From Fibrobacter sp. UWR3 (GTDB taxonomy: Bacteria; Fibrobacterota; Fibrobacteria; Fibrobacterales; Fibrobacteraceae), in NCBI RefSeq assembly GCF_900143055.1, contig NZ_FRCW01000001.1, positions 62,001 through 126,000 of the forward strand: DNA of 64,000 nt. Reading direction: 5' to 3'. Below the pieces are notes generated by a model. The model was not told the origin of the DNA, made no database searches, and saw nothing but the letters and a program-made list of their open reading frames with translations. The position numbers were made by a program, and so were the translations under genes. How positions within the stretch are numbered: position 1 is the first letter of the stretch; every line of letters begins with the position of its first letter. Below are positions 1 to 64,000 of the stretch, piece by piece.

Positions 1-999
1 CATGCTGAAGATTTCGGAGAGGTAGCGACCGTCGAACCCGATGCTGAAGTTGCCTTCGCCGTTGTGCGTCACTGCGAGTGCTTCGCGGGAATCGCCACCG
101 ACATCCGGGTCGCTTGCGCTGAGTTCCATGTTGTTGCCGTCAATCTGCAGGCGCACCTTGTGGGTACGCACGTTCGCCATGGCAATCACGCTGCGCATCT
201 TGTTCTGGAATTCAACCGTGTTCATCTGCACGGTGCGTTCGAAGTTCTGCGGAATCACCGCACGGTAGTTGGGGTACGGTCCTTCGAAGAGCTTCGAGAT
301 AACCTGGGTGGAACCGGTGTTGAAGAGGATGTGCGTTGCAGACGTACGGACCTCGACTGTAGCATCGGGCTTCACCATGTGGAGGATAAGCTGGAGGGCC
401 TTCTTCGGGATGATGGCGCCGTTCGTGAGGTTCGCGCCTTCCTGTTCGATGGAGGCACGGCCCAGACGGTGACCGTCGGTCGCAATCATGGAAATCACGC
501 CGTCCTTGGCTTCAAGATAGACGCCGTTCAGGTTGAGGCGGATAGTGTCGGTCGAGCAGGCGAAGGTCGTCTTTTCGGCGAGGAAAGCGAGTTCGCTTGC
601 GGCAAAGTTGAGGGATTCGCCTTCGGAGACTTCGGGGAACGGCGGGAAGTCGCTCGCGTCGATACCGCTGATGGAGGCCTTGCCCTTCGCGCTCCACTGG
701 ATGGTGGCGAGGTAATCCTGCACGTCGAAGGTCACATTCGTGATGCTCGGGTCGACGAGGCTCTTCACGAGGTCGAGCAGCTTGCGCGCGTTGATGACCA
801 CGGAACCGTCGCGTTCGCCCTGGACTTCGACCTTGACCCTGATACCGAGGTTCAGGTCGGTCGCGCTCACTTCGAGGAAGTTGCCTTCCAGGCGCAGAGC
901 GAAGTTGTTGAGAATCTGGATGGTGGACTTGTTGGGGACTGCGTTGATGGCTGCCTGCAGTACATCCAGGAAAGCGTTCTTTTCGATCACGAACTTCAT
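1..999 (-). CDS. dnaN: DNA polymerase III beta subunit (sliding clamp), 3' end cut by window
   Basis: Encodes the ring-shaped clamp that tethers the replicative polymerase to DNA. The minus strand reads MKFVIEKNAFLDVLQAAINA from 999, followed by the usual clamp landmarks (FALRLEGNFLEVSATDLNLG near residues 33-52, DGHRLGRASIEQ in the middle domain, LSASDPDVGGDSREAL in the third domain). About 333 of the usual 365-375 residues are inside the window, so the C-terminus is missing. A strong ribosome site (AGAGAGGTG) sits 10 bases before the ATG, inside the end of the small upstream gene, so the two are probably translationally coupled. Identification is from sequence recall of the family; very sure. 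Confidence 0.95.
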   Translation of the reverse strand, partial: MKFVIEKNAFLDVLQAAINAVPNKSTIQILNNFALRLEGNFLEVSATDLNLGIRVKVEVQGERDGSVVINARKLLDLVKSLVDPSITNVTFDVQDYLATIQWSAKGKASISGIDASDFPPFPEVSEGESLNFAASELAFLAEKTTFACSTDTIRLNLNGVYLEAKDGVISMIATDGHRLGRASIEQEGANLTNGAIIPKKALQLILHMVKPDATVEVRTSATHILFNTGSTQVISKLFEGPYPNYRAVIPQNFERTVQMNTVEFQNKMRSVIAMANVRTHKVRLQIDGNNMELSASDPDVGGDSREALAVTHNGEGNFSIGFDGRYLSEIFSM

Positions 1000-1002
1000 T
1001 GT

Positions 1003-1155
1003 TTAGGCACCTCTCTGAATAAGCATCGTACCCACGAAGAATACGACCGCAATAATTCCGATAATTACGATAACCCCTTTATTCAGGGCGTTCTTTTTGT
1101 TTGGCGTAAAATTTTTGACGTTCTGCTTAGCGCGTCTGCGTTCGCTTCGGCTCAT
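1003..1155 (-). CDS. Small single-pass membrane protein upstream of dnaN
   Basis: A 50-residue reading frame that starts MSRSERRRAKQNVKNF and ends MLIQRGA. It has a very basic N-terminus (about 10 Lys/Arg in the first 27 residues) and one hydrophobic segment at residues 28-44 (GVIVIIGIIAVVFFVGTML), so it should sit in the inner membrane with the basic tail in the cytoplasm. GGAG lies 8 bases before the ATG. Its stop codon is 3 bases before the dnaN start and the dnaN ribosome site lies inside it, which argues for a real, co-transcribed gene. I do not recognise the family; the function is unknown. Confidence 0.6.
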   Translation of the reverse strand: MSRSERRRAKQNVKNFTPNKKNALNKGVIVIIGIIAVVFFVGTMLIQRGA

Positions 1156-1221
1156 GTTATGTCTCCATTGTTTTTTACAATGAAAAACTACTATTTTTTA
1201 AGGCCGAGCGAGGTAAGATTT

Positions 1222-1488
1222 ATGAACGGAACGGCTCTAAACAAGATAAAAAGCAAGGCGCTGGGGGTTGCCGGCACCGCACTGAGCAGGGTTGAACTGG
1301 CTACGGAAGAAGGTAGGCTCAAAACCAAGTTCCAGTCCCTCGGCCAAAAGCTCTACAAGGCGGTCCAGGGCGACCTTCTTTCCACCATCAAGGACGACCC
1401 GTCGGTGGTGGAACTCATCGGCGACATCGAGGAGACCAAGCGCCGTATCGAAGACCTCGAGACAAAGATTGCCGGAGGGGGCCGCTAG
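1222..1488 (+). CDS. Small coiled-coil protein of unknown function
   Basis: 88 residues, starting MNGTALNKIKSKALGVAG. The first 30 residues could form an amphipathic helix and the C-terminal part (residues 55-85, VVELIGDIEETKRRIEDLET) reads as a charged coiled coil. I chose the ATG at 1222 because AGGTAAG lies just before it, and because the longer open frame upstream is only the antisense shadow of dnaN. It ends 3 bases before the M23 peptidase, so the two are probably one operon. No family recognised. Confidence 0.65.
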   Translation: MNGTALNKIKSKALGVAGTALSRVELATEEGRLKTKFQSLGQKLYKAVQGDLLSTIKDDPSVVELIGDIEETKRRIEDLETKIAGGGR

Positions 1489-1491
1489 CCC

Positions 1492-2322
1492 GTGCGCAAG
1501 CTCGAAGTCCATGTGTTTACGGAACGGACGTCCGGCAGCAAGAACTTCCGGCTGTCGTTCTGGCGCATACTCCTTGTGCCGGTGGCCATACTGCTCGCGG
1601 CAGTCGGGTTTATCCTGTTCTCCCCGACGCAGATTATAGACAACTTAACAACAGACGATATCGTTTCGGTTTACCGCCAGAACAAGGCCATCAAGGAAGA
1701 AATCAAGGGTATCCGCGAGACGGTGGACGAATCTATCCTCAAGGCGGAGGAGACGAAACTCCTGCGCGACAGCACCATGAAGCTGAGCGGGCTCGGGTTT
1801 ACGCTGGACGATGCCCTTGGCGAGGAATCGGTGCCGTTCTCTTCCAGGAAGAGCCTGCGCGAAATCGAGAGCAGCTTCAAGAGGCTCTTGAAGGGAATCG
1901 AGGCGGATTCGGCGCTGGCGGCGCGCTTCCCTGTGATTCACCCGCTCAAGAACGGGCACGCTATAAGGAACCGGTTCGAGATGATTCGCGACCCGTTTAC
2001 CGAGATTGAACTGCCGCACCGCGGGATTGACTACGTGGCCGATGTGGGCGACACGGTGTACGCGACAGGCGCGGGCATCGTGATGGAGGTACGTTCGCAC
2101 CGCGGATTCGGACTCTCGATGAAGATTAGCCACCTGCCGAAGGTCCGCACATTCTACGCGCACCTGGGGCATGCGCTGGTACGCGAGGGCGACGTGGTGC
2201 GCCGTGGCGACCCGATTGCGACCGTCAACGAGAGCGGGCGAGAATCCGGCGTGGGCCTGCATTACGAGATTCGCTTGGACGGCGTGCCCGTGAACCCGGA
2301 AGACTACTTTATTACAAAGTAA
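1492..2322 (+). CDS. M23 family peptidase (LytM/murein endopeptidase-like), membrane-anchored
   Basis: 276 residues from a GTG start. A short cytoplasmic tail, one membrane segment (about residues 24-44), a helical, partly coiled-coil periplasmic stretch (50-140) and a C-terminal M23 domain (about 165-276). M23 enzymes cut peptide bridges in peptidoglycan using zinc. Visible site residues are H176 and D180 (HRGID), H224 (YAHLG) and H257 (LHYEIR). The HxH motif that is normally HLH reads G-L-H: residue 255 is Gly instead of the usual catalytic His. The enzyme may therefore be altered or non-catalytic, like regulatory LytM proteins. Start choice: GTG three bases after the preceding stop, with GGAGGGGG upstream. 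Confidence 0.85.
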   Translation: MRKLEVHVFTERTSGSKNFRLSFWRILLVPVAILLAAVGFILFSPTQIIDNLTTDDIVSVYRQNKAIKEEIKGIRETVDESILKAEETKLLRDSTMKLSGLGFTLDDALGEESVPFSSRKSLREIESSFKRLLKGIEADSALAARFPVIHPLKNGHAIRNRFEMIRDPFTEIELPHRGIDYVADVGDTVYATGAGIVMEVRSHRGFGLSMKISHLPKVRTFYAHLGHALVREGDVVRRGDPIATVNESGRESGVGLHYEIRLDGVPVNPEDYFITK

Positions 2323-2340
2323 ATGATGATTGATAATTGA

Positions 2341-2444
2341 TGATTGATGATGGATGATTAGGATTCGGGTTACGGGATGTTTATTGATGGATAATGGATG
2401 ATTGATGATGGATGATTAGGATTCGCGTTACGGGATGTTTATTG
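2341..2444 (+). repeat. Two-copy 46-base direct repeat
   Basis: Copies at 2341-2386 and 2399-2444 differ at one position (cgggt versus cgcgt) and start 58 bases apart; the flanks are further runs of the same ATGATTGATGATGG-type simple sequence. It fills the gap between the M23 and HAD genes. No coding sense; probably slippage-generated spacer DNA. Confidence 0.7.
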
Positions 2445-2485
2445 CGGGATTGAGAAGTTTATTGCGGGAGGTGTAGAGGTTTATT

Positions 2486-3478
2486 ATGAAACAGGCGCCG
2501 TTTGAACAGAATATTATCGCGATGGTGTGGGACTGCGACAAGACCCTCATCAGTTCGTACATGCAGGAGCCTCTGTTTCGCCACTATGGCGTGGACGGTA
2601 AAACATTCTGGGCCGAGGTGAATGCGCTCAAGGAACGTTACGGCGCGCAGGGCATTTCGGTGAATTCCGATACAAGCTACCTGAACCATATCCTTACCTA
2701 CGTGAAGGCGGGGCTCTTCAAGGGGCTTTCGAACAAGCTGTTGCGCGAGTTCGGCAAGGAACTCGTGTTTTACCCGGGGCTCCCGCAGTTCTTTGGCGAA
2801 ATCAAGAAGCTTGTGGAAGAAGACCCGAAGTACAAGGCGTTCGATATCCGGCTGGAACATTACGTTGTCAGTACCGGGTTTGCGGAGACGATTCGCGGGA
2901 GTTCCATCGCGCCCTACGTGGAGGGCATTTTTGGTTGCGAGTTTATCGAGAACCCGCTGCAGCCCGGTTTTTTGGATGCAGCGGGGGACCTGAAATCGGG
3001 GGCGTCTGCCGCGGAACTTGGCCTGGTTCCGGCCCGCGAGATTTCGCAGGTCGCCTGCGCGCTCGACAACACGAGCAAGACCCGCTACCTGTTCGAGATA
3101 AACAAGGGGAGCAACAAGTATCCCGATTCCATCGACGTGAATTCGGCGATTGCCCGCGAGAGCAGGCGTGTGCCCTTCGAGAACATGGTCTACATTGCGG
3201 ACGGCCCGAGTGACGTGCCCGCGTTCAGCATATTGAACTACAACGGCGGTTCCACCTTTGCGGTGTACCCGAAGGGCGACGTGAAGGCTTTCCGCCAGGT
3301 GGAGGCTCTCCGGCATGCCCAGCGCGTGCAGATGTTCGGCGAGGCGGACTACGTGACGGGTAGCCAGTCGTGGCTGTGGCTGACCGAGAAGGCCCGCGCC
3401 ATCGCCGACCAGATTGTGGCAAGGAAGCAGGCCGCCATCCGCAACAGCGCCGGTGCCCCGCCGTCTCACTTGACGTGA
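2486..3478 (+). CDS. HAD-superfamily phosphatase-like protein
   Basis: 330 residues, cytoplasmic. HAD hydrolases use an Asp nucleophile to remove phosphate. Motif I is D16-C-D18-K-T20; a Ser/Thr motif II lies in VVSTGFAE (about residue 130); motif IV is D239-G-P-S-D243 (IADGPSDVPAF). The length and the large insert between motifs I and II resemble the phosphoserine-phosphatase-like branch, but the substrate cannot be told. Start chosen at ATG 2486 with GGAGG and AGAGG just upstream. It stands alone between a simple repeat and a hairpin-rich spacer. Confidence 0.8.
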   Translation: MKQAPFEQNIIAMVWDCDKTLISSYMQEPLFRHYGVDGKTFWAEVNALKERYGAQGISVNSDTSYLNHILTYVKAGLFKGLSNKLLREFGKELVFYPGLPQFFGEIKKLVEEDPKYKAFDIRLEHYVVSTGFAETIRGSSIAPYVEGIFGCEFIENPLQPGFLDAAGDLKSGASAAELGLVPAREISQVACALDNTSKTRYLFEINKGSNKYPDSIDVNSAIARESRRVPFENMVYIADGPSDVPAFSILNYNGGSTFAVYPKGDVKAFRQVEALRHAQRVQMFGEADYVTGSQSWLWLTEKARAIADQIVARKQAAIRNSAGAPPSHLT

Positions 3479-3480
3479 GC

Positions 3481-3595
3481 ACTCCCACCTAAAGGTGGCC
3501 ATGTACACTAAGGCCTAACGGCCAAGTGTCCAAAGGTCGCCTACATGACCGATTGATATCGGTCGCTTCGTCTCACGTGACTGCTCGTCTGGTTT
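3481..3595. repeat. Hairpin-rich intergenic element
   Basis: At least three stems in a row: CCACC-TAAA-GGTGG (3485-3498), an interrupted stem ACAC..GGCC/GGCC..GTGT (3505-3529), and a perfect GACCGAT-TGAT-ATCGGTC (3547-3564). An outer pairing of GGCCATGTA with TACATGACC may enclose the second. No T-run follows directly. It may be a REP-like cluster or a structured RNA upstream of the RNase G gene. The rest of the gap to 3699 is AT-rich and probably holds the promoter. Confidence 0.5.
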
Positions 3596-3699
3596 AAATA
3601 TCTTTTATTATATTTATATTACCTTTTACGGCGCTCCGGACCCGGATTGCTGTTTTGGGCGTTTTTCTATAAAGTTTTACCATACTTTTAGGATTGTTA

Positions 3700-6600
3700 A
3701 TGACGTATAAGTGCAAACGTGGAATTTTGATTAGTAAGACTCCCTACGAAACGCGCTATGCCATCATGGAAGATGGCGAACTGGCGGAACTCGTGGTCGA
3801 GGGGAGTTCTTCGAATCAGGTCCAGGGTAATATTTATAAGGGTGTCGTACAGAAGGTCGTTCCTGCGGCCGGGCTTGCCTATGTAGATGTAGGGCTCGGC
3901 CAGGACGGTGTCTTGCGGCAAGAGGATGTCTTTGACGCGAAGGCCGCGCTCGAATGCAGGTTCGATGACGACGATTCGGATGCCTACGGGCAGTCCGCCA
4001 TAACCGACGTGCTCCACGAGGGCGACGAGATTATGGTGCAGGTCTCGAAGGAGGCCGCGGGAGGCAAGGGCGTGGGGCTCACCATGCGCGTGACGTTCGC
4101 GGGTAGCCTGTTGGTCTGCATGCCGGGCACGAACTTCATCGGCGTGTCGAAGCGTGAACGTGATATTGCCCGTCGCCGCGAGGTGAAGGGGATGATCAAC
4201 CGCCTCAAGGCCGGCGACGTGGGTTACATCGTGCGTACCTCGGGCATGGAAGCGACGGAGGAAGCCCTCCAGCAACAGATGCAGGAACTCGAGGCCCTCT
4301 GGAACCGCACCAAGGAAAACTATGCGGGTGCCACCGTCGGTACCTGCGTGTACGAGCAGTCCAATTCCGCGGGCCGCGCTATCGGCGAATACTTCAACGG
4401 CAACACCGACTACGTGTACGTGGACAACCGCGACGAGTACTTCTCGCTGCGTGACTACCTGCGCAGCGCCGCTCCCGAGATGCTCGACAAGGTGAAGCTC
4501 TGGAGCTCTAGCGAGAGCCTCTTTGAATATTTCAAGATAGAGAACGACTACGCGCGTTCCCTGCAGCGCCAGGTACCGCTCCCGCGTGGCGGAAACCTCG
4601 TAATCGAGCAGACCGAGGCGCTCATGTCCATCGACGTGAACACGGGCCCCAAGGTGCACGGCAAGGACCAGGGCAAGATTATCCTCGAAACAAACATCGA
4701 CGCCTGCCGCGAGATTGCGAAGCAGCTTAGACTCAGGGATGTGGATGGTTTTGTGATTGTGGACTTCATCGACATGGAGACCGACAACGACCGCGAGATT
4801 ATCTACCAGGAATTTGTGAAGGCCGCCCGCCGCGACAAGGCAATCGTGAAGCCTTCCCCGATTACTCAGTTCGGGCTCATGGAAATTCGCCGCGAACGCG
4901 TGCGCGAAGATTCTTACAAGAGCAAGTTCTGCCCGGTGTGCCGTGGCGGTGGCCGCATTGCCACGCTCGAGTCGGCCCTCGGGACAATCGACCGCTGGAT
5001 GGCGCGTGCCCACTCGAAGGGCGGCCTCAAGCAGGTGACGCTCGTGCTCAGCTCCCCGATGGTGGAGGTGCTGGTGCGTGACCGCGCCCGCATGCTGCAC
5101 TACCTGGAATACAAGCACGACATGAAGGTCGAACTCGTCGAGGACGACCGCGCCCACGTGAACCAGTTCTGGATGTTCAACGACCAGAAGGAAGACATCA
5201 CCGAGCTCTACGACTTCGTGGAGTCCGATGCGCCCGCGAAGCCTACGCGCCCCAAGCGCGGCAACATGCGCGGCCGCAACAAGGTGAAACGCGAAATCCT
5301 CATCAGCAAGACGCCTTACGAGAAGCGTATTGCCATCATGGAAGACGGCGAGCTTGCCGAACTCGTGGTGGAAAGCGTTTCCTCGACCCGCGTGCTCGGG
5401 AATATATACAAGGGCGTGGTGCAGAAGGTATTGCCCGCGCTCAAGGCCGCGTTTATCGATATCGGCATGGAGAAGGCCGGGTTCCTGCACCAGGACGATG
5501 CAATGGACCGCAGTGAACTCCTGCGCCGCGAATACGGTGACGACGATGACGAAGATGGCCCGTCCAAGGAAATCTCTATCGACGAGATTCTGAAGGAAGG
5601 CCAGGAAATCATGGTGCAGGTGGTGAAGGAACCCATCAGCACGAAGGGCGCACGCCTCACGACGCACCTGAGCTTTGCGGGGCGTTTCCTCGTGTGCATG
5701 CCGGGTACCAACTTCATCGGCGTGTCGAAGCGTGAACGCGACCCGGCCAAGCGCCGCGAGTTCAAGAAGGTGGTGCGCCGCCTCAAGGCCCGCGACGTGG
5801 GCTACATCGTGCGTACCAACGGCCTCAACGAATCCGAATTCGAAATCCAGAAGCAGATGCGCGAACTCGAGAGCAAGTGGGAACAGACCAAGTTCAACTT
5901 CGCGAACCAGCCTGCCGAGACCTGCATCTACGAGGAATCCGATTCCATCGAGCAGACCGTGCGCGAATACTTCGGCGAGAACACCGACTACGTGTATATC
6001 GACAACCGCGAGGAATACCTCGCGCTGCGTGACTACCTCAAGGTGCTTTCTCCGGACAAGCTCGACAAGGTGAAGCTCTGGGACAAGAACGAGAGCCTGT
6101 TCGAACATTTCAAGATAGAGAACGACTACGCGCGTTCCCTGCAGCGCCGCATTCCGCTCTACAACGGGGCGAACCTCGTGATCGAGCAGACGGAAGCGCT
6201 CGTCTCCATCGACGTGAATCTCGGGCGTGCCCGCGGCAAGGACAGGAACAAGCTCGCCCTCGAGACGAACTTGGACGCCTGCCGCGAAATCGCGAAGCAG
6301 TTGCGCATGCGCGACGTGGGCGGCCTCATCATCATCAAGTTCATCGAGATGGGCGCGGATTCCGACCGCGATGCCGTGTACCAGGAATTCCGCAAGGCTA
6401 TCCGCCGCGACAAGGCGCCGATTAGCCCTGCGCAGATTAGCCAGTTCGGCATCATGGAAGTTACCCGCAAGCGCGTGCGCGTGAACCTCATGACCGAGAA
6501 GACGGAAATCTGCCCGGTATGCCGTGGCGGTGGCCGCATCGCGACGCTCGAATCCACGATGGGCGAGATTGACCGCTGGATGGCGCGTGCCCGCAACAAG

Positions 6601-6804
6601 GGCAAGCTCCGCGAAATCAACCTGGTGGTAAGCACCATGATGGTCGACGCGCTGTGTGCAGATTCCCTGCGCCTCTACCGTTACCTGGAAGCGAAGCACG
6701 GGATCAAGATAAACCTCGTCGAGGATACCTGCGCCCACGTGAACCAGTTCTGGATGCTCGACCGCAGCAACGAGGACATCACCGAACTCTACGGAAAGGT
6801 ATAG
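3700..6804 (+). CDS. Tandem-duplicated RNase E/G family ribonuclease (two fused RNase G units)
   Basis: 1034 residues, about twice the length of E. coli RNase G (489). Two homologous halves (about 1-520 and 528-1034) each start with the same motif (ILISKTPYE, AIMEDGELAELVVE), an S1 domain (NIYKGVVQKV), a 5'-sensor region (GYIVRT) and a zinc-link motif (CPVCRGGG; C411/C414 and C938/C941). RNase E/G cuts single-stranded RNA with two Mg-binding Asp residues. The first half has both (D312 in SIDVN, D355 in IVDFIDM). The second keeps D838 but has Lys880 where the second Asp should be (IIKFIEM), so it is probably inactive. ATG 3700 is preferred over TTG 3694 because TTTAGGA sits 6 bases before it. 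Confidence 0.92.
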   Translation: MTYKCKRGILISKTPYETRYAIMEDGELAELVVEGSSSNQVQGNIYKGVVQKVVPAAGLAYVDVGLGQDGVLRQEDVFDAKAALECRFDDDDSDAYGQSAITDVLHEGDEIMVQVSKEAAGGKGVGLTMRVTFAGSLLVCMPGTNFIGVSKRERDIARRREVKGMINRLKAGDVGYIVRTSGMEATEEALQQQMQELEALWNRTKENYAGATVGTCVYEQSNSAGRAIGEYFNGNTDYVYVDNRDEYFSLRDYLRSAAPEMLDKVKLWSSSESLFEYFKIENDYARSLQRQVPLPRGGNLVIEQTEALMSIDVNTGPKVHGKDQGKIILETNIDACREIAKQLRLRDVDGFVIVDFIDMETDNDREIIYQEFVKAARRDKAIVKPSPITQFGLMEIRRERVREDSYKSKFCPVCRGGGRIATLESALGTIDRWMARAHSKGGLKQVTLVLSSPMVEVLVRDRARMLHYLEYKHDMKVELVEDDRAHVNQFWMFNDQKEDITELYDFVESDAPAKPTRPKRGNMRGRNKVKREILISKTPYEKRIAIMEDGELAELVVESVSSTRVLGNIYKGVVQKVLPALKAAFIDIGMEKAGFLHQDDAMDRSELLRREYGDDDDEDGPSKEISIDEILKEGQEIMVQVVKEPISTKGARLTTHLSFAGRFLVCMPGTNFIGVSKRERDPAKRREFKKVVRRLKARDVGYIVRTNGLNESEFEIQKQMRELESKWEQTKFNFANQPAETCIYEESDSIEQTVREYFGENTDYVYIDNREEYLALRDYLKVLSPDKLDKVKLWDKNESLFEHFKIENDYARSLQRRIPLYNGANLVIEQTEALVSIDVNLGRARGKDRNKLALETNLDACREIAKQLRMRDVGGLIIIKFIEMGADSDRDAVYQEFRKAIRRDKAPISPAQISQFGIMEVTRKRVRVNLMTEKTEICPVCRGGGRIATLESTMGEIDRWMARARNKGKLREINLVVSTMMVDALCADSLRLYRYLEAKHGIKINLVEDTCAHVNQFWMLDRSNEDITELYGKV

Positions 6805-6863
6805 CGTACCGCGCCCGGCTTGCCGGGCACGCTCGTTTATCGAAGTTCGTTTTAACAAAAACG

Positions 6864-6890
6864 CCCGCGGATTTATCCGCGGGTTTCTTG
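6864..6890. terminator. Bidirectional intrinsic terminator
   Basis: Perfect 8-base stem CCCGCGGA / TCCGCGGG with a TTTA loop (6864-6883), followed by a T-rich stretch on the plus strand and preceded by AACAAAAACG, which gives a T-rich tail on the minus strand. It lies between the convergent RNase G and fibro-slime genes and can serve both. Confidence 0.85.
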
Positions 6891-6906
6891 TTGCAGAAAG
6901 AGAGAG

Positions 6907-9900
6907 CTAGTTCTTTTTCTTCTGGTCGTTTCCGTTCAGGACGTCGCCCAGGTTGATGGCGTTCTTGCCACCACGACGCACGCCCCACAGCAGGTCGCGC
7001 GTGATGTTCGAGGCGGTCCTGTGGCCAACCATCACCTTCACGTGCAGGCGGGCGATGTAGGCGCCCGTACCCACGAGGCGTCCGTCGTCGGCGCGCATGT
7101 TCCACGCGAGGAACAGGTTGCCCGGGTTGGCAAGGCAGCCCGCGTCACCGTAGACTTCCTTGTCGGAGCAGAGGATGGTTCCCGAACTGCCGCCCACGTA
7201 GTTGCCCAGGTGCGTGTAGTAGTGCGTCTCGTACTTGAGCTTCACGTCGTCGGGTTTCGCGAGAGAGAGCGTGCCGTCGCGGAACTGTTCGATGTTGCTT
7301 GCGGTAATCGTGCCGTTCTTGATGGCGTCAATCACTTCTTCGCTCACGCCGGCCTTCTTGAGTTCCTTCTCGGAGATGTTCCCGTCGATGATATCCTGGA
7401 ACAGTGCCCCGACGTCCATGTCGGCCGCGGTCTTGATGTTCATGATGGAATCACGACTCGCCTCAATACCGCGCTGCACGTATTCCTCGAACAGGTCGAG
7501 GTCTTCGTCACTCAGTTTGCTCTTGTAGTTGTCGGCGGTAATCGTGCCTTCGGTAAACCCGTTGACGGCCTCTTCGCTGAACCCGCCTACCGCGCTTGCC
7601 GTGATGCCTGCGATAAGCTGGGCCACGGATTCTTCCTCGGTAATCTCGAGCACGGTGTACGTGGTGTCGTCTTCGCCGCTGTTGAGCAGCGTGGATATAA
7701 GCGCGTCGAGGCTCGCGATGTCTTCGGCGGTCTGTGTCTGGATGAGTTCAGCCACGTCGAAGCCAATCAGGTGGCCCTGCACACCCTTCTCGTCGGAAAC
7801 CTGCTTCGCGTCGGCATCCTTGTTGGTGATGAGGATGGGCTGCGTCGTTGTCGGGTTCTGTACGATCGGGTTGCTGGGGTCAAGCGGCAGCACGTCGGCG
7901 CCGGTAATCTGCATATCCTGCTGGCCCGTGATGCGTACCATCGGCGTGTACTTGTGCGGCTTGTTGCTGCTCATGTCTTCGCCGAGGTTCACCGTGGAGC
8001 CTCCCTGCGGTACAAAGCCTATGGAGTCGCCCACGGAGGGTATCACAGCGTCGTAGGTGCTTACGTTGAACAGCAGAACCATCTTGCTCTGCGAGCTGGA
8101 ATTGCTTGCGCCTACGGGCTTTTCCGGGTCTACGACTTCGCCTGCGCGTACGCAGTGGTACCGGAACATGTCCTTGAAGTGCTCCATCGATTCGCTGGTA
8201 ATCGCCTCGCTGAAGGTGAGTTCCAGTTCGTGCCCGCTCTTGGTAATGCTCTTTACCGCCTGGGTGACAATCGGGTTTACCTTGTCCGTAAGCGGGTCGG
8301 CCGCAATGTGGAAGTGGTAGCCCTTGTTGTTCTCGGTGTAGGTGAACCAGGTGTCGATGCTACCTGTGTACACGTCTTCCTTGCCGCCGGTGAATATCAG
8401 GCTGCTGAAACCGCACGGCTTGTAGGGCTCGCAGGCGCCCTCGGTTACAATCGTGAGTTCAGTCTTGTTCCCGTGGATGTGGAAGTTCTCTTCCTTCTGT
8501 ACCGGGAATCCTTCGCCGAACGCGAACTTCAGGGAGTCTAGGTGGTTCTTGCCGCCGAGTTCCTTGTTGAACGTGATGTGCAGGCTGTCGCCGCGTCCGT
8601 CGCCGTTACGGTCATAGAATTCTGCGCTGGAGATTCTCGGAATAGGCGGTTCCTGGAACACGAGGTTCGTCCATACTGCGGCAGAGGCCGCGGCTCCCTT
8701 CGCCTGTAGCGTCGCGCCCGTTACGGGAGCGTTCGCGATAACGTAGAAGGTCGCCTTGCCCGTGGAGTCGAGCACCACCTTGTTTATGGGCTTGCCGGTC
8801 TCGTCGACGGTCTTCAAGTTCAGGTCAGAGGAATTGAGGTTCACGTTCTGGTTGTAGAGCGTGACCGTCGCCCAGTCCTCGAGGAACATCACCTGTACCT
8901 TGTACATCTCGTACGCCCACTTGCCAATCTGGAGCGTGTCGCCCGAGACCTGTGCGCCGAGCGGCTTCCATTCTTCTGTCGCGTAGACGAGCGTCGGGAT
9001 CTTGTACGGCGGGATGGTAATCCACACGCCGGTCTTCTGCGTCGGGTCGGTCTTCAGGGTGATTTCCAGGTAGTAGTGGCCCGGAGCAAGCCCGTTGTTC
9101 TCGACAATCCTTGCGGAGTCGATGCTGAACTTCGCCCAGCTCTCGTCGATGTTGATGCCTTCGAACCACATGCCTACGGAGTCGAGCAATACGCCCGCTT
9201 CGCCGAGGTTGCCGCCGGTGAGGCGGAAGTTCGAGGGACCTTCGGTGGTATCGACCTGGCCGCCTTCGTTCGCGTCAAAGTCGCAGCTGAGCGCGTCGCC
9301 CTTGGTAATCTGCCAGATGTCGTAGTTCTTGGGGTTCCATGCCTTGCCCATCGCGGCCGCGTTGAGCGAGTCGCTGGTAAGGAATATGCTTGCGTCGGTG
9401 TGCAGGTCCATGGACGTGCGCATCATGAAGTTCGAGGAACTGGTATGGCGTTCCACGTAGAAGATGTGGAACGGGTATTCCTTGCCTTCGACAAGGCCGA
9501 GCGTATCGAGGTCCACGGAACCGACGACTTCGCTATGCTGCCCGCCGAGGTCCACCACCAGGCGGTTGTTGATGAACACCCACACGTCGTCGTCGCCCTT
9601 GAATTCGAACTTCTGGCCGTGGACGTATTCAAACTTTGCCTGGAACTTCATGGTGAAGCCGAAGTTGTGCTTCTTGTTCTTCTTGTCGTTCAGTTGGTCG
9701 AAGAAGATGTTCTTGACCGTCTTGGCGTCATCGAGGTATTCGAGGTCGTCAAGCAGGAAGAACCCGCCTTCCGGGCTGCTGCCGTTCTTCTGGCCGTACC
9801 AGTAGCCTTCCTTGTCAAGTTCAAGATCGACGTCGCGGCAGGCGGAGTTCGTGTATTGCTTGCCGCTTGCATCCTGGCCGATTACGACGGGCAGGAACCA

Positions 9901-10683
9901 GTAGTCGAGGTGGTCGGAAAGCTTGCAGTCTTCTGGGAAGGTCGGCGAGCGTACGGGGACTCCGTTCGGGCCGAGCGTTTCGCTCACCATGCCCGCCATG
10001 TAGCTGGTGCCCTTGCTGTCCTTCGCGTTGTTCTTGTAGTTGTTGTAAGATCCGCTGCAGCCGCCGCTACCGAAGTCGTTGCTGATCAGGTAGAGGGTGT
10101 TGCCGAAGTACTGGTCCTTGGCGCCGTTTGCGTAGGGCTTGTTCGAGGAAGCGGAGCATTCGATGCCGTCACAACCTTCTCCGTGTAGCCAGTCGAACAT
10201 CATCACCTGGATGGTGCGGACGGGGCATTGCCCGAGCACGCCCGGGTACTGTGCGAACATTTCGGGTACGTCGTTCTTGAAACTCTGTATCCAGAGCGTG
10301 TCGCTCAGGGCGGCGATGCTGTCGAGCACGATTTCGCTGCCTATGGGGATGCCGCCTGCGGCGACTTCCTCGTTACCGTCGGCACCCACGTAGGTGTAGC
10401 CGATGGTCTGCTTGAACCTTACGGTGAAGTTTGTCGCGGGCGCGTTCTTGACCTTAGTCTCGAACCAGCCGCAGTAGTTCTTCACCGCCGACATGATGGT
10501 TTCGGTGCCGTTGTAGATGAGCACGGCATTGGTGTTCGTCCAGTGCGGCATGAACCGGATGATTTTAGTTGAACTTGTGGTGGCGGCCGGTTGGCCGGGT
10601 TCACCCCCGGGTGCAGTTTGTGATGCAGCGCACACTGCCATGACTAGGGTCAACAGCAATACATGAGTAATTGACTTACACAC
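6907..10683 (-). CDS. Fibro-slime domain surface protein (copy 1)
   Basis: 1258 residues with a signal peptide (about 1-22, ITHVLLLTLVMAVCAAS). The fibro-slime domain lies near residues 270-425 and shows the diagnostic DDDVWVFINNRLVVDLGG. After it come Ig-like/beta-rich stretches, an acidic helical region (about 980-1140) and a C-terminal FlgD-like segment (WNMRADDGRLVGTGAYIARL). Proteins with this domain are found on the Fibrobacter outer surface and some are linked to cellulose binding; the exact role here is unknown. GTG start with AAAGGAGCG 7 bases upstream. It shares most of its sequence with the next gene, so the pair arose by tandem duplication. Confidence 0.85.
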   Translation of the reverse strand: MCKSITHVLLLTLVMAVCAASQTAPGGEPGQPAATTSSTKIIRFMPHWTNTNAVLIYNGTETIMSAVKNYCGWFETKVKNAPATNFTVRFKQTIGYTYVGADGNEEVAAGGIPIGSEIVLDSIAALSDTLWIQSFKNDVPEMFAQYPGVLGQCPVRTIQVMMFDWLHGEGCDGIECSASSNKPYANGAKDQYFGNTLYLISNDFGSGGCSGSYNNYKNNAKDSKGTSYMAGMVSETLGPNGVPVRSPTFPEDCKLSDHLDYWFLPVVIGQDASGKQYTNSACRDVDLELDKEGYWYGQKNGSSPEGGFFLLDDLEYLDDAKTVKNIFFDQLNDKKNKKHNFGFTMKFQAKFEYVHGQKFEFKGDDDVWVFINNRLVVDLGGQHSEVVGSVDLDTLGLVEGKEYPFHIFYVERHTSSSNFMMRTSMDLHTDASIFLTSDSLNAAAMGKAWNPKNYDIWQITKGDALSCDFDANEGGQVDTTEGPSNFRLTGGNLGEAGVLLDSVGMWFEGINIDESWAKFSIDSARIVENNGLAPGHYYLEITLKTDPTQKTGVWITIPPYKIPTLVYATEEWKPLGAQVSGDTLQIGKWAYEMYKVQVMFLEDWATVTLYNQNVNLNSSDLNLKTVDETGKPINKVVLDSTGKATFYVIANAPVTGATLQAKGAAASAAVWTNLVFQEPPIPRISSAEFYDRNGDGRGDSLHITFNKELGGKNHLDSLKFAFGEGFPVQKEENFHIHGNKTELTIVTEGACEPYKPCGFSSLIFTGGKEDVYTGSIDTWFTYTENNKGYHFHIAADPLTDKVNPIVTQAVKSITKSGHELELTFSEAITSESMEHFKDMFRYHCVRAGEVVDPEKPVGASNSSSQSKMVLLFNVSTYDAVIPSVGDSIGFVPQGGSTVNLGEDMSSNKPHKYTPMVRITGQQDMQITGADVLPLDPSNPIVQNPTTTQPILITNKDADAKQVSDEKGVQGHLIGFDVAELIQTQTAEDIASLDALISTLLNSGEDDTTYTVLEITEEESVAQLIAGITASAVGGFSEEAVNGFTEGTITADNYKSKLSDEDLDLFEEYVQRGIEASRDSIMNIKTAADMDVGALFQDIIDGNISEKELKKAGVSEEVIDAIKNGTITASNIEQFRDGTLSLAKPDDVKLKYETHYYTHLGNYVGGSSGTILCSDKEVYGDAGCLANPGNLFLAWNMRADDGRLVGTGAYIARLHVKVMVGHRTASNITRDLLWGVRRGGKNAINLGDVLNGNDQKKKN

Positions 10684-10790
10684 AATCTCGCTCCTTTAAC
10701 ATCCCTGTATAAAACGCGATAACTCTTCTATATAAATATGCCTTTTTGTAAGCAAAAAAGCAACTATATAATTATTTACAACACAAGAAC

Positions 10791-10819
10791 ATACGCGAAA
10801 AGGGGCGTTTTTCGCGTAT
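10791..10819. terminator. Perfect inverted repeat between the fibro-slime genes
   Basis: Stem ATACGCGAAAA (10791-10801) and TTTTCGCGTAT (10809-10819) with a 7-base loop. It lies downstream of the second fibro-slime gene and upstream of the first. There is no long T-run, so it may be a weak terminator or an RNA-stability hairpin. The rest of the 10,684-10,877 gap is AT-rich and should contain the promoter of copy 1. Confidence 0.5.
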
Positions 10820-10877
10820 TGAATGTTAAAGGAATTTTACAATAGGGTATAAAGGTTCCGAAAAACCCTTTGATGCC

Positions 10878-13800
10878 CTACTTTTTCTTTTTCTCGTTCA
10901 GGATGTCGCCGAGGTTGATACCGTTCGTACTCCCGCGGCGCACACCCCACATCAGGTCGCGCGTGATGTTCGATACTGTCCTGTGGCCCACCATCACCTT
11001 CACGTGCAGGCGGGCGATGTAGGCGCCCGTACCCACGAGGCGTCCGTCGTCGGCGCGCATGTTCCACGCGAGGAACAGGTTGCCCGGGTTGGCAAGGCAG
11101 CCCGCGTCGCCGTAGACTTCCTTGTCGGAACACAGGATGCTGCCCGAACTGCCGCCCACGTAGGTGCCGAGGTGCGTGTAGTAGTGCGTCTCGTACTTGA
11201 GCTTCACATCGTCGGGTTTCGCGAGAGAGAGCGTGCCGTCGCGGAACTGGTCGATGTTGCTTGCGGTAATCGTGCCGTTCTTGATTGCCTCGATCACCTC
11301 TTCGCTCACGCCGTTCTTCTTGAGTTCCTTCGCGGAGATGTTCCCGTCGATGATATCCTGGAAGAGCGCGCCCACGTCCATGTCGGCCGCGGTCTTGATG
11401 TTCACGATGGTATCGCGGCTCGCCTCGATACCGCGCTGCACGTATTCCTCGAACAGTTCGAGGTCTTCGTCACTCAGTTTCTTCTTGTAGTTGTTCGCGG
11501 TGATGCTCGAGTCCATGAACCCGGTGATGGCCTCGTCGGTGAACCCGCTGATGGCGCTCGCCTTGATGGCCTCGATGAGCTGCGCGATGGATTCCTCCTC
11601 GGTAATCTCGAGCACGGTGTACGTGGTGTCGTCTTCGCCGCCGTTCAGGAGCGTGGAGATGAGCGCGTCGAGGCTCGCGATGTCTTCGGCGGTCTGCGTC
11701 GAGATGAGCTCGGCGACGTCGAAGCCTATCAGGTGGCCCTGCACGCCGAGGGAATCGGACACGTGCTTCGCGTCGGCATCCTTGTTGGTGATGAGCTTCG
11801 GCTGCGTGGTGTTCTCTTCGTCCTGCACAATCTCGTTATTCGGGTCGAGCGGCAGCACGTCGGTGCCGGTAATCTGCATGTCCTGCTGGCCCGAGATGCG
11901 CACCATCGGCGTGTACCTGTGGGGCTTGTTGCCGCTCATGTCCTCGGCGAGGCTCGTGGTGGAACCTCCTTGCGGTACAAAGCCTACGGAGTCGCCCACG
12001 GAGGGGATTACCGCATCGTAGGTGCTCATGGTGAACAGCAGGGTCATGGAACTGTTCGAAGAACCGTTGTCTGCGCCTACGGGCTTTTCGGGGTCGACCT
12101 TCTCGCCGCCGCGCACGCACGAATAGCGGAACATGTCCTTGAAGTACTGCTTCGTGTCTTCGGTAATCGCCTCGCTGAAGGTGAGGGTGAGCTCGTGCCC
12201 GCTCTTGGTGATGCTCTTTACCGCCTGGGTAACAATCGGGTTTACTTTATCCGTAAGCGGGTCCGCCGCAATGTGGAAGTGGTACCCCTTGTTGTTCTCG
12301 GTGTAGGTAAACCAGGTGTCGATGCTGCCCGTGTACAGGTCTTCCTTGCCGCCGGTGAATATCAAGCTGCTGAAACCGCAGAGCTTGTAAGGCTCGCAGG
12401 TGCCGCTCGAGACAATCGTAAGTTCGGTGTTGTTGCCGGAAACCTTCCAGTTTTCCTTTGTCTGTACCGGGAAGCCTTCGCCGAACGCGAACTTCAGGGA
12501 ATCGAGGGTGTTCTTGCCGCCGAGTTCCTTGTTGAACTTTATGTGCAGGCTGTCGCCGCGCCCGTCGCCGTTACGGTCGTAGAATTCCGCGCTGGAGATT
12601 CTCGGGATGGGCGGTTCCTGGAACACGAGGTCGGTCCAGACGGCAGCGGAAGATGCGGCGCCCTTCGCCTGCAGCGTCGCTCCCGTAACGGGCGCGTTCG
12701 CGATAACGTAGAACGTGGCGCGGCCCGTGGAGTCGAGCACCACCTTGCTGATTGCCTTGCCGGTCTCGTCGACCGTCTTCATGTTCGGGTCGCTAGAGGA
12801 GAGGTTTATGTTCTGGTTGTAGATGGATACCTGCGCCCAGTCTTCCTCGAACATCACCTGCACCTTGTACATCTCGTACGCCCACTGGCCAATCTGGAGC
12901 GTGTCGCCCGAGACCTGCGACGTGAGCGACTTCCACTGCTCGGTAGCGAACACCAGCGTGGGCACCTTGTACGGCGGGATGGTAATCCACACGCCGGTCT
13001 TCTGTTCGGGGTTGTTCTTGAGCGAGACCTCGAGGTAGTAGTGGCCCGGGGCAAGCCCGTTGTTCTCTACGATGCGTGCGGAGTCGATGCTGAACTGGTA
13101 CCAGTTGTCCTCGATGGTGATGCCTTCGAACCATGTTCCTGCGGTATCGAGCATTACGCCCGCTTCGCCGAGGTTGCCGCCGGTGAGCCTGTAGTTGGAC
13201 GGGCCTTCTACCGTGTCGACGTCTGCAAGTTCGTTCGCGGAGAAGTCGCAGCTGAGGGCGTCCTTCTTCACAATCTGCCACACGTCGTAGTTCTTGATGG
13301 CGGGCGTGGAGCGCAGGTCGGTGAGGAATATGCTCGCCTCGGTGCGCAGGTCTATGGAGGTGCGCATCATGAAGTTCGACTGCGTCTGCTTGCGTTCGGC
13401 GTAGAAGATATGGAACGGGTAGGTTTCGCCCTCGGTAAGCCCGAGCGTGTCGAGGTCCACCGCGCCCGATGCCTTCGTGTGCTGCCCGCCGATATCGACC
13501 ACCAGGCGGTTGTTGATGAACACCCACACGTCGTCGTCGCCGTTGAACTCGAAGTACTGTCCGGGCACGTATTCGAACTTCGCCTGGATCTTCATGGTGA
13601 AGCCGAAGTTGTGGTAGCCCTTGTTGCCGCTTAGGGAGTCGTAGTTCACGTTCTCGACAGTGCCTTCCTCGTCGAGCCAGCGGAAGTCGTCGAGGAAGAA
13701 CAGCCCGCCTTCGGGGCTGCCGTCGTCACGCTGGCCGAGCCAGAATCCGTCGTCGGTCAGTTCGAGTTCCAGGTCGCGGCAGGTGGCGTTCGTGTACTTC

Positions 13801-14579
13801 TTGCCGTTCGCATCGGTGTTGATGACATCGGGCAAGAACCAGTAGTCGAGATGTGTCGCGTTCGTGCAGCTGGAGGGGAGTTCCTGTACGCGCACGGGTA
13901 CGCCGTTGCTGCCGAGTACGGGTTCGACCATCCCCTTGGTGAGCGTGCAGCCGTCTGCGCCGAAGTCCTCGTTGGTGCCTTCGCCGCGCCTCGGGACCCC
14001 GCGCGCCTCGTAGCCGTTGCGTCCGCCCCTTTCGGAACCGTCGTACCAGTCGAACATCATTACCGAGAGTGTCTTTACCGGGCAGTCGCCCAGGCGGTTC
14101 GGGTATGCGGAAAACTGGTCTGGGGGGCCGGAGGGGTTGCCGATAATCCACAGCGTGTCGTTGAGTGCCGCGATGCTGTCGAGGTTGATGGGTTCGCCTA
14201 CGGGGGTGAGCCCGCGTGCTACGTGCTCGGGGCCTTCCGCGGTCACGTAGGTGTTGCCGATGGTCTGCTTGAACATGACCTCGAAGCCGGTGGCGGGTGC
14301 GTTCTTGACCCTGGCTTCGAACCAGCCGCAGTAGTTCTTGACCGCGGTCATGGTGGTTTCGGTGCCCTTGTAGTTCAAGATGGCGTTGGTGTTCGTCCAG
14401 TTCGGCATGAACCGGATAACGACGTTAGAACCGCCTGCAGCTTCTCCGCCGGCAGGTTCCTGTTCTGCAGGTGTTTCCCTGTTGTTGTCTCTGCCGTTCC
14501 CGTTCCCGGGCTGTGACATAGCGCACATCGAGGCGATGAGTGTCAACAACATGACACGGGTGATAGCCTTATACCACAC
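10878..14579 (-). CDS. Fibro-slime domain surface protein (copy 2)
   Basis: 1233 residues, closely similar along its whole length to copy 1. Signal peptide at about 1-23 (ITRVMLLTLIASMCAMSQ), then a Gly/Asn/Glu-rich linker (24-52) that is longer than in copy 1. The fibro-slime motif DDDVWVFINNRLVVDIGG is near residue 345, and the FlgD-like end is the same as in copy 1. Both copies keep blocks such as PPIPRISSAEFYDRNGDGRG unchanged, while the N-terminal third and the helical region differ more. GTG start, AAGGAG 8 bases upstream, the same arrangement as copy 1. Expected on the cell surface; function inferred only from the family. Confidence 0.85.
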   Translation of the reverse strand: MWYKAITRVMLLTLIASMCAMSQPGNGNGRDNNRETPAEQEPAGGEAAGGSNVVIRFMPNWTNTNAILNYKGTETTMTAVKNYCGWFEARVKNAPATGFEVMFKQTIGNTYVTAEGPEHVARGLTPVGEPINLDSIAALNDTLWIIGNPSGPPDQFSAYPNRLGDCPVKTLSVMMFDWYDGSERGGRNGYEARGVPRRGEGTNEDFGADGCTLTKGMVEPVLGSNGVPVRVQELPSSCTNATHLDYWFLPDVINTDANGKKYTNATCRDLELELTDDGFWLGQRDDGSPEGGLFFLDDFRWLDEEGTVENVNYDSLSGNKGYHNFGFTMKIQAKFEYVPGQYFEFNGDDDVWVFINNRLVVDIGGQHTKASGAVDLDTLGLTEGETYPFHIFYAERKQTQSNFMMRTSIDLRTEASIFLTDLRSTPAIKNYDVWQIVKKDALSCDFSANELADVDTVEGPSNYRLTGGNLGEAGVMLDTAGTWFEGITIEDNWYQFSIDSARIVENNGLAPGHYYLEVSLKNNPEQKTGVWITIPPYKVPTLVFATEQWKSLTSQVSGDTLQIGQWAYEMYKVQVMFEEDWAQVSIYNQNINLSSSDPNMKTVDETGKAISKVVLDSTGRATFYVIANAPVTGATLQAKGAASSAAVWTDLVFQEPPIPRISSAEFYDRNGDGRGDSLHIKFNKELGGKNTLDSLKFAFGEGFPVQTKENWKVSGNNTELTIVSSGTCEPYKLCGFSSLIFTGGKEDLYTGSIDTWFTYTENNKGYHFHIAADPLTDKVNPIVTQAVKSITKSGHELTLTFSEAITEDTKQYFKDMFRYSCVRGGEKVDPEKPVGADNGSSNSSMTLLFTMSTYDAVIPSVGDSVGFVPQGGSTTSLAEDMSGNKPHRYTPMVRISGQQDMQITGTDVLPLDPNNEIVQDEENTTQPKLITNKDADAKHVSDSLGVQGHLIGFDVAELISTQTAEDIASLDALISTLLNGGEDDTTYTVLEITEEESIAQLIEAIKASAISGFTDEAITGFMDSSITANNYKKKLSDEDLELFEEYVQRGIEASRDTIVNIKTAADMDVGALFQDIIDGNISAKELKKNGVSEEVIEAIKNGTITASNIDQFRDGTLSLAKPDDVKLKYETHYYTHLGTYVGGSSGSILCSDKEVYGDAGCLANPGNLFLAWNMRADDGRLVGTGAYIARLHVKVMVGHRTVSNITRDLMWGVRRGSTNGINLGDILNEKKKK

Positions 14580-14836
14580 AATAAACGCTCCTTAATAAAC
14601 ATCCCAATCAGTGGGGCGATACTATAAATATCGCTTATTTTGGGTAAAAATGCAACAGGAGGCAGGGTTCCAATTTAACATAAGCGTGCAAAAAACGTGC
14701 ATAAATCATACTTGAAACGTAAATAAAAGTTTACTACAAGGCGAAGGGTGCCGTTTTTGGGTCTGGCTCCGGTTTTTCCCGCGGTTAAAACCTACTTTTT
14801 ATACGTTCAACAAACAGTTTTTTTTGGAGATAATTT

Positions 14837-16225
14837 ATGAATCGTGTATATCTGGTTGCTTCTGCCAACATGGAAGCGAAGGTCAAGGAAGTCGTCGACG
14901 GCGTTGCCGCTGCCGGCCTCAAGTCCGCCACCTACAAGCCGTGCGTGAACGGTGCCGAAGCCGCCGCCGAACTCAAGGCGCACAACTCCGCCGTGCTCAT
15001 GGAAAAGATTGCCGCCGACTTCCTCAAGCAGAATTTCGATTCCGTGGATGCAGTCGTGGTGGAAGGCGCTGTTGGCATGAGCGACGTGATGGCCCAGAAG
15101 TTCAACGACACCCTCGCGACCGCGCTCGACGCGAAGATTTATTCCGATAGCGAGGATGCCGACCTGTTCTGCCCGTGCCGCCTGCTGCACTGCGGGAAGT
15201 GCCTCGCGAAGGACCTCGCCGCAGAACCTGCCGAACGCAAGACGAGCCAGGCGATGTTCCGTGCGGGCCTGCTCCTCAAGGCGTCCAAGGCGAAGAAGCG
15301 CATTGTGCTCCCCGAAGGTAGCGAACCGCGTACCGTGCAGGCCGCGAAGCTCGTAATCGACCGTGGTATCGCGGTTCCCGTGCTCGTGGGCAAGAAGGAG
15401 GAAATCCTGAAGGTCGCGAAGGAACAGGGCGTGCAGCTCCCGGCTGACATCGAAATTATCGAACCCAGTGCTGAACTCGCCGAAAAGTACGTTCCGACGC
15501 TCGTGGAACTCCGCAAGTCGAAGGGCATGACCGAAGACCAGGCCCGCGCGGCTCTTGCAGATAACGTAATGCTCGGCACCATGATGCTCAAGATGGGCGA
15601 AGTCGACGGTCTCGTCTCTGGTGCCATCCACTCTACCGCAGATACACTGCGCCCTGCCCTGCAGGTGATCAAGTGCGCCCCGGGCGTCAAGTCCGTGAGC
15701 TCCGTGTTCTTCATGTGCATGCCCGGCAAGACTTACATCTACGGCGACTGCGCTATCAACCTGAACCCCACCGCCGAGGAACTCGCGGGAATCGCCATGC
15801 AGTGCGACGACACCGCTAAGGCCTTTGGCCTTCCCAGCCGTGTCGCGATGCTCAGCTACAGCACCATGAACAGCGGCAAGGGCCCGGATGCAGACCTCGT
15901 GCGCGAAGCGACCAAGATCGTTAAGGAAGCCCGCCCCGAGATGCTCGTGGATGGCCCGCTGCAGTACGATGCCGCGACCGTGCCGAGCGTCGGCTCCCTC
16001 AAGGCTCCGGGCAGCACCGTCGCCGGCAAGGCCACCGTGTTCGTGTTCCCGAGCCTCTCTGCGGGTAACATTGGCTACAAGGCCGTGCAGCGTAGCGCGC
16101 AGGGCACCATCGCCATCGGCCCCATGCTCCAGGGCCTCGCGAAGCCGGTGAACGACCTGAGCCGTGGCGCCCTCGTCGAAGACATCGTCTACACGATTGC
16201 CTTGACTGCTGTGCAGGCGGGTTAA
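14837..16225 (+). CDS. pta: Phosphate acetyltransferase with short N-terminal domain
   Basis: 462 residues. Converts acetyl-CoA and phosphate to acetyl-phosphate, the first step of acetate production with acetate kinase; fits a fermenter. Residues 1-110 are a shortened P-loop-like N-terminal domain that lacks a Walker A motif. Residues about 135-462 are the catalytic PTA_PTB domain ([67 protein letters not shown]). Between them is a Cys/His cluster, C112-P-C114-x3-H118-C119-x2-C122, that I do not know from standard Pta. ATG 14837 has GGAG 10 bases upstream. A hairpin terminator follows, so it is probably monocistronic. Confidence 0.93.
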
Positions 16226-16282
16226 GCCCGCGTCACACCGAAGCCTTGCGTAGCAAGGCAAGTGTGTCCATTAGCATATATC

Positions 16283-16319
16283 AAAAAAATCGCCTGCTAT
16301 TTCGCAGCCGATTTTTTTT
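16283..16319. terminator. Intrinsic terminator after pta
   Basis: Stem AAAAAAATCG-CTGC / GCAG-CGATTTTTTTT with a short loop; the A-run and T-run make it usable from both sides, so it can also end the convergent TPR gene. Confidence 0.8.
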
Positions 16320-16365
16320 GGATGCCCTTGTCAAGCAAAGCTTGACTGCGGCATGACATTTCATA

Positions 16366-17127
16366 TTATTTCTTGTCTAACTTCGCGTTGATTTTCTTCT
16401 TCAGTTCTTTCAACTGCCAGCGCCCGCGCTTGTCTTCCATAAAGTAGCTTGTACGTATTCCGCGGGAAAGTCCGCGCTCTATCAGGTCGAGCGCGTCGGC
16501 GTATCGCTTCTGCTCGAACCGCAGTTCGGCAAGGAAGAAGTAGTTGTATAGGTCCTTCGGGTCCTGCTGCAGGGCCATGTTCAGGTACTTGTCGGCGAGG
16601 TCCTTGTCGGGCCACGTGAGAATCAGGGGCACGTAGGGCAAAAGCTGGTGGGCGCGACCGAGCACTTGCCAGTCCTCAGTCTTTGTGGCCACGTCGCGCA
16701 CGATTGTCGCAATCCCGTCCTTTACCGCCTGCAGCGGGTTCTTGTCGGCCCCCCACATCGATACCGCGGTTGCGTATATATGCGAGATGTCCTTGTTCTT
16801 CGGGAACTTCGCATAGGCCGCCTCGCTGATGTTTTTCAGGGAGTCCAGCTTCTGCGAGCGCTTCTTTTTGTCGAAGGGTACAAAACGGAAAGAAAAGTAC
16901 AGGCTCTTCACGTAGCCCTCGGTCGCCGCCTCGGCAACAGATGCGTCGTCCATCGCCTTCCTGTAGGCATCAATCATGAGTTTCGCATTGTGTGCATCCG
17001 CCTTGTCGCCCTTTGCGCGTTCGGCCCTGGCCGCATAGCACGAATCCGCAAAGCGCAGGTCGTCGTTTGCGAAAACCGTGAACGTACAGAGCAGTACGGC
17101 AAGTGCTATTTTGGATGCAATACGCAT
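16366..17127 (-). CDS. Secreted TPR-like protein
   Basis: 253 residues with a signal peptide (1-20, IALAVLLCTFTVFA, cut before NDDLRF). The rest is helical with TPR-like pairs, clearest at residues 178-225 (ADKYLNMALQQDPKDLYNYF, LAELRFEQKRYADALDLIER). TPR proteins hold partner proteins; this one should act in the periplasm or on the outer membrane. Its ATG directly follows the stop of the 47-residue upstream gene. No family name can be given. Confidence 0.7.
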   Translation of the reverse strand: MRIASKIALAVLLCTFTVFANDDLRFADSCYAARAERAKGDKADAHNAKLMIDAYRKAMDDASVAEAATEGYVKSLYFSFRFVPFDKKKRSQKLDSLKNISEAAYAKFPKNKDISHIYATAVSMWGADKNPLQAVKDGIATIVRDVATKTEDWQVLGRAHQLLPYVPLILTWPDKDLADKYLNMALQQDPKDLYNYFFLAELRFEQKRYADALDLIERGLSRGIRTSYFMEDKRGRWQLKELKKKINAKLDKK

Positions 17128-17271
17128 TTAGGTCTGCCAGTTCCTCAGAAACTTGTTGACGTGCGCAATCCTGTTCTTTTCTTCGTCGGTGCCGTGGAAT
17201 GTCTTGAACAGCAGGTTACGGTATTCCATCATGGCGGTGCGAATCAGAATCTTGTCTTCTTTCTTGAGCAT
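17128..17271 (-). CDS. Small 47-residue protein
   Basis: Reads MLKKEDKILIRTAMMEYRNL and ends FLRNWQT. It is highly charged with no membrane segment. It fills the gap between phosphofructokinase and the TPR gene and its stop abuts the next ATG exactly. The ribosome site before it is weak, so the call rests on the tight spacing and the plausible composition. Unknown function. Confidence 0.45.
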   Translation of the reverse strand: MLKKEDKILIRTAMMEYRNLLFKTFHGTDEEKNRIAHVNKFLRNWQT

Positions 17272-17307
17272 AGTGCGGTAATAATACAAAAAAAATTAAA
17301 TGTTACT

Positions 17308-18645
17308 TTATTTGTTGCCCTTGCCCTTGCCTGCAAAGTAATCCTGCTGGCGGGTGGCCCCGAGCACGGCGTGCCACAGCGTGCCGTTCGGGTCGATCTT
17401 CTTCCTTTCGTTCACGGCGTACTCTATGGGTACGTGGCTGAACTGCTCGTTCATGCTGCCCACCACCATGTCGGTCTTGCCCGCCATGCCGGCGTGAACC
17501 GCGCTTTCTGCCAGCTGGAAGCAGAAGATGGCGTCGGTTCCCTTCGCGGGGATGCTCCGCACCATGTAGCTCGGGTCGAAGTACTTGATGTTCACTTCCT
17601 TGCCGACCTTGTCGAAGTGTTCCTTTATCTTGCGCGTCAGGAATTCGCCGATGTCGTTCTTCAGGATGTTCCCGCTCGCGTCGCGGCGTTCTTCCTGGTC
17701 CTTGAACAGTTCCTGCCCGGCGCCTTCGGCGACGGCGATAACCGCGTGTGTCTTGCCACTGCTGTAGCGGCTCTCGAGAGCCTTGAACAGGCCTTCCAGC
17801 GTGAAGGGAACCTCGGGCACGAGGCAGAAGTTCACGACCGTAGTCGCGAGCGCTGCGTATGCGGCAATGAAGCCCGAGTCGCGGCCCATGAGCTTCACTA
17901 ACCCAAGCCCGTTGAATGCGCCGTTCGCCTCGTTGTGTGCGCTCGTAATCACGTCGGTCGCGCTGAGGACCGCGGTCTCGAAACCGAACGTGCGGTCGAT
18001 GAGGTTCAGGTCGTTGTCGATAGTCTTCGGGATGCCGATAATCGAGATGGGCTGCCTGCGCTTCTTGACTTCTTCGGCAATCGCGTGTGCGCCGCGGAGG
18101 GTGCCGTCGCCGCCGATGCAGAACAGCACGTTGATGTTGAGGCGCATCAGGGTATCCACCATCACCACCGGGTCCTGCATGCCGCGTGAACTCCCGAGAA
18201 TCGTGCCGCCGTCTTCCTGGATGGAATCGACCACGTCGGGGTTGAGCGTGATGGGCGAGTAGCCGTATGCGGGGTTGAGTCCGCGGTAGCCGTAGGGGAT
18301 GCCAAAAATATTGCGGACGCCGTAATCGAACCAGAGCACCTGTACGAGGCCCTTGATCACGTTGTTGAGGCCGGGGCAGAGCCCGCCGCAGGTCACCACG
18401 CCGGCGCGTGTCCAGGCGGGGTCGTGGAAAATGGTTTCGCGCGGGCCGGCCGCCTCGAGCGACGGGACCTCGATACCCTTGTCTATGAATTCGTGTATGC
18501 GCTTGATGTCGGTGGTGAGGCTGATGCGGTCGTCTTCCGAGACGAACTTGATTCCCTTCATGGGGGATTTCAGCGTGCCTTTGCCGACGGTTTCAATAGA
18601 AAGGTCAAAATCTTTCGGGTTGGCGAGAATGTCTTCTTGGGTCAT
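17308..18645 (-). CDS. pfkA: 6-phosphofructokinase, long PPi-like clade but ATP-type signature
   Basis: 445 residues. Phosphorylates fructose 6-phosphate in glycolysis. Landmarks: GGLCPGLN (87-94), GGDGTLRG (178-185), PKTIDND (206-212), MGRDSGF (253-259). In this family a Gly after GGD goes with ATP use, and an Asp there goes with pyrophosphate use; here it is Gly (GGDG), combined with the Lys of PKTIDND seen in the long clade that includes trypanosome and plant-type ATP enzymes. I infer ATP as phosphate donor. Cytoplasmic; follows the histidine kinase gene in the same direction with a 39-base gap. Confidence 0.88.
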   Translation of the reverse strand: MTQEDILANPKDFDLSIETVGKGTLKSPMKGIKFVSEDDRISLTTDIKRIHEFIDKGIEVPSLEAAGPRETIFHDPAWTRAGVVTCGGLCPGLNNVIKGLVQVLWFDYGVRNIFGIPYGYRGLNPAYGYSPITLNPDVVDSIQEDGGTILGSSRGMQDPVVMVDTLMRLNINVLFCIGGDGTLRGAHAIAEEVKKRRQPISIIGIPKTIDNDLNLIDRTFGFETAVLSATDVITSAHNEANGAFNGLGLVKLMGRDSGFIAAYAALATTVVNFCLVPEVPFTLEGLFKALESRYSSGKTHAVIAVAEGAGQELFKDQEERRDASGNILKNDIGEFLTRKIKEHFDKVGKEVNIKYFDPSYMVRSIPAKGTDAIFCFQLAESAVHAGMAGKTDMVVGSMNEQFSHVPIEYAVNERKKIDPNGTLWHAVLGATRQQDYFAGKGKGNK

Positions 18646-18684
18646 AGTGACCCTAAAATACTAAAAATCCGGAGCCCGCGCCCA

Positions 18685-20562
18685 CTATACCATCGGCGGG
18701 AAATGGATTTTCGTGCGCAAACCGGGGTTCGCGTTCTCTATCTCGATTTTCATGTTCGAGAGCGCGCAGAGTTTTTTCACCATCGAGAGCCCGATGCCCG
18801 TGCCCTTCGTGGTGCGGGTCATCTCGTTTTCTACGCGGTAGAATTCCTGGAACACCTTCTTCATCTCGGAGGGCGGAATGCCCGGGCCGTAGTCGCGCAC
18901 GGCGAGGTACACGTGGTCGCCTTCCGTCTTCATCTCGATGATAATCATCTTGTAGTCGGCGTTCTTCGAGAACTTGAGCGAGTTGTCCACGAGGTTCGTG
19001 AGAATCTGCATCACGGCGTCGCGGTCCATCATCAGCTGCACGCGGTCAATATCCGAGTCGCACGACACGGTGAGTGAAAAACCGTGGTCCTCGATGTTCT
19101 TGGTGTACATGGTCACGAAGTCGTCGAGCACGGCCTTCGGCCAGTCCTTCCTGATGTTTGCCACCCAGCGGTTGCCGTCGATTTTCGAGAGGTCGAGTAC
19201 GTTCTGGATAAGCCTCGTGAGGCGGTCGCTCTCGCTTGCAATCTGGTCAAAGCTGCGCTTGCGCTTGGCGTCGTCCATCTTCTGATAACTTGTCTGTAAT
19301 ATCTCGGCGCGCATCTTGATGGTGGTGAGCGGTGTCTTGAGTTCGTGACTCACCGCCGATATAAAGTCCTGTCGCTTCTGGGCCAGGTCGAGCTGGCTCT
19401 GCGTAAGCCGGTAGATAGAGATGAGGCCGCCCCCCAGAAGCAGGAACATGATTCCGCCTATCAGGAACAGCAGCTGCCCGTTGCTGATAATCTGGCCGTT
19501 GCCGCCTGCCTCCTGCACCGACTTGTCGACGTAGACGCTCATGGTGATGGCGTTCAGCGGTTCGGCGAGGTTTTCCTCGAATACCTTCACGGCGAAGCGG
19601 GTGTCGATACCGAACGATACGAGGTCTCCCTTGTACGTAAACTTCAGGGCGAGGTGGTTGTCTTCGTTCGCGTAGTCGCCCACCTCGAGATCCACGATGC
19701 TCCTCAGGTATTCGCGAAGGTCTACCACGAACCCCTGCACAAAGTTCTCCTCGCCGCGCAGCACGTTTCTGTAGAACACGATGTACTGGCGGTTCAGTTC
19801 CGCCTGGAACGATTCGATGGCGATGTCCATCGTGCCCACGTACGGGAATATCCTGTACAGGCCCGAGGTGTCCATCTTGGCCGATTCCACGTTGAACGCG
19901 AACTGTTCCTGCTCGGAGGTGCGCTCCACGCGCATGCGCTTCTTGCGGTTCTTGCTCTTGGAAAGGTCCACCTCGTTGGCGAGCTGGTCAAGCGCGTTGG
20001 AACTTTCGCCTGCAGTCTTGGAGGTATCCAGCGTGGCGGCCGTCCCCTTGTTCTTGATGCCCATGTCGCGCACGATAAACTTGAGCCTGTTCTGGAACGA
20101 CTCGCGGATATCCTTGTTCTCGAGCTGCACCTGCCCGAGCGCGCCCGCCGGCAGGTAGGGGGTACTGAACACGCCGTCGGGGTCTATCTGGAAATGCCCG
20201 ATAAGTCCGGCGTACTGGCTGCAGTAGTCCAGCTTGCTGGAATCGCTATTGCACGATGTTACCGGGAAGTTGAGCGCGAGGTCCGAGTAGGTGGGCTGCT
20301 CGCCTGCAGAAATGGTCTTCGCGACCTTGATGAACCTGTACTCCATGAAGGAGCGCTTGTTCTCTATCGCGAGGTCGTCCTTGATGCGGTTGTTCGCCAT
20401 CTTCAGGACCTGCGTTGCGTGCATGGCCCATTCCGCCTTCGACTCGTCCTGCATGTGCAGGTACGAATCGTAAAGCAGCCCCGCCACCGGGAGTGCAATC
20501 ACGGCGAAGATGGCTGAATAGATGAGAACGAGACGTTTCTTTATTAAGCGGTTTTTGAGCAT
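18685..20562 (-). CDS. Membrane sensor histidine kinase
   Basis: 625 residues. TM1 at about 9-29, a large periplasmic sensor region (30-375) of no recognised type, TM2 at about 377-398, then the kinase core: H-box with H406 (VSHELKTPLTTIK), N-box (VDNSLKFSKN), G-boxes (DYGPGIPPSE, GTGIGLSMVKKL). It should phosphorylate the response regulator encoded just upstream; its ATG lies 19 bases inside that gene, so the two are translationally coupled. Signal unknown. The periplasmic part includes a Lys/Arg-rich stretch (about 190-215). Confidence 0.9.
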   Translation of the reverse strand: MLKNRLIKKRLVLIYSAIFAVIALPVAGLLYDSYLHMQDESKAEWAMHATQVLKMANNRIKDDLAIENKRSFMEYRFIKVAKTISAGEQPTYSDLALNFPVTSCNSDSSKLDYCSQYAGLIGHFQIDPDGVFSTPYLPAGALGQVQLENKDIRESFQNRLKFIVRDMGIKNKGTAATLDTSKTAGESSNALDQLANEVDLSKSKNRKKRMRVERTSEQEQFAFNVESAKMDTSGLYRIFPYVGTMDIAIESFQAELNRQYIVFYRNVLRGEENFVQGFVVDLREYLRSIVDLEVGDYANEDNHLALKFTYKGDLVSFGIDTRFAVKVFEENLAEPLNAITMSVYVDKSVQEAGGNGQIISNGQLLFLIGGIMFLLLGGGLISIYRLTQSQLDLAQKRQDFISAVSHELKTPLTTIKMRAEILQTSYQKMDDAKRKRSFDQIASESDRLTRLIQNVLDLSKIDGNRWVANIRKDWPKAVLDDFVTMYTKNIEDHGFSLTVSCDSDIDRVQLMMDRDAVMQILTNLVDNSLKFSKNADYKMIIIEMKTEGDHVYLAVRDYGPGIPPSEMKKVFQEFYRVENEMTRTTKGTGIGLSMVKKLCALSNMKIEIENANPGLRTKIHFPPMV

Positions 20563-21272
20563 TCAGGTGTAGAACGCATCTGGTAGCCTTCGCCACGGAA
20601 CGTGACCAAGAGCTTCGGATGGGAAGGATCGTCCTCGATTTTCTTGCGGAGCTTGGTGATGTGGATGTCGACGGTGCGGGTATCCACGGATTCGGCGTTC
20701 TCGTAGCCCCAGACTTCGCGGAGCAGTTCGGAGCGCGGGACCGCATGGTCACGGTTGTTCCACAGGTATTCGAGGATTTCGATTTCCTTGCGCGTGAATG
20801 CGAGTTCTTCCTTGCCGCGCGTGCCTGCGTATTCGCGGAAGTTCACGCGGAGGTTGCCTGCCACGAGCTTGCCTTCGTTTTCCATGGACTGGCGGCTGCG
20901 GCGGAGTACGGCCTCGATGCGTGCGAGCAGCATCGGGGTGGAGAACGGCTTCGGGATGTAGTCGTCGGCACCGAACTTGAGGCCGTTGATGATGTCTTCG
21001 TCGGTGTTCTTTGCAGAGAGGATTATAATGGGGAGGCTTCTGTCCTTTTCGCGAATCTTGTCGCAGACCTCGAAGCCGTTCATGCCCGGGAGCATCACGT
21101 CGAGGAGCACCAGTCCGTACTGTCCGGTGAGGGCCTCGGTAAGGCCGCTTTCGCCGTCGGCGACATGCTTTACGTGGTAGCCGTTGAGCTCGCAGAGGTC
21201 TACGAGGCTTTCTGCAATTGCAATTTCGTCTTCAACAATAAGAATGCTAGTGTTGCTAGTATTGTTAGCCAT
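20544..21272 (-). CDS. OmpR/PhoB-family response regulator
   Basis: 242 residues. Receiver domain 8-125 with acidic pocket E14/D15, phospho-acceptor D58 (LLDVMLPG) and K108 (YIPKPF). Winged-helix DNA-binding domain 140-235 (LAFTRKEIEILEYLWNNRDH, VDTRTVDIHITKLRKKIEDD). Activated by phosphorylation from the overlapping histidine kinase and expected to bind promoter DNA; targets unknown. Starts with a Thr/Asn-rich tail (MANNTSNTS). Confidence 0.93.
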   Translation of the reverse strand: MANNTSNTSILIVEDEIAIAESLVDLCELNGYHVKHVADGESGLTEALTGQYGLVLLDVMLPGMNGFEVCDKIREKDRSLPIIILSAKNTDEDIINGLKFGADDYIPKPFSTPMLLARIEAVLRRSRQSMENEGKLVAGNLRVNFREYAGTRGKEELAFTRKEIEILEYLWNNRDHAVPRSELLREVWGYENAESVDTRTVDIHITKLRKKIEDDPSHPKLLVTFRGEGYQMRSTPECSKTA

Positions 21273-21308
21273 TTTTGTTTCCCTTAAACTCCTATGGGGG
21301 TATTTAGT

Positions 21309-22226
21309 TTAAATTGCGAGACCGACGCCGATTTCAGCAGCCATGCGCCCCGGTTCGATTTCTTCCGGGAAGTCGCCGCCGAAGTAGTACTTGAAGTTCG
21401 CGTATGCGGCAATCGGGATAATCGGAAGCTTTGCACGCAGGCCAACGAGGATATGGCCGCCGATGCTGGTCTTGAGGCCTTCCTCGAGGGCGGCGTCCTG
21501 GATGTTTTCCACAAGGGCGTCGGTAAGGCGCTGTGCCATTGCGTTCTGGTCGGGCAGGGCAATGGAATTGGGGTCGAGCGCCGCTGCCGGGTTGCTCATC
21601 ACGCCGTCAATCGCGTTCTGCATTTCGGCCTCGAGTTCAGCCTTCACCACGTTGTAGGTGCCGCCCACGACCTTCGAGGTGAAGGGCTGGTTCAGGATGA
21701 ACGTGTTCATGTAGTAGGTAAGGCCGCCGCCGATGTAGGGGCGGATAATGGGGATGAACGTGATGGGGTAGGTAATGGAGAGGTCGCCGTTCATCTGCAC
21801 GAACTTCGGGTTCGCCTTGCCGAACGGGGTGCCGCCGAGTTCCACCTCGAGGTCAATCTGCTGGTAGGCGCTCAGGTCGGCTGCCGCAGCACCCGCGAGA
21901 ACTGCGGTCGGGTCCTTGATGACGAACAGCGATGCGTCGTAGGAGCCGAACTGGATGTTGAAGGTCGCTTCGATGTCGATGATGGGGAGGATATCCACCC
22001 ACACCTTGAAACCGAAACCGTGCATCATCTCGTCGAATCCGCCGTGCCACAGCTTGACTTCGCCCGCGTCGGTGACGTTGACGCTGTTGCCGAACCTGTC
22101 GGGGGTTTCGGCGAAGCCTGTCATCTTGCTGCCGAAATTGGGGGTGTAGTGCGCGCCGATACCGATGATGGCGAATGACTGCGAGGCGAGCAGGGCACCT
22201 GCTGCGAGTAGGATTTTAGCGTTCAT
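21309..22226 (-). CDS. Secreted probable outer-membrane beta-barrel protein
   Basis: 305 residues, signal peptide 1-19 (ILLAAGALLASQSFA). The mature part alternates hydrophobic and polar residues as in beta strands (VKLWHGGFDEMMHGFGFKVW, PITFIPIIRPYIGGGLTYYM, PIIPIAAYANFKYYFGG) and ends GVGLAI, which suits an outer-membrane barrel. A helical insert lies at about 195-265. Located upstream of the two-component genes with a 36-base gap, so it may be co-transcribed with them. Family not recognised. Confidence 0.6.
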   Translation of the reverse strand: MNAKILLAAGALLASQSFAIIGIGAHYTPNFGSKMTGFAETPDRFGNSVNVTDAGEVKLWHGGFDEMMHGFGFKVWVDILPIIDIEATFNIQFGSYDASLFVIKDPTAVLAGAAAADLSAYQQIDLEVELGGTPFGKANPKFVQMNGDLSITYPITFIPIIRPYIGGGLTYYMNTFILNQPFTSKVVGGTYNVVKAELEAEMQNAIDGVMSNPAAALDPNSIALPDQNAMAQRLTDALVENIQDAALEEGLKTSIGGHILVGLRAKLPIIPIAAYANFKYYFGGDFPEEIEPGRMAAEIGVGLAI

Positions 22227-22475
22227 AAATGCTCCTAGGAAAACTTCTAGACTTGAAACTAGATAAAAATTTTCAAAATGGGGCGCCCCCTGGGGCGAAA
22301 AAGTGCCAAAATCCGCTTTTTTGTGATGTTCCGGCGCATTTTATCGGTATTTATGGCTTATTTATCAAGACAATGTAAACAAAATTGTATATACCCGCGA
22401 AAAAAAGTATATATTATGTAAGTTTTAAGGGGGTCCCTTGGGATTCCCGGCGACTTTCTTTCCAAGAGGAGAAAT

Positions 22476-23447
22476 ATGCGCAAACTGATAACACTGATCG
22501 CCCTTATGGGACTCATGGCGAGCCTTTCCTTTGCGGCAGACGATGCCGCCACCCGCCGCCGTTCCGCAAAGGCGTTCGACGAACTTGATGCCGACGAGGC
22601 AAGGCCCGCGAAGAGGCCCGCCTACGAGAAGCAGGCCCCTGCCAGGCAGGCGCCCGCTCCCAGACAGCAGTCTATAGCTATGGGCAACCAGGCGTTGCCT
22701 ACGATTATCGTTGTCCCCGCCCAGAAGGCGAAGGGCATGAGCGACCTCCAGGCGTTCCAAAGCAACCCGAACAACCGTATGGCCATCGAGGCCATCAACG
22801 GCTACCTGACTCAGCGCCAGTACGAGGTGAAGTCGCTTGCCGGCGAGGAGACCCTCGGCGAGGTCATCCAGATGCAGCAGGATATCGCCGAGACGGAAGA
22901 AGACCTTTCGTACCTCGCGAGCCTCGCCCTGAGTGCCGATATCTACATCAAGTTCTCCGCTTCCATCGAAGGCGGTATCGTGCTTATCGAGCTGAGCGCC
23001 TACGAGGCGGCGACTGCGCGCCTGCTGGGTAGCCAGACGAGCCAGGCTGCCGCAAACGGGCAGAGCAAGGGCGCCATTGCGCAGGCGGTATTCGATGCCG
23101 CGCACCGTGCCATGCCGGGTCTCGAGAAGAAAATCAAGGGCTACTGGGAAGTGGACCGCAAGAACGGCGTTCAGTACAAGGTAATAATGAAGTTGCAGGG
23201 CGACTTTGACGAGCAACGCGTGGAAGATATCCAGGACGACGTGAACATGCTCGCGAAGAAGGCGTTCAAGCGTGTGAACACGAACGTGCAGACGGCAAAG
23301 ACTATCGACATGACCGTGTTTGCCGACATGGACAAGTTCGCCGACTCGCAGGAAGTCTACAGCTACATCCGTCGCGGGCTCAAGGGTTCCGTGACCGTGC
23401 GCAAGATAAACATTACCAAGAAACTGATTTTGATCGAACTCAAGTAG
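22476..23447 (+). CDS. Secreted protein of unknown function (DUF6175-like)
   Basis: 323 residues, signal peptide 1-20 (LITLIALMGLMASLSFA). After an Arg/Pro/Ala-rich linker (25-68) comes a globular domain starting LPTIIVVPAQKAKGMSDLQ, which resembles DUF6175-type secreted proteins found in Bacteroidetes and relatives; that match is from memory and not certain. Very strong ribosome site (AAGAGGAGA) before ATG 22476. The next gene starts 1 base after its stop, so the pair is an operon. The 249-base gap upstream (22,227-22,475) is AT-rich with no gene and probably carries divergent promoters. Confidence 0.65.
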   Translation: MRKLITLIALMGLMASLSFAADDAATRRRSAKAFDELDADEARPAKRPAYEKQAPARQAPAPRQQSIAMGNQALPTIIVVPAQKAKGMSDLQAFQSNPNNRMAIEAINGYLTQRQYEVKSLAGEETLGEVIQMQQDIAETEEDLSYLASLALSADIYIKFSASIEGGIVLIELSAYEAATARLLGSQTSQAAANGQSKGAIAQAVFDAAHRAMPGLEKKIKGYWEVDRKNGVQYKVIMKLQGDFDEQRVEDIQDDVNMLAKKAFKRVNTNVQTAKTIDMTVFADMDKFADSQEVYSYIRRGLKGSVTVRKINITKKLILIELK

Positions 23448-23448
23448 T

Positions 23449-24648
23449 ATGAACATCAAGAAGTTTGCCTTTTTGCTGCTTTCCCTTTCTGTAGCCGCTT
23501 TTGCGGGCAAGGTAATCACGTACACCGCCTCCTCGGAGGTTTCGCAGGAACAGGCGAACAACACGGCCATCGCGGGTGTCGCCAAGCAGGTTTCCTCGAC
23601 GGTCGTGACCGACGACAGGCTCCGTACCGAGGATGTTTCCGCGGGCGGCAAGGAAAAGATTTCGCAGACCTACACCTCGAACAAGAACGTGAAGACGAAT
23701 GTCGACCTCAAGTGGGTGAAGGTGCAGCCGCTCCCGAAGGACGGCAAGAAGTTCCGCGCCACGGCGACGCTCGACGTGGACGAGATGACGAACAACATCC
23801 GCCTGCAGATGGCTAACGCGAAGGAGAAGATTGCGAAGTACGAGGCCGACGGCCGTGCCGCGCTGGAAGCATCGCGTTACGACGAGGCTATCCGCATGCT
23901 CACTGCCGCAGAGGCGCTCATTGAGCCTTACAGCGCGCTGAAGAGCGAACTTGCGCAGGTGTTTACCCTGAACGAGTCGTTCAACCTGAAGCATAACCTT
24001 CCGGGTTTGCGTGCCGATATTGCGTCTAAGCTCGGTAACCTGCAGGTAAAGACCGCGCCCGAAAAGCTCGTGCTCGAGAAGGACGTGATAGAGAACCTCA
24101 CGGTGACGGTTACCGACGCGAAGGGTGCGGTGACGGACTTCCCGCTCAAGGCGGTGCAGGACGGCAAGAAGCTCGATTCCCGCCGCACGCAGGATAACGG
24201 AACTGCCGTGTTTACCATCCCGAACGTGAACTTTGGGGCGGGGACGCTTGCCATATCGTTCGTGCCCGACTTCCCGAAAGATATCCTGAAGGCGGCAAGG
24301 CTCGAGAAGGGCTTTGTGGTGCCCTACGAGGTGAAGCAGGCTTCGTGCAACGTGCGGTTTGACTGCACGGGTAGCCCCGAGGGCTGCAAGGCGCTTGCCG
24401 ACCAGATGGCAAAGCAGGGGGTGCTCGTGGGCAAGAACGCGAAGGACCCGGTTATCAAGGCCGAGGTGAAGGCGACGCCCAAGGGCTCGCTCAACCAGCT
24501 GCTTTCCTTTGACGTGATGGTGTCTGTTTCTGGTGACAAGGTAAGTTTTACCAAGTCATCGAAGGGCGTGGGCAAGACCGAGGCCGAGGCGGTGACGAAG
24601 GCTGTCGGCAAGCTCAAGGTCAAAGAATTCGACAAGGTTTGCAAATAG
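23449..24648 (+). CDS. Secreted LPP20-like protein
   Basis: 399 residues, signal peptide 1-19 (FAFLLLSLSVAAFA). Residues 20-130 resemble the LPP20-like fold (EVSQEQANNTAIAGVAKQVS, then a beta-rich part), followed by a helical stretch (125-200), an Ig-like stretch (205-290) and a C-terminal domain with three Cys (CNVRF, DCTGSPEGC). No lipobox Cys follows the signal peptide, so it is probably soluble in the periplasm. Coupled to the upstream gene. Role unknown; such proteins often sit in cell-envelope assemblies. Confidence 0.6.
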   Translation: MNIKKFAFLLLSLSVAAFAGKVITYTASSEVSQEQANNTAIAGVAKQVSSTVVTDDRLRTEDVSAGGKEKISQTYTSNKNVKTNVDLKWVKVQPLPKDGKKFRATATLDVDEMTNNIRLQMANAKEKIAKYEADGRAALEASRYDEAIRMLTAAEALIEPYSALKSELAQVFTLNESFNLKHNLPGLRADIASKLGNLQVKTAPEKLVLEKDVIENLTVTVTDAKGAVTDFPLKAVQDGKKLDSRRTQDNGTAVFTIPNVNFGAGTLAISFVPDFPKDILKAARLEKGFVVPYEVKQASCNVRFDCTGSPEGCKALADQMAKQGVLVGKNAKDPVIKAEVKATPKGSLNQLLSFDVMVSVSGDKVSFTKSSKGVGKTEAEAVTKAVGKLKVKEFDKVCK

Positions 24649-24692
24649 AGACTAGGGCGGGCTCCGCCCTCCCTAAGACCCTCCCGACACTC

Positions 24693-24742
24693 AATAACCC
24701 ACTCCGTTCATATAACAACGTTTAGGTCTGTGGGTTATTTTC
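24693..24742 (+). terminator. Terminator after the LPP20-like gene
   Basis: AATAACCCAC (24693-24702) pairs with GTGGGTTATT (24730-24739) across a 27-base loop, followed by TTTTCG. The long loop makes it weaker than a classic terminator. Confidence 0.55.
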
Positions 24743-24761
24743 GTGGGCGCCTGACGGTGCA

Positions 24762-24794
24762 TAAAAAAATAAAGGGCGCCGGAAGGCGTCCTTT
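24762..24794 (-). terminator. Terminator after the PEGA gene
   Basis: On the minus strand AAAGGACGCC-TTCC-GGCGCCCTTT followed by ATTTTTTTA; 10-base stem with one G-T pair. It directly follows the PEGA gene. Confidence 0.85.
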
Positions 24795-24817
24795 AATTGT
24801 AATGCCTGACTGAGCGA

Positions 24818-25360
24818 TTACTTCTTTTTCTTCTTGCTGCCGCTGGTGGCGTCGAGCTCGATCTTGACGGTTTCTTCACCCTTCACGGTCACGAGCATTT
24901 CGGCGGACTTGCGGTTGGAGCATTCTGCGCGAACCAGGTGGTCGCCGGCATCCAGGTTGTGGATGGTGAGCGCTGCACCGTCGGTCTTGTCGGAGTTTTC
25001 ACCGTCGACGTAGATGATGCACTTGCCCGGCTTGGTGGTCACTTCGATGTTGCCCTTCGGAATCTTGGTACCGTAGTCGAAGGTGTTGCGCTTGTCGTTG
25101 CCCGGCCACACGTTCACGCGCTGGTTCACCAGTTCGTAGCCCTGGTCGATGACGATAAGCGTCTGGCGGCCCGACTTGACCTGCATGTTCTCGATGGGGC
25201 TCTTGCCCAGGAGTTCATTGCCCAGGTACACGTCGCTGTTGGGCGGGTTGGTAATGATGGTCACGGTTGCGGCCTTACCGCGCGGGGGTGGATCTTCGTC
25301 GGCGACAGCCGCAGTAACAAGGAACGCCACCATAAGGGCGAAAATGTAGAGCTTTTTCAT
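24818..25360 (-). CDS. Secreted PEGA-domain protein
   Basis: 180 residues with a signal peptide (1-20, IFALMVAFLVTAAVA). Two PEGA-like repeats are visible: VTIITNPPNSDVYLGNELLG (33-52) and IEVTTKPGKCIIYVDGENSD (105-124), each followed by a beta-rich half. PEGA domains are found in surface and envelope proteins. The C-terminus is a Lys run (SGSKKKKK). Stands alone with its own terminator. Exact role unknown. Confidence 0.8.
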   Translation of the reverse strand: MKKLYIFALMVAFLVTAAVADEDPPPRGKAATVTIITNPPNSDVYLGNELLGKSPIENMQVKSGRQTLIVIDQGYELVNQRVNVWPGNDKRNTFDYGTKIPKGNIEVTTKPGKCIIYVDGENSDKTDGAALTIHNLDAGDHLVRAECSNRKSAEMLVTVKGEETVKIELDATSGSKKKKK

Positions 25361-25478
25361 TTGCTTACTCCTATTTGCGTTTTACCCTAAAATATAAAGA
25401 TTTCCTTGAAGTGGCTCGCATTTTATAATATTTTGTAGGTAAAATTCTTTTAAACGAGCCTTTCGGGCCTGATTTTAT

Positions 25479-27173
25479 ATGAAAGCACTGTACCAGAAGA
25501 TACGTTCCCTCGACGGGAAACCCTACGGGACCTACAAGAACCTCGCCACGCGGGAATGGGATTTCGGCGATTTTGTGCTGGAATTCATCCACGTGCAGGG
25601 CGACCCGTATGCGCCGGCATCGCGCGTGCTGTTGCGTGCGAAACTCGCGACGCTCGGGTATGCGCCGGAGTGGGGCTCGGATTTCGAGCACCGGCTTTCG
25701 CTGAGCGATTTCTTGTACCGGAGGCTCGGACGTATGGTACAGGAACGCTACCCGGGTAAGGATGCCGCCGTGGTGTTCGACACGGCGGGACCCGAAATGC
25801 TGGTGCGGAACAGCCTGTGGATAGACAACGGCGAGATCCGCGCGTGTCTGCAGGTGAGGCTCCCTGGCGAGGGGCGCAAGATACAGGCGGAACTTGCCGC
25901 CGAGATTTTGACGATGGTCATGCCCGACCTGGTAGCGGCGGGGCTCTACTACACGCAGGGCGACGAACCCGCGATGCAGCGACATTACCGCGTGCTTGCC
26001 GAACGCAGGGAAATCCTTGCGCAGCTGGACGGGCGCGGGCTCTGCGCGTTTGTGCCCGACGGGGCTGTGCTTCCGCGGGCATCGGGCCTGAGCGAAATGC
26101 CGCTTGAAGGGGCGGTGCCGTTTGCAGCGCCTGCGGAACTTGCGGTGACGTTGAATGCCTGCGGGCGCGAAATCCGCGGGATGGGTATCCCGAAGGGGAT
26201 TACGGTAATTACCGGCGGTGCGTTCCACGGGAAGTCCACGCTGCTGCAGGCGCTTGTACGTGCGGTGTACCCGCATGTTCCGGGCGACGGGCGCGAGGGT
26301 ATAGTCGTGGACGATACTGCTCTCCGTGTGGGCGTGGAGGACGGGCGCAGCGTACGCGGGACCGACCTCTCGATGTTCGTTCGTGACCTGCCCGGTGGTA
26401 TAAGCACGAAGGATTTCAGCACGCTCTCGGCTTCGGGTTCCACGAGCGAGGCGGCGAACCTGCTCGAGGCGATGGAGGCGGGAGCGCGCACGTTCCTTAT
26501 CGACGAGGATTCCTCGGCGGTGAACTTCCTGATTCGCGACGTGCGCGTGCGCAAGCTGCTGGGCGACGAGCGCGAACCGCTAATTCCGCTGACCGACCGC
26601 ATTCGTTCTCTCGCTTCTGCGGGTATGAACTTTATCCTTGTCGCCGGTGCCTGCGGGGACTATCTCGACCTTGCAGACAACATAATCGTGATGGCGAATT
26701 ACAGGGCGGAATGCGCTAAGATGTCATCCTGGAGCCGTGTGGCGATAGGATCCACGTCGGAGCTTGCCGAAGTGCCACAATCGCGCCCCTTCGCCGCCTA
26801 CATGCAGCCCCTGCAGAAACATGTGCGGCCTGCCTCTGCGGTGGAGCGCCAGGTGAAGGTGAAACTCGCCGGCGATTCGCTTTTGCAGATTGGTTTCCTT
26901 GTGGCCGATACCTCGCGCCTCGTGACGCTTGTGGATAGGCAGCAGCGGCTTGGTGCAGGGTTCATGCTGCTCAATATGCTCCAGAACGCGGCGAGCAATA
27001 CCGCGGAGGGTTCTGCCCCCGCAAGTGATTCCGTTGCGGGTGCGGCGCAGAAACTCTGCGATACGATTTGCAATGTCGGGTTCAGGAACCTGCCGCAGGG
27101 CATGAGCCGCGAGATGAGCTTACCCCGTGCCGTAGACATCGCCTGCGTGGCGTTCCGGCTTAACGGAAAATAA
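25479..27173 (+). CDS. Predicted ATPase of the ABC class
   Basis: 564 residues, cytoplasmic, no membrane segments. It matches what I recall of the ABC_ATPase family (PF09818): a conserved N-terminal region (LYQKIRSLDGKPYGTYKNL), a Walker A-like loop at about 249-257 (GGAFHGKSTLL), a signature region (FSTLSASGSTSEAANLLEAM), a Walker B region (FLIDEDSSAVNFLIRD) and a C-terminal domain (LPRAVDIACVAFRL). These are orphan ABC-type ATPases without a transporter; the cellular job is unknown. The ATG has only a weak ribosome site. Confidence 0.85.
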   Translation: MKALYQKIRSLDGKPYGTYKNLATREWDFGDFVLEFIHVQGDPYAPASRVLLRAKLATLGYAPEWGSDFEHRLSLSDFLYRRLGRMVQERYPGKDAAVVFDTAGPEMLVRNSLWIDNGEIRACLQVRLPGEGRKIQAELAAEILTMVMPDLVAAGLYYTQGDEPAMQRHYRVLAERREILAQLDGRGLCAFVPDGAVLPRASGLSEMPLEGAVPFAAPAELAVTLNACGREIRGMGIPKGITVITGGAFHGKSTLLQALVRAVYPHVPGDGREGIVVDDTALRVGVEDGRSVRGTDLSMFVRDLPGGISTKDFSTLSASGSTSEAANLLEAMEAGARTFLIDEDSSAVNFLIRDVRVRKLLGDEREPLIPLTDRIRSLASAGMNFILVAGACGDYLDLADNIIVMANYRAECAKMSSWSRVAIGSTSELAEVPQSRPFAAYMQPLQKHVRPASAVERQVKVKLAGDSLLQIGFLVADTSRLVTLVDRQQRLGAGFMLLNMLQNAASNTAEGSAPASDSVAGAAQKLCDTICNVGFRNLPQGMSREMSLPRAVDIACVAFRLNGK

Positions 27174-27202
27174 AAAAGGCCTGCCGTGTTACCGGCGGAC
27201 CC
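27172..27202 (-). terminator. Terminator after the esterase gene
   Basis: On the minus strand GGTCCGCCGG-TAACA-CGGCAGGCC with small bulges, followed by TTTTTTATTTT. It overlaps the last codon of the convergent ATPase gene. Confidence 0.7.
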
Positions 27203-27229
27203 TAGGGTAGTTTATGGAGGTGTAAAACT

Positions 27230-28750
27230 TTAGAACTGCTCGAAGAACTCGTGTACCGCTTCGGGGACCCAGGTCTGTTCCCAGTTCCAGCCGACGCCCA
27301 TGTTGCCGGTGTCGTGCGCAGTCCACTGGTGGTCACCCGGCCAGGTGCACCACTTGACGGGGAAGCGTTCGTCTACGTTCTTGAAGTCGTAGCACACGTG
27401 CCCTGTATTGCCGCTGATTTCCTTGGGCTTCTCGGAACTTGCGTCGGTGAAGTCGCCGTTCGCGTCGGCCTTGCCGTTACGCTTGAGGATGCGCGGAAGG
27501 GCGCTGTTCTTTGCACGGTCGTAATTGCAACGGCCATCGTTTACGCCATGTACGTTCATCCAGGCGATGGGTAGGTCCTTCATATTGTTGCCTTCGGGCA
27601 GCCAGATGTTGTAGTCGGCAACGGCGTATGTCGCGGCGGCACGCACGCGGCTCTGCATATCTTGCATAAGCGAGTAGCTGAACATGGCGCCGAAGCTGAA
27701 GCCTGTAATGAACACGCGGCTCGTGTCGATGCAGTAGTTCTCCTCGAGGGTGGTGAGCGTCTGCGCGAAGAAGTCGTGGTCGCCCTGGCCCTTGGTCCAC
27801 AGGCCGCCAACCGCATCGAGAGAAACGAAGATGTAGTCGCCGTTCTTGTCGAGCACTTGCTGGCCGTAGTACGGAGTGGGGTGGTCGTAGTCGGCCTTGT
27901 GGTGCACGAAGTCCTCGCCATTGCTGCCGTAGCAGTGCAGTGCAAAGAGCACCTTGTGCGGCTTCTTGTTGTCGTAGTTCTTGGGCAGGGTGATGAAGTA
28001 GGTGCGGTTGTCGTTGCCTACCTTGATCTGGAACTGGTCGCCATTTTCGACGCTCTTGACCTTTTGCAACTTGGAGTTGGAACCGCAGCCCTTGCTCGGG
28101 GTGGGTTCGTTCCCCAGCGCATAGCCGAACTTGAACTGCGGTGCCACTGCCTTGAGTTTCACGTCGAGCGTGGTGTCGAGCGTGCCGAGCGGTACCGTGA
28201 GCGTGTCGAAGCCCTCTGCCACGAAGCGGATTGCCTCGCCCTGCGCTACCTCCTTCAGGAGTGCGCTTGCATGTGCGCTGAAGGTGTTGCTGTAGCTGCC
28301 CTCGGTAGAGAACTTGAAATTCTGCCTTGCGTTACCTACGGTTACCTGCGCGAAGTAGGTGCCGTGCGCCTTGATGGCCCTGTTCAGGTCGAACATGCCG
28401 GAGCCCTGCAGGGTCTTGCCGAAAACCTGGTTCCCCAGCGAGTTGAATATCTGCACGTGGACGGGCGCGCTGGTGCTCTGCGAGTACGAGAGCACGCCGT
28501 TGTTGACGCTCACGTACCCGACGGAATTCCTGACGGCATGGAAGCCGATGGTTTCGTCCTCGAAGAGGGTGAATTTGCCCTGGTTGTCGGTGGTGGTCGC
28601 CTTGCCCTCTTTGAGGAGGCTTACCGAGACGCCCTCGAGCGCTTTGCCCTGCTCGTCGGAAACGCTGCCCGACACGGTGTAGGCGGAAGCGAGCCCGCAA
28701 AAAGCGAGAATGCTCGCCGTCGCAAGAAAACTGCGCGTGATAATACTCAT
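27230..28750 (-). CDS. Secreted CE1-like esterase (feruloyl esterase / PHB depolymerase fold)
   Basis: 506 residues. Signal peptide 1-23, a carboxypeptidase-regulatory-like beta domain (24-85, VSGSVSDEQGKALEGVSVSL), a second beta-rich segment ending in FKFSTEG (85-155), and a C-terminal alpha/beta-hydrolase (about 220-506) with Ser nucleophile S352 in GFSFGAM and a late His in DHQWTAHD. The fold matches secreted esterases that remove acyl or feruloyl groups from plant polysaccharides, which fits a cellulolytic organism; the substrate is inferred. Its nearest functional partners are not adjacent. Confidence 0.82.
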   Translation of the reverse strand: MSIITRSFLATASILAFCGLASAYTVSGSVSDEQGKALEGVSVSLLKEGKATTTDNQGKFTLFEDETIGFHAVRNSVGYVSVNNGVLSYSQSTSAPVHVQIFNSLGNQVFGKTLQGSGMFDLNRAIKAHGTYFAQVTVGNARQNFKFSTEGSYSNTFSAHASALLKEVAQGEAIRFVAEGFDTLTVPLGTLDTTLDVKLKAVAPQFKFGYALGNEPTPSKGCGSNSKLQKVKSVENGDQFQIKVGNDNRTYFITLPKNYDNKKPHKVLFALHCYGSNGEDFVHHKADYDHPTPYYGQQVLDKNGDYIFVSLDAVGGLWTKGQGDHDFFAQTLTTLEENYCIDTSRVFITGFSFGAMFSYSLMQDMQSRVRAAATYAVADYNIWLPEGNNMKDLPIAWMNVHGVNDGRCNYDRAKNSALPRILKRNGKADANGDFTDASSEKPKEISGNTGHVCYDFKNVDERFPVKWCTWPGDHQWTAHDTGNMGVGWNWEQTWVPEAVHEFFEQF

Positions 28751-28958
28751 TTGTACTCCTTTTTTGCCCTAATCCACCTACGGAGCACACCCTGACATTA
28801 AGTAATCTAATGTGGTATAGGAAAAATGTTCCCCGACGTTCCTCGATACTTATGGATGAATTGTCTATAAAAGGGGCAATTGCGGACAAACGTTTACTTT
28901 TTTTTATTATATTTTTTTTACGTACGGGGTGCTTCGAGCATTTATTAGGAGAAAAACG

Positions 28959-31900
28959 ATGAAACAGTGTAAATTGTCGTTTGCACTAGGGACGCTGTTC
29001 CTGTGCCTTGGGGGCGTGGCGGAACTTTTTGCCTCGGAAATTACGCCGTTCTATTTCGGTGCGAGTCCTGACGCGTTGACGGATAAGGAGCAGAACGACG
29101 AATGGCAGAGACTCATTAAGTACAAACTATGGGGGACGGGCATAAGTGGGGATGCCTATGGCGTCGCCTTCATTGGGCAGGACGTGCAGATTACTGATTC
29201 GGTCGGGTATTCGGGGAGCGCGATTGCCGGGCTTGAAATGCGCAACATCAAGCACAGCATTGGTGGCCCGCTCGCCTTTGCAGGGAATTTCCAAAACGGG
29301 GATGGCCAGGACAATATCGTGACCGGCCCTTCGTACTTCGGCGGAAATTTCAACATAGGCAATAACGCCGTTAACAGCGATAACGTGGAACTTCACGGGA
29401 ACTTCTGCGTGCGTGGGGACAAGTCTACCATGACCAAGGGCTTGGTCAAGGGCGGGGGAAAGCTTGACTGCGCCGCAAATGATATCCCGGCACTTGATAG
29501 CACACTGGATGTGCCGCGCGTAGACCATTCCTCGATTACCTATGACTTAGAAGTCGATTCGTACACGTTCAGCGATAAGACCAACTACATCGACATTCCA
29601 TCAGGTTCCGGCCAGTTCTACAATATCCATGTGAAAGGGGACATGCTGCTGGACAACAACAACGACAACCTGTTCATTCGCATGTCGGGGAATCGTTATG
29701 TGAGAATCTTTGTCGACGGAAATCTTACGGTTACATCTACGTTGCACAACATAGTCATTTTGAACGTGACGGAGGGTTCCTGGAACGAGACGACACAGCA
29801 GTGGGAAGGCGGTACCCTGGACACCACGCTGAATAAGAACTACGGCGGAAATCTCCTTTTCTACACGCCGAACGACATCGCGTTCCCGGCAGAGAACTGC
29901 ACTATCCAGGGAACGTATATTTCGGGTGGCACAATCAGTTTTCAGCAGCATTACAACTTTGCGGGGCAGCTCCTGGCAAAGAAGGTTTCCATCAATGCCG
30001 AATTCAAGGCGGGCGACTTCCGTTACGTGCCGTTCAGACCACCTGTAATCAACATGGCGGTGGGTTCCATGGCCTACGAAGATAACGAGGCCCGCGGCGA
30101 TACGGTGAAGCTCGTGCTTTCAAAGGACCCGCCGACCCGCGTGACGTTCGACTACTGTTTTTCCCTGAAGCCCGCGAGCGAATGCGACGGCTTCATGGAC
30201 GACCCTGCCTGCAGCTTTGCAAACGCGAATGACGTGCTGGAATCGAACTACACCGAGATTCCGGTGTGCGGGAGAGATACGGGGCATGCGGCGTTCCCGC
30301 AGTTCTCGAAGGATTTGGAAACGCCCATCGTTTTCCACGCGAAGGACGACATGCTCGAGGAAGCGGACGAGCTCGTCCTGGTGAAGATTTTCAACCTGAC
30401 GGCGGCGATTACCCCGGACGGCGACCGCAATGCGGATTCCAGCTACTCGATGGAGTATGTCATCGTGGATAACGACAAGCGGCCCGTGTCGAAAGATACT
30501 TCCGTCACCGTCATGATGAACGAGACATTGCCGATAACTGCTTTCCCGGCGTACGAGAATGACGGCGTGACTGTACTCGACAAGTACGGCGTGATTATCA
30601 AGACGCTCCCTGCCTCGGGCACGCTCAAGTACAACGGCGCTCCCGTAGCGGCTGGAGACTTCATCAAGTTCCCCGGTAGCCTGAACTACACTCCGGCGCA
30701 TGACGAGTACGGCTCGCCCTATACGACATTTGAATTTATGGTGGCGAACATCCATAACCCGGACATCAGCGATTCCGCGAGGACGATGACGATAAACGTG
30801 GTGCGGTTCCAGTACACCATCAACGAGAACGCTTCGGTCGATACGCTCGTCGGGATTATAGATGAGCTGCGCATTAGCGACATCGAGAGCTGCGCTATCG
30901 TTTCGGGCGATACGGGTGCCACCTTCAGGTTCGATACTACGCGCATATACGTCAACGGGGTTCTCGATTTTGAGACGCAGTCCTCCTACGTGTTCTTTGT
31001 GAAGTGCGCAAACAGCACGTCCGAAGATTCGACCGCGGTGGAAATCCTGATTGTCGACGAGAACGATCCGCCTTCCGTGACGGATACGGTGATGCAGGTT
31101 TCCGAAAACATGCCCGTGGGGGCGACCGTCGGTACGATGCTCTACTACGACCAGGACGGCGAAAATTCCGGATTCTGCGAGAACAGCTTTAGCCTCGTGG
31201 GCGGTGATTCCGCACTCTTCAAGATTGATGCGCGGACGGGTGTGATTACGACGCGAGAGGTGTTTGACTACGAGGCGCTCCCGGACAGCCAGAAGTACTA
31301 CGTGGTAAAGGTCCAGATTGCGGATACCGACGGCAACAAGAGCGTGGCCGAAGTGAAAATCAACATCGTGAACGTGATGGAGACCTCCGTGATTGTCGTG
31401 ACCCACGCGGAATCGGGCAACGGCAACTATAGCGAGTCGAACCCGAAGGAACCGATCAAGATAAACGACAAGACGCTCACGCTCTCGTGGACGGGCGACG
31501 CCATTCCCCAGCCGGATACGACCCTCACGGACTTGCACGAGGGCTACAACGTGGTGACGCTCACCTATTACGACAAGACGAAGGACATGCCCGCCGTGAA
31601 GGAAGTGATAATATTCGTTTGTACGAAGACTCCCGAGGTGCAGGTTTCTACGACGGTCGAAAAGATGCCCGATGCGAATATCTATACCATCGCGGAAGAA
31701 CCCGCCGAGGGCGATACCGCGTTCTACGTGAACAAGAAGCAGAACGATATCTCCGTCAAGGTCAAGGAACCGGTTCTCGATTCCACGTACACGGATTCTA
31801 CCTGCAAGTACACGGAACGCGAAATCATCGTTTCTGCAGTTATGTTCGAGACGCTGAACGTACCGCAGGCGACGTTCAAGACGGTCGAAAAGATTGCTTC

Positions 31901-33362
31901 GGAAAAGCCCGTGCTGAACGATATGCCCGCTGGCAGCGTGAAGCAGGCGCCCTTCAACGACAGCCTCGTGCTCGTGAGCTACAGGGAGGCTATCGGGAAC
32001 GATTCCGTGACCGTCTCTTACGTGACGAACGCGAAGGGCGACGTGGTGGACGGGCAGATAAAGGTTTCGTTCACGACGAAGATTGACGGGAAGGCTGTCG
32101 AGATTTCGTATGTGGCGGATGCCTTCACCGGCGCGCCCGTGGAATCGGAAACGGGTGCGGTCTATACGGTAAGCTACCGCTATACCGACAGGAACGGTGA
32201 ATCGGTCACGGTGGGCTATGCGCTGGATTCCAAGGGCAAGACTATCGAGGACAAGGACGGCAACGTGGGCTACGAGGTGACCTACATGTACGAGAATGCG
32301 TTCGGCAATGTATCTAGCCAGTCCATCTATATCGTGGTCGACGTGATTCCCCCGAAGGTGGAAATCCTTTCGCCGGAAAACAACGCGATATTCTATGCCA
32401 ACTACGTGGACGTGAAATGGACCGTTGACAGGAACGACGGCAACGGCCCCGTGGTGATGGACACGCTTACCGAGCAGGGGCTCGTGAAGGGTGGCAATGC
32501 GATTGTGCGCTTCTACCGCGACAAGGCGGGCAACGTGGCGAGCGATACGGTGAAGGTCATCATGAAGAACTCGAAGGACCTGGATATTTCCGTGGTCACC
32601 CCGGTGACAATCGTGACCCGCGAGAAGACCGAGGAATACTATGCCAGCAACGAACCGAAGGAAGGGCAGACCTTCGCGGTGACCATCTACAATTCGAAGG
32701 CGGACAAGGAAATCGAGACGCTCCGTGGCGGCGATTTCAAGACGGAGGAAGGGAGCGGCGATGAACCGTACCCGGGACTCGAGGGGCACCTTGGCCCGAC
32801 GCTCGCCATCGACACGAAGCTCTCCACGATTCGCCCCACGCTTGGCCTCGCCACGCTCGATGACCTTGTCGGGAAGGACGGCCTTGTAAACTACGACGGG
32901 ATTGATTCCGAGAACGGCGACAAGCACACCGTCGAGGAATACGTGCGTGAACATTGCACTGCGAAATTCCAGGAATCCCTCGGGAGCGACATCTCGAAGG
33001 CGAGCCTGTACCACACGACGATGAAGGTGAAAATCTGGGTGTACACGACGCTCGGGAATTTTGTGGACTACTTCTCGTTCGAGCAGGATCTCGACAAGCC
33101 CGAATACACGAACGATGCGGGCGTGATGACGCTTTACTTCGAGCAGAAACCGGACAAGGACGGCTACGTGAGAACGGCGGACGGACGCCAGTACGCGACC
33201 GGCGCATACCTGTACAAGACCGATGTCTCGGTCAGGTCCGAACTGCAGTGCGATACGCCGCCCGTGGAAAGGGACAAGGAATCCAACAGGAAGGGTTACG
33301 TGCGCAAGGTGCGCGACGACCTGCTGAAGCCCTTCGGCTACAAGAGGCCGAACCGCAAGTAA
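28959..33362 (+). CDS. Large secreted cadherin/Ig-repeat surface protein
   Basis: 1467 residues. Signal peptide 1-24 (LGTLFLCLGGVAELFAS). Residues 25-370 look like a beta-helical, polymer-forming-type domain (YFGGNFNIGNNAVNSDNVEL). A Calx-beta-like part follows (380-510), then two cadherin-like repeats (about 615-705 and 710-810, each ending in a VDEND/NIVN-type calcium motif), then Ig-like repeats (to 1180) and a C-terminal domain (VYTTLGNFVDYFSFEQDLDK). Suits adhesion on the cell surface; ligand unknown. I chose ATG 28959 because TAGGAG lies just before it and the signal peptide then starts correctly. Confidence 0.75.
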   Translation: MKQCKLSFALGTLFLCLGGVAELFASEITPFYFGASPDALTDKEQNDEWQRLIKYKLWGTGISGDAYGVAFIGQDVQITDSVGYSGSAIAGLEMRNIKHSIGGPLAFAGNFQNGDGQDNIVTGPSYFGGNFNIGNNAVNSDNVELHGNFCVRGDKSTMTKGLVKGGGKLDCAANDIPALDSTLDVPRVDHSSITYDLEVDSYTFSDKTNYIDIPSGSGQFYNIHVKGDMLLDNNNDNLFIRMSGNRYVRIFVDGNLTVTSTLHNIVILNVTEGSWNETTQQWEGGTLDTTLNKNYGGNLLFYTPNDIAFPAENCTIQGTYISGGTISFQQHYNFAGQLLAKKVSINAEFKAGDFRYVPFRPPVINMAVGSMAYEDNEARGDTVKLVLSKDPPTRVTFDYCFSLKPASECDGFMDDPACSFANANDVLESNYTEIPVCGRDTGHAAFPQFSKDLETPIVFHAKDDMLEEADELVLVKIFNLTAAITPDGDRNADSSYSMEYVIVDNDKRPVSKDTSVTVMMNETLPITAFPAYENDGVTVLDKYGVIIKTLPASGTLKYNGAPVAAGDFIKFPGSLNYTPAHDEYGSPYTTFEFMVANIHNPDISDSARTMTINVVRFQYTINENASVDTLVGIIDELRISDIESCAIVSGDTGATFRFDTTRIYVNGVLDFETQSSYVFFVKCANSTSEDSTAVEILIVDENDPPSVTDTVMQVSENMPVGATVGTMLYYDQDGENSGFCENSFSLVGGDSALFKIDARTGVITTREVFDYEALPDSQKYYVVKVQIADTDGNKSVAEVKINIVNVMETSVIVVTHAESGNGNYSESNPKEPIKINDKTLTLSWTGDAIPQPDTTLTDLHEGYNVVTLTYYDKTKDMPAVKEVIIFVCTKTPEVQVSTTVEKMPDANIYTIAEEPAEGDTAFYVNKKQNDISVKVKEPVLDSTYTDSTCKYTEREIIVSAVMFETLNVPQATFKTVEKIASEKPVLNDMPAGSVKQAPFNDSLVLVSYREAIGNDSVTVSYVTNAKGDVVDGQIKVSFTTKIDGKAVEISYVADAFTGAPVESETGAVYTVSYRYTDRNGESVTVGYALDSKGKTIEDKDGNVGYEVTYMYENAFGNVSSQSIYIVVDVIPPKVEILSPENNAIFYANYVDVKWTVDRNDGNGPVVMDTLTEQGLVKGGNAIVRFYRDKAGNVASDTVKVIMKNSKDLDISVVTPVTIVTREKTEEYYASNEPKEGQTFAVTIYNSKADKEIETLRGGDFKTEEGSGDEPYPGLEGHLGPTLAIDTKLSTIRPTLGLATLDDLVGKDGLVNYDGIDSENGDKHTVEEYVREHCTAKFQESLGSDISKASLYHTTMKVKIWVYTTLGNFVDYFSFEQDLDKPEYTNDAGVMTLYFEQKPDKDGYVRTADGRQYATGAYLYKTDVSVRSELQCDTPPVERDKESNRKGYVRKVRDDLLKPFGYKRPNRK

Positions 33363-33424
33363 TTTTCTGTTGTCCGCATGCCTGGCGCTCTTTTCCGGAT
33401 ATTATTTTATAGATTTGGAAAGGT

Positions 33425-35230
33425 ATGCCGAGAAGAAAGATAAACCAGACAATGCTTACGTGCATCACCATCGTCATGATGTTGGTGATGCTTTTTGGGT
33501 CTTTTGGGATAATCAAGCTCACTACTATTCTCGGCCCATCTTCGTACTTCCTCTTTATTTTGCTTTTCCTGATTGTGGCGGTTATCGGATTCCATATATG
33601 GACCCGCTACCGCTCTACCGAGACCGCGCAGCAGGTTGCCGACCTCATGAAGGAGGTAATGACCTCCCCGCTGGAAAAGTCTCTCGCGGGCGATTCGCAG
33701 TATGCCGTCGCTGTAAGGCCCGATGGCAAGATAGACCCGAAGCTCACGAAGTACATGACAAAACTTGCACCAACGGTGAATGCCATCTCGAACTTTTTCA
33801 AGGACTTCATATACTACGACGGCGTTGCCGAGAAATTGCGCCAGCATTTTGAACTGGGCGAAGGCACGGATACCTTCCAGGAACTTTCGACCATATTCCT
33901 CTCGGATGTCAACTACCTCTCGGAAAAGCTCGGGCACGAGATGAGCCTGGACGATTACGAGTCGTGCGGATTTGTAGCCCTGCTGTTGCGCCTGCGTACG
34001 AACGCCCCTGCCACTACGGACTGGAACCGCCTTGTACTGCAGTCGTTTGTCGACAGGGAAATAGAGATGGGCCCGCTGGTCCATAACCTCGAGAAGAACC
34101 ACGCGCAGTTGGAATCTACGGGAGAACTCTTCCTGTTCTCCGCAATTTTTGGCGGGTATTCGCCCGATGCGGTCCGCAAGTACATGCGCCTGATGTACGA
34201 TTACTCCGCGGCGCTCGCGAACATCGACGGCAGGCTCACGCCCGAAGAGGTGCAGTGGCTGCAGTACCTGGAACGCTATATCGGCAACAACCGCTCGGCG
34301 GCGCGTCGCCCGGGATTCGTGAAGTGCTCCACGCGCGTAGTGAACTACAAGGATACCCCGCTGAAGGATGCCGTAAAGCGGAATTTCCGCATACAGAAAG
34401 AGGAACACGTCCCGTCCGGCGAGGCGGTGAAGCAGCTCGATTCCCTCATCGGGCTTTCGACGGTAAAGAAGGAAGTCGTCACGTTCTACAACTTTATCCG
34501 CGTGCAGAATGAACGCAAGAAGAAGGGACTTTCCGTGCCCCCGACATCGTACCACTTCGTGTTTTCAGGAAACCCCGGTACCGGCAAGACGACGATTGCG
34601 CGCATCATGGCCGAAATTTTCAAGGACCTGGGTGTGCTCCGGAAGGGCCACCTGGTAGAGGCGACCCGTGCGGACCTGGTTGCGGGTTACATGGGGCAGA
34701 CCGCCATCAAGACGAACAAGGTAATTGACGAGGCACTGGACGGCGTATTGTTTATCGACGAGGCCTACACGCTCGCGCGCAGTGCGGAAAACGACTACGG
34801 GCAGGAGGCGATTGACACGCTCCTCAAGCGCATGGAAGATGACCGCGAAAGGCTGGTGGTGATTATCGCCGGCTATACCGAAGAAATCAAGCGCTTCGTG
34901 AATTCGAATCCGGGTCTATCCTCGAGGTTCAACAGGTACATAGACTTCCCCGACTACACTGAAGACGAGCTTGCGCAAATTTTCAGATCGTTCCTCAACA
35001 AATACGACTACAAGATGGGCACGGCCGCCGCTGCCGCCATGAAGCGCTGCATTGCCGATGCGGTGAGCCGGAAGGATAGCAGGTTCGGTAACGGGCGCTA
35101 CGTGCGCAACCTGTTCGAGAAGGTCATCGAGAAGCAGGCGAACCGCTTGGCGGCATCGCCCGACCTGGGCAGTGTTGACGTGAGCAGCCTTACCGCGACT
35201 GACTTCGAGCAGGCCACGGTCGAAAAATAA
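33425..35230 (+). CDS. Membrane-anchored AAA+ ATPase of the CbxX/CfqX (SpoVK-like) type
   Basis: 601 residues. Two membrane segments at about 10-30 and 33-55, a helical middle region with a TerB-like stretch (about 235-290, GGYSPDAVRKYMRLM), and a C-terminal AAA+ domain: Walker A G382-NPGTGKT, Walker B VLFIDEAY (D445/E446), arginine-finger region (NPGLSSRFNRYIDF). CbxX-type ATPases act as ring motors remodelling partner proteins; having membrane anchors is unusual and suggests a partner at the inner membrane. Ribosome site GGAAAGG at the ATG. Starts 63 bases after the cadherin gene and may share its transcript. Confidence 0.82.
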   Translation: MPRRKINQTMLTCITIVMMLVMLFGSFGIIKLTTILGPSSYFLFILLFLIVAVIGFHIWTRYRSTETAQQVADLMKEVMTSPLEKSLAGDSQYAVAVRPDGKIDPKLTKYMTKLAPTVNAISNFFKDFIYYDGVAEKLRQHFELGEGTDTFQELSTIFLSDVNYLSEKLGHEMSLDDYESCGFVALLLRLRTNAPATTDWNRLVLQSFVDREIEMGPLVHNLEKNHAQLESTGELFLFSAIFGGYSPDAVRKYMRLMYDYSAALANIDGRLTPEEVQWLQYLERYIGNNRSAARRPGFVKCSTRVVNYKDTPLKDAVKRNFRIQKEEHVPSGEAVKQLDSLIGLSTVKKEVVTFYNFIRVQNERKKKGLSVPPTSYHFVFSGNPGTGKTTIARIMAEIFKDLGVLRKGHLVEATRADLVAGYMGQTAIKTNKVIDEALDGVLFIDEAYTLARSAENDYGQEAIDTLLKRMEDDRERLVVIIAGYTEEIKRFVNSNPGLSSRFNRYIDFPDYTEDELAQIFRSFLNKYDYKMGTAAAAAMKRCIADAVSRKDSRFGNGRYVRNLFEKVIEKQANRLAASPDLGSVDVSSLTATDFEQATVEK

Positions 35231-35232
35231 GG

Positions 35233-36039
35233 TTATTCCCCGACGATGACCTTGTAGAATTCAAGGAACTGCGCGGGGGAAAGTTCCTCGGCGCGTACCG
35301 TAGTGGGGTAGTCCAAAAGCTCGATGGCTTCCTGGATTTTCTTCTTGTCGTAGGCGCGGCCGAACGAGTTCGCGAGTGTCTTCCTCTTTTGCGTGAAGGC
35401 GGCGCGTACGAACTCGAAATAGCCCTCGGGAGCGGCAAGCGGGCATTCCTTGGGTGTGAGGAGCATCGTGGCGCTGTCTACGTTCGGGCGGGGCGTGAAG
35501 TGCTCGGGCCCGATCTTGCGCAATATCTGCGTGTCGGCGAACGCGGACACGAGTACGGAGAGGCTCCCGTAGTTGCTGCTGCAAGGGGCGGCGCAGATGC
35601 GTTCGGCGACTTCCAGCTGGACCATTCCCATGAATCCCTTTGTGAGGTGCAGGCGAGGCATGAGCCCCGCGATAATCGCTGTGGACACGTTGTAGGGCAG
35701 GTTCCCGGTAACCCACGGCTTTTCGTGCGCGTCGAGGAATGCCTGCAGGTCGAACTTGAGAAAGTCGCAGTTTACGATGTGGAAGTTCTCGCGGCCCTGG
35801 AATTTCTGTTGCAGAAATTCCACGCACTGCTCGTCGATTTCGACGGCAGTGAGTTGCACGGCGCGGTCGAGCAGGTGTTCCGTGAGGGCGCCGTGCCCAG
35901 GGCCGATCTCGAGCACTGCCTCTCCGGCATTTGCAGGCAGGTCGCCCGCAATCATCTGTGCGGTAGGTACATCCAGAAAGTTCTGGCCAAACTTGCGGCG
36001 GCGTGCTCTGTCCATGCAGGGAAAGATAGAAAATTTCAT
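35233..36039 (-). CDS. rsmA: 16S rRNA dimethyladenosine methyltransferase
   Basis: 268 residues. Dimethylates two adjacent adenines near the 3' end of 16S rRNA during ribosome assembly. Motifs: KFGQNFL (16-22), SAM site EIGPGHGALTEHLL (about 44-57), acidic VEIDE, catalytic NLPYN (about 112-116), and the C-terminal helical domain (FTQKRKTLANSFG). The start is unsure: ATG 36039 gives an extra MKFSIFPC; ATG 36015 gives MDRARRRKFGQNFL, nearer the usual length. It is convergent with the AAA gene, whose stop lies 2 bases away, and divergent from the glycosylase. Confidence 0.93.
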   Translation of the reverse strand: MKFSIFPCMDRARRRKFGQNFLDVPTAQMIAGDLPANAGEAVLEIGPGHGALTEHLLDRAVQLTAVEIDEQCVEFLQQKFQGRENFHIVNCDFLKFDLQAFLDAHEKPWVTGNLPYNVSTAIIAGLMPRLHLTKGFMGMVQLEVAERICAAPCSSNYGSLSVLVSAFADTQILRKIGPEHFTPRPNVDSATMLLTPKECPLAAPEGYFEFVRAAFTQKRKTLANSFGRAYDKKKIQEAIELLDYPTTVRAEELSPAQFLEFYKVIVGE

Positions 36040-36059
36040 ATTTTTACCCGCAGTTGCTT

Positions 36060-36638
36060 ATGACCACCAGAACAGAAAAGAGAACGAACCGCGCGCATCT
36101 TGCTGCCGGCAAGAAGTCGACTGCTGGCAAGAAGGCTCCTGCTGGCAAAAATGTGCGCGCCCGCGTGACGCACGAGTTCTCCGCGGTTTACGACCGGGAT
36201 TCGCGCGTGCTCCTGCTGGGCTCGATACCATCCCCCAAGTCGCGGGAAGTGGGCTTCTACTACGGGCATCCGCAGAATCGTTTCTGGAAGGTGCTCGCAA
36301 CAGTCCTCGGCGAAAAAATTCCCGAGACCATCCCGCAAAAGAAGGCCATGCTCAAGAGGCACCACATCGCCCTCTGGGACGTGCTCGAAAGCTGTACCAT
36401 CGTGGGGGCGAGCGACACGAGCATCGAGGATGCCGTCCCGAACAAGATAGCCGCGTTGGTGGCAAGGTCGAAGGTAACCCGCATATTCTGTACGGGCGCC
36501 ACTGCGCACAAACTATACCAGAAGTACTGTGCCGCCGATGTAGGCATCGATGCGGTTAAACTCCCCTCCACGTCGCCCGCGAACTGCGCCATATCGCTCG
36601 AAAGGCTCGTGGATGCTTACCGCGATATACTCGTTTAG
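36060..36638 (+). CDS. Family 6 uracil/hypoxanthine-DNA glycosylase (DNA-deoxyinosine glycosylase)
   Basis: 192 residues from ATG 36060. The core has the family 6 UDG motifs GSIPSPKSREVGFYYGHPQN (about 50-70) and LPSTSPAN (about 164-171). These enzymes remove deaminated bases, mainly hypoxanthine, from DNA. The first 35 residues are an extra basic tail with three AGK repeats (AAGKKSTAGKKAPAGKN), which may bind DNA non-specifically. Only about 20-45 bases separate it from the divergent rsmA start, so their promoters must overlap coding sequence. Confidence 0.85.
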   Translation: MTTRTEKRTNRAHLAAGKKSTAGKKAPAGKNVRARVTHEFSAVYDRDSRVLLLGSIPSPKSREVGFYYGHPQNRFWKVLATVLGEKIPETIPQKKAMLKRHHIALWDVLESCTIVGASDTSIEDAVPNKIAALVARSKVTRIFCTGATAHKLYQKYCAADVGIDAVKLPSTSPANCAISLERLVDAYRDILV

Positions 36639-36715
36639 GCCCGTTTATCGTAAAATTTTGCAGTTTTTCGCTTTTCCGTCAAAGATTTTTTCAAAATAAT
36701 CTATATTGTTTTCGT

Positions 36716-38083
36716 ATGTCAGCAAAAGTTACTAGCAGCGACAAGATTGAAGATCTGTTCCCGGAAACCCCCGTCCGGAAAATCATTACCCCTGTTGAAC
36801 GCCTGATGAAGGTGGAAACGACGGGCGGCATCGTGCTCATTGTCATGACGCTTGCCGCTCTTGTCTGGGCGAACCTGAGCCCCGAAACGTACCACCACTT
36901 TTGGCACATGCCGTTCTCCATGACGATTGGCGGCTGGACTGGCGCGGGCGACCTGCACTGGTTTATCAACGATGCCCTGATGACGATATTCTTCTTCAAT
37001 ATCGGTCTCGAGGTCAAGGGCGAAATGACATACGGCGAACTGCACGACCCGAAGGCGGCGAGCCTGCCGATTATCGCGGCTGCGGGCGGTATGCTTTTCC
37101 CTGCACTTATTTACTTGCTCCTTTGCCCGCATGGCGAACATAGCGCCGCCCACGGATGGGGCGTGCCGACTGCTACCGATATCGCCTTCGTGGTGGGCTG
37201 CATGGCCATTCTCGGGAAGAAGGTGCCGCATGCCCTGCGCGTGATGATTTTGACCCTCGCCATTGCCGACGATATCGGCGCCATCCTCGTGATTGCGATT
37301 GGCTACCCGAGCGGCGACGGCATCAACTTTGTGGCCCTCGGGACGGGCTTTGCACTGCTGGTGCTTATCAACGTGCTGTTCCGCATTGGCGTGCGTAACC
37401 TGCTGCTGCACGGCGTGATTGGCGTTGCGGTGTGGGCGTTCTTTGTGAAGAGCGGCGTGCACCCGACCATCGCGGGCGTGCTGCTTGGCCTCTCGGTACC
37501 GGCGAAGCCCGTGCTCGCGAAGGGCAGGCTTGCCCACTTTGCGGGTAGCCTGGGCGGCGCGCTTTCGGGCGAGGCGAAGGACAGGAACGAACAGTACGAG
37601 GTGTTCCAGCAGCTCAAGCGCGGTGCGCGCGAGAGTATCTCGATGCAGGAACGTTTCTTCAAGCCGCTGGTGCCCTGGGTGAACTTCTTCATTATGCCGC
37701 TGTTCGCGCTCAGCAACGCGGGTGTCGAAATCAAGCTTGGCGGCGTCGAGATTCCGGTGATGGGTGCCGTGGCAATCGCCCTCATTCTGGGCAAGCCTAT
37801 CGGCATATTCCTGTTCAGTTTGCTCTCGGTCAAGATTGGCATTTCCAAGAAGCCGAGCTACCCCTGGAAGGTCCTTTGGGGTGGCGGCATGCTTGCGGGT
37901 ATCGGGTTTACGATGGCGTTGTTTGTCGCGGGCCTTGCCTTCGACGTGGGCGACCGCCAGGACTCCGCGAAACTCGGCATATTGCTCGGAAGCTTCTGTG
38001 CTGCAATCCTCGGTACGATATACATGAACATCGTGTCGAAGCCGCATGACGCTCCTGAAGAGCCGAAGAACGAAGCGACCTAG
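36716..38083 (+). CDS. nhaA: Na+/H+ antiporter NhaA
   Basis: 455 residues with about 12 membrane segments. Exchanges Na+ for H+ across the inner membrane. Landmarks: NDALMTIFFFNIGLEVKGE, PTATDIAFVVG, the two pore Asp residues in IADDIGAIL, and SGVHPTIAGVLLGLSVP. The C-terminus carries a short acidic tail. Single gene; weak ribosome site at the ATG. Confidence 0.95.
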   Translation: MSAKVTSSDKIEDLFPETPVRKIITPVERLMKVETTGGIVLIVMTLAALVWANLSPETYHHFWHMPFSMTIGGWTGAGDLHWFINDALMTIFFFNIGLEVKGEMTYGELHDPKAASLPIIAAAGGMLFPALIYLLLCPHGEHSAAHGWGVPTATDIAFVVGCMAILGKKVPHALRVMILTLAIADDIGAILVIAIGYPSGDGINFVALGTGFALLVLINVLFRIGVRNLLLHGVIGVAVWAFFVKSGVHPTIAGVLLGLSVPAKPVLAKGRLAHFAGSLGGALSGEAKDRNEQYEVFQQLKRGARESISMQERFFKPLVPWVNFFIMPLFALSNAGVEIKLGGVEIPVMGAVAIALILGKPIGIFLFSLLSVKIGISKKPSYPWKVLWGGGMLAGIGFTMALFVAGLAFDVGDRQDSAKLGILLGSFCAAILGTIYMNIVSKPHDAPEEPKNEAT

Positions 38084-38084
38084 G

Positions 38085-38147
38085 CTCTGCCAACTAAGCT
38101 CTGCCCACTGCCGACTAAGTTCTGCCAACTAAAATCTGCCGACTGCC
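38085..38147 (+). repeat. Short tandem repeat after nhaA
   Basis: Several imperfect copies of CTCTGCCAACTAAG-like sequence (also CTGCCGACTAA) fill the gap between nhaA and the GIY-YIG gene. No T-run or clear hairpin. Probably slippage-derived. Confidence 0.5.
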
Positions 38148-38152
38148 ATAAA

Positions 38153-38611
38153 ATGCCCCACTTCGTTTACATGCTTCGCTGTGCGGGTAACCGCATATAC
38201 ACGGGCTATGCCGTAGATGTCGAGGCGCGTTTTGAACAGCACAAATCCGGAAAGGGGGCGAAGTTCACCAAGGCGTTCCCGCCGGAGTGCATACTGCGCA
38301 AGTTCGAACTGCCCTCGTACGAGCAGGCGCTCAGGCTCGAGGCGCGTATCAAGAAACTGGCCCGCGAGCAGAAGGAACTGCTTGCCGGCGGTGACGATGC
38401 GATTGCGGCAGAACTGCTTGCGGGTTTGAACGAAACCCTCGAGGAAAAGTCTGCGCGTGAAAGGAAAGAACGCCGCGCAGTCAAGACCTGCAATAAAACA
38501 GCCAAGACCTGCGATGAAAAAGCCAAGACCTGCGATAAAACCGTCAAGACCTGCGAAAAAAAGCTGCGCGATAAACGGAAACGACTGAAGGAATCCGTTC
38601 AGGATGCGTGA
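38153..38611 (+). CDS. GIY-YIG domain protein with heptad-repeat tail
   Basis: 152 residues. Residues 1-80 are a UvrC-like/YhbQ-type GIY-YIG domain: VYMLRC and IYTGY replace the name motifs, with R26 in EARFEQH and Glu in RLEARIKKL. Such proteins may nick DNA; most are uncharacterised. The tail (95-150) is very basic and holds four copies of a 7-residue unit (VKTCNKT, AKTCDEK, AKTCDKT, VKTCEKK), each with one Cys. The repeat is visible at DNA level as about 21-base units. No clear ribosome site. Confidence 0.82.
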   Translation: MPHFVYMLRCAGNRIYTGYAVDVEARFEQHKSGKGAKFTKAFPPECILRKFELPSYEQALRLEARIKKLAREQKELLAGGDDAIAAELLAGLNETLEEKSARERKERRAVKTCNKTAKTCDEKAKTCDKTVKTCEKKLRDKRKRLKESVQDA

Positions 38612-38616
38612 ATTCT

Positions 38617-38683
38617 AATTCATTAAATTAAATGAATTATACCTGTAAAACGCATTTAATTCGCATAATATTGCGAATTAAAT
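38617..38683. terminator. Two AT-rich hairpins between convergent genes
   Basis: AATTCATT/AATGAATT (38617-38638) and a 12-base perfect stem ATTTAATTCGCA/TGCGAATTAAAT (38654-38683). They lie between the convergent GIY-YIG and TauE genes; the second overlaps the last codons of the TauE gene. Likely transcription ends for both sides, though T-runs are short. Confidence 0.6.
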
Positions 38684-39451
38684 AACAAGGTCCACAATCA
38701 GATACACGGCCATCGCGACGCTACAGGCGCTGATAAAGTGCTGGACAAACTTGTTGCCCTTTTTCCTTTGCGTAAAGCTCCCGAGGTAACCGCCGAACCA
38801 TGCACCCGCGGCCATCACGAGGGCGATGGGCCAGTCGATCTTGCCCGCGATGCCGAGTGCCATGGTACTCACGATAAGGAACACGTTGGTGAGCGCGTTC
38901 TTGAGCGCGTTCACGCGGACGGCGTCCATGCCGGTGTAGCGCGTAAGCCCGAATATCTGCACGAACCCGACACCCACCTGCACGATGCAGCCGTAGATGG
39001 CGATGCCGAAGAACCCGAGCGCACCCTTCCACGTGAGTTTTTCGGGGGGTGTCGCGGGAGGCTTGCCGAGGATGTCCTTGCGGAGGTTGCTCATGACCAC
39101 CACGGCGCAGATGACGACCGCGAGTATCGCCTGGAACGCCTTGTCGCCGATGTGCACGAGGAAGCATGCTCCCACGAGCGCGCCCAGGAAGGTGGGTATC
39201 ACGAGCTGCATGAAGATTTTCTTGTTCAGGTAGCCGTGCTTCATCAGGTTGTATGCGCTGCTGCAGTTCCCGATGATGAGCCCGATGCGGTTGGTGCCGT
39301 TCGCGACGGTCGCGGGCATGCCGAGGAAAATCATGATGGGGAGGCTCAGCGTGGAACCGCCGCCCGCGATGCTGTTGATGAGGCTGACTACTGCCCCCAG
39401 CACAAAGAATGCGGGGTACTGCGCATATTGCCACACTTCGGAGTCAATCAT
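38678..39451 (-). CDS. TauE/SafE-family permease
   Basis: 257 residues from MIDSEVWQYAQYP, with about 8 membrane segments. TauE/SafE proteins export sulfur-containing or organic anions across the inner membrane; the substrate cannot be told. Family marks: SLINSIAGGGSTLSLPIMIF, GTNRIGLIIGN and GGYLGSF. I chose ATG 39451 because it overlaps the stop of the upstream lipoprotein gene (ATGA), a typical coupling; the open frame reaches further upstream only inside that gene. Confidence 0.87.
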   Translation of the reverse strand: MIDSEVWQYAQYPAFFVLGAVVSLINSIAGGGSTLSLPIMIFLGMPATVANGTNRIGLIIGNCSSAYNLMKHGYLNKKIFMQLVIPTFLGALVGACFLVHIGDKAFQAILAVVICAVVVMSNLRKDILGKPPATPPEKLTWKGALGFFGIAIYGCIVQVGVGFVQIFGLTRYTGMDAVRVNALKNALTNVFLIVSTMALGIAGKIDWPIALVMAAGAWFGGYLGSFTQRKKGNKFVQHFISACSVAMAVYLIVDLVI

Positions 39452-40737
39452 TTCGCGAGTTCCTTCTCGAGGAAGCTCTTGTTGTCTACGACCTTCTGCT
39501 TCTGCGTGTATTCGGGGTATTCCGCGAGGCACTTGTCAAGCGGTGCGATGGCGTCCTGGAGCAACTTCTTTTTCTTTGTGGCATCCTTCTGCTTCTGCGC
39601 CTTCGCGAATATCTGCGATGTGGTTTTGCGCTGCGCGTTGCAGAACGTGTTGGCGAGTTCCTGGTACTTTGTGCCCGCCTCCTTGCGCAGCTTGCTCGCC
39701 TTGAGCTTGGTGAGCAGCGACTTGGCTTCGGCGTACTTGCCTGCCTTTACGAGTTCGCCGGCTTTTGCGAGGGCCTCGGCGGGGTCGTGCGATTCCCAGT
39801 ACTTGGTTGCCTCCTCGTCGTTTGCGGCCATGAGGCCCGCGATGTAGTCGATAAGCGCCTGGATCTGAATTTCTTTCTCGAAATCGCGGTAGCGCATCTG
39901 CAGTTCGTTTGCCTTCTGTGCCGCCTCCTTGAACTGGGCGTGGTCATCGGCGAGCGCCTTGATGCTTGCGTATTCCTTCTTTGCCTTCGCGAGCGTGTTC
40001 TTGTAGGCGACTTGCATCTGGCCGTTCGCCCAGTTCACGAGCGAGTCGCCCGGGGCGAGCGCGATGAGGCTATCCGCAGTCTCCTTGACCATACTGTAGG
40101 CGGCCTGCACGCGGTTCATGTTCTGGATGGTAAGCACGTAGGGCTCGAACGCCTTCGCCTTCTCGGCGCGGGTCTTGCCGAACTCGTTCAGCATGGAATC
40201 GGTCTGCGTTTCCCAGGTGTTCCAGAGCGGCTTGATGATGCGGAAACGTTGCAGGTATGCGCTCGCGGAATCGGTCAGGCCCTGCGCGTAGAGGGAATCC
40301 GCGTATGCGAACACGCGGGAGACCAGCGCGGGGAAGGCGGTGTAGGGGTCTACGGGAACGTCGTTCAATACGGGAATGGGCGTATTATGGGTAACGTTGT
40401 CTGCACTGCCGCCTTTGTGCGGGCTTGTCGCGGGAATGGAATCCGGAGAGGCGAGCCTGTAGCTGTCGAGCGCACTCGATGTAAAGACGGGCGATGCGTC
40501 AGATTGCGGAGCCACCGCCTGCTTGCCGGGCGCGGATGCGGACTTGTCGCCGGCTATGGAACTTTCACCCGCGGGCGCGTTGCCCTGCGGAACGGCCTGC
40601 GTGTCGGCCGCAACTTCACCTGCACTTGCCTGCGGTGCTGCGTCGGTCGCGGGGCAGGGCGTGTTCCCTGCGCAGGCGGCGAGCGCGAAAGCCACTGCCG
40701 GCATCAGGAGGGATTTGTACAAAAATTTCGTGCTCAT
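39448..40737 (-). CDS. Lipoprotein with TPR-like helical domain
   Basis: 429 residues. Signal peptide with lipobox at FALAAC (Cys22), so it should be lipid-anchored. Residues 23-120 are low-complexity (Ala/Pro/Ser/Asp), a flexible tether. Residues 130-429 are helical and TPR-like (LVSRVFAYADSLYAQGLTDS, AKAGELVKAGKYAEAKSLLT). Lies between the PBP1 gene and the TauE gene on the same strand; overlap with TauE suggests co-expression, and the PBP1 neighbour hints at cell-wall work, but that is only context. Confidence 0.72.
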   Translation of the reverse strand: MSTKFLYKSLLMPAVAFALAACAGNTPCPATDAAPQASAGEVAADTQAVPQGNAPAGESSIAGDKSASAPGKQAVAPQSDASPVFTSSALDSYRLASPDSIPATSPHKGGSADNVTHNTPIPVLNDVPVDPYTAFPALVSRVFAYADSLYAQGLTDSASAYLQRFRIIKPLWNTWETQTDSMLNEFGKTRAEKAKAFEPYVLTIQNMNRVQAAYSMVKETADSLIALAPGDSLVNWANGQMQVAYKNTLAKAKKEYASIKALADDHAQFKEAAQKANELQMRYRDFEKEIQIQALIDYIAGLMAANDEEATKYWESHDPAEALAKAGELVKAGKYAEAKSLLTKLKASKLRKEAGTKYQELANTFCNAQRKTTSQIFAKAQKQKDATKKKKLLQDAIAPLDKCLAEYPEYTQKQKVVDNKSFLEKELAK

Positions 40738-40794
40738 TTCGCACTCCTCATTTCACACTTCTGTCGGCGCATCGCGCCGTTCTTTAACCTGGTC

Positions 40795-43700
40795 TTATTC
40801 CGCCTCGATAGGTACGAATGCGCCACCGTCCATACCTGCGGGCAGATCCCAGTCGTCGTCCTTCGGCATGGCGGCCTTCGGTTCTGCCGGGGCGGCCGCG
40901 CCGTTTAATGCCGCGCCGTTTAATGCCGCGCCGCTGTTTATAGGCGCTTCGGCCGGCGCGTTTTCAACCGGCGCAGGTGCCGCCGCAGCGTTGCCTGCGG
41001 GCGCGGCGGGCTGCTCTGCAGGCGCCTGTGCTGCAGAATTCACTGTTGCTTGTTCCGCGACCGGTGCAGCATTATTCTGCACGGCGCCCGCATCCGGGCC
41101 CGCTTCTGCAGGGGCGCCTGCGCCGTTATTCTCCGCGGGGGCGGGCATCGTTCCCGGCATCGGCATGCTCGTCATAATCCCGGTGGTCGCGATGGCCTCG
41201 GCCGCCTTCTCCTGGATTTGCGGCGGTACGTATCCCGGTACCTCTATGTAGGGGAGCGGCCTGCCCTGCGATGCGTCGGCGATGTAGAACCCGGTGACGG
41301 GATCCACGCTAATCTGCCCGCGCTCGTTTGCCAGGTGCAGCGGGACTTCGCCTGCGGCGAGCATCGAGATGTCGAAGAAGTCAATCATGTTCGGCGTCCC
41401 GAGGATTTCGATTTCTTCTTTAGCGAAGGCGGCCCATTGCGGCAGGCCACCCGAGGCGCCCGCGATGCGGGTCTTGCCCGACTTGAGCGGCTTGTTGTTG
41501 TCAAAGCCCACGTAGCTGCCGATTGCCACTACGGTATCGAGCGCCACGGCCTCCTTCTCGGTAACGTACACCGGGAGTGCGCCCATGAACGCCACGTTCC
41601 TGTAGTCGTTCGTGGTACCCGTCTTGCCGAGGGCGGGGTAACGGAGCGAGGTTCCCTTGTCGGGGCTCGTTACCGTGAGGGCGCCCACCTGGCTACGTGC
41701 CGTACCGTTCGTGAACACGGAGCGCAGCATGGCGCCCATCTGCGATGTCACGAGCGAATCAAGAATCACCTTCGATTCCACGGAGTTCCTGAATATCGTC
41801 TGCCCGTCCTTCTTGATTTCCTTGATAAAGCACGGTTCGTTCCAGTCGCCGTCCTTGCACTTGTAAACCTTGCCCGTGAGTATGGACTGGTATGCCGTGC
41901 TGATTTCGGCAAGGGTAATCTCGTTCACGCCGAGCGGCATGCTGAACACCTTCTGCAACTTCTGGTTGATGCCGATTTCATGTGCGAAGCGTGCGTATTC
42001 CGCCATGGAGAGGGAGCGTCGGAAATCCGGCCAGTAGCGCAGGTGCTCCGCATCCAGGTAGTCCACCTCGGAATTCACGGGCTGCATCTTGACGGTAATG
42101 CGCTTCAGGTCGCCGAGGGTAAAGTTCCTGAACAGCTTTACGGAATCGAGCGGCGGGAGTGCTTCGGAGAGGTCCGGGTCGAGTTCCTGCACCTCGCGCT
42201 TGCGGAGTATCTCGGAGTAGTCCTTGAAGTTGTGTGCGATGAACGCCTTTATCTTGTCGTCTTTCTTCGCCTGCTTTATGGCCACGTCGTTGTAGGTGCC
42301 GTAGCGCAGGTCAAGCACGTCGATGGCGCGGTCGAATTTTTCTTCGGCCTCGTATTCCGCGGCGAGCGCGTACTGGGCGCGGGTGAATTCGATTTCGCGT
42401 TTCACGTCTTCCTTGAGGGTGAGCCCGAACTTGTCGCGCAGCCTCGCGAAGTATGCCTTGGTGTCTTCGTCGGAGAGGCGGGCGTAGCCGTTTTCCTGCG
42501 CCACGGAATTGAACTCGTCCTGGTTCAGCTTGTCGAGCAGGTGGTCCAAAAGCCAGATGCTCGCGATGTTCTCGGAACGCGTTGCCGACCACGCGATGGT
42601 CACCAGGTCGCCCTTGTTCTTGTGGTCGGGGCGCGGGTAGTAGAACTGGTTCACGTACTGGAACACGTTGTAGTCGTTCTCGAGGATGCTCAGGTAGTTC
42701 CAGTTGTGCTTGAGCGCGAGCGCGTAGAGGATTGGCTTCCAGCTACTGCCGAGCTGGCGGAGCGCCTTGAAACTGCGGTCGAAGTCCGTGTTGTGGAAAC
42801 CGCCCTGGCTTGCCACGACCTTGCCGTTCTTGATGGCGATAAGGCCGCCCTGCAGTACGGGCTCGGTCTCTATCTTGCAGGGCACGAACCCGTTCACCTT
42901 GGTCTCGTCGGTGACGCTCACCAAGAGGATTGCGCCCTTCTTGGTCTGGTTGCCGAGTACTGCGGCCGGGTCCTTGCCGACCTGCTTGCCGAATTCCTTG
43001 AGGGATTCCGTACCCACCTCGCCCTTGAGCTGTCCAAAGTTCAGGCGCAGCGCCTTGAGGCCGCCCTTGTCGTCGTAGAGTACCGTGTCGATTGCGCCGT
43101 ACAGGTAGTCGCCCTTGCGTGCGCTCACTGCCTTGTTCGCGTACTGCGCCTTGGGGAGCATGAACCCGCCCAGTTGCATCTGCAGGTTGCTGATGTTGGT
43201 CTGGAGTGCGCGCTTTGCGGCATCCTGGCTCTTCGCGTCGAGGGTAGAAACGATTTCGAGCTGCGCCTTGCGCCAGTCGCCGATATCCTTCTCTTCGAAG
43301 AGTTTCTGGTAAAAGTCGCTCGAGAGCTTTTCGTCGATGCGTTCGAGGGTGGTGGAAACGCTGAAGCGGAAGTTCCCGTGCTTGAAGCGCAGCGGCTGTG
43401 CCAGCGCCTCGTCCATCTGTTCCTTGTCGATGTACTTTTCCTCGACCATGCGGCCCAGCACGTAGCGCAGGCGGTCCTCGCCGCGCTTTATTGCCCTTTC
43501 GCGGCGTTCTTCGGTGCGCTGGATAAACGGGTCGTAGTTGAACGGGCCCTTCACGGAGCCCGCGATAAACGCGCATTCCGCGAGCGAGAGGTCCTTGAGT
43601 TCCTTGTCGAAGAAGTACTGCGCGGCAATGGCCACGCCCTTGCCCGTACCGGAAACATGGAACTGGTTCAGGTAGAACTCGAGGATGTCTTCCTTGCTAA

Positions 43701-44220
43701 AATGCGTCTCGAGCCTGAGCGCGTTGATGAGTTCCTTCCACTTGGCCTTGATGCTCCTTTCTTCGCGGCCGAGCACGTTTTTTGCCGTCTGCTGCGTGAG
43801 GGTGGAGCCGCCCTGGCGCATGTGGCCGCTCTTGATGTTTGCGACCATCGCGCGCAAGAATCCTTGCAGGCTGAACCCGTTGTGGTTCCAGTAGCCGGCG
43901 TCTTCGGCGGCGATAAGCGCGTTCACGATATCCTTGGGAATGTCGCCGTAGGGCACGTAAATGCGGTGGTTCGCATCGAAGAATGCGCCCAGGAGCTCGT
44001 CGCCGTCGTTGTAGTACACGCGGGTCTCGCCCGAAAGCACCTGCAGTATGGAATCACGGTTGAACTGGTTGTCGGGGTCCCTCTCCGGGAGAATCCTGAA
44101 CACGAAGATGTACGCCGGAATGCAGCAAATGAGCCCGACCAGCGCGAATGCAGCGGTAATCTTGAACAGCTTTCCTATCATGGAACCAGATTTCCTAGTT
44201 TTCCTTTTTCTTTTTGCCAT
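40795..44220 (-). CDS. Class A penicillin-binding protein (bifunctional transglycosylase/transpeptidase)
   Basis: 1141 residues. Builds peptidoglycan: polymerises glycan chains and cross-links peptides. Cytoplasmic basic tail, membrane anchor at about 18-42, GT51 domain (about 75-260; EDAGYWNHNG, QGGSTLTQQTAKN), and transpeptidase with S492-x-x-K495 (SSWK), S549-E-N and K866-T-G-T. About 300 residues lie between SEN and KTG, longer than usual. The tail (about 1010-1141) is Pro/Ala-rich. ATG 44220 is preferred over 44283: a likely -10 box lies inside the longer form, and MAKRKRKTRKSG before the anchor is typical. Confidence 0.9.
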   Translation of the reverse strand: MAKRKRKTRKSGSMIGKLFKITAAFALVGLICCIPAYIFVFRILPERDPDNQFNRDSILQVLSGETRVYYNDGDELLGAFFDANHRIYVPYGDIPKDIVNALIAAEDAGYWNHNGFSLQGFLRAMVANIKSGHMRQGGSTLTQQTAKNVLGREERSIKAKWKELINALRLETHFSKEDILEFYLNQFHVSGTGKGVAIAAQYFFDKELKDLSLAECAFIAGSVKGPFNYDPFIQRTEERRERAIKRGEDRLRYVLGRMVEEKYIDKEQMDEALAQPLRFKHGNFRFSVSTTLERIDEKLSSDFYQKLFEEKDIGDWRKAQLEIVSTLDAKSQDAAKRALQTNISNLQMQLGGFMLPKAQYANKAVSARKGDYLYGAIDTVLYDDKGGLKALRLNFGQLKGEVGTESLKEFGKQVGKDPAAVLGNQTKKGAILLVSVTDETKVNGFVPCKIETEPVLQGGLIAIKNGKVVASQGGFHNTDFDRSFKALRQLGSSWKPILYALALKHNWNYLSILENDYNVFQYVNQFYYPRPDHKNKGDLVTIAWSATRSENIASIWLLDHLLDKLNQDEFNSVAQENGYARLSDEDTKAYFARLRDKFGLTLKEDVKREIEFTRAQYALAAEYEAEEKFDRAIDVLDLRYGTYNDVAIKQAKKDDKIKAFIAHNFKDYSEILRKREVQELDPDLSEALPPLDSVKLFRNFTLGDLKRITVKMQPVNSEVDYLDAEHLRYWPDFRRSLSMAEYARFAHEIGINQKLQKVFSMPLGVNEITLAEISTAYQSILTGKVYKCKDGDWNEPCFIKEIKKDGQTIFRNSVESKVILDSLVTSQMGAMLRSVFTNGTARSQVGALTVTSPDKGTSLRYPALGKTGTTNDYRNVAFMGALPVYVTEKEAVALDTVVAIGSYVGFDNNKPLKSGKTRIAGASGGLPQWAAFAKEEIEILGTPNMIDFFDISMLAAGEVPLHLANERGQISVDPVTGFYIADASQGRPLPYIEVPGYVPPQIQEKAAEAIATTGIMTSMPMPGTMPAPAENNGAGAPAEAGPDAGAVQNNAAPVAEQATVNSAAQAPAEQPAAPAGNAAAAPAPVENAPAEAPINSGAALNGAALNGAAAPAEPKAAMPKDDDWDLPAGMDGGAFVPIEAE

Positions 44221-44262
44221 AAAATCGCCAAAAAGACCCTGCGTGGTAGCGCAGCGCCTTTT

Positions 44263-44292
44263 ATTATATAGGGAATTTAGCATTTTTTGTAA
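44263..44292 (-). promoter_or_regulatory. Likely promoter of the PBP gene
   Basis: On the minus strand TTACAA (44287-44292), an 18-base spacer and TATAAT (44263-44268). It lies 43 bases before the chosen ATG. It supports that start. Confidence 0.5.
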
Positions 44293-44344
44293 GGTACCCC
44301 TTGAAAAATGGCGAAAAATTAAGTAAAATTAGTGTCCCCAAGAT

Positions 44345-44433
44345 GGGAAGATGGCCGAGTTGGCCGAAGGCGCGTCCCTGCTAAGGACGTATAGGACTTA
44401 ATCCTATCGCGAGTTCGAATCTCGCTCTTCCCG
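44345..44433 (+). tRNA. tRNA-Ser (anticodon GCU)
   Basis: Complete cloverleaf of 89 bases: acceptor GGGAAGA (44345-44351) pairs with TCTTCCC (44426-44432), D-stem starts GCCGAG, anticodon loop CTGCTAA with GCT at 44380-44382, long variable arm ATAGGACTTAATCCTAT typical of tRNA-Ser, T-arm GCGAG-TTCGAAT-CTCGC, discriminator G. CCA is not encoded. Reads AGC and AGU serine codons. Confidence 0.95.
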
Positions 44434-44442
44434 CTGCAAAGG

Positions 44443-44476
44443 TCCCCCGGAGCAATCCGGGGGATTTTTGTTTTTT
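44443..44476 (+). terminator. Intrinsic terminator after tRNA-Ser
   Basis: Perfect stem TCCCCCGGA-GCAA-TCCGGGGGA (44443-44464) followed by TTTTTGTTTTTT. Confidence 0.93.
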
Positions 44477-44571
44477 GGGGCTTTTTTCATTTTTTATGCT
44501 TGACTTTTTTGAAAATTTTATAGATTTCAAGCATAATCGGTTTAAAGACAATCTGTTCCAAGGAGTTTTTT

Positions 44572-44931
44572 ATGAAGACTAGCAGTTTCCTTACGGGCCT
44601 TGCTCTCGGTGTCGCGGCGGCTTTTGCCCTCAACAAGAAGTTCCCCGGCAAGTTCTGCTCTTGCAGTTGCGGCGACGATTCCGACAACCCTGCCGTGAAG
44701 GATGCCGAGGAGACCGCCGAAAAGCTCCGCAGTTCCACCGATAGCCTGCTTGCGCAGCTCAGCAAGAGCAACGAGCAGAAGCACGAGTCCGAGGCGAAGG
44801 TGAAGGACCTCGAGGACAAGCTCTCGGACAAGGAAACCGAGATCGAGAACCTGAAGAACATCATCGACGCGAACAACGCCCAGACCAAGAAACTCGAAGA
44901 GGAACTCGAGCAGGTCAAGGCCGGCAAGTAG
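44572..44931 (+). CDS. Small coiled-coil protein with N-terminal hydrophobic segment
   Basis: 119 residues. A hydrophobic stretch at 6-20 (FLTGLALGVAAAFAL), then a short Cys-rich segment (KFCSCSCGDD, 28-37) and a long acidic coiled coil (40-117). It resembles YtxH-type small membrane proteins in plan only. AAGGAG lies 8 bases before the ATG; an AT-rich stretch with TTGACT upstream may be the promoter. Its stop abuts the convergent Nudix gene with no gap. Unknown function. Confidence 0.65.
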   Translation: MKTSSFLTGLALGVAAAFALNKKFPGKFCSCSCGDDSDNPAVKDAEETAEKLRSSTDSLLAQLSKSNEQKHESEAKVKDLEDKLSDKETEIENLKNIIDANNAQTKKLEEELEQVKAGK

Positions 44932-45354
44932 CTAGCCTTTTACCAGGGCCTTCACGACCTCGATATCGGCAGGCAGCCAGTCGACGCTGTGCAGTTCCGC
45001 GCGGTTGAGCCAGCGGGCCGCCTCGTGTTCCAGCAGTTCTGGCGTTTTTCCGCCCGCGATTGCACAGTAAAAGCAGTGCATGGTCAGGTGGAAGGCCGGG
45101 TAGTCGTAGTCGACGGTACATATAAACTCGCCAACGCTCACGTCGATGGCGAGTTCTTCTTTTAGTTCGCGAACCAGGGCCTGCTGCGGGGTTTCGCCGG
45201 GTTCCACCTTGCCGCCCGGGAATTCCCAGCCGTCCTTGTAGTCGCCGTACCCGCGCTGCGTGGCAAAAAACCGAACGCCTGGCGTGCGAGGCGCAGCCGG
45301 ATTCCCGAAAGGATCCGCGCAAATGATGCCTGCCACGACTTCTATGCGTTTCAT
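44932..45354 (-). CDS. Nudix hydrolase (MutT-like)
   Basis: 140 residues. The Nudix box is complete (GGKVEPGETPQQ then REL-K-EEL, about residues 47-69). Together with RFFATQRGYGDYKDGWEFPG it resembles 8-oxo-dGTP diphosphatases and related house-cleaning enzymes. The substrate is inferred. Cytoplasmic, single gene. The neighbouring plus-strand sequence just beyond its start is a broken regulator gene. Confidence 0.87.
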   Translation of the reverse strand: MKRIEVVAGIICADPFGNPAAPRTPGVRFFATQRGYGDYKDGWEFPGGKVEPGETPQQALVRELKEELAIDVSVGEFICTVDYDYPAFHLTMHCFYCAIAGGKTPELLEHEAARWLNRAELHSVDWLPADIEVVKALVKG

Positions 45355-45368
45355 GGGTGTAAAAATAG

Positions 45369-45653
45369 AAAAAGTGCAACGTCTCGGAACTCGGCAAAAA
45401 GCTGTTCCTCGATTCCGGGACGCTCACCCCGCTTTTGAAAAAGCTCGAAGCCAAGGGCTATGTCCAGCGCACCCGCGAACAAAGCGACGAACGCTGCCTT
45501 TCCGTAAGCCTCACCGCCGAAGGCGAATCGCTCAAGCGCAAGGCCGCAAGCGTCCCCAAGTCTATGGCCAGCTGCGTGAACCTCTCCGATGCCGAAGCCA
45601 AGACCCTGTATACCCTGCTGTACAAGGTTTTGGACGGGTTTGAGGCTCCTTAA
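45369..45653 (+). pseudogene. 5'-truncated MarR/OhrR-type regulator remnant
   Basis: The frame reads NVSELGKKLFLDSGTLTPLL from 45378 and continues KKLEAKGYVQRTREQSDERC and LSVSLTAEGESLKRKAA, ending GFEAP. This is the DNA-binding wing and C-terminal dimer helices of an OhrR-like MarR repressor. The N-terminal ~50 residues, with the redox Cys of OhrR, are absent: TAG at 45366 and TAA at 45360 close the frame and no start codon fits. The break lies immediately beside the Nudix gene start, so a deletion or insertion joined the two. A small in-frame product could only start internally. Confidence 0.75.
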
Positions 45654-45674
45654 AGAACTTTTGCTCAACCAATT

Positions 45675-47039
45675 CTACTTTATCTGCGATATGGCGTAAA
45701 GCGGACATATTTGAACGTGGCGAATTGCATTTTCCGCTTCGGAATCATGATAGTCGAATTGCCCTAAGTTTTCAAGAGAAATACGATAAGCGTTCGAAAG
45801 ATTTTTCTCGCGCATCATATTCCATAGGCTCTTCATGCCCCCCTGGGTATCTGCCTTGACCTCGATAGGCATGACATGTCCACCAAGGGAATCCACATAA
45901 TCCACTTCGGACTGGCTATTCTTTTGCATCCGCGTCCAATAGAACAATTCGTGCCGCATATTTGGCGTCTTGTTCCGTAAAAGTTCAAGCCCGGCAACCA
46001 TTTCTGCCAACGAGCCTTTGTTCACAAGATCCGCGGCACTTGCCGTGAGAATCGCAGAGATTGTCTCGGAAATGTCGCCAAGGGACATATTCATTAGCCG
46101 TAATTGCAAACCGGAATCGAGAAGCAGGTATTTTTGGTAAGACGGATCCGCTTCGCTCCCCAAAGGGAGTCCGTTTGCTGCAGAACGTGTTACGGGAGTG
46201 ACAATTCCCGCAAGGGTAAGCAACTGCATGGCTTCACGGATTTTTTCTGTTTTGTAACCGTTCCCTACCTTTGCATACGTGAATTTCTTTGTGATTTGCA
46301 ATGCCGCACTTCGGAATGCAGTCCTGAGTAAAGTAGGGTCGACATTCTTCTTGTATTTGGCAAAGTCATCTTCGTACGAAATCAGAATGTCGTCTTGGAT
46401 AGATTGACACTGTAGATAGTCCTTGCTTTCAACCCACTTGGCGACTACTTCTGGCATTCCGCCCACCATGAGGTAGGTTCTGAAAAGTTCCACGAATTTA
46501 TTGTGAATCGTTTCCGGCAACGGCTTATCGCTCGATGCCTGGTCGCGGATTTTTAGAAGCTCGTCAAAACCGTTTGCCTGCGCAAACTCGTCAAAGGTCA
46601 TGGGGTACATGAACATGGAATGGATGCGGCCCACGCCAAAAGTCGGGAGTTCCTGTAGGGCGAATTCAAGCAGTGATCCGGCGGCAATCACGTGCAAGCA
46701 GGGCAAATCCTCCTTGAAAAAACGGAGCGACATGATCGCTTCGGGGCAAAGCTGAACCTCATCTAGAAAAAGGAGCGTCTGTCCAGGAATAATAGGCTGG
46801 GCACTTATAGCGGAAATTTCAGCAACGATTCTATTCACATCCAGATTTTTGTTAAAAACCTCTTTGTATTCCGGATTCTTTTCAAAATTGATGCTGACGC
46901 AATTTTCGAAGTGCTCACCCAGGTGTTCAACAGAACTAGATTTCCCTACTTGGCGTGCCCCACGTAGCAGTAGCGGCTTGTGGTCTTTCTGCTTGGACCA
47001 TTCCAACAAGAATTTGTCAATTTTTCGCTCAAAATACAT
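45675..47039 (-). CDS. AAA ATPase with DUF4143 domain
   Basis: 454 residues. N-terminal AAA_14-type ATPase: Walker A LLLRGARQVGKSS (about 21-33), Walker B LLFLDEVQLCPEA, sensor AAGSLLEFAL; C-terminal DUF4143 domain with a late nuclease-like region (EVDYVDSLGGHVMPIEVKAD). Such proteins are common, mobile and poorly understood; some sit in defence or toxin-antitoxin settings. I start it at ATG 47039 because GGAGGCGG lies just before it; a longer open frame upstream is repetitive. Its lower GC than the backbone suggests transfer. Confidence 0.85.
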   Translation of the reverse strand: MYFERKIDKFLLEWSKQKDHKPLLLRGARQVGKSSSVEHLGEHFENCVSINFEKNPEYKEVFNKNLDVNRIVAEISAISAQPIIPGQTLLFLDEVQLCPEAIMSLRFFKEDLPCLHVIAAGSLLEFALQELPTFGVGRIHSMFMYPMTFDEFAQANGFDELLKIRDQASSDKPLPETIHNKFVELFRTYLMVGGMPEVVAKWVESKDYLQCQSIQDDILISYEDDFAKYKKNVDPTLLRTAFRSAALQITKKFTYAKVGNGYKTEKIREAMQLLTLAGIVTPVTRSAANGLPLGSEADPSYQKYLLLDSGLQLRLMNMSLGDISETISAILTASAADLVNKGSLAEMVAGLELLRNKTPNMRHELFYWTRMQKNSQSEVDYVDSLGGHVMPIEVKADTQGGMKSLWNMMREKNLSNAYRISLENLGQFDYHDSEAENAIRHVQICPLYAISQIK

Positions 47040-47056
47040 TCTAGAACCGCCTCCGG

Positions 47057-47143
47057 ACATTTTCCAAAGAAAAATATAGTCAATTTTGGATATTTTCCAA
47101 ACAAATAATTCGCCGTTTTCGGATATTTTCCAAAGAAATAATT
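47057..47143. repeat. Three-copy direct repeat before the DUF4143 gene
   Basis: GGA(C/T)ATTTTCCAAA occurs near 47058, 47089 and 47121, about 31-32 bases apart; two copies continue (G/C)AAATAATTC. On the minus strand this is TTTGGAAAATATCC repeated. It lies right before the gene and could be an operator array or a slippage repeat. Confidence 0.6.
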
Positions 47144-47278
47144 CAAAAAAGGCGATTTTAGCGGTTTTTCGCCGTTTTTCATCAAAAAACTCCTTTTTCA
47201 CCGCCCCTAAAACCTTATTAGTTTATTTCGATAACTTGTTTTCCCCAATCGATTCCAGCACAGTCATCTGAGAAATGG

Positions 47279-47605
47279 CTATCTCGACAGTTCTCGCCGC
47301 ACGGACCAGCCCAATTGAGCCTTTTCTGCAGCCTTGAGACGCTGGTATTCGTGAATGGGAAGTAGGTGAAATCGTGGGCTAATCCACATTCCAAAATGAT
47401 AGGCGATATCCCTATGGGCGAATGTTCCCCCATATCGGCCTGTTTTTGCTACTATGCCAAGGGCATTAGTGGAAAGTATCCATTGTTTTGTCGAAAGGAC
47501 GAAATTGTTGCTTCCTGCCATATTTTTAATTGTACCGAATTCGGTATAATTAAAATCGGGATTGAAGAAAAACGTGTTCGTGCCCACTGTCACCAGTGGT
47601 GTCAA
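47279..47605 (-). pseudogene. KilA-N domain remnant
   Basis: About 108 residues: TEFGTIKNMAGSNNFVLSTK, then QWILSTNALGIVAKTGRYGG and TFAHRDIAYHFGMWISPRFH, ending EYQRLKAAEKAQLGWSVRR. This is the middle of a KilA-N DNA-binding domain, a phage-type module often fused to nuclease or antirepressor parts. The first half of the domain is missing and the frame stops where the full family continues (normally N-R-x-LAKINY). It is cut off 5 bases from the GNAT gene end. Probably a fossil of an integrated element. Confidence 0.7.
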
Positions 47606-47610
47606 AATCT

Positions 47611-48210
47611 CTACGACACGAAGTCGATTAAGTCCAGATACATCATCCTGGTGTTCAACGACTGGCTCGAATCAACACGGAAGGCTTCTTTCTCGAGATT
47701 TTCGTCCGAATACAAAAAGCGGAAACCGTTCTTTTGGTGAAAATTTATCGTTTCGGGCCTGTTGTAGGCATCGACAACCATAAAGCGACAACCGGTCTTG
47801 TTATCCGGGTGGATAAACCAGGAAATCAGGTAATCAATGACCTGACTCCCCAAGTGCAAGCCGCTGCGTTGGAACTGGCCGTTAACTCCCAATCGTCCAA
47901 TCAGGAGCGCAGGATACGTACGCGTATGCTTTGCATTGGGCACCTTGCGTTCCAGACGGTTCCGCGAAGACTTGGGAATCATTGTCGATTTGATGCTGTC
48001 GTTGGACAAAGTGAAGGCGCAGGCTATCTGCGGCGATTCCGTATTCGTTACAGCGATATAGCTTTTCCCCAACAATTGAGCGGAGTACAAGTACGCATCG
48101 TTCCGAAAGAAATCGTCTAGATCCTCATCGCCGCAACAGAACGAGGACAGGTCGGTATTCTTGTCGATGGGGTAAAGGGTGCAATCAGATGCTAAACGGA
48201 TTCTTTCCAT
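47611..48210 (-). CDS. GNAT acetyltransferase, probable type II toxin
   Basis: 199 residues from MERIRLASDCTLYPIDKN. The pattern FCCGDEDLDDFFRNDAYLYS, then acceptor-binding RLGVNGQFQRSGLHLGSQVI and a C-terminal YNRPETINFHQKNGFRF, matches GNAT toxins that acetylate aminoacyl-tRNA. The start is set by AGAGAGG before ATG 48210. The preceding small gene overlaps it by 26 bases, the usual antitoxin-toxin arrangement. The target here is inferred from the family only. Confidence 0.78.
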   Translation of the reverse strand: MERIRLASDCTLYPIDKNTDLSSFCCGDEDLDDFFRNDAYLYSAQLLGKSYIAVTNTESPQIACAFTLSNDSIKSTMIPKSSRNRLERKVPNAKHTRTYPALLIGRLGVNGQFQRSGLHLGSQVIDYLISWFIHPDNKTGCRFMVVDAYNRPETINFHQKNGFRFLYSDENLEKEAFRVDSSQSLNTRMMYLDLIDFVS

Positions 48211-48379
48211 TATGGGCCTCTCTGTAAGAACGGGCGCGGGCAGCCATCTCGTCGATTTGGGCGAAGGAAACTTTGAGCCCGAGACGACGCGGATTCTTTT
48301 CGTGTTCTTCGGCAGCACGAACGAACGACTCTGCCGTAGAGCCTGTAAGAACCGGGATATTTCTTATTTCAAGAGCCAT
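48185..48379 (-). CDS. Small partner (candidate antitoxin) of the GNAT toxin
   Basis: 64 residues: MALEIRNIPVLTGSTAESFV, RAAEEHEKNPRRLGLKVSFA, QIDEMAARARSYREAHNGKN, PFSI. It is not a ribbon-helix-helix protein of the usual kind I recognise, so this may be a less common antitoxin type. GGGGG sits before the ATG, its gene overlaps the GNAT gene, and a good promoter is directly upstream. The role is inferred from the arrangement. Confidence 0.6.
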   Translation of the reverse strand: MALEIRNIPVLTGSTAESFVRAAEEHEKNPRRLGLKVSFAQIDEMAARARSYREAHNGKNPFSI

Positions 48380-48390
48380 AATACCCCCAT

Positions 48391-48419
48391 AATCTACATT
48401 TATTTGCAGGTTCGGTCAA
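48391..48419 (-). promoter_or_regulatory. Promoter of the GNAT pair
   Basis: Minus strand TTGACC (48414-48419), 17-base spacer, TAGATT (48391-48396), 11 bases before the antitoxin ATG. The transcript would have a very short leader. Confidence 0.55.
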
Positions 48420-48525
48420 CTGAAATTTGTCAACCCCTTCCCCGGGCAAAATCGCAAAAAATTCGCAGTCCACAAAAAGACATTTTCTGTCACTGACGTT
48501 ATCTATCTTTCGGGGCGGAGGCACT

Positions 48526-48858
48526 ATGGAAAACGACACGTTCGGCGGCGCGATACTCGCATGGGTCAAGAGCGCAAAGGCGTTCCTGAAAGTCCAGGCG
48601 GGCACCGGCGACAACCTGCTCGAAGAAGACATCCGGGAAGGGTTCACCGACTATTGCCTATGGTCCACGTTCCGGCCGGAAAGCATCGACACCGACGGCG
48701 AACTCAACATGGAATGCCTGGACAGCGGCATGGTCCTGTTCAGGGAAAACTGCACCCCCGGAGAGGCGCTGGAATCGAGCTACCGGCAAGCCTTCGGCAA
48801 GGACTTCGACAGAAACGACGTCATAATCCTGATGCGCGGGAATGACGAACAGCCTTGA
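48526..48858 (+). CDS. Hypothetical 110-residue acidic protein
   Basis: Starts MENDTFGGAILAWVKSAKAF, ends LMRGNDEQP. Soluble, acidic, with no motif I recognise. GGGGCGGAGG lies directly before ATG 48526, which sets the start. Its last 38 bases overlap the end of the convergent PIN gene. It lies among toxin-antitoxin genes but shows no clear link to them. Confidence 0.6.
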   Translation: MENDTFGGAILAWVKSAKAFLKVQAGTGDNLLEEDIREGFTDYCLWSTFRPESIDTDGELNMECLDSGMVLFRENCTPGEALESSYRQAFGKDFDRNDVIILMRGNDEQP

Positions 48859-49405
48859 TTTCGGCCTCGATTTCCTCTTCGCTCATCCCGGCGGTTCCGT
48901 TCTTGTGAGCCTCGTCGTTGAGCGTGTACAGGGCTTGCATCAGCCTGGAAACGTCGTAATCGATGCGAGACTCGTTTATGACAAATCCCGACGGAGTAGG
49001 CCTAATCAGTTCGTAAAAATCCTTGGGCGATATTGCAAAAGGGCATCCTGGAAAATGTTTTAAATTCCCCGTCACAAGAAAGGCTTTCTTATCCTGATGA
49101 GCGAAAGCAACATCGTAGAAAATCTTGTCATCCATATCTGGCAAAACAACACCAGACTCTTTTACCGGCTCATTGACCGCGTATTTTGAAATCTCGTCAA
49201 TAAAAGAATTCTGATACTCTAACGAGAAATTAAACTTTCCCCTTTGTAGGACTTCCCGATATTCCTCAATAATATTGCTGTCAATAATGGGAATATACTT
49301 CTTTTGGGCAATGCCTAGAAAAATCTTTAGTGGGATGGATTCACCCCTGTTTTTTGCCAGTGCGGCAGAAACCAAGACGTTTGTATCAACGACTGCGTAC
49401 ACCAT
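48821..49405 (-). CDS. PIN-domain toxin with antitoxin-like C-terminal extension
   Basis: 194 residues. PIN RNase domain at 1-138: VVDTNVLVSAAL with D7, conserved Glu in IIEEYREVL, acidic LPDMDDKIFYDVA and late TGNLKHF. This group normally ends near FYELI. Here about 55 more residues follow, and residues ~154-184 (RLMQALYTLNDEAHKNGTAG, MSEEEIEAEIKA) nearly copy the C-terminus of the adjacent antitoxin. The encoding DNA is a 94-base direct repeat. The ATG overlaps the antitoxin gene by 20 bases. PIN toxins cut RNA when released from the antitoxin; the tail might bind the toxin itself. Confidence 0.85.
   Translation of the reverse strand: MVYAVVDTNVLVSAALAKNRGESIPLKIFLGIAQKKYIPIIDSNIIEEYREVLQRGKFNFSLEYQNSFIDEISKYAVNEPVKESGVVLPDMDDKIFYDVAFAHQDKKAFLVTGNLKHFPGCPFAISPKDFYELIRPTPSGFVINESRIDYDVSRLMQALYTLNDEAHKNGTAGMSEEEIEAEIKAVRHSRASGL
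48852..48945. repeat. 94-base direct repeat, copy A (in the PIN toxin gene)
   Basis: Matches 49432-49525 in the same orientation with 5 differences. Encodes the antitoxin-like tail of the toxin on the minus strand. Confidence 0.9.
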
Positions 49406-49712
49406 GTTTCTTTTTCCTCTCGGCCCTAGCCGCCTTGATCTCGGCTTCGATTTCCTCTTCGCTCATCCCGGCGGTCCCGTTCTTGTGAGCCTCGTCGTTG
49501 AGCGCATACAGGGCTTGCATCAGCCGACTGTTGTCTTGCGTGGTGGCAGAAGGGATTTCGTTCACGTTGAACGGAAGTCCCCTCTCGATGATAGCCCGCT
49601 TGAAGAAAATACGGACCGCGGTCGGAATGTCCATCCCGAGCCTTTCGAACAGGTCGCTCACCTCGTTCTTGAGATTATCGTCTACACGGATTTGTAGAAT
49701 TGACATCGCCAT
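49386..49712 (-). CDS. RelB/DinJ-type antitoxin
   Basis: 108 residues. The N-terminal ribbon-helix-helix reads SILQIRVDDNLKNEVSDLFE and RLGMDIPTAVRIFFKRAI, which is classic RelB/DinJ, a DNA-binding, autorepressing antitoxin. C-terminal part (from about residue 55) should bind the toxin. Its last ~45 residues include the block duplicated in the PIN gene. It is unusual to see a RelB/DinJ antitoxin with a PIN toxin. Start at 49712 (GAGG 5 bases upstream) or at the next Met (49706). Confidence 0.85.
   Translation of the reverse strand: MAMSILQIRVDDNLKNEVSDLFERLGMDIPTAVRIFFKRAIIERGLPFNVNEIPSATTQDNSRLMQALYALNDEAHKNGTAGMSEEEIEAEIKAARAERKKKHGVRSR
49432..49525. repeat. 94-base direct repeat, copy B (in the antitoxin gene)
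   Basis: Partner of 48852-48945, about 95 percent identical. Probably the source copy, since the sequence belongs naturally to the antitoxin end. Confidence 0.9.
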
Positions 49713-49723
49713 ATGCGCCTCGC

Positions 49724-49769
49724 AGTTGATACAACTACAAAATATAGTATAAACAACGTGTAAAAGCAA
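49724..49769 (-). promoter_or_regulatory. Promoter and palindromic operator of the RelB/PIN pair
   Basis: Minus strand TTGCTT (49764-49769), 17-base spacer, TATATT (49741-49746). Just downstream AGTTG-TAT-CAACT (49724-49736) is a perfect palindrome between promoter and antitoxin start, a fitting autorepression site for the ribbon-helix-helix protein. Confidence 0.55.
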
Positions 49770-49784
49770 CATTTTTTTCATTCC

Positions 49785-49871
49785 TTATCGTCCTTTCATT
49801 GGCAACTTGTAAGTTTGATCAGCGTCAGCACCCACATGTGCAAAATTTGCACATGTGAAATCCGTCGCCAT
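49785..49871 (-). CDS. Possible 28-residue small ORF
   Basis: Minus strand MATDFTCANFAHVGADADQT then YKLPMKGR and stop, with a strong ribosome site (CGAGGTG) before the ATG. It contains a long palindrome in its coding part. It may be a real small peptide, a leader of the antitoxin transcript, or chance. Nothing recognised. Confidence 0.3.
   Translation of the reverse strand: MATDFTCANFAHVGADADQTYKLPMKGR
49833..49857. promoter_or_regulatory. 25-base perfect palindrome around CACATGTGCAAA
   Basis: 12-base arms CACATGTGCAAA and TTTGCACATGTG around a central A. No T-run follows. Could be a protein-binding site (operator, recombination or integration site) or a cruciform. Confidence 0.55.
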
Positions 49872-49885
49872 TTTCACCTCGTTAT

Positions 49886-49926
49886 AAACAAAAACGGACC
49901 TCTCCGCTTGCGCGGGAATGATCCGT
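49886..49926 (-). terminator. Hairpin with T-run on the minus strand
   Basis: Minus strand ACGGA...TCCGT closing over an inner CCGC-GCAA-GCGG, followed by TTTTTGTTT. No minus-strand gene precedes it, so it may end a short non-coding transcript or an antisense product from the methyltransferase promoter region. Confidence 0.4.
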
Positions 49927-50021
49927 AATACCACCCTTTCTGGTGTTTAAGACAATATACAAAATTTTTTGAACACTAAAATGTCACAAATTGTCACTCC
50001 GCCGGATCTATATTTCTGCGC

Positions 50022-50975
50022 ATGAAATCACTCGCAAATACCATCTACTCCTGTTTCAAGGACAAGGGCGAATTCTCGCTCAAGGACGCCTATTCCGAAA
50101 ACTCCGACAAGCCGAAGGAAACCGTCCGCGCACGCATCTACGACAACCTCGGCGTAAAATTCGAGCGCGTCGCCAAGGGCCTGTACAAGACAATCGAGGG
50201 CGACGAAAGCTGCGTCGTGATAGAAGGCGACGGCCGCGACCTCTCCATGCTCGGGGACGCCTCAATCGACTGCATCCTGACCGACCACCCGTGGCTCGAC
50301 AAGAAGTCGAACAAGGGCGGCGACCGCAACTTCGCCACATACGACTGCTTCAGGTACACCCTCGACGACTTCAAAGAAAAAGCCCGCGTGCTCAAGGACG
50401 GCTGCTTCCTCGTCGAAATCCTCCCCGCCGAAAACGAGAACAACTACGATTACCTCTACCAGATAAAGAAATACGCTGAACAGTGCGGGCTGCTCTACTA
50501 CTCGAAAGTCACCTGGAAAAAGGGGAACTTTGTCAGCAATACCGGGCGCAAGTCCAAGAACACGCAAGACGTGATGATATTCTCGAAAGGCAAGGCGCGC
50601 TGCCTGCGCATCGACGCCAAAAAGACAAAAGACACCGGGACGCCCCAGTACATGAGCGGCACCGCGCAGATGCTCCCTGCCATGTTCGACATCCCGCCCG
50701 TCGCAAGGAAGAACAAGATACACCAGAGCGAACTCCCGCTGACCCTGTGCGAAAGAATCCTCCAGTTCGTGACCAGGCAGGGCGAAACCGTGCTCGACAC
50801 CTTCGCCGGCAGCGGCGTCGTGGGGGAAGCCGCACTGAATTTGAAACGGAACTGCATCTTGATAGAACTCGCCCACAGGAACATCCTCAAAATCAGGAAC
50901 AGGCTTGCAGGCAACCCCTTCTTCCGGGAAGTGTTCTGGAAAGCAACCCCGGCCCCCGCCAACCCGAACGGATAA
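50022..50975 (+). CDS. Orphan DNA (N6-adenine/N4-cytosine) methyltransferase
   Basis: 317 residues. An N-terminal winged-helix-like part (1-60, MKSLANTIYSCFKDKGEFSL) is followed by the methyltransferase. Motif IV is D88-H-P-W91 (LTDHPWLD), a variant of DPPY; the SAM-binding motif I comes late (DTFAGSG, about 259-265), the beta-type order. No restriction gene is beside it, so it is probably an orphan or prophage methylase. Its GC matches the backbone better than the AT-rich island to its right. Target sequence unknown. Confidence 0.8.
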   Translation: MKSLANTIYSCFKDKGEFSLKDAYSENSDKPKETVRARIYDNLGVKFERVAKGLYKTIEGDESCVVIEGDGRDLSMLGDASIDCILTDHPWLDKKSNKGGDRNFATYDCFRYTLDDFKEKARVLKDGCFLVEILPAENENNYDYLYQIKKYAEQCGLLYYSKVTWKKGNFVSNTGRKSKNTQDVMIFSKGKARCLRIDAKKTKDTGTPQYMSGTAQMLPAMFDIPPVARKNKIHQSELPLTLCERILQFVTRQGETVLDTFAGSGVVGEAALNLKRNCILIELAHRNILKIRNRLAGNPFFREVFWKATPAPANPNG

Positions 50976-50999
50976 AGGTGGGGGAAGCGTGGGACTAAA

Positions 51000-51250
51000 G
51001 TCCCAACTGTTCGGCTCGATCATGCCAGCCCGCAAGCGGTCTGTCGCGACACTCGCCTTGCACAGTTGTCCCCTGCCTGCAGCCCCGGCTCCAAGTTGTC
51101 ATTGCGAGCGTAGCGAAGCAATCACAAGCCAACTTTCCGCTGGGTCTTCCGGACACCCCCTCTGCGGGCGGACAGCACTTAGGAGCTTGCTCCTTAGTGC
51201 GCATGGCCACCAAGGTGGGGCCTCAGACGCCGGCCCCGCAACGCCCTGGC
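51000..51250. repeat. REP-like, hairpin-rich spacer on the left side of the defence island
   Basis: The 417-base gap 50,976-51,392 has no gene. It holds a REP-like element at 51098-51123 (ATTGCGAGCG...GCGAAGCAAT, a type common in many genomes), a near-perfect stem CACTTAGGAGC-TT-GCTCCTTAGTG (51176-51199) and GGCCACC-AA-GGTGG-GGCC (51205-51222). After 51,260 the base composition becomes AT-rich, marking the island edge. Confidence 0.6.
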
Positions 51251-51392
51251 TCTACGTAAGCGAAAAAAGATGTTCCTATTTACCTAAATGGTGAAAATAT
51301 GTATATTAAACTTGAGATATTGTATGCATTCAACATTTCTTGACAACAAGGCCAAAAGGCCTGGCAACCTCGTGAAAGGCATGGAGGCGTAA

Positions 51393-52586
51393 ATGCGCTA
51401 TATCGACATATTCGCTGGGTGCGGCGGCTTGTCCGTTGGTTTGCAAAACGCAGGTTGGCAAGGCATATTCGCTATTGAAAAAAATAAAGACGCATTCTCT
51501 ACACTGAAATATAACTTGATTGATCATGGTCATCATTTCCAGTGGCCCGATTGGTTGGATGTGAAAGAACATGATATCAAGAAATTTTTGGATGAAAACG
51601 AAGATAAACTTCGTGAGCTAGAAGGTCAAGTGGATTTGGTGGCCGGAGGACCGCCGTGCCAGGGATTCTCATTGGCTGGCAAAAGAAATACAAGTGATTC
51701 GCGAAACATGCTTGTCAAACAGTACATAAGGTTTGTCAAATTGGTTAAGCCTAAGGCGCTCATATTTGAAAATGTTCATGGTTTTACAGTTCATTTTCAA
51801 AGTCAAAAGGGCCGAATATCCCAATATTCATCCTATGTCATAAAAAAACTTAGGAAACTCGGTTACCATACGGATTCTAAAGTTATCGATGTTTCTCAAT
51901 ATGGTGTTCCTCAAAAGCGGCGCAGATTTATCCTTGTCGCAATGCTTGATTCAAATCCCTCCGAAGTTTTTAAGCACTTGGAGAATAACAAAGGTTGTTT
52001 TTGCCGAGAAAAAGGTATCAAGCAGTCTGCGACTATTCAAGATGCCATAGGCGATTTGGAGGAATCGAACGGCACATGCCAGTCCCCTGATACGAAACGC
52101 TTCCAGGCTGGATTCTATGGCCGCGCCGAGTCGGGTTACCAAAAGTTGATGCGTCAAGGCCTCCAGAATCATCGAGGGGCTGTCGATAGTCATCGTTTTG
52201 TTAACCATTCTGCTGCTGTAATTCAGTTGCATAGAGATTTGTTGGACAATGCTCCGAGAGGAAAGCGAATAACGCCCGATGACGGATATGTTGATAATCT
52301 GAAAAGACGTGGTGTTACAGTCCTTGACGCAAATTCTCAAGCACCGACAATAACGTCAATTCCAGATGAACTCGTTCATTACGAAGAACCGCGAATTCTT
52401 ACCGTGCGCGAACAAGCTCGAATTCAAAGTTTCCCCGATTGGTTCGAATTTAAGGGGAAATACACTTCGGGTGGAAAGTTAAGGAAGAAAGAAGTTCCCC
52501 GATATACGCAGGTTGGGAATGCCGTTCCACCATTGTTTGCCGAACAAGTGGGAAGAGCCTTGATGGAGGTGATGGGCCATGGCTAA
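51393..52586 (+). CDS. DNA cytosine-5 methyltransferase 1 of a LlaJI-like system
   Basis: 397 residues. SAM site motif I YIDIFAGCGGLSVGL, catalytic C89 in GGPPCQGFSLAG, ENV motif FENVHG, QRRRF-type motif (VPQKRRRFILV), a target-recognition region (about 215-310) and C-terminal motifs IX/X (GNAVPPLFAEQVG). Methylates cytosine in one strand of the site, protecting host DNA. GGAGG stands before the ATG. Overlaps the next gene by 8 bases, so it heads the operon. AT-rich, unlike the backbone. Confidence 0.92.
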   Translation: MRYIDIFAGCGGLSVGLQNAGWQGIFAIEKNKDAFSTLKYNLIDHGHHFQWPDWLDVKEHDIKKFLDENEDKLRELEGQVDLVAGGPPCQGFSLAGKRNTSDSRNMLVKQYIRFVKLVKPKALIFENVHGFTVHFQSQKGRISQYSSYVIKKLRKLGYHTDSKVIDVSQYGVPQKRRRFILVAMLDSNPSEVFKHLENNKGCFCREKGIKQSATIQDAIGDLEESNGTCQSPDTKRFQAGFYGRAESGYQKLMRQGLQNHRGAVDSHRFVNHSAAVIQLHRDLLDNAPRGKRITPDDGYVDNLKRRGVTVLDANSQAPTITSIPDELVHYEEPRILTVREQARIQSFPDWFEFKGKYTSGGKLRKKEVPRYTQVGNAVPPLFAEQVGRALMEVMGHG

Positions 52587-54849
52587 TAAAAGCAAAGAAC
52601 TTAATTTCCGCATTAGTGCGGGTTTGAAAAGTGTTATTGGCCGAGAGTTGATAAGCGATAAATATATCGCAATTTTTGAAATAGTAAAAAATTCCTATGA
52701 TGCAGGAGCAACATGCGTTTCCATCACTTATAAACAAAACGAAAGTGGCAAATACACCATTATAATAGAAGATAATGGTGTTGGCATGAATTACGATGAC
52801 ATTACACAAAAGTGGCTTTTTGTTGCATATTCTGGGAAAAAAGAAAAGAATCGTTCTGAATCATATGTTGACAAAATGACGCGTCATTTTGCGGGTGCCA
52901 AAGGAATAGGCCGTTTCTCTTGTGATCGTCTGGGATCGGAACTAAAGCTTTTCTCTAAAAAAAAGAACGAAGCAGAGACGCATGTCGTTGATATTGATTG
53001 GAATAAGTTTGAGGTAGATGACAAAAATGAATTTGTAAACATACCTGTTCTTTATCATACAGAGAAAGAATCCATTCTGCAAAAAAAACATGGAACCATG
53101 TTGTTGGTATCGAATCTTAGAGAAGAATGGAATAGAAACGATCTGCTTTCTCTCAAACGTTATTTGATGAAGTTGATAAGTCCCGATTTTAATAGTGATG
53201 AAAAAAATTTTTCTATCGAACTGATTGTCCCCAATGAAAAAGAAAACGACGATAAAGTACGAGGACAAGAGGGAGTGAATATTTGGCGTGATACGGTTAA
53301 TGGAATTGTAAAAAATGACATTTTGGAACAAATAGACATAAAGACAACAAGCATTACTGTTGATATAGATGAAAAGGGGAAGACGATCTCTACAAAGTTG
53401 TCGGATCGTGGAGTTGAAGTTTTCACTTTAAAAGAAAAAAATAGGGATTATTCAGAACTTAGAGATATCCATGCGTCGATTTTCTATTTGAATAGCGTTG
53501 CAAAAGCTGCTTTCACAAAACAGATGGGAGGGGTTAGACCAAGAGATTATGGCTCCGTTTTTATTTATAAAAATGGCTTTCGTGTAAATCCATACGGAGA
53601 ACCAGGACTGGATTTTTTTGGTATAGATCGAAGAAAATCTCAAGGTTATAATCGTTTTTTAGGCTCTCGCGAATTGATGGGGCGAATTTCTATAATAGGC
53701 AATGATGTTGACTTTATGGAAACGTCTAGCAGAGCGCATGGTTTTATAAAAACTCCAGCTGTAGAAAAACTAGAGGATTTTTTTATAAAAAAAATCTTAA
53801 CAGTGTTGGAAAAATATGTGGTCAATTTGATTGCTTGGGGAGAACCATTAAAGAATCGTGACAATCATGTAATTTCTCCAGAAGAGATTAACGCCCAAAT
53901 AATATCTCAGTTTATAACAAATGCTAATCCTAATGATATTGTAGAAATAAACTACAACAAAAAGTTATTCTCAAAAAATAATGAACAATCAAAAAATCTG
54001 TATTCGATAGTTGAACGTCTTGAAAAATATGCAAAAAAATCGGAAAATGAAGAGTTTCGCATGTTGGCGAAAAAAGCCAAGACGATTCTGCAGGTGAATG
54101 AAGAGCTTGAACAAGAAAACTCTGAAAAGTCTCAAGAACTTGATAGATTAAAACGCGAAAACGAAGCCCGCGAGAAACAGGTCTTTTTCTTGGAGAATGC
54201 GAACGACCAAAATGCTGAAAATCTTCTAAATGGCATGCATTCCATCTATACATTAGCAGATGCAAACAAAGGTAATTTAGCGGACTGTATGGATTTGCTC
54301 AAAAAAGAGAAAATTTCTAACGAAACATACGATATCCTTGTTGACGTTTTTCAGGTAAACGCGAAAATCCAAAAGATTGCTGATTTGGCGTTCCATGGGA
54401 ACATTTCTTTGGAAAACCAAACTATAGGGAATGTCTATGACTATGTAAAACAGTATTCCGAAAAGATGAATTATTTGAGAATGCCGCTTCACTTAAAACA
54501 AAATGGAGAATTAAGCAATTGCCAATTCAATCCATCATCGTTGGGCATTATTATTGACAATATTATCAGCAACTCCCAGAAAAACGAAGCTAGTAAAATT
54601 GATATCATATTCAGTAACGAGAAAAAGTTTGTTCTGGTGTCTTTTGTTGATGATGGACTGGGCTTAGACGCAAAGCTAAATGCTGCTGATTTGTTCAAGC
54701 GCGGCTTTTCTGCAAACTCACGAAAAAAAGGATTCGGAATGGGTTTGCCACAAGTGCATGACCTTGTTGAAGAGATGGACGGCTCAGTCTCCATTGATGT
54801 AAAATACAAGAAAGGATTTAAAATAGACATAAGGTTGAAACATGAATAA
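52579..54849 (+). CDS. Protein with two GHKL ATPase domains (Hsp90/MORC-like plus histidine-kinase-like)
   Basis: 756 residues, no membrane segments. N-terminal GHKL domain: N-box EIVKNSYDAGA, D65-N-G-V-G-M, GAKGIGR (105-111, then FSCDRLG). A middle region (200-460), then a coiled coil (about 465-545). C-terminal histidine-kinase-type ATPase: IIIDNIISNS (N661), DDGLGL (691-696), KKGFGMGLP (716-724). H554 in NGMHSIYTLA could be the phosphorylated His, but the H-box is not classical. Likely a cytoplasmic sensor that signals to the REC protein encoded next (8-base overlap). Sensing and phosphotransfer are inference. Confidence 0.85.
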   Translation: MANKSKELNFRISAGLKSVIGRELISDKYIAIFEIVKNSYDAGATCVSITYKQNESGKYTIIIEDNGVGMNYDDITQKWLFVAYSGKKEKNRSESYVDKMTRHFAGAKGIGRFSCDRLGSELKLFSKKKNEAETHVVDIDWNKFEVDDKNEFVNIPVLYHTEKESILQKKHGTMLLVSNLREEWNRNDLLSLKRYLMKLISPDFNSDEKNFSIELIVPNEKENDDKVRGQEGVNIWRDTVNGIVKNDILEQIDIKTTSITVDIDEKGKTISTKLSDRGVEVFTLKEKNRDYSELRDIHASIFYLNSVAKAAFTKQMGGVRPRDYGSVFIYKNGFRVNPYGEPGLDFFGIDRRKSQGYNRFLGSRELMGRISIIGNDVDFMETSSRAHGFIKTPAVEKLEDFFIKKILTVLEKYVVNLIAWGEPLKNRDNHVISPEEINAQIISQFITNANPNDIVEINYNKKLFSKNNEQSKNLYSIVERLEKYAKKSENEEFRMLAKKAKTILQVNEELEQENSEKSQELDRLKRENEAREKQVFFLENANDQNAENLLNGMHSIYTLADANKGNLADCMDLLKKEKISNETYDILVDVFQVNAKIQKIADLAFHGNISLENQTIGNVYDYVKQYSEKMNYLRMPLHLKQNGELSNCQFNPSSLGIIIDNIISNSQKNEASKIDIIFSNEKKFVLVSFVDDGLGLDAKLNAADLFKRGFSANSRKKGFGMGLPQVHDLVEEMDGSVSIDVKYKKGFKIDIRLKHE

Positions 54850-55756
54850 TCAATTCAAAATTTTATGGATCGAAGATAATGATGATTGGTATAAAGCCGC
54901 GTCAAGAAAGGTTATTGAATTTATTGAGAGCCACTCTCTTTCAACTAATTGTGTCGAACGAAAAAAAACGGGTAAAAATTTAAATTTAGATTCATTGAAA
55001 TCAAATAATTATGATTTGATTTTGATGGACTATAAATTGCCCAAAGGAAGCCCCAATGGCGATAAAATAATTGAAAATATTCGAAAAAATTTGATATTGA
55101 CTGATATCTTGTTTTATTCATCTCAATATGATGAAATGATAGAGTCCTTTAGAGAGATGGTTCCAGAAATAGATGGCGTATATTTATCAAAACGAGATCG
55201 AAGCCTTTTTCTGGAAAAAGTGGATCGACTTATATCGAAAATCGTTCAGCGATCGGAAGACATTGTTAATTTGCGTGGAATGGTTTTGGAGGCAACAAGT
55301 GATTTTGAAGAACAAGCAGAAAAACTCTTGACAAAATTGTATGATAGTGCGAAGGAAAGAAAGAAACAAATTTTAGATTCTATTTTAGACAAAAAAATAT
55401 TACAACACAACCAAAAAGAAATTAAACAGAAGGTTGCCGATTTTGAAGATGGCAAACTAAATGTCTCGATCGCAAACAACGACTTTCTTGGCATGTATAA
55501 TCGCCTAACAATATTTGCAGAGTATGCAAAAACAACCAACAACAAAGAAGCAAAAAACATTTTAAATTATTATATGTCTAAATTAGGATATTTTAGAAAC
55601 AAACTTGGACATGTAAAAAATGGAGATGTAGTGAAAGTCGCAGGCAAGGAATATACAATAAATCAAGACTTCCATCGTATGATGAGAAAAAACATCAATG
55701 AATTAGAAGAAGGCTTTCAAAATAAAATCAATTTTCTTCTAAATGATGGAATTTAA
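54842..55756 (+). CDS. Response-regulator protein with C-terminal HEPN-like motif (REC-HEPN)
   Basis: 304 residues. Receiver domain 5-125: acidic pocket E11/D12 (ILWIEDNDDW), phospho-acceptor D63 (LILMDYKLP), Ser pair (LFYSSQ) and K117 (YLSKRD). A helical linker (130-180), then a helical C-terminal domain with R252-N-K-L-G-H257 (YFRNKLGHV). This is the Rx4H signature of HEPN RNases, in the usual helix context. I infer a phosphorylation-controlled RNase or adaptor. No DNA-binding domain is seen. Translationally coupled to the GHKL gene. The receiver call is firm; the HEPN call is likely but rests on a short motif. Confidence 0.8.
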   Translation: MNNQFKILWIEDNDDWYKAASRKVIEFIESHSLSTNCVERKKTGKNLNLDSLKSNNYDLILMDYKLPKGSPNGDKIIENIRKNLILTDILFYSSQYDEMIESFREMVPEIDGVYLSKRDRSLFLEKVDRLISKIVQRSEDIVNLRGMVLEATSDFEEQAEKLLTKLYDSAKERKKQILDSILDKKILQHNQKEIKQKVADFEDGKLNVSIANNDFLGMYNRLTIFAEYAKTTNNKEAKNILNYYMSKLGYFRNKLGHVKNGDVVKVAGKEYTINQDFHRMMRKNINELEEGFQNKINFLLNDGI

Positions 55757-55787
55757 GGTGATTTATTCAAAATTCGTAGGTTAGTCC

Positions 55788-56705
55788 ATGTCCGTACCTA
55801 AGTTTGAAGAGTTCCTTTATCCGTTCTTGGTTCAAATCAAGGACCGCGATTTGTCTTCTAAAGAAATGCGTGATGCGCTGATCGCCCACTTCGGCTTGAC
55901 GGAGGCTGATTGCGCTCTCAAGACAAAGAGCGGGACCAACACTCAGGTGAACGACCGGATAAATTGGGTACGTCAATATCTGCGTCGGGCACTTTTTGTG
56001 GACCTTCCGCAAAAGGGCGTATATCACATTACCGAACGCGGCAAGGAATATCTGCAAAAGCACAAGACACTTTCTAAAAAAGACTTGATGGCATATCCGG
56101 AATTTTCGAAATATGCTACCGGCTCCACTATGGGAGAACCCGTCAGTCCGAGTCCTGTTCCGGTCGAAAACGAATCCCAAGACATGACGCCGACCGAATT
56201 GCTAGAACAGGCCTTCGACAACATCAACCGCGACTTGGCGGAGGATTTGCTGCAGAAGGTCATGGAACAGACTCCGAGATTCTTTGAGACTCTCGTTGTC
56301 GACTTGTTGAAAAAGATGGGTTATGGCGGATCGTTCGACGATTCCACAAAGGTGACACCCTATGTTCATGACGACGGAATAGACGGCATCATTTACGAGG
56401 ACAAGTTGGGCCTGGACAAAATATACATCCAGGCGAAACGCTACAAGGCGGACATCACCGTTGGCAAGCCGCAAATTCAACAGTTCGCGGGCGCATTGGA
56501 TGAACAAAAGGCGACAAAGGGCGTCTTTATCACCACAAGCGATTACAGCAAAGAAGCCCGCAACTATGTCGAAAAATTGAGCAAGAAAATTGTGCTTATC
56601 AACGGGCAGGAACTCACTCGGTTCATGATTGAGTTCAATGTCGGCGTAAGCACCAAGAAAACCTACGATGTCAAGCGAATTGACTCGGACTATTTTGAAG
56701 AGTGA
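55788..56705 (+). CDS. Mrr-type restriction endonuclease
   Basis: 305 residues. N-terminal winged-helix Mrr_N domain (1-100; LRRALFVDLPQKGVYHITER). An acidic Pro/Ser-rich linker (105-130), then the Mrr catalytic fold: FFETLVVDLLKKMGYGGSFD, D199 (DDGIDGIIY), Q215-A-K217 (IYIQAKRY). E. coli Mrr cuts methylated DNA; Mrr-fold enzymes in other systems cut unmethylated sites, so the target is open. Starts 31 bases after the REC-HEPN gene. Base composition is less AT-rich than its neighbours, hinting at a separate origin. Confidence 0.9.
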   Translation: MSVPKFEEFLYPFLVQIKDRDLSSKEMRDALIAHFGLTEADCALKTKSGTNTQVNDRINWVRQYLRRALFVDLPQKGVYHITERGKEYLQKHKTLSKKDLMAYPEFSKYATGSTMGEPVSPSPVPVENESQDMTPTELLEQAFDNINRDLAEDLLQKVMEQTPRFFETLVVDLLKKMGYGGSFDDSTKVTPYVHDDGIDGIIYEDKLGLDKIYIQAKRYKADITVGKPQIQQFAGALDEQKATKGVFITTSDYSKEARNYVEKLSKKIVLINGQELTRFMIEFNVGVSTKKTYDVKRIDSDYFEE

Positions 56706-56744
56706 AAATTAACTGGCTGTTGATTTTTTATCAAGAAATTACTA

Positions 56745-57962
56745 ATGACTTTGATGAATATGAATCTTGAAGAATTTGATGCATTCCTACCTCAGAATGG
56801 TTATGAGGAAAATGCAGCCATACTTACTCATTATTTAATGATGAATAATGGTAAGAAAAAAACGATGAAAAAGAAGGTACTTGTAAACGAGTACGGTTTT
56901 GAAGAGGGCAAATTAAAGCAAGCAGAAAAATTTTATAATGAATTAGATTTTCCTTTTCAGCCACAAGACAACCCCAATTTCACATTTATTGATTTGTTTG
57001 CTGGAATAGGTGGTTTTCGTTTAGCAATGCAAGCTCATGGTGGAAAATGCGTTTTTTCTTCTGAATGGGACAAGGCTGCGAAACAGACTTATTTTAACAA
57101 TTACGGAGAAGTTCCTTTTGGGGACATTACGAAGCCTGAAATAAAAGCTCAAATCCCAGATAATTTCGATGTATTGTGTGCGGGCTTTCCATGTCAACCT
57201 TTTAGCAATATTGGATTACGCAAAGGCATCGAAGACACTCGTGGAACGTTATTCTATCATATTGCAGAAATCTTAAAAGAAAAGCGTCCAAAGGCTGTTT
57301 TTCTCGAAAATGTTCGGGGGCTTATAAGCAATGATGAAGGGCGAACTCTAAAAGTTATCTTGCAAACAATTACAGGTATGGGATATGTGTGCAATATTTC
57401 TCAGGAAACCATCGAAAATGGTCCGATAGCCAATTTAAAAAAGGATGCGACAAAGCTTGTTTTTAATCCTAAGGATTTTGGAATTCCGCAAAATAGACCA
57501 CGTATTTATATAGTTCTATGGCGAGCAGATTTGAATTTGGAAAAATTTGATTATCCAAAGCCTACCCATGAGAAAACGCGTGTTGGACAAATTCTGGAAC
57601 GTGGGAATTTAGAAAAATACACAATTTCCGACAAATTATGGGAAGGCTTTGAGCGAAGAAAAAAAAGAAATGAGGAAAAAGGGAACGGTTTCTCATACAG
57701 CGTTTTCAATGCCGACTCTTCCTATACAAGTGCTTTGTTGAGACGTTATTATAAGGATGGACATGAAATACTCATTTCACAGAAAGAGAAAAAACCTCGA
57801 AAACTAACACCCCGCGAAGCGGCAAATCTTCAAGGTTTTCCTAGAAATTTTAAATTGCCGTTATCCACGAGTAGCGCCTACCAGCAGTTTGGCAATAGTG
57901 TCGCCGTTCCTTTAGTGGATAAAGTCGCTGAACAAATTGTAAATCAAATTTTATCCAAGTAG
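56745..57962 (+). CDS. DNA cytosine-5 methyltransferase 2 of a LlaJI-like system
   Basis: 405 residues. An extra N-terminal domain (1-75; a short helical lid), then motif I FIDLFAGIGGFRLAM, catalytic C150 in AGFPCQPFSN, ENV motif FLENVRG, PQNRPRIYIV, target region (about 265-340) and GNSVAVPLVDKVAEQI at the end. It is only distantly like methyltransferase 1. In LlaJI-type systems two m5C enzymes modify the two strands of an asymmetric site, which would explain two here. The ATG may be 56745 or 56754. Confidence 0.92.
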   Translation: MTLMNMNLEEFDAFLPQNGYEENAAILTHYLMMNNGKKKTMKKKVLVNEYGFEEGKLKQAEKFYNELDFPFQPQDNPNFTFIDLFAGIGGFRLAMQAHGGKCVFSSEWDKAAKQTYFNNYGEVPFGDITKPEIKAQIPDNFDVLCAGFPCQPFSNIGLRKGIEDTRGTLFYHIAEILKEKRPKAVFLENVRGLISNDEGRTLKVILQTITGMGYVCNISQETIENGPIANLKKDATKLVFNPKDFGIPQNRPRIYIVLWRADLNLEKFDYPKPTHEKTRVGQILERGNLEKYTISDKLWEGFERRKKRNEEKGNGFSYSVFNADSSYTSALLRRYYKDGHEILISQKEKKPRKLTPREAANLQGFPRNFKLPLSTSSAYQQFGNSVAVPLVDKVAEQIVNQILSK

Positions 57963-57972
57963 AGGGAAAATT

Positions 57973-59844
57973 ATGGAGCCGTTACAAACATTTTTAAGCA
58001 GTTTGGATTCCCAAACAAAGTATAGGCTTTCCATCCAGCCTACGAAAGGGGTATTTATCTTAAGTAATAGCGGGAAAAGAGAAGATGTAAAAGATTTCTC
58101 TTTGCCCATAAATTCCTTACTTTCCTCGCTTAATGATATAAAAGCTCATTTAGAATCGTTTACTTCAAAATATAACGAAGATGAATGGAGAAAGGCAGGA
58201 GATTATCTTTCTGATAATCTGGCAAAATCACTTTTCAAATCACAAACACGACCTTTTTTTGAAACCTTAAATAAATTGTTAGTATGGGTTTCTGAAGGTG
58301 AATATAAAGATGGAGAGATGCCTTTAACTGTTGAGAATATTGATAAATTGGCATCTGAAGTTGTTAAGATAGATTTTTCAAGTTTTACAACTGAACATTC
58401 CTTATTGCAGGAAATGTTCTCCAATTCAAAAATGCGATTAGATCTACCTTATAACCGTATTGTTTTTGGTGCACCAGGAACAGGGAAAACTTTTATTATC
58501 GATAAAGAAGCGGAGAATCGTTTTGGGGCAATTGTAGACATCTCTCCAAAAGATGTGTGGCAAAAAATAAGTGAAGAAATCCAAAAATCAGACAAAACAG
58601 CGGCATCTTTGTTTGCAATTGGTTTTAAATACTCGCCTACTTTAAAAAAAGAAAATCCGAAATCCTTAGTTCAAAAGTTTAAAATAACCTATGATGGCGC
58701 ATATGCAATTAATCAAGGCATTAGGGTTGTTGATTTTTTCAGCAAGCTCCCTGAATATGATGCTGAAAAAATCGATGATATCATAAAAAATCAACTGGAA
58801 GCATTAAAAAACGAACATTTTTTAATGCAGGCGGGTTCTGCAGCTATTGGACTTAAGTATTCAGAATATTTTTATGGGAAAAGTACCGGCGACATCATTA
58901 ATGATTTAAATCTAAGCAAAACAAGTTCGCAGGCATCTTGGATTTGGAACGGGGCTCAATCAGCGAATTATTTTGAAGACGACACAGAAGAAAAAGTAAC
59001 GCATCGATATGAACGAGTTACATTCCATCCTAATTATAGCTACGCTCAATTTGTTGGAACGTATAAGCCAATCCAAGATAGAAACGATAATACCGTTATA
59101 AGATACGAATACATTCCTGGTCCATTTATGCGAGTATATGTTCAAGCGATGAAAGCGAAACAGGCTGGTTTAGATGACAATTTTCTTTTAATCATTGAAG
59201 AAATTAATCGTGCTAATGTTGCCGCTGTTTTTGGAGATGTTTTTCAGCTTCTTGACCGAAAAAATGGCGTTAGTGAATATCCCATTGCTGCTAGTGAAGA
59301 TGTCAAGAAATATTTAAAGGATAACGGAATTGATGATTGTGAAGAATTGAGAATTCCTTCCAACATGTACATCTGGGCGACAATGAATAGTGCTGACCAA
59401 GGCGTGTTCCCGATGGACACTGCCTTCAAGCGTCGTTGGGAATTCGAGTATATTGGAATTGATGAAAATGAAGATGGAATTAAGGATTATGATGTTCCAC
59501 TTCAAAAGAAAGAAGATGGTTCTCATGAATGGGTGAAGTGGAACGGTCTTCGCCATTCTATCAATGACAAATTGACAGAAATGAAAATCAATGAAGACAA
59601 GTTGCTTGGTCCCTATTTTATTTCAGAAGAAAAGTTGAAGTTGGTCGAAGGCAAAAAAGAAGAAAAAGCCGATGAATTTGTCAAAGCCTTCAAGAGCAAG
59701 GTGCTGATGTATCTTTTTGAAGATGCCGTAAAAATGCGTCCTGGCGACCTTTTTGATGAAAATGCTGTTGGCAAGTTGCGTTTCTCGGATATATGCAAAA
59801 AGTTTGACGAAATCGGCCAAGGCATTTTTAACTTCAAGAAATGA
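57973..59844 (+). CDS. McrB-like AAA+ GTPase, LlaJI R1-type subunit
   Basis: 623 residues. N-terminal region (1-140) of unknown fold, probably DNA-binding. McrB AAA+ domain: Walker A GAPGTGKT (166-173, K172), Walker B LLIIEEINRAN, and the McrB GTP signature M471-N-S-A-D475 (TMNSADQG), with DTAFKRRW following. A GTP-driven motor that moves DNA and brings in the nuclease subunit. The next gene overlaps by 4 bases (ATGA). R1 subunits of this kind are needed with R2 for cleavage in LlaJI. Confidence 0.92.
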   Translation: MEPLQTFLSSLDSQTKYRLSIQPTKGVFILSNSGKREDVKDFSLPINSLLSSLNDIKAHLESFTSKYNEDEWRKAGDYLSDNLAKSLFKSQTRPFFETLNKLLVWVSEGEYKDGEMPLTVENIDKLASEVVKIDFSSFTTEHSLLQEMFSNSKMRLDLPYNRIVFGAPGTGKTFIIDKEAENRFGAIVDISPKDVWQKISEEIQKSDKTAASLFAIGFKYSPTLKKENPKSLVQKFKITYDGAYAINQGIRVVDFFSKLPEYDAEKIDDIIKNQLEALKNEHFLMQAGSAAIGLKYSEYFYGKSTGDIINDLNLSKTSSQASWIWNGAQSANYFEDDTEEKVTHRYERVTFHPNYSYAQFVGTYKPIQDRNDNTVIRYEYIPGPFMRVYVQAMKAKQAGLDDNFLLIIEEINRANVAAVFGDVFQLLDRKNGVSEYPIAASEDVKKYLKDNGIDDCEELRIPSNMYIWATMNSADQGVFPMDTAFKRRWEFEYIGIDENEDGIKDYDVPLQKKEDGSHEWVKWNGLRHSINDKLTEMKINEDKLLGPYFISEEKLKLVEGKKEEKADEFVKAFKSKVLMYLFEDAVKMRPGDLFDENAVGKLRFSDICKKFDEIGQGIFNFKK

Positions 59845-61772
59845 CAGAAGTAAAACCATCCCTATTTCAAGAATTGAAGCGGTACTCCCTAAATGAGATT
59901 AGGGACCGTTTGGGATGTACTCCTGAAAATGTTAAAGCCTACATAAATACGCTCCGTAAATACGGGATTGTGAAAATTGTCAAGAAAGACAGTCTTGATT
60001 TCGCGGATTTGACCAACGATGACCTTGTCATAGCGGATTCTGCAGAAGAAGTTTCAGGAGCAAGCTACAAGTTTGACTTTGTTGGCATTGTCGCTGTAAA
60101 AGATAAAGTAGTCTTCTGCTACCCTAAATATACTACATATTCCGATAAAGAAAAGATTCTCGAAGAATTGAAGTTGGCAATTAAAGCTATTCGCAAATAC
60201 GATTCTAAAGGCGAATTGGTTCATTTGCATAATAGGGACGATAACGGCGAGTATAACAAATTGGCTTTGTCGTTGCACATTTTGCAGGATTACTTCGAGA
60301 ACGGAGTCTATACGAACATTCAAGAAATCATAGAAACCAATGGCGATGGTGAAATCGATTGGGACCGGACAATTAATGAAACTTTTGCCTATATAAAAGA
60401 TAATCGCCCTTATTATCTGGAACTGAAAACTCGATCATCGCAAAATGACGATTTTGATTATTTCAAGCGTCTGCATGAATGTATCGTTACTCAATGCTCC
60501 AAATATCTTAAGGAATTGACGATATTGGATTTCTTTGATATGCCGGAGGTTCTTCTAAGTGAATTAGATTTGAAGGACTTTGGCGACACGGATTATATTC
60601 TCTACCGTCTGGAACGAGAAATCGCAAACCAATATATCACAAGAAAGCAGAATCTTTTAAAAACGCTTTACACATTTGTCGCCACATCCGGAACAAGTTC
60701 GCAAGAGAACTCTTATAGCCTCTATGGGACAAATTGCATGAACCTGGTTTGGGAAAAAGCCTGCGGACAGATATTTGGGAATGAGTATGAAGCATTGAAA
60801 AAGCATATTCCAAAGCCTTTGTGGGAATTGGATGGTGAAACCGACAATAAAGCCGACACTTTGATTCCTGACATAGTCACAAGACACACATATTCTGACG
60901 GCTCAGAACTCTTTTACATTCTGGACGGAAAATACTATTTACCTCGTATAACCAATAATAAAATTAGTGGAAATCCTGGTGTTCAAGATGTTGTAAAGCA
61001 GTTTGTCTATCATAAAGCTTTCCTTGATTACATTTTCAGTCAATACCATTGCACCGTCTTTAACGCGTTCTTGTTCCCCATGCTATCTGATTTATATGAA
61101 ACGGAAAACATAAAGCTTCGCGGGCATGTGACAATGATGGATTGGGGCGTTGAAACTCTTGTTCCGTTGTATCTGCTGTTTTTAAGGCCGTCTTTTGTAT
61201 GGAACGCGTATATAAAAGGAAAATCCTGCAAGGACGAACTCAATAAAGTTAGAAGCGAAGTTCAATTCCAAGACGTTTTCTCTGGAATACTCGATACTTC
61301 ACAGACTTTGCAAAGAAAGTCAAAAGAAAATGTTGACAATCAGCTGACTATGGTCGGTTATTTAAAGCAACCTTATTTTGACTTTATTGCCGATGCATTG
61401 TTAAAACCAGAATCTTTTTTATTTTATTTCTACAGAACAAAAGACGGGTTCAAATATCCAATCCATCCCGATTTGAAACATTGCCAAAAATTTATCGGCT
61501 ATACAGATGACGGTCGAATTATTCGAGGGGATATTTCGAAAAACATCTCTGTAATGGATGCTGAAAAATTGAAGGTTGAATTGGGAAAAGTTGGATTTTC
61601 TGGCAGCGCACATTCCGCTGAAGACTATATCGTTGTAGAAATCTGCAATTATAAAATTGACGATTCTATTAGTGTAAGCGAGTTAAAGGAATCCATCAAC
61701 GCGTATAAGGGAAATGATGCAACAAACGCACACTCCCCGAAAGTGATTGATGTGATTAATTATTTTTTTTGA
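59841..61772 (+). CDS. LlaJI/McrC-like restriction endonuclease subunit (R2-type)
   Basis: 643 residues. N-terminal helix-turn-helix (10-45; LNEIRDRLGCTPENVKAYIN), a long middle region and a C-terminal PD-(D/E)xK nuclease: IPD344-IVTRH, then ILD362-G-K364-YY, and VVKQFVYHK. The whole matches the LlaJI endonuclease family (PF09563) as I recall it, and the McrC-type nuclease plan. It supplies the DNA cut, driven by the McrB-like GTPase. Ends at a terminator shared with the convergent gene. Confidence 0.87.
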   Translation: MTEVKPSLFQELKRYSLNEIRDRLGCTPENVKAYINTLRKYGIVKIVKKDSLDFADLTNDDLVIADSAEEVSGASYKFDFVGIVAVKDKVVFCYPKYTTYSDKEKILEELKLAIKAIRKYDSKGELVHLHNRDDNGEYNKLALSLHILQDYFENGVYTNIQEIIETNGDGEIDWDRTINETFAYIKDNRPYYLELKTRSSQNDDFDYFKRLHECIVTQCSKYLKELTILDFFDMPEVLLSELDLKDFGDTDYILYRLEREIANQYITRKQNLLKTLYTFVATSGTSSQENSYSLYGTNCMNLVWEKACGQIFGNEYEALKKHIPKPLWELDGETDNKADTLIPDIVTRHTYSDGSELFYILDGKYYLPRITNNKISGNPGVQDVVKQFVYHKAFLDYIFSQYHCTVFNAFLFPMLSDLYETENIKLRGHVTMMDWGVETLVPLYLLFLRPSFVWNAYIKGKSCKDELNKVRSEVQFQDVFSGILDTSQTLQRKSKENVDNQLTMVGYLKQPYFDFIADALLKPESFLFYFYRTKDGFKYPIHPDLKHCQKFIGYTDDGRIIRGDISKNISVMDAEKLKVELGKVGFSGSAHSAEDYIVVEICNYKIDDSISVSELKESINAYKGNDATNAHSPKVIDVINYFF

Positions 61773-61871
61773 TACAGAAATAAGCTGAACAAGAATACGG
61801 TTAGATTCCGCACCAAGAATTATAAGTGAAGGGCGATCCAAACTTATTAAAGGGCACATCGTCTTTTATGA

Positions 61872-61909
61872 AAGAAAGGCTTCTTTGCAGCGAAACCTTT
61901 CTTTTTTAT
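61872..61909. terminator. Terminator shared by convergent genes
   Basis: AAAGAAAGG pairs with CCTTTCTTT around a loop, followed by TTTTTAT on the plus strand; a T-rich tail on the minus strand is weaker. Ends the restriction operon. Confidence 0.7.
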
Positions 61910-61917
61910 TGGAAAAA

Positions 61918-62832
61918 TTACTTTAGGTTTGAGCCGAAAAAGCGCTTCATTTCTTTTACATTTTCTTCAACATTGTCTTTTAATAATTTAATACGGTTTG
62001 AGAACAATGCTGAATCGCCTTTTTTTATGAGGAGATAAATTAAAAATGTATAAGTGGCTAAGTATGCAAAATGATTCATTGCATAACGCTTAAATGTAGT
62101 CTTACTACTTTTTGTAGAAGAAAATGATGAGCCGTGTGCATTGTCATTTCTTAAAGAGTATAGTATTCCTAGGAATAAGAAGTATAATAGAAGTTTGCGC
62201 GACGGAGAACAATTGTAATTATCAACGCAAACGCTTTGTTGGTTGAAAATTTTTTTGAACAAGCATGCAGCATTTCTTTTTGAGACTACATTTGATGAGT
62301 TTAAATCAGGATATTTGCGAAGTATAGCTTCCACTAAATCGTATTGATCCGATATAAGATTATTACGTTGATTTTCAGTAATTCTTTGTTTGACTTTTGG
62401 TTCAGTAACGATTCTGTCAATAAAATAGATATTCAATTGTATGGGAATGGCTGAACAAAGATGTTTTATTATATCATTTAAGTCGCTGTTTCTATTTGCA
62501 TCTTGATCAACTTCGTCGATAAAATCCTTTAATCGCTTGGTAATGTTTGTGGAGGAGAATAACTGCTCTGAATAATTCTCAAAGCCAATAAATATGTAGA
62601 AAAACGCTTTATCTGGTTTGTAAGGCATGGTTTCTAATGCATCTATAATACTGCTAATGGCTTTATTGTACTCTTCGTCATCAGAATACCATAATGTAAA
62701 TGGTGTAAATAACTTTCCTATATCTGTAAAATCGTCACATTTCTTTTTATACTCTATTTCTTTAGGAAATAAATCTGATTTTGGCCATTTGTTGATAAAA
62801 TCTATTCTTTTTTGTGCGAAAGCAACCGACAT
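61918..62832 (-). CDS. Hypothetical protein with HEPN-like Rx4H motif
   Basis: 304 residues, AT-rich, soluble, mainly helical. The motif R228-N-D-N-A-H233 in ILYSLRNDNAHGSSF is a textbook HEPN Rx4H pattern (RN..AHG). A preceding helix (LLLYFLFLGIL) and following helix (YAMNHFAYLATYTFLIYLL) are compatible with the HEPN fold. HEPN proteins are often RNase toxins or parts of defence systems. No antitoxin-like partner is next to it. Convergent with the restriction operon. Function inferred from the motif and location only. Confidence 0.65.
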   Translation of the reverse strand: MSVAFAQKRIDFINKWPKSDLFPKEIEYKKKCDDFTDIGKLFTPFTLWYSDDEEYNKAISSIIDALETMPYKPDKAFFYIFIGFENYSEQLFSSTNITKRLKDFIDEVDQDANRNSDLNDIIKHLCSAIPIQLNIYFIDRIVTEPKVKQRITENQRNNLISDQYDLVEAILRKYPDLNSSNVVSKRNAACLFKKIFNQQSVCVDNYNCSPSRKLLLYFLFLGILYSLRNDNAHGSSFSSTKSSKTTFKRYAMNHFAYLATYTFLIYLLIKKGDSALFSNRIKLLKDNVEENVKEMKRFFGSNLK

Positions 62833-62924
62833 AGAAATTCCTTTTTTATGTGGGAAAAATAGAAAATTCTTGAATAAATTATATTCGTATGAAATTGTAT
62901 TTACTCAAAAAGAAAGGCTGCGTT

Positions 62925-63076
62925 AGGGATAGTGACCCCTTGGGGACAAGACTCGCATAGCGAGGCTTGGTTCTAGGAGGCGAGCGGCAAGCGTAAGCGC
63001 GGGCGATTGCCCCTAGAATATAGCCCGACCCGCGCGTGCGCGGGGAACGCCCAACTAGCGTCCGTTCCCCGGACCA
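62925..63076. repeat. Hairpin-rich spacer on the right side of the defence island
   Basis: GC-rich DNA resumes at about 62,925 with CCCC-TT-GGGG (62936-62945), CTCGC-ATA-GCGAG (62952-62964), a larger stem TTCTAGG/CCTAGAA (62971-63018) enclosing GGGC-GATT-GCCC (63001-63012), CCCGCGC-GT-GCGCGGG (63029-63044) and GTCCG/CGGAC. In style it resembles the left spacer at 51,000-51,250. Confidence 0.55.
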
Positions 63077-63077
63077 C

Positions 63078-64000
63078 ATGGAACATTCCAAGTTCAGGGG
63101 CGATGCCCGCTATGCGACTCTGCTCGATGTCATGAGCAGCATGGAACTGGTCTACAAGAAAAACCAGAACCTGTTCGTCTATGTCGCCAAGAACAAGCGT
63201 AGCGGAAACAACCGGATTAACTGGCAGCGGACTAAAGCAAAAAAGACGCCCTTTATTCAGGGCGATTCGCCAATCTACATGGAGCTGGTGAACAAGAAGA
63301 AATTTTTTGATTAGGACGACCGCAGAAGAAAAACGAAGACGGCAAGATAATCGACCACCTGTACAAGGAAAAGTCGCTGATATTCGCCGACGGGAGCGAA
63401 AGCATTTGGCACATTGGCGAAAGCAAGTATTATAAAGAAGAAAACGAGGTGCTCGGCCAGTCGGTTGCAAAGCAGTACACCTACGCCAAGAACAATGTCC
63501 AAGACTTTTTCTCTCCCGATTTTGTCGATGGCAATGACGAATGCTATAGTTCGGGTGTCCATCAAGGAGTTCGCTACAGGGACTCGGTGACAGAAGGCTA
63601 CAGCGTCACGCCGAACTTCTTTATCCGCGGATTTGTCCCAAAGTACGAAAACGACGATCAGTACGGCGATCCGTATTTTTCGAAGAAAGGCGAAACAAAG
63701 GATATCGTTGAGCCCAACGAAGATGATATGTGGGGTAAGCGCAACCGCCATTTCCGTGCGCTAGTGGGCCGCGTGTTCCAGCCTGCGGGAACGCCTCATT
63801 GCCTGATACTCGCGCTGGAGCAAAGTGCCGTGAACGCTTCGCTGGAAGGCGCCTTGGATAAAGATTACGAAAAAATTCGTCAAATTGTTAAAGACGAAAA
63901 GTGCGAAATATTCCAAGTGTGGCCCCATGAAATTTGGGATAACGGTAATTCCCAGAAATGGGACGATGAAAGCCTGCAGCAAAACAAAGTCACTGAATTG
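63078..64000 (+). pseudogene. Frameshifted gene, possible LlaJI/McrC-like nuclease remnant, runs off the window
   Basis: Frame 1 reads MEHSKFRGDARYATLLDVMS and ends at a TAG (63312-63314) just after a T6 run. From 63311 another frame is open for 230 codons to the window edge (LGRPQKKNEDGKIIDHLYKE ... SLIFADGSESIWHIGESKYY). The segment ESKYY...SVAKQYTYAKNNVQDFF lines up with DGKYY...DVVKQFVYHKAFLDYIF of the intact LlaJI-type nuclease, so a related PD-(D/E)xK enzyme is likely. The homopolymer break suggests a slippage mutation or a sequencing error. Confidence 0.55.

Follow-up and report, generated by a model that had tools for sequence, protein, structure and literature searches.

A conserved trio of methyltransferase, double-GHKL kinase and receiver-HEPN protein as a candidate phosphorelay in bacterial immunity

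Three adjoining genes, encoding a C5-cytosine DNA methyltransferase (M1), a double-GHKL kinase (dGHKL) and a receiver protein with an all-helical C-terminal domain (REC-HEPN), form a real and widely conserved trio. We analyzed it in a window of 64,000 nucleotides from Fibrobacter sp. UWR3, where it abuts a LlaJI-type restriction unit. The observed gene order, intact motifs, predicted folds and co-inheritance of the three genes are best read as a methylation-gated phosphorelay that would activate a HEPN RNase, a reading to which we assign, from sequences and structural models, a probability of about 0.5. Kinship with paraMORC ATPases and with two-component genes beside methyltransferases is known; the immune logic proposed here is new, plausible and testable.

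Composition of the locus and unit boundaries

The genes of the locus are as follows (domain matches in brackets).

51393..52586, + strand: M1, C5-cytosine DNA methyltransferase, trio gene 1 (PF00145, 4.8e-59)
52579..54849, + strand: dGHKL, double-GHKL kinase, trio gene 2 (Pfam HATPase_c_3, 1.7e-23; HATPase_c, 2.7e-18)
54842..55756, + strand: REC-HEPN, receiver plus all-helical C-terminal domain (Pfam Response_reg, a weak match, 1.2e-4)
55788..56705, + strand: Mrr nuclease, first gene of the LlaJI unit (Mrr_cat PF04471, 1.6e-35; Mrr_N PF14338, 3.5e-21)
56745..57962, + strand: M2, C5-cytosine methyltransferase of the LlaJI unit (PF00145, 2.1e-96)
57973..59844, + strand: LlaJI R1-like, McrB-type AAA+ subunit (AAA_5, 3.3e-8; PADLOC REase_II, 3.7e-91)
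59841..61772, + strand: LlaJI R2-like nuclease subunit, RE_LlaJI (PF09563, 4.2e-61)

An ORF check confirmed the open reading frames, the coordinates and the 8-base overlaps (at M1/dGHKL and again at dGHKL/REC) given in an earlier note on this DNA, and its naming of a double-GHKL protein, a receiver with an RNKLGH motif (at R252 to H257) and an Mrr nuclease agrees with the Pfam domains. Scans of the window for sigma-70 promoters and for terminators gave results near shuffle expectation.

The same note had placed GHKL, REC and Mrr together in one backup module inserted inside a LlaJI operon, with M1 as a LlaJI gene, and this part did not survive comparison with other genomes. Orthologs of M1 (E ≤ 1e-60) were found in 3 of the 168 genomes of the phylum that were searched, with dGHKL-REC directly downstream in all 3, and LlaJI R2 (RE_LlaJI) was found in 9 of the 168, mostly without the trio. 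The LlaJI operons of a genome of the same genus (L166) and of one of the same family (L169) have the order Mrr-MTase-MTase-R1-R2, with Mrr leading and with GHKL and REC absent; the window Mrr is 99.3% identical in amino acids to that of L166 and 80% identical to that of L169, and DNA homology between the window and L166 begins exactly at the Mrr ATG and stops at its stop codon (55788-56703). Because Mrr leads LlaJI loci that have neither GHKL nor REC, and because M1 tracks dGHKL-REC, the locus is, judged by its sequence, two complete systems end to end ([M1-dGHKL-REC-HEPN] and [Mrr-M2-LlaJI R1-R2]), a gene-exact mosaic of two separable units rather than an insertion into LlaJI. A single GHKL-REC-Mrr module would explain why these genes are neighbors in the same orientation, but it is contradicted by the company that Mrr and M1 keep in these genomes and by the methyltransferase that accompanies dGHKL-REC in most distant loci, and we consider it highly improbable. 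Mrr was likewise rejected as a member of the trio, copies of Mrr with 99.3% and 80% identity heading LlaJI operons without GHKL or REC.

LlaJI itself (PMC1459862) comprises two MTases and two R subunits, with no Mrr, GHKL or REC. The window resembles it between 56745 and 61772, where an McrB-like R1, an RE_LlaJI R2 and an m5C methyltransferase are found, and differs in the added Mrr and in that M1 belongs to the trio. One MTase (M2) remains once M1 is so assigned; a single-MTase LlaJI locus exists (L170), and M2 is 43% identical to its lone MTase. The C-terminal half of the R1-like protein is kept in L019, L166, L167 and L170. Between the window and L019, which likewise has the trio next to a LlaJI unit, DNA similarity runs through M1 as far as the start of dGHKL and resumes in parts of R1 and R2. 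The pairing is repeated in a member of the Spirochaetales (L030), where the trio (M1 75%, dGHKL 58% and REC 48% identical to the window) is followed by a NOV_C protein, two MTases, R1 and R2, and the trio is paired with McrB/LlaJI-like units in L081, L088 and L018.

Conservation and predicted folds of the trio

When 84,980 species were scanned once with an alignment of three dGHKL sequences, at least 459 relatives came up; the analysis covers the top-scoring 80 (L030-L109), drawn from Bacillota, Bacteroidota, Spirochaetota, Pseudomonadota, Planctomycetota, archaea and others. REC is the gene right after dGHKL in 78 of the 80; the two exceptions are L065, whose contig ends just past the REC start, and L064, which has a divergent 231-aa gene in that place. 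An m5C methyltransferase lies immediately upstream of dGHKL in approximately 68 of the 80 and within two genes in approximately 78, and in some Proteobacteria it is convergent with dGHKL. This co-conservation of dGHKL and REC across many phyla is far beyond chance. The earlier note had called for co-occurrence next to m5C methyltransferases in several phyla, which holds for GHKL and REC and fails for Mrr, and had named a neighborhood unique to this genome as refuting, which the relatives in many phyla contradict.

The trio appears to be self-contained, because 56 of the 80 loci have no same-strand gene within 250 bases after REC and because no restriction enzyme is shared among the genes flanking the trio loci. 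These flanks include transposition, integrase, Fic and other defense-type genes. The distances of the three trio proteins correlate (Mantel r 0.67, 0.78 and 0.49; P approximately 5e-4), and in comparisons with the window proteins conservation is highest for the methyltransferase and lowest for REC. Between the window and L019, M1 is 92% identical, dGHKL about 34% and REC 20%; M1 and sensor therefore need not be tightly co-adapted, and the kinase-receiver pair seems, from these identities, to have been exchanged behind a conserved methyltransferase. Plasmid and phage records gave no match to the window REC and partial, N-terminal matches only to dGHKL, among them a Stenotrophomonas plasmid MTase-GHKL pair with no receiver gene listed downstream in an incomplete gene table; plasmid records gave no match to the REC of a relative, and an E. 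coli DNA search gave none.

The dGHKL protein consists of an N-terminal MORC/MutL-type GHKL ATPase, a transducer, a coiled coil, a DHp hairpin and a C-terminal HATPase_c domain. In its structural model (pLDDT 78) a MORC/Hsp90/MutL-type head with transducer is joined by a long coiled coil to a histidine-kinase core, and Foldseek returned SMCHD1, MORC2, MORC3 and Hsp90 for one half (over 417-501 columns for the SMCHD1, MORC2 and MORC3 matches) and HK853, CpxA and ZraS for the other. The modeled DHp helices span residues 545-577 and 581-610, with H554 in the former. This histidine, singled out in the earlier note, is invariant in all 58 kinases aligned, and both sets of ATP-site motifs, including the CA-domain boxes N665, D691xGxG, F706 and GxGxG, are invariant or nearly so in the 58 relatives. 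The model is thus that of a predicted histidine kinase (DHp hairpin with its His; CA domain with N, G1, F and G2 boxes), and it also fits the broad paraMORC GHKL group in its intact GHKL motifs, its S5-like region and its R-M neighborhood. The residue after H554 is Ser in the window and mostly Gln (18), His (16), Thr (8) or Ser (7) across the 58 relatives, an acid not being the rule; because the usual acid is missing, kinase chemistry is not assured.

The REC-HEPN model (pLDDT 88, pTM 0.86) shows a (beta-alpha)5 receiver and, after it, an all-helical domain in which RNKLGH (R252-N-K-L-G-H257) lies where the penultimate helix ends; response regulators and REC domains dominate the Foldseek listing. 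The phosphoacceptor D63 and the R252 and H257 of the HEPN-like motif, all three pointed out in the earlier note, are each invariant in 77 of 77 receivers and stay fixed while REC identities drop to about 20%; N253 is kept in 74. Other residues expected of a receiver are present (E/D11, D12 and S/T93, with R/K118 in 62 of 77), and the modeled fold, acidic pair, Asp, Ser/Thr and basic residue after beta5 together predict a receiver domain. In sequence, the motif conforms to the HEPN pattern Rx4-6H with a polar residue after the Arg. Matches to HEPN profiles are scattered (HEPN_Swt1 in 3 of 77 members, Csx1 in 3 of 77 and CARF-HEPN in a few). Alignment to the HEPN_Swt1 profile with hhalign gave a partly motif-driven match (P = 7e-4, against 0.25-0.67 for four controls; probability 26%), and searching PDB sequences with the REC alignment gave receiver domains, with no HEPN entry among the best 60 listed. 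Given the invariant RNxxxH, the helical fold, the scattered HEPN_Swt1, Csx1 and CARF-HEPN matches and the modest hhalign match, the C-terminal domain is likely a HEPN domain and a predicted RNase. No DNA-binding output domain was found, which argues against a transcription regulator.

A possible methylation-gated relay and its alternatives

In the proposed relay, M1 would methylate its target site in the host genome, which we infer to be the self-marking step, and dGHKL would survey DNA with its MORC/MutL-type N-terminal ATPase clamp. Unmethylated foreign DNA would alter the state of the clamp, and the coiled coil would relay the change to the histidine-kinase core; phosphorylation of H554 would follow, and the phosphate would then pass to D63 of REC. 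Phospho-REC would dimerize and join two HEPN domains into a composite RNxxxH RNase site, and RNA cleavage would halt the growth of phage and host. The trio would then be an R-M-like system in which a two-component phosphorelay ending in an RNase, not a DNA-cutting enzyme, forms the restriction half, suggesting that bacteria that meet unmarked foreign DNA shut themselves down through a phosphate relay. If the relay is real, then two-component signaling, normally a regulator of transcription, is also a trigger of epigenetic self/non-self immunity; MORC-type ATPases gain a bacterial role, in which they read the methylation state of DNA and emit a phosphate signal; a gene pair without assigned function in many phyla acquires a testable one; and the puzzling linkage of C5 methyltransferases and two-component genes reported in 2021 (PMC8011034) is accounted for. 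The wider claim, that a self-marking methyltransferase, a MORC-headed kinase reading the absent mark, a phosphorelay to a receiver-HEPN RNase and exchangeable outputs make up a widespread undescribed immune system, is one that we put forward tentatively.

This mechanism is weakest in the sign of regulation, and in its main rival phosphorylation acts as a brake: the kinase would hold REC-HEPN phosphorylated and inactive, and loss of the kinase or of methylation, or a phage attack on the module, would free the toxin, much as in a guarded toxin-antitoxin pair. Phosphorylation of a receiver can activate or inhibit, and the same anatomy and overlaps would serve either sign. HEPN sites need dimers, however, and receiver phosphorylation usually favors dimers, so that activation is the simpler reading. 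We therefore hold the brake to be unlikely, even though HEPN proteins are often toxins restrained by a partner (PMC3710099).

A further alternative concerns the output, in that the RNxxxH domain might be a non-catalytic helical dimerization or adaptor domain and the relay might control another process, for example the methyltransferase or the neighboring LlaJI unit. Weak support from HEPN profiles fits this, as do the LlaJI/McrBC-like units that adjoin the trio in the window, L018, L019, L030, L081 and L088, but an Arg and a His that are as fixed as the phosphoacceptor at about 20% overall identity count against an adaptor, and most trio loci have no LlaJI unit; we judge it improbable. The relay has also to be set against an ordinary type II R-M system, in which dGHKL would do the restricting, as a GHKL-type factor like BbrUII/HgiDII, with REC as an accessory regulator. 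An m5C MTase is a nearly constant neighbor, PADLOC REase_II models match 35 of the 58 dGHKL relatives, and residues 20-198 of dGHKL match the BbrUII/HgiDII family (8.3e-25; 87 bits against a cut-off of 550 bits). That match is confined to the ATPase head, however, and does not extend into the part beyond it; a complete histidine-kinase core makes up the C-terminal half and domain searches found no nuclease, which makes an ordinary R-M system quite improbable.

Related systems, receiver outputs and genomic setting

A kinase-receiver pair beside C5 methylases, HEF_HK (PF19191) and Response_reg_2 (PF19192), was described in 2021 with a group-1 architecture of HATPase_c_3+HEF_HK+HATPase_c; its output function is not given, and the text has no mention of HEPN, RNase or phage (PMC8011034). 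The trio shares with it a kinase of HATPase_c_3, DHp-like and HATPase_c domains, an adjoining receiver gene and a C5 methyltransferase (the neighborhood counts for REC and MTase given above agree), and loci of that family (L114-L116) have the MTase-dGHKL-RR order of the trio. The true receivers of these loci differ in length (555-617 aa) and have no conserved RNxxxH, and the family has His then Glu/Asp, whereas the trio kinases are as a rule without the acid. The HEF_HK profile matches 0 of 58 trio kinases and the Response_reg_2 profile matches 4 of 77 trio receivers weakly (best E 0.0023); the window dGHKL and REC have no match to PF19191 or PF19192 even at E ≤ 10. Membership of this family was rejected on these profile tests and on the missing acid after H554.

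ParaMORC ATPases in R-M systems were described in 2008 (PMC2292703), and paraMORC proteins have Ymh-HEPN fusions, with a link to HEPN RNases proposed (PMC3710099). The trio has the same MORC/MutL-type GHKL head in methyltransferase neighborhoods, and differs in that a histidine-kinase core is fused to this head and the HEPN-like domain belongs to a separate receiver protein. The view that no described system has this gene set, taken in the earlier note, is thus narrowed: dGHKL with a receiver beside C5 MTases (PMC8011034) and paraMORC ATPases in R-M systems (PMC2292703) were known, whereas a HEPN output on a receiver is in neither paper and the exact family lies outside their profiles. In the literature, of which subscription papers and preprints were thinly covered, we found no account of a GHKL kinase and a methyltransferase together with a receiver-HEPN protein. 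The receiver part of the window protein matches the PADLOC candidate PDC-M60 (PDC-M60B, 4.5e-6, residues 3-67), as do just 3 of 77 trio receivers. Detocs also uses a histidine kinase and a response regulator in phage defense, with a different sensor and a purine nucleoside phosphorylase effector, and is not known to include a methyltransferase.

Receivers without the HEPN part occur in L058, L059, L067, L070, L072 and L102, and in L058, L059, L067, L072 and L102 the gene after dGHKL encodes 124-141 aa, the receiver domain alone. At L064 (12268-13678), dGHKL and the divergent gene in the receiver position are accompanied by a 243-aa protein with HG...SCNS segments, which is CHAT/caspase-like by eye, has no Pfam match and is possibly a different effector. 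On viral contigs, receivers near distant dGHKL proteins (L134-L151) are often 350-470 aa long, and by eye a PxCDL-like segment replaces HEPN; these and the L114-L116 receivers have a C-terminal (T/S)PxCDL segment, often with a final GRPG-like stretch, as an uncharacterized output domain. On another viral contig (L131), an opposite-strand ORF of 494 aa, perhaps a transposon insertion, interrupts dGHKL and leaves parts of 335 and 429 aa, with the MTase and REC-HEPN remaining on either side. One type of sensor kinase thus seems to be coupled to several receiver outputs, the HEPN branch being the one found here, and such diversity of outputs behind one kind of kinase fits exchangeable effectors.

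Different MTase-dGHKL-REC loci in L020 and L021 are flanked by the same two stretches that lie at 48474-48822 and 63054-63756 of the window, and the right-hand one also adjoins a paraMORC locus in L023. Shared flanks around different loci point to a chromosomal hotspot with exchangeable defense cassettes. Dispersed repeats were rejected as their source, each stretch being single-copy in this genome. Just upstream of the island are a PIN-domain toxin-antitoxin-like pair (48821-49405 and 49386-49781, − strand) and a solitary N6/N4 DNA methylase (50022-50975, + strand). Beside the LlaJI unit (61918-62832, − strand) lies a gene for a 304-aa protein of no Pfam family with the sequence RNDNAH, another RX4H HEPN-like motif.
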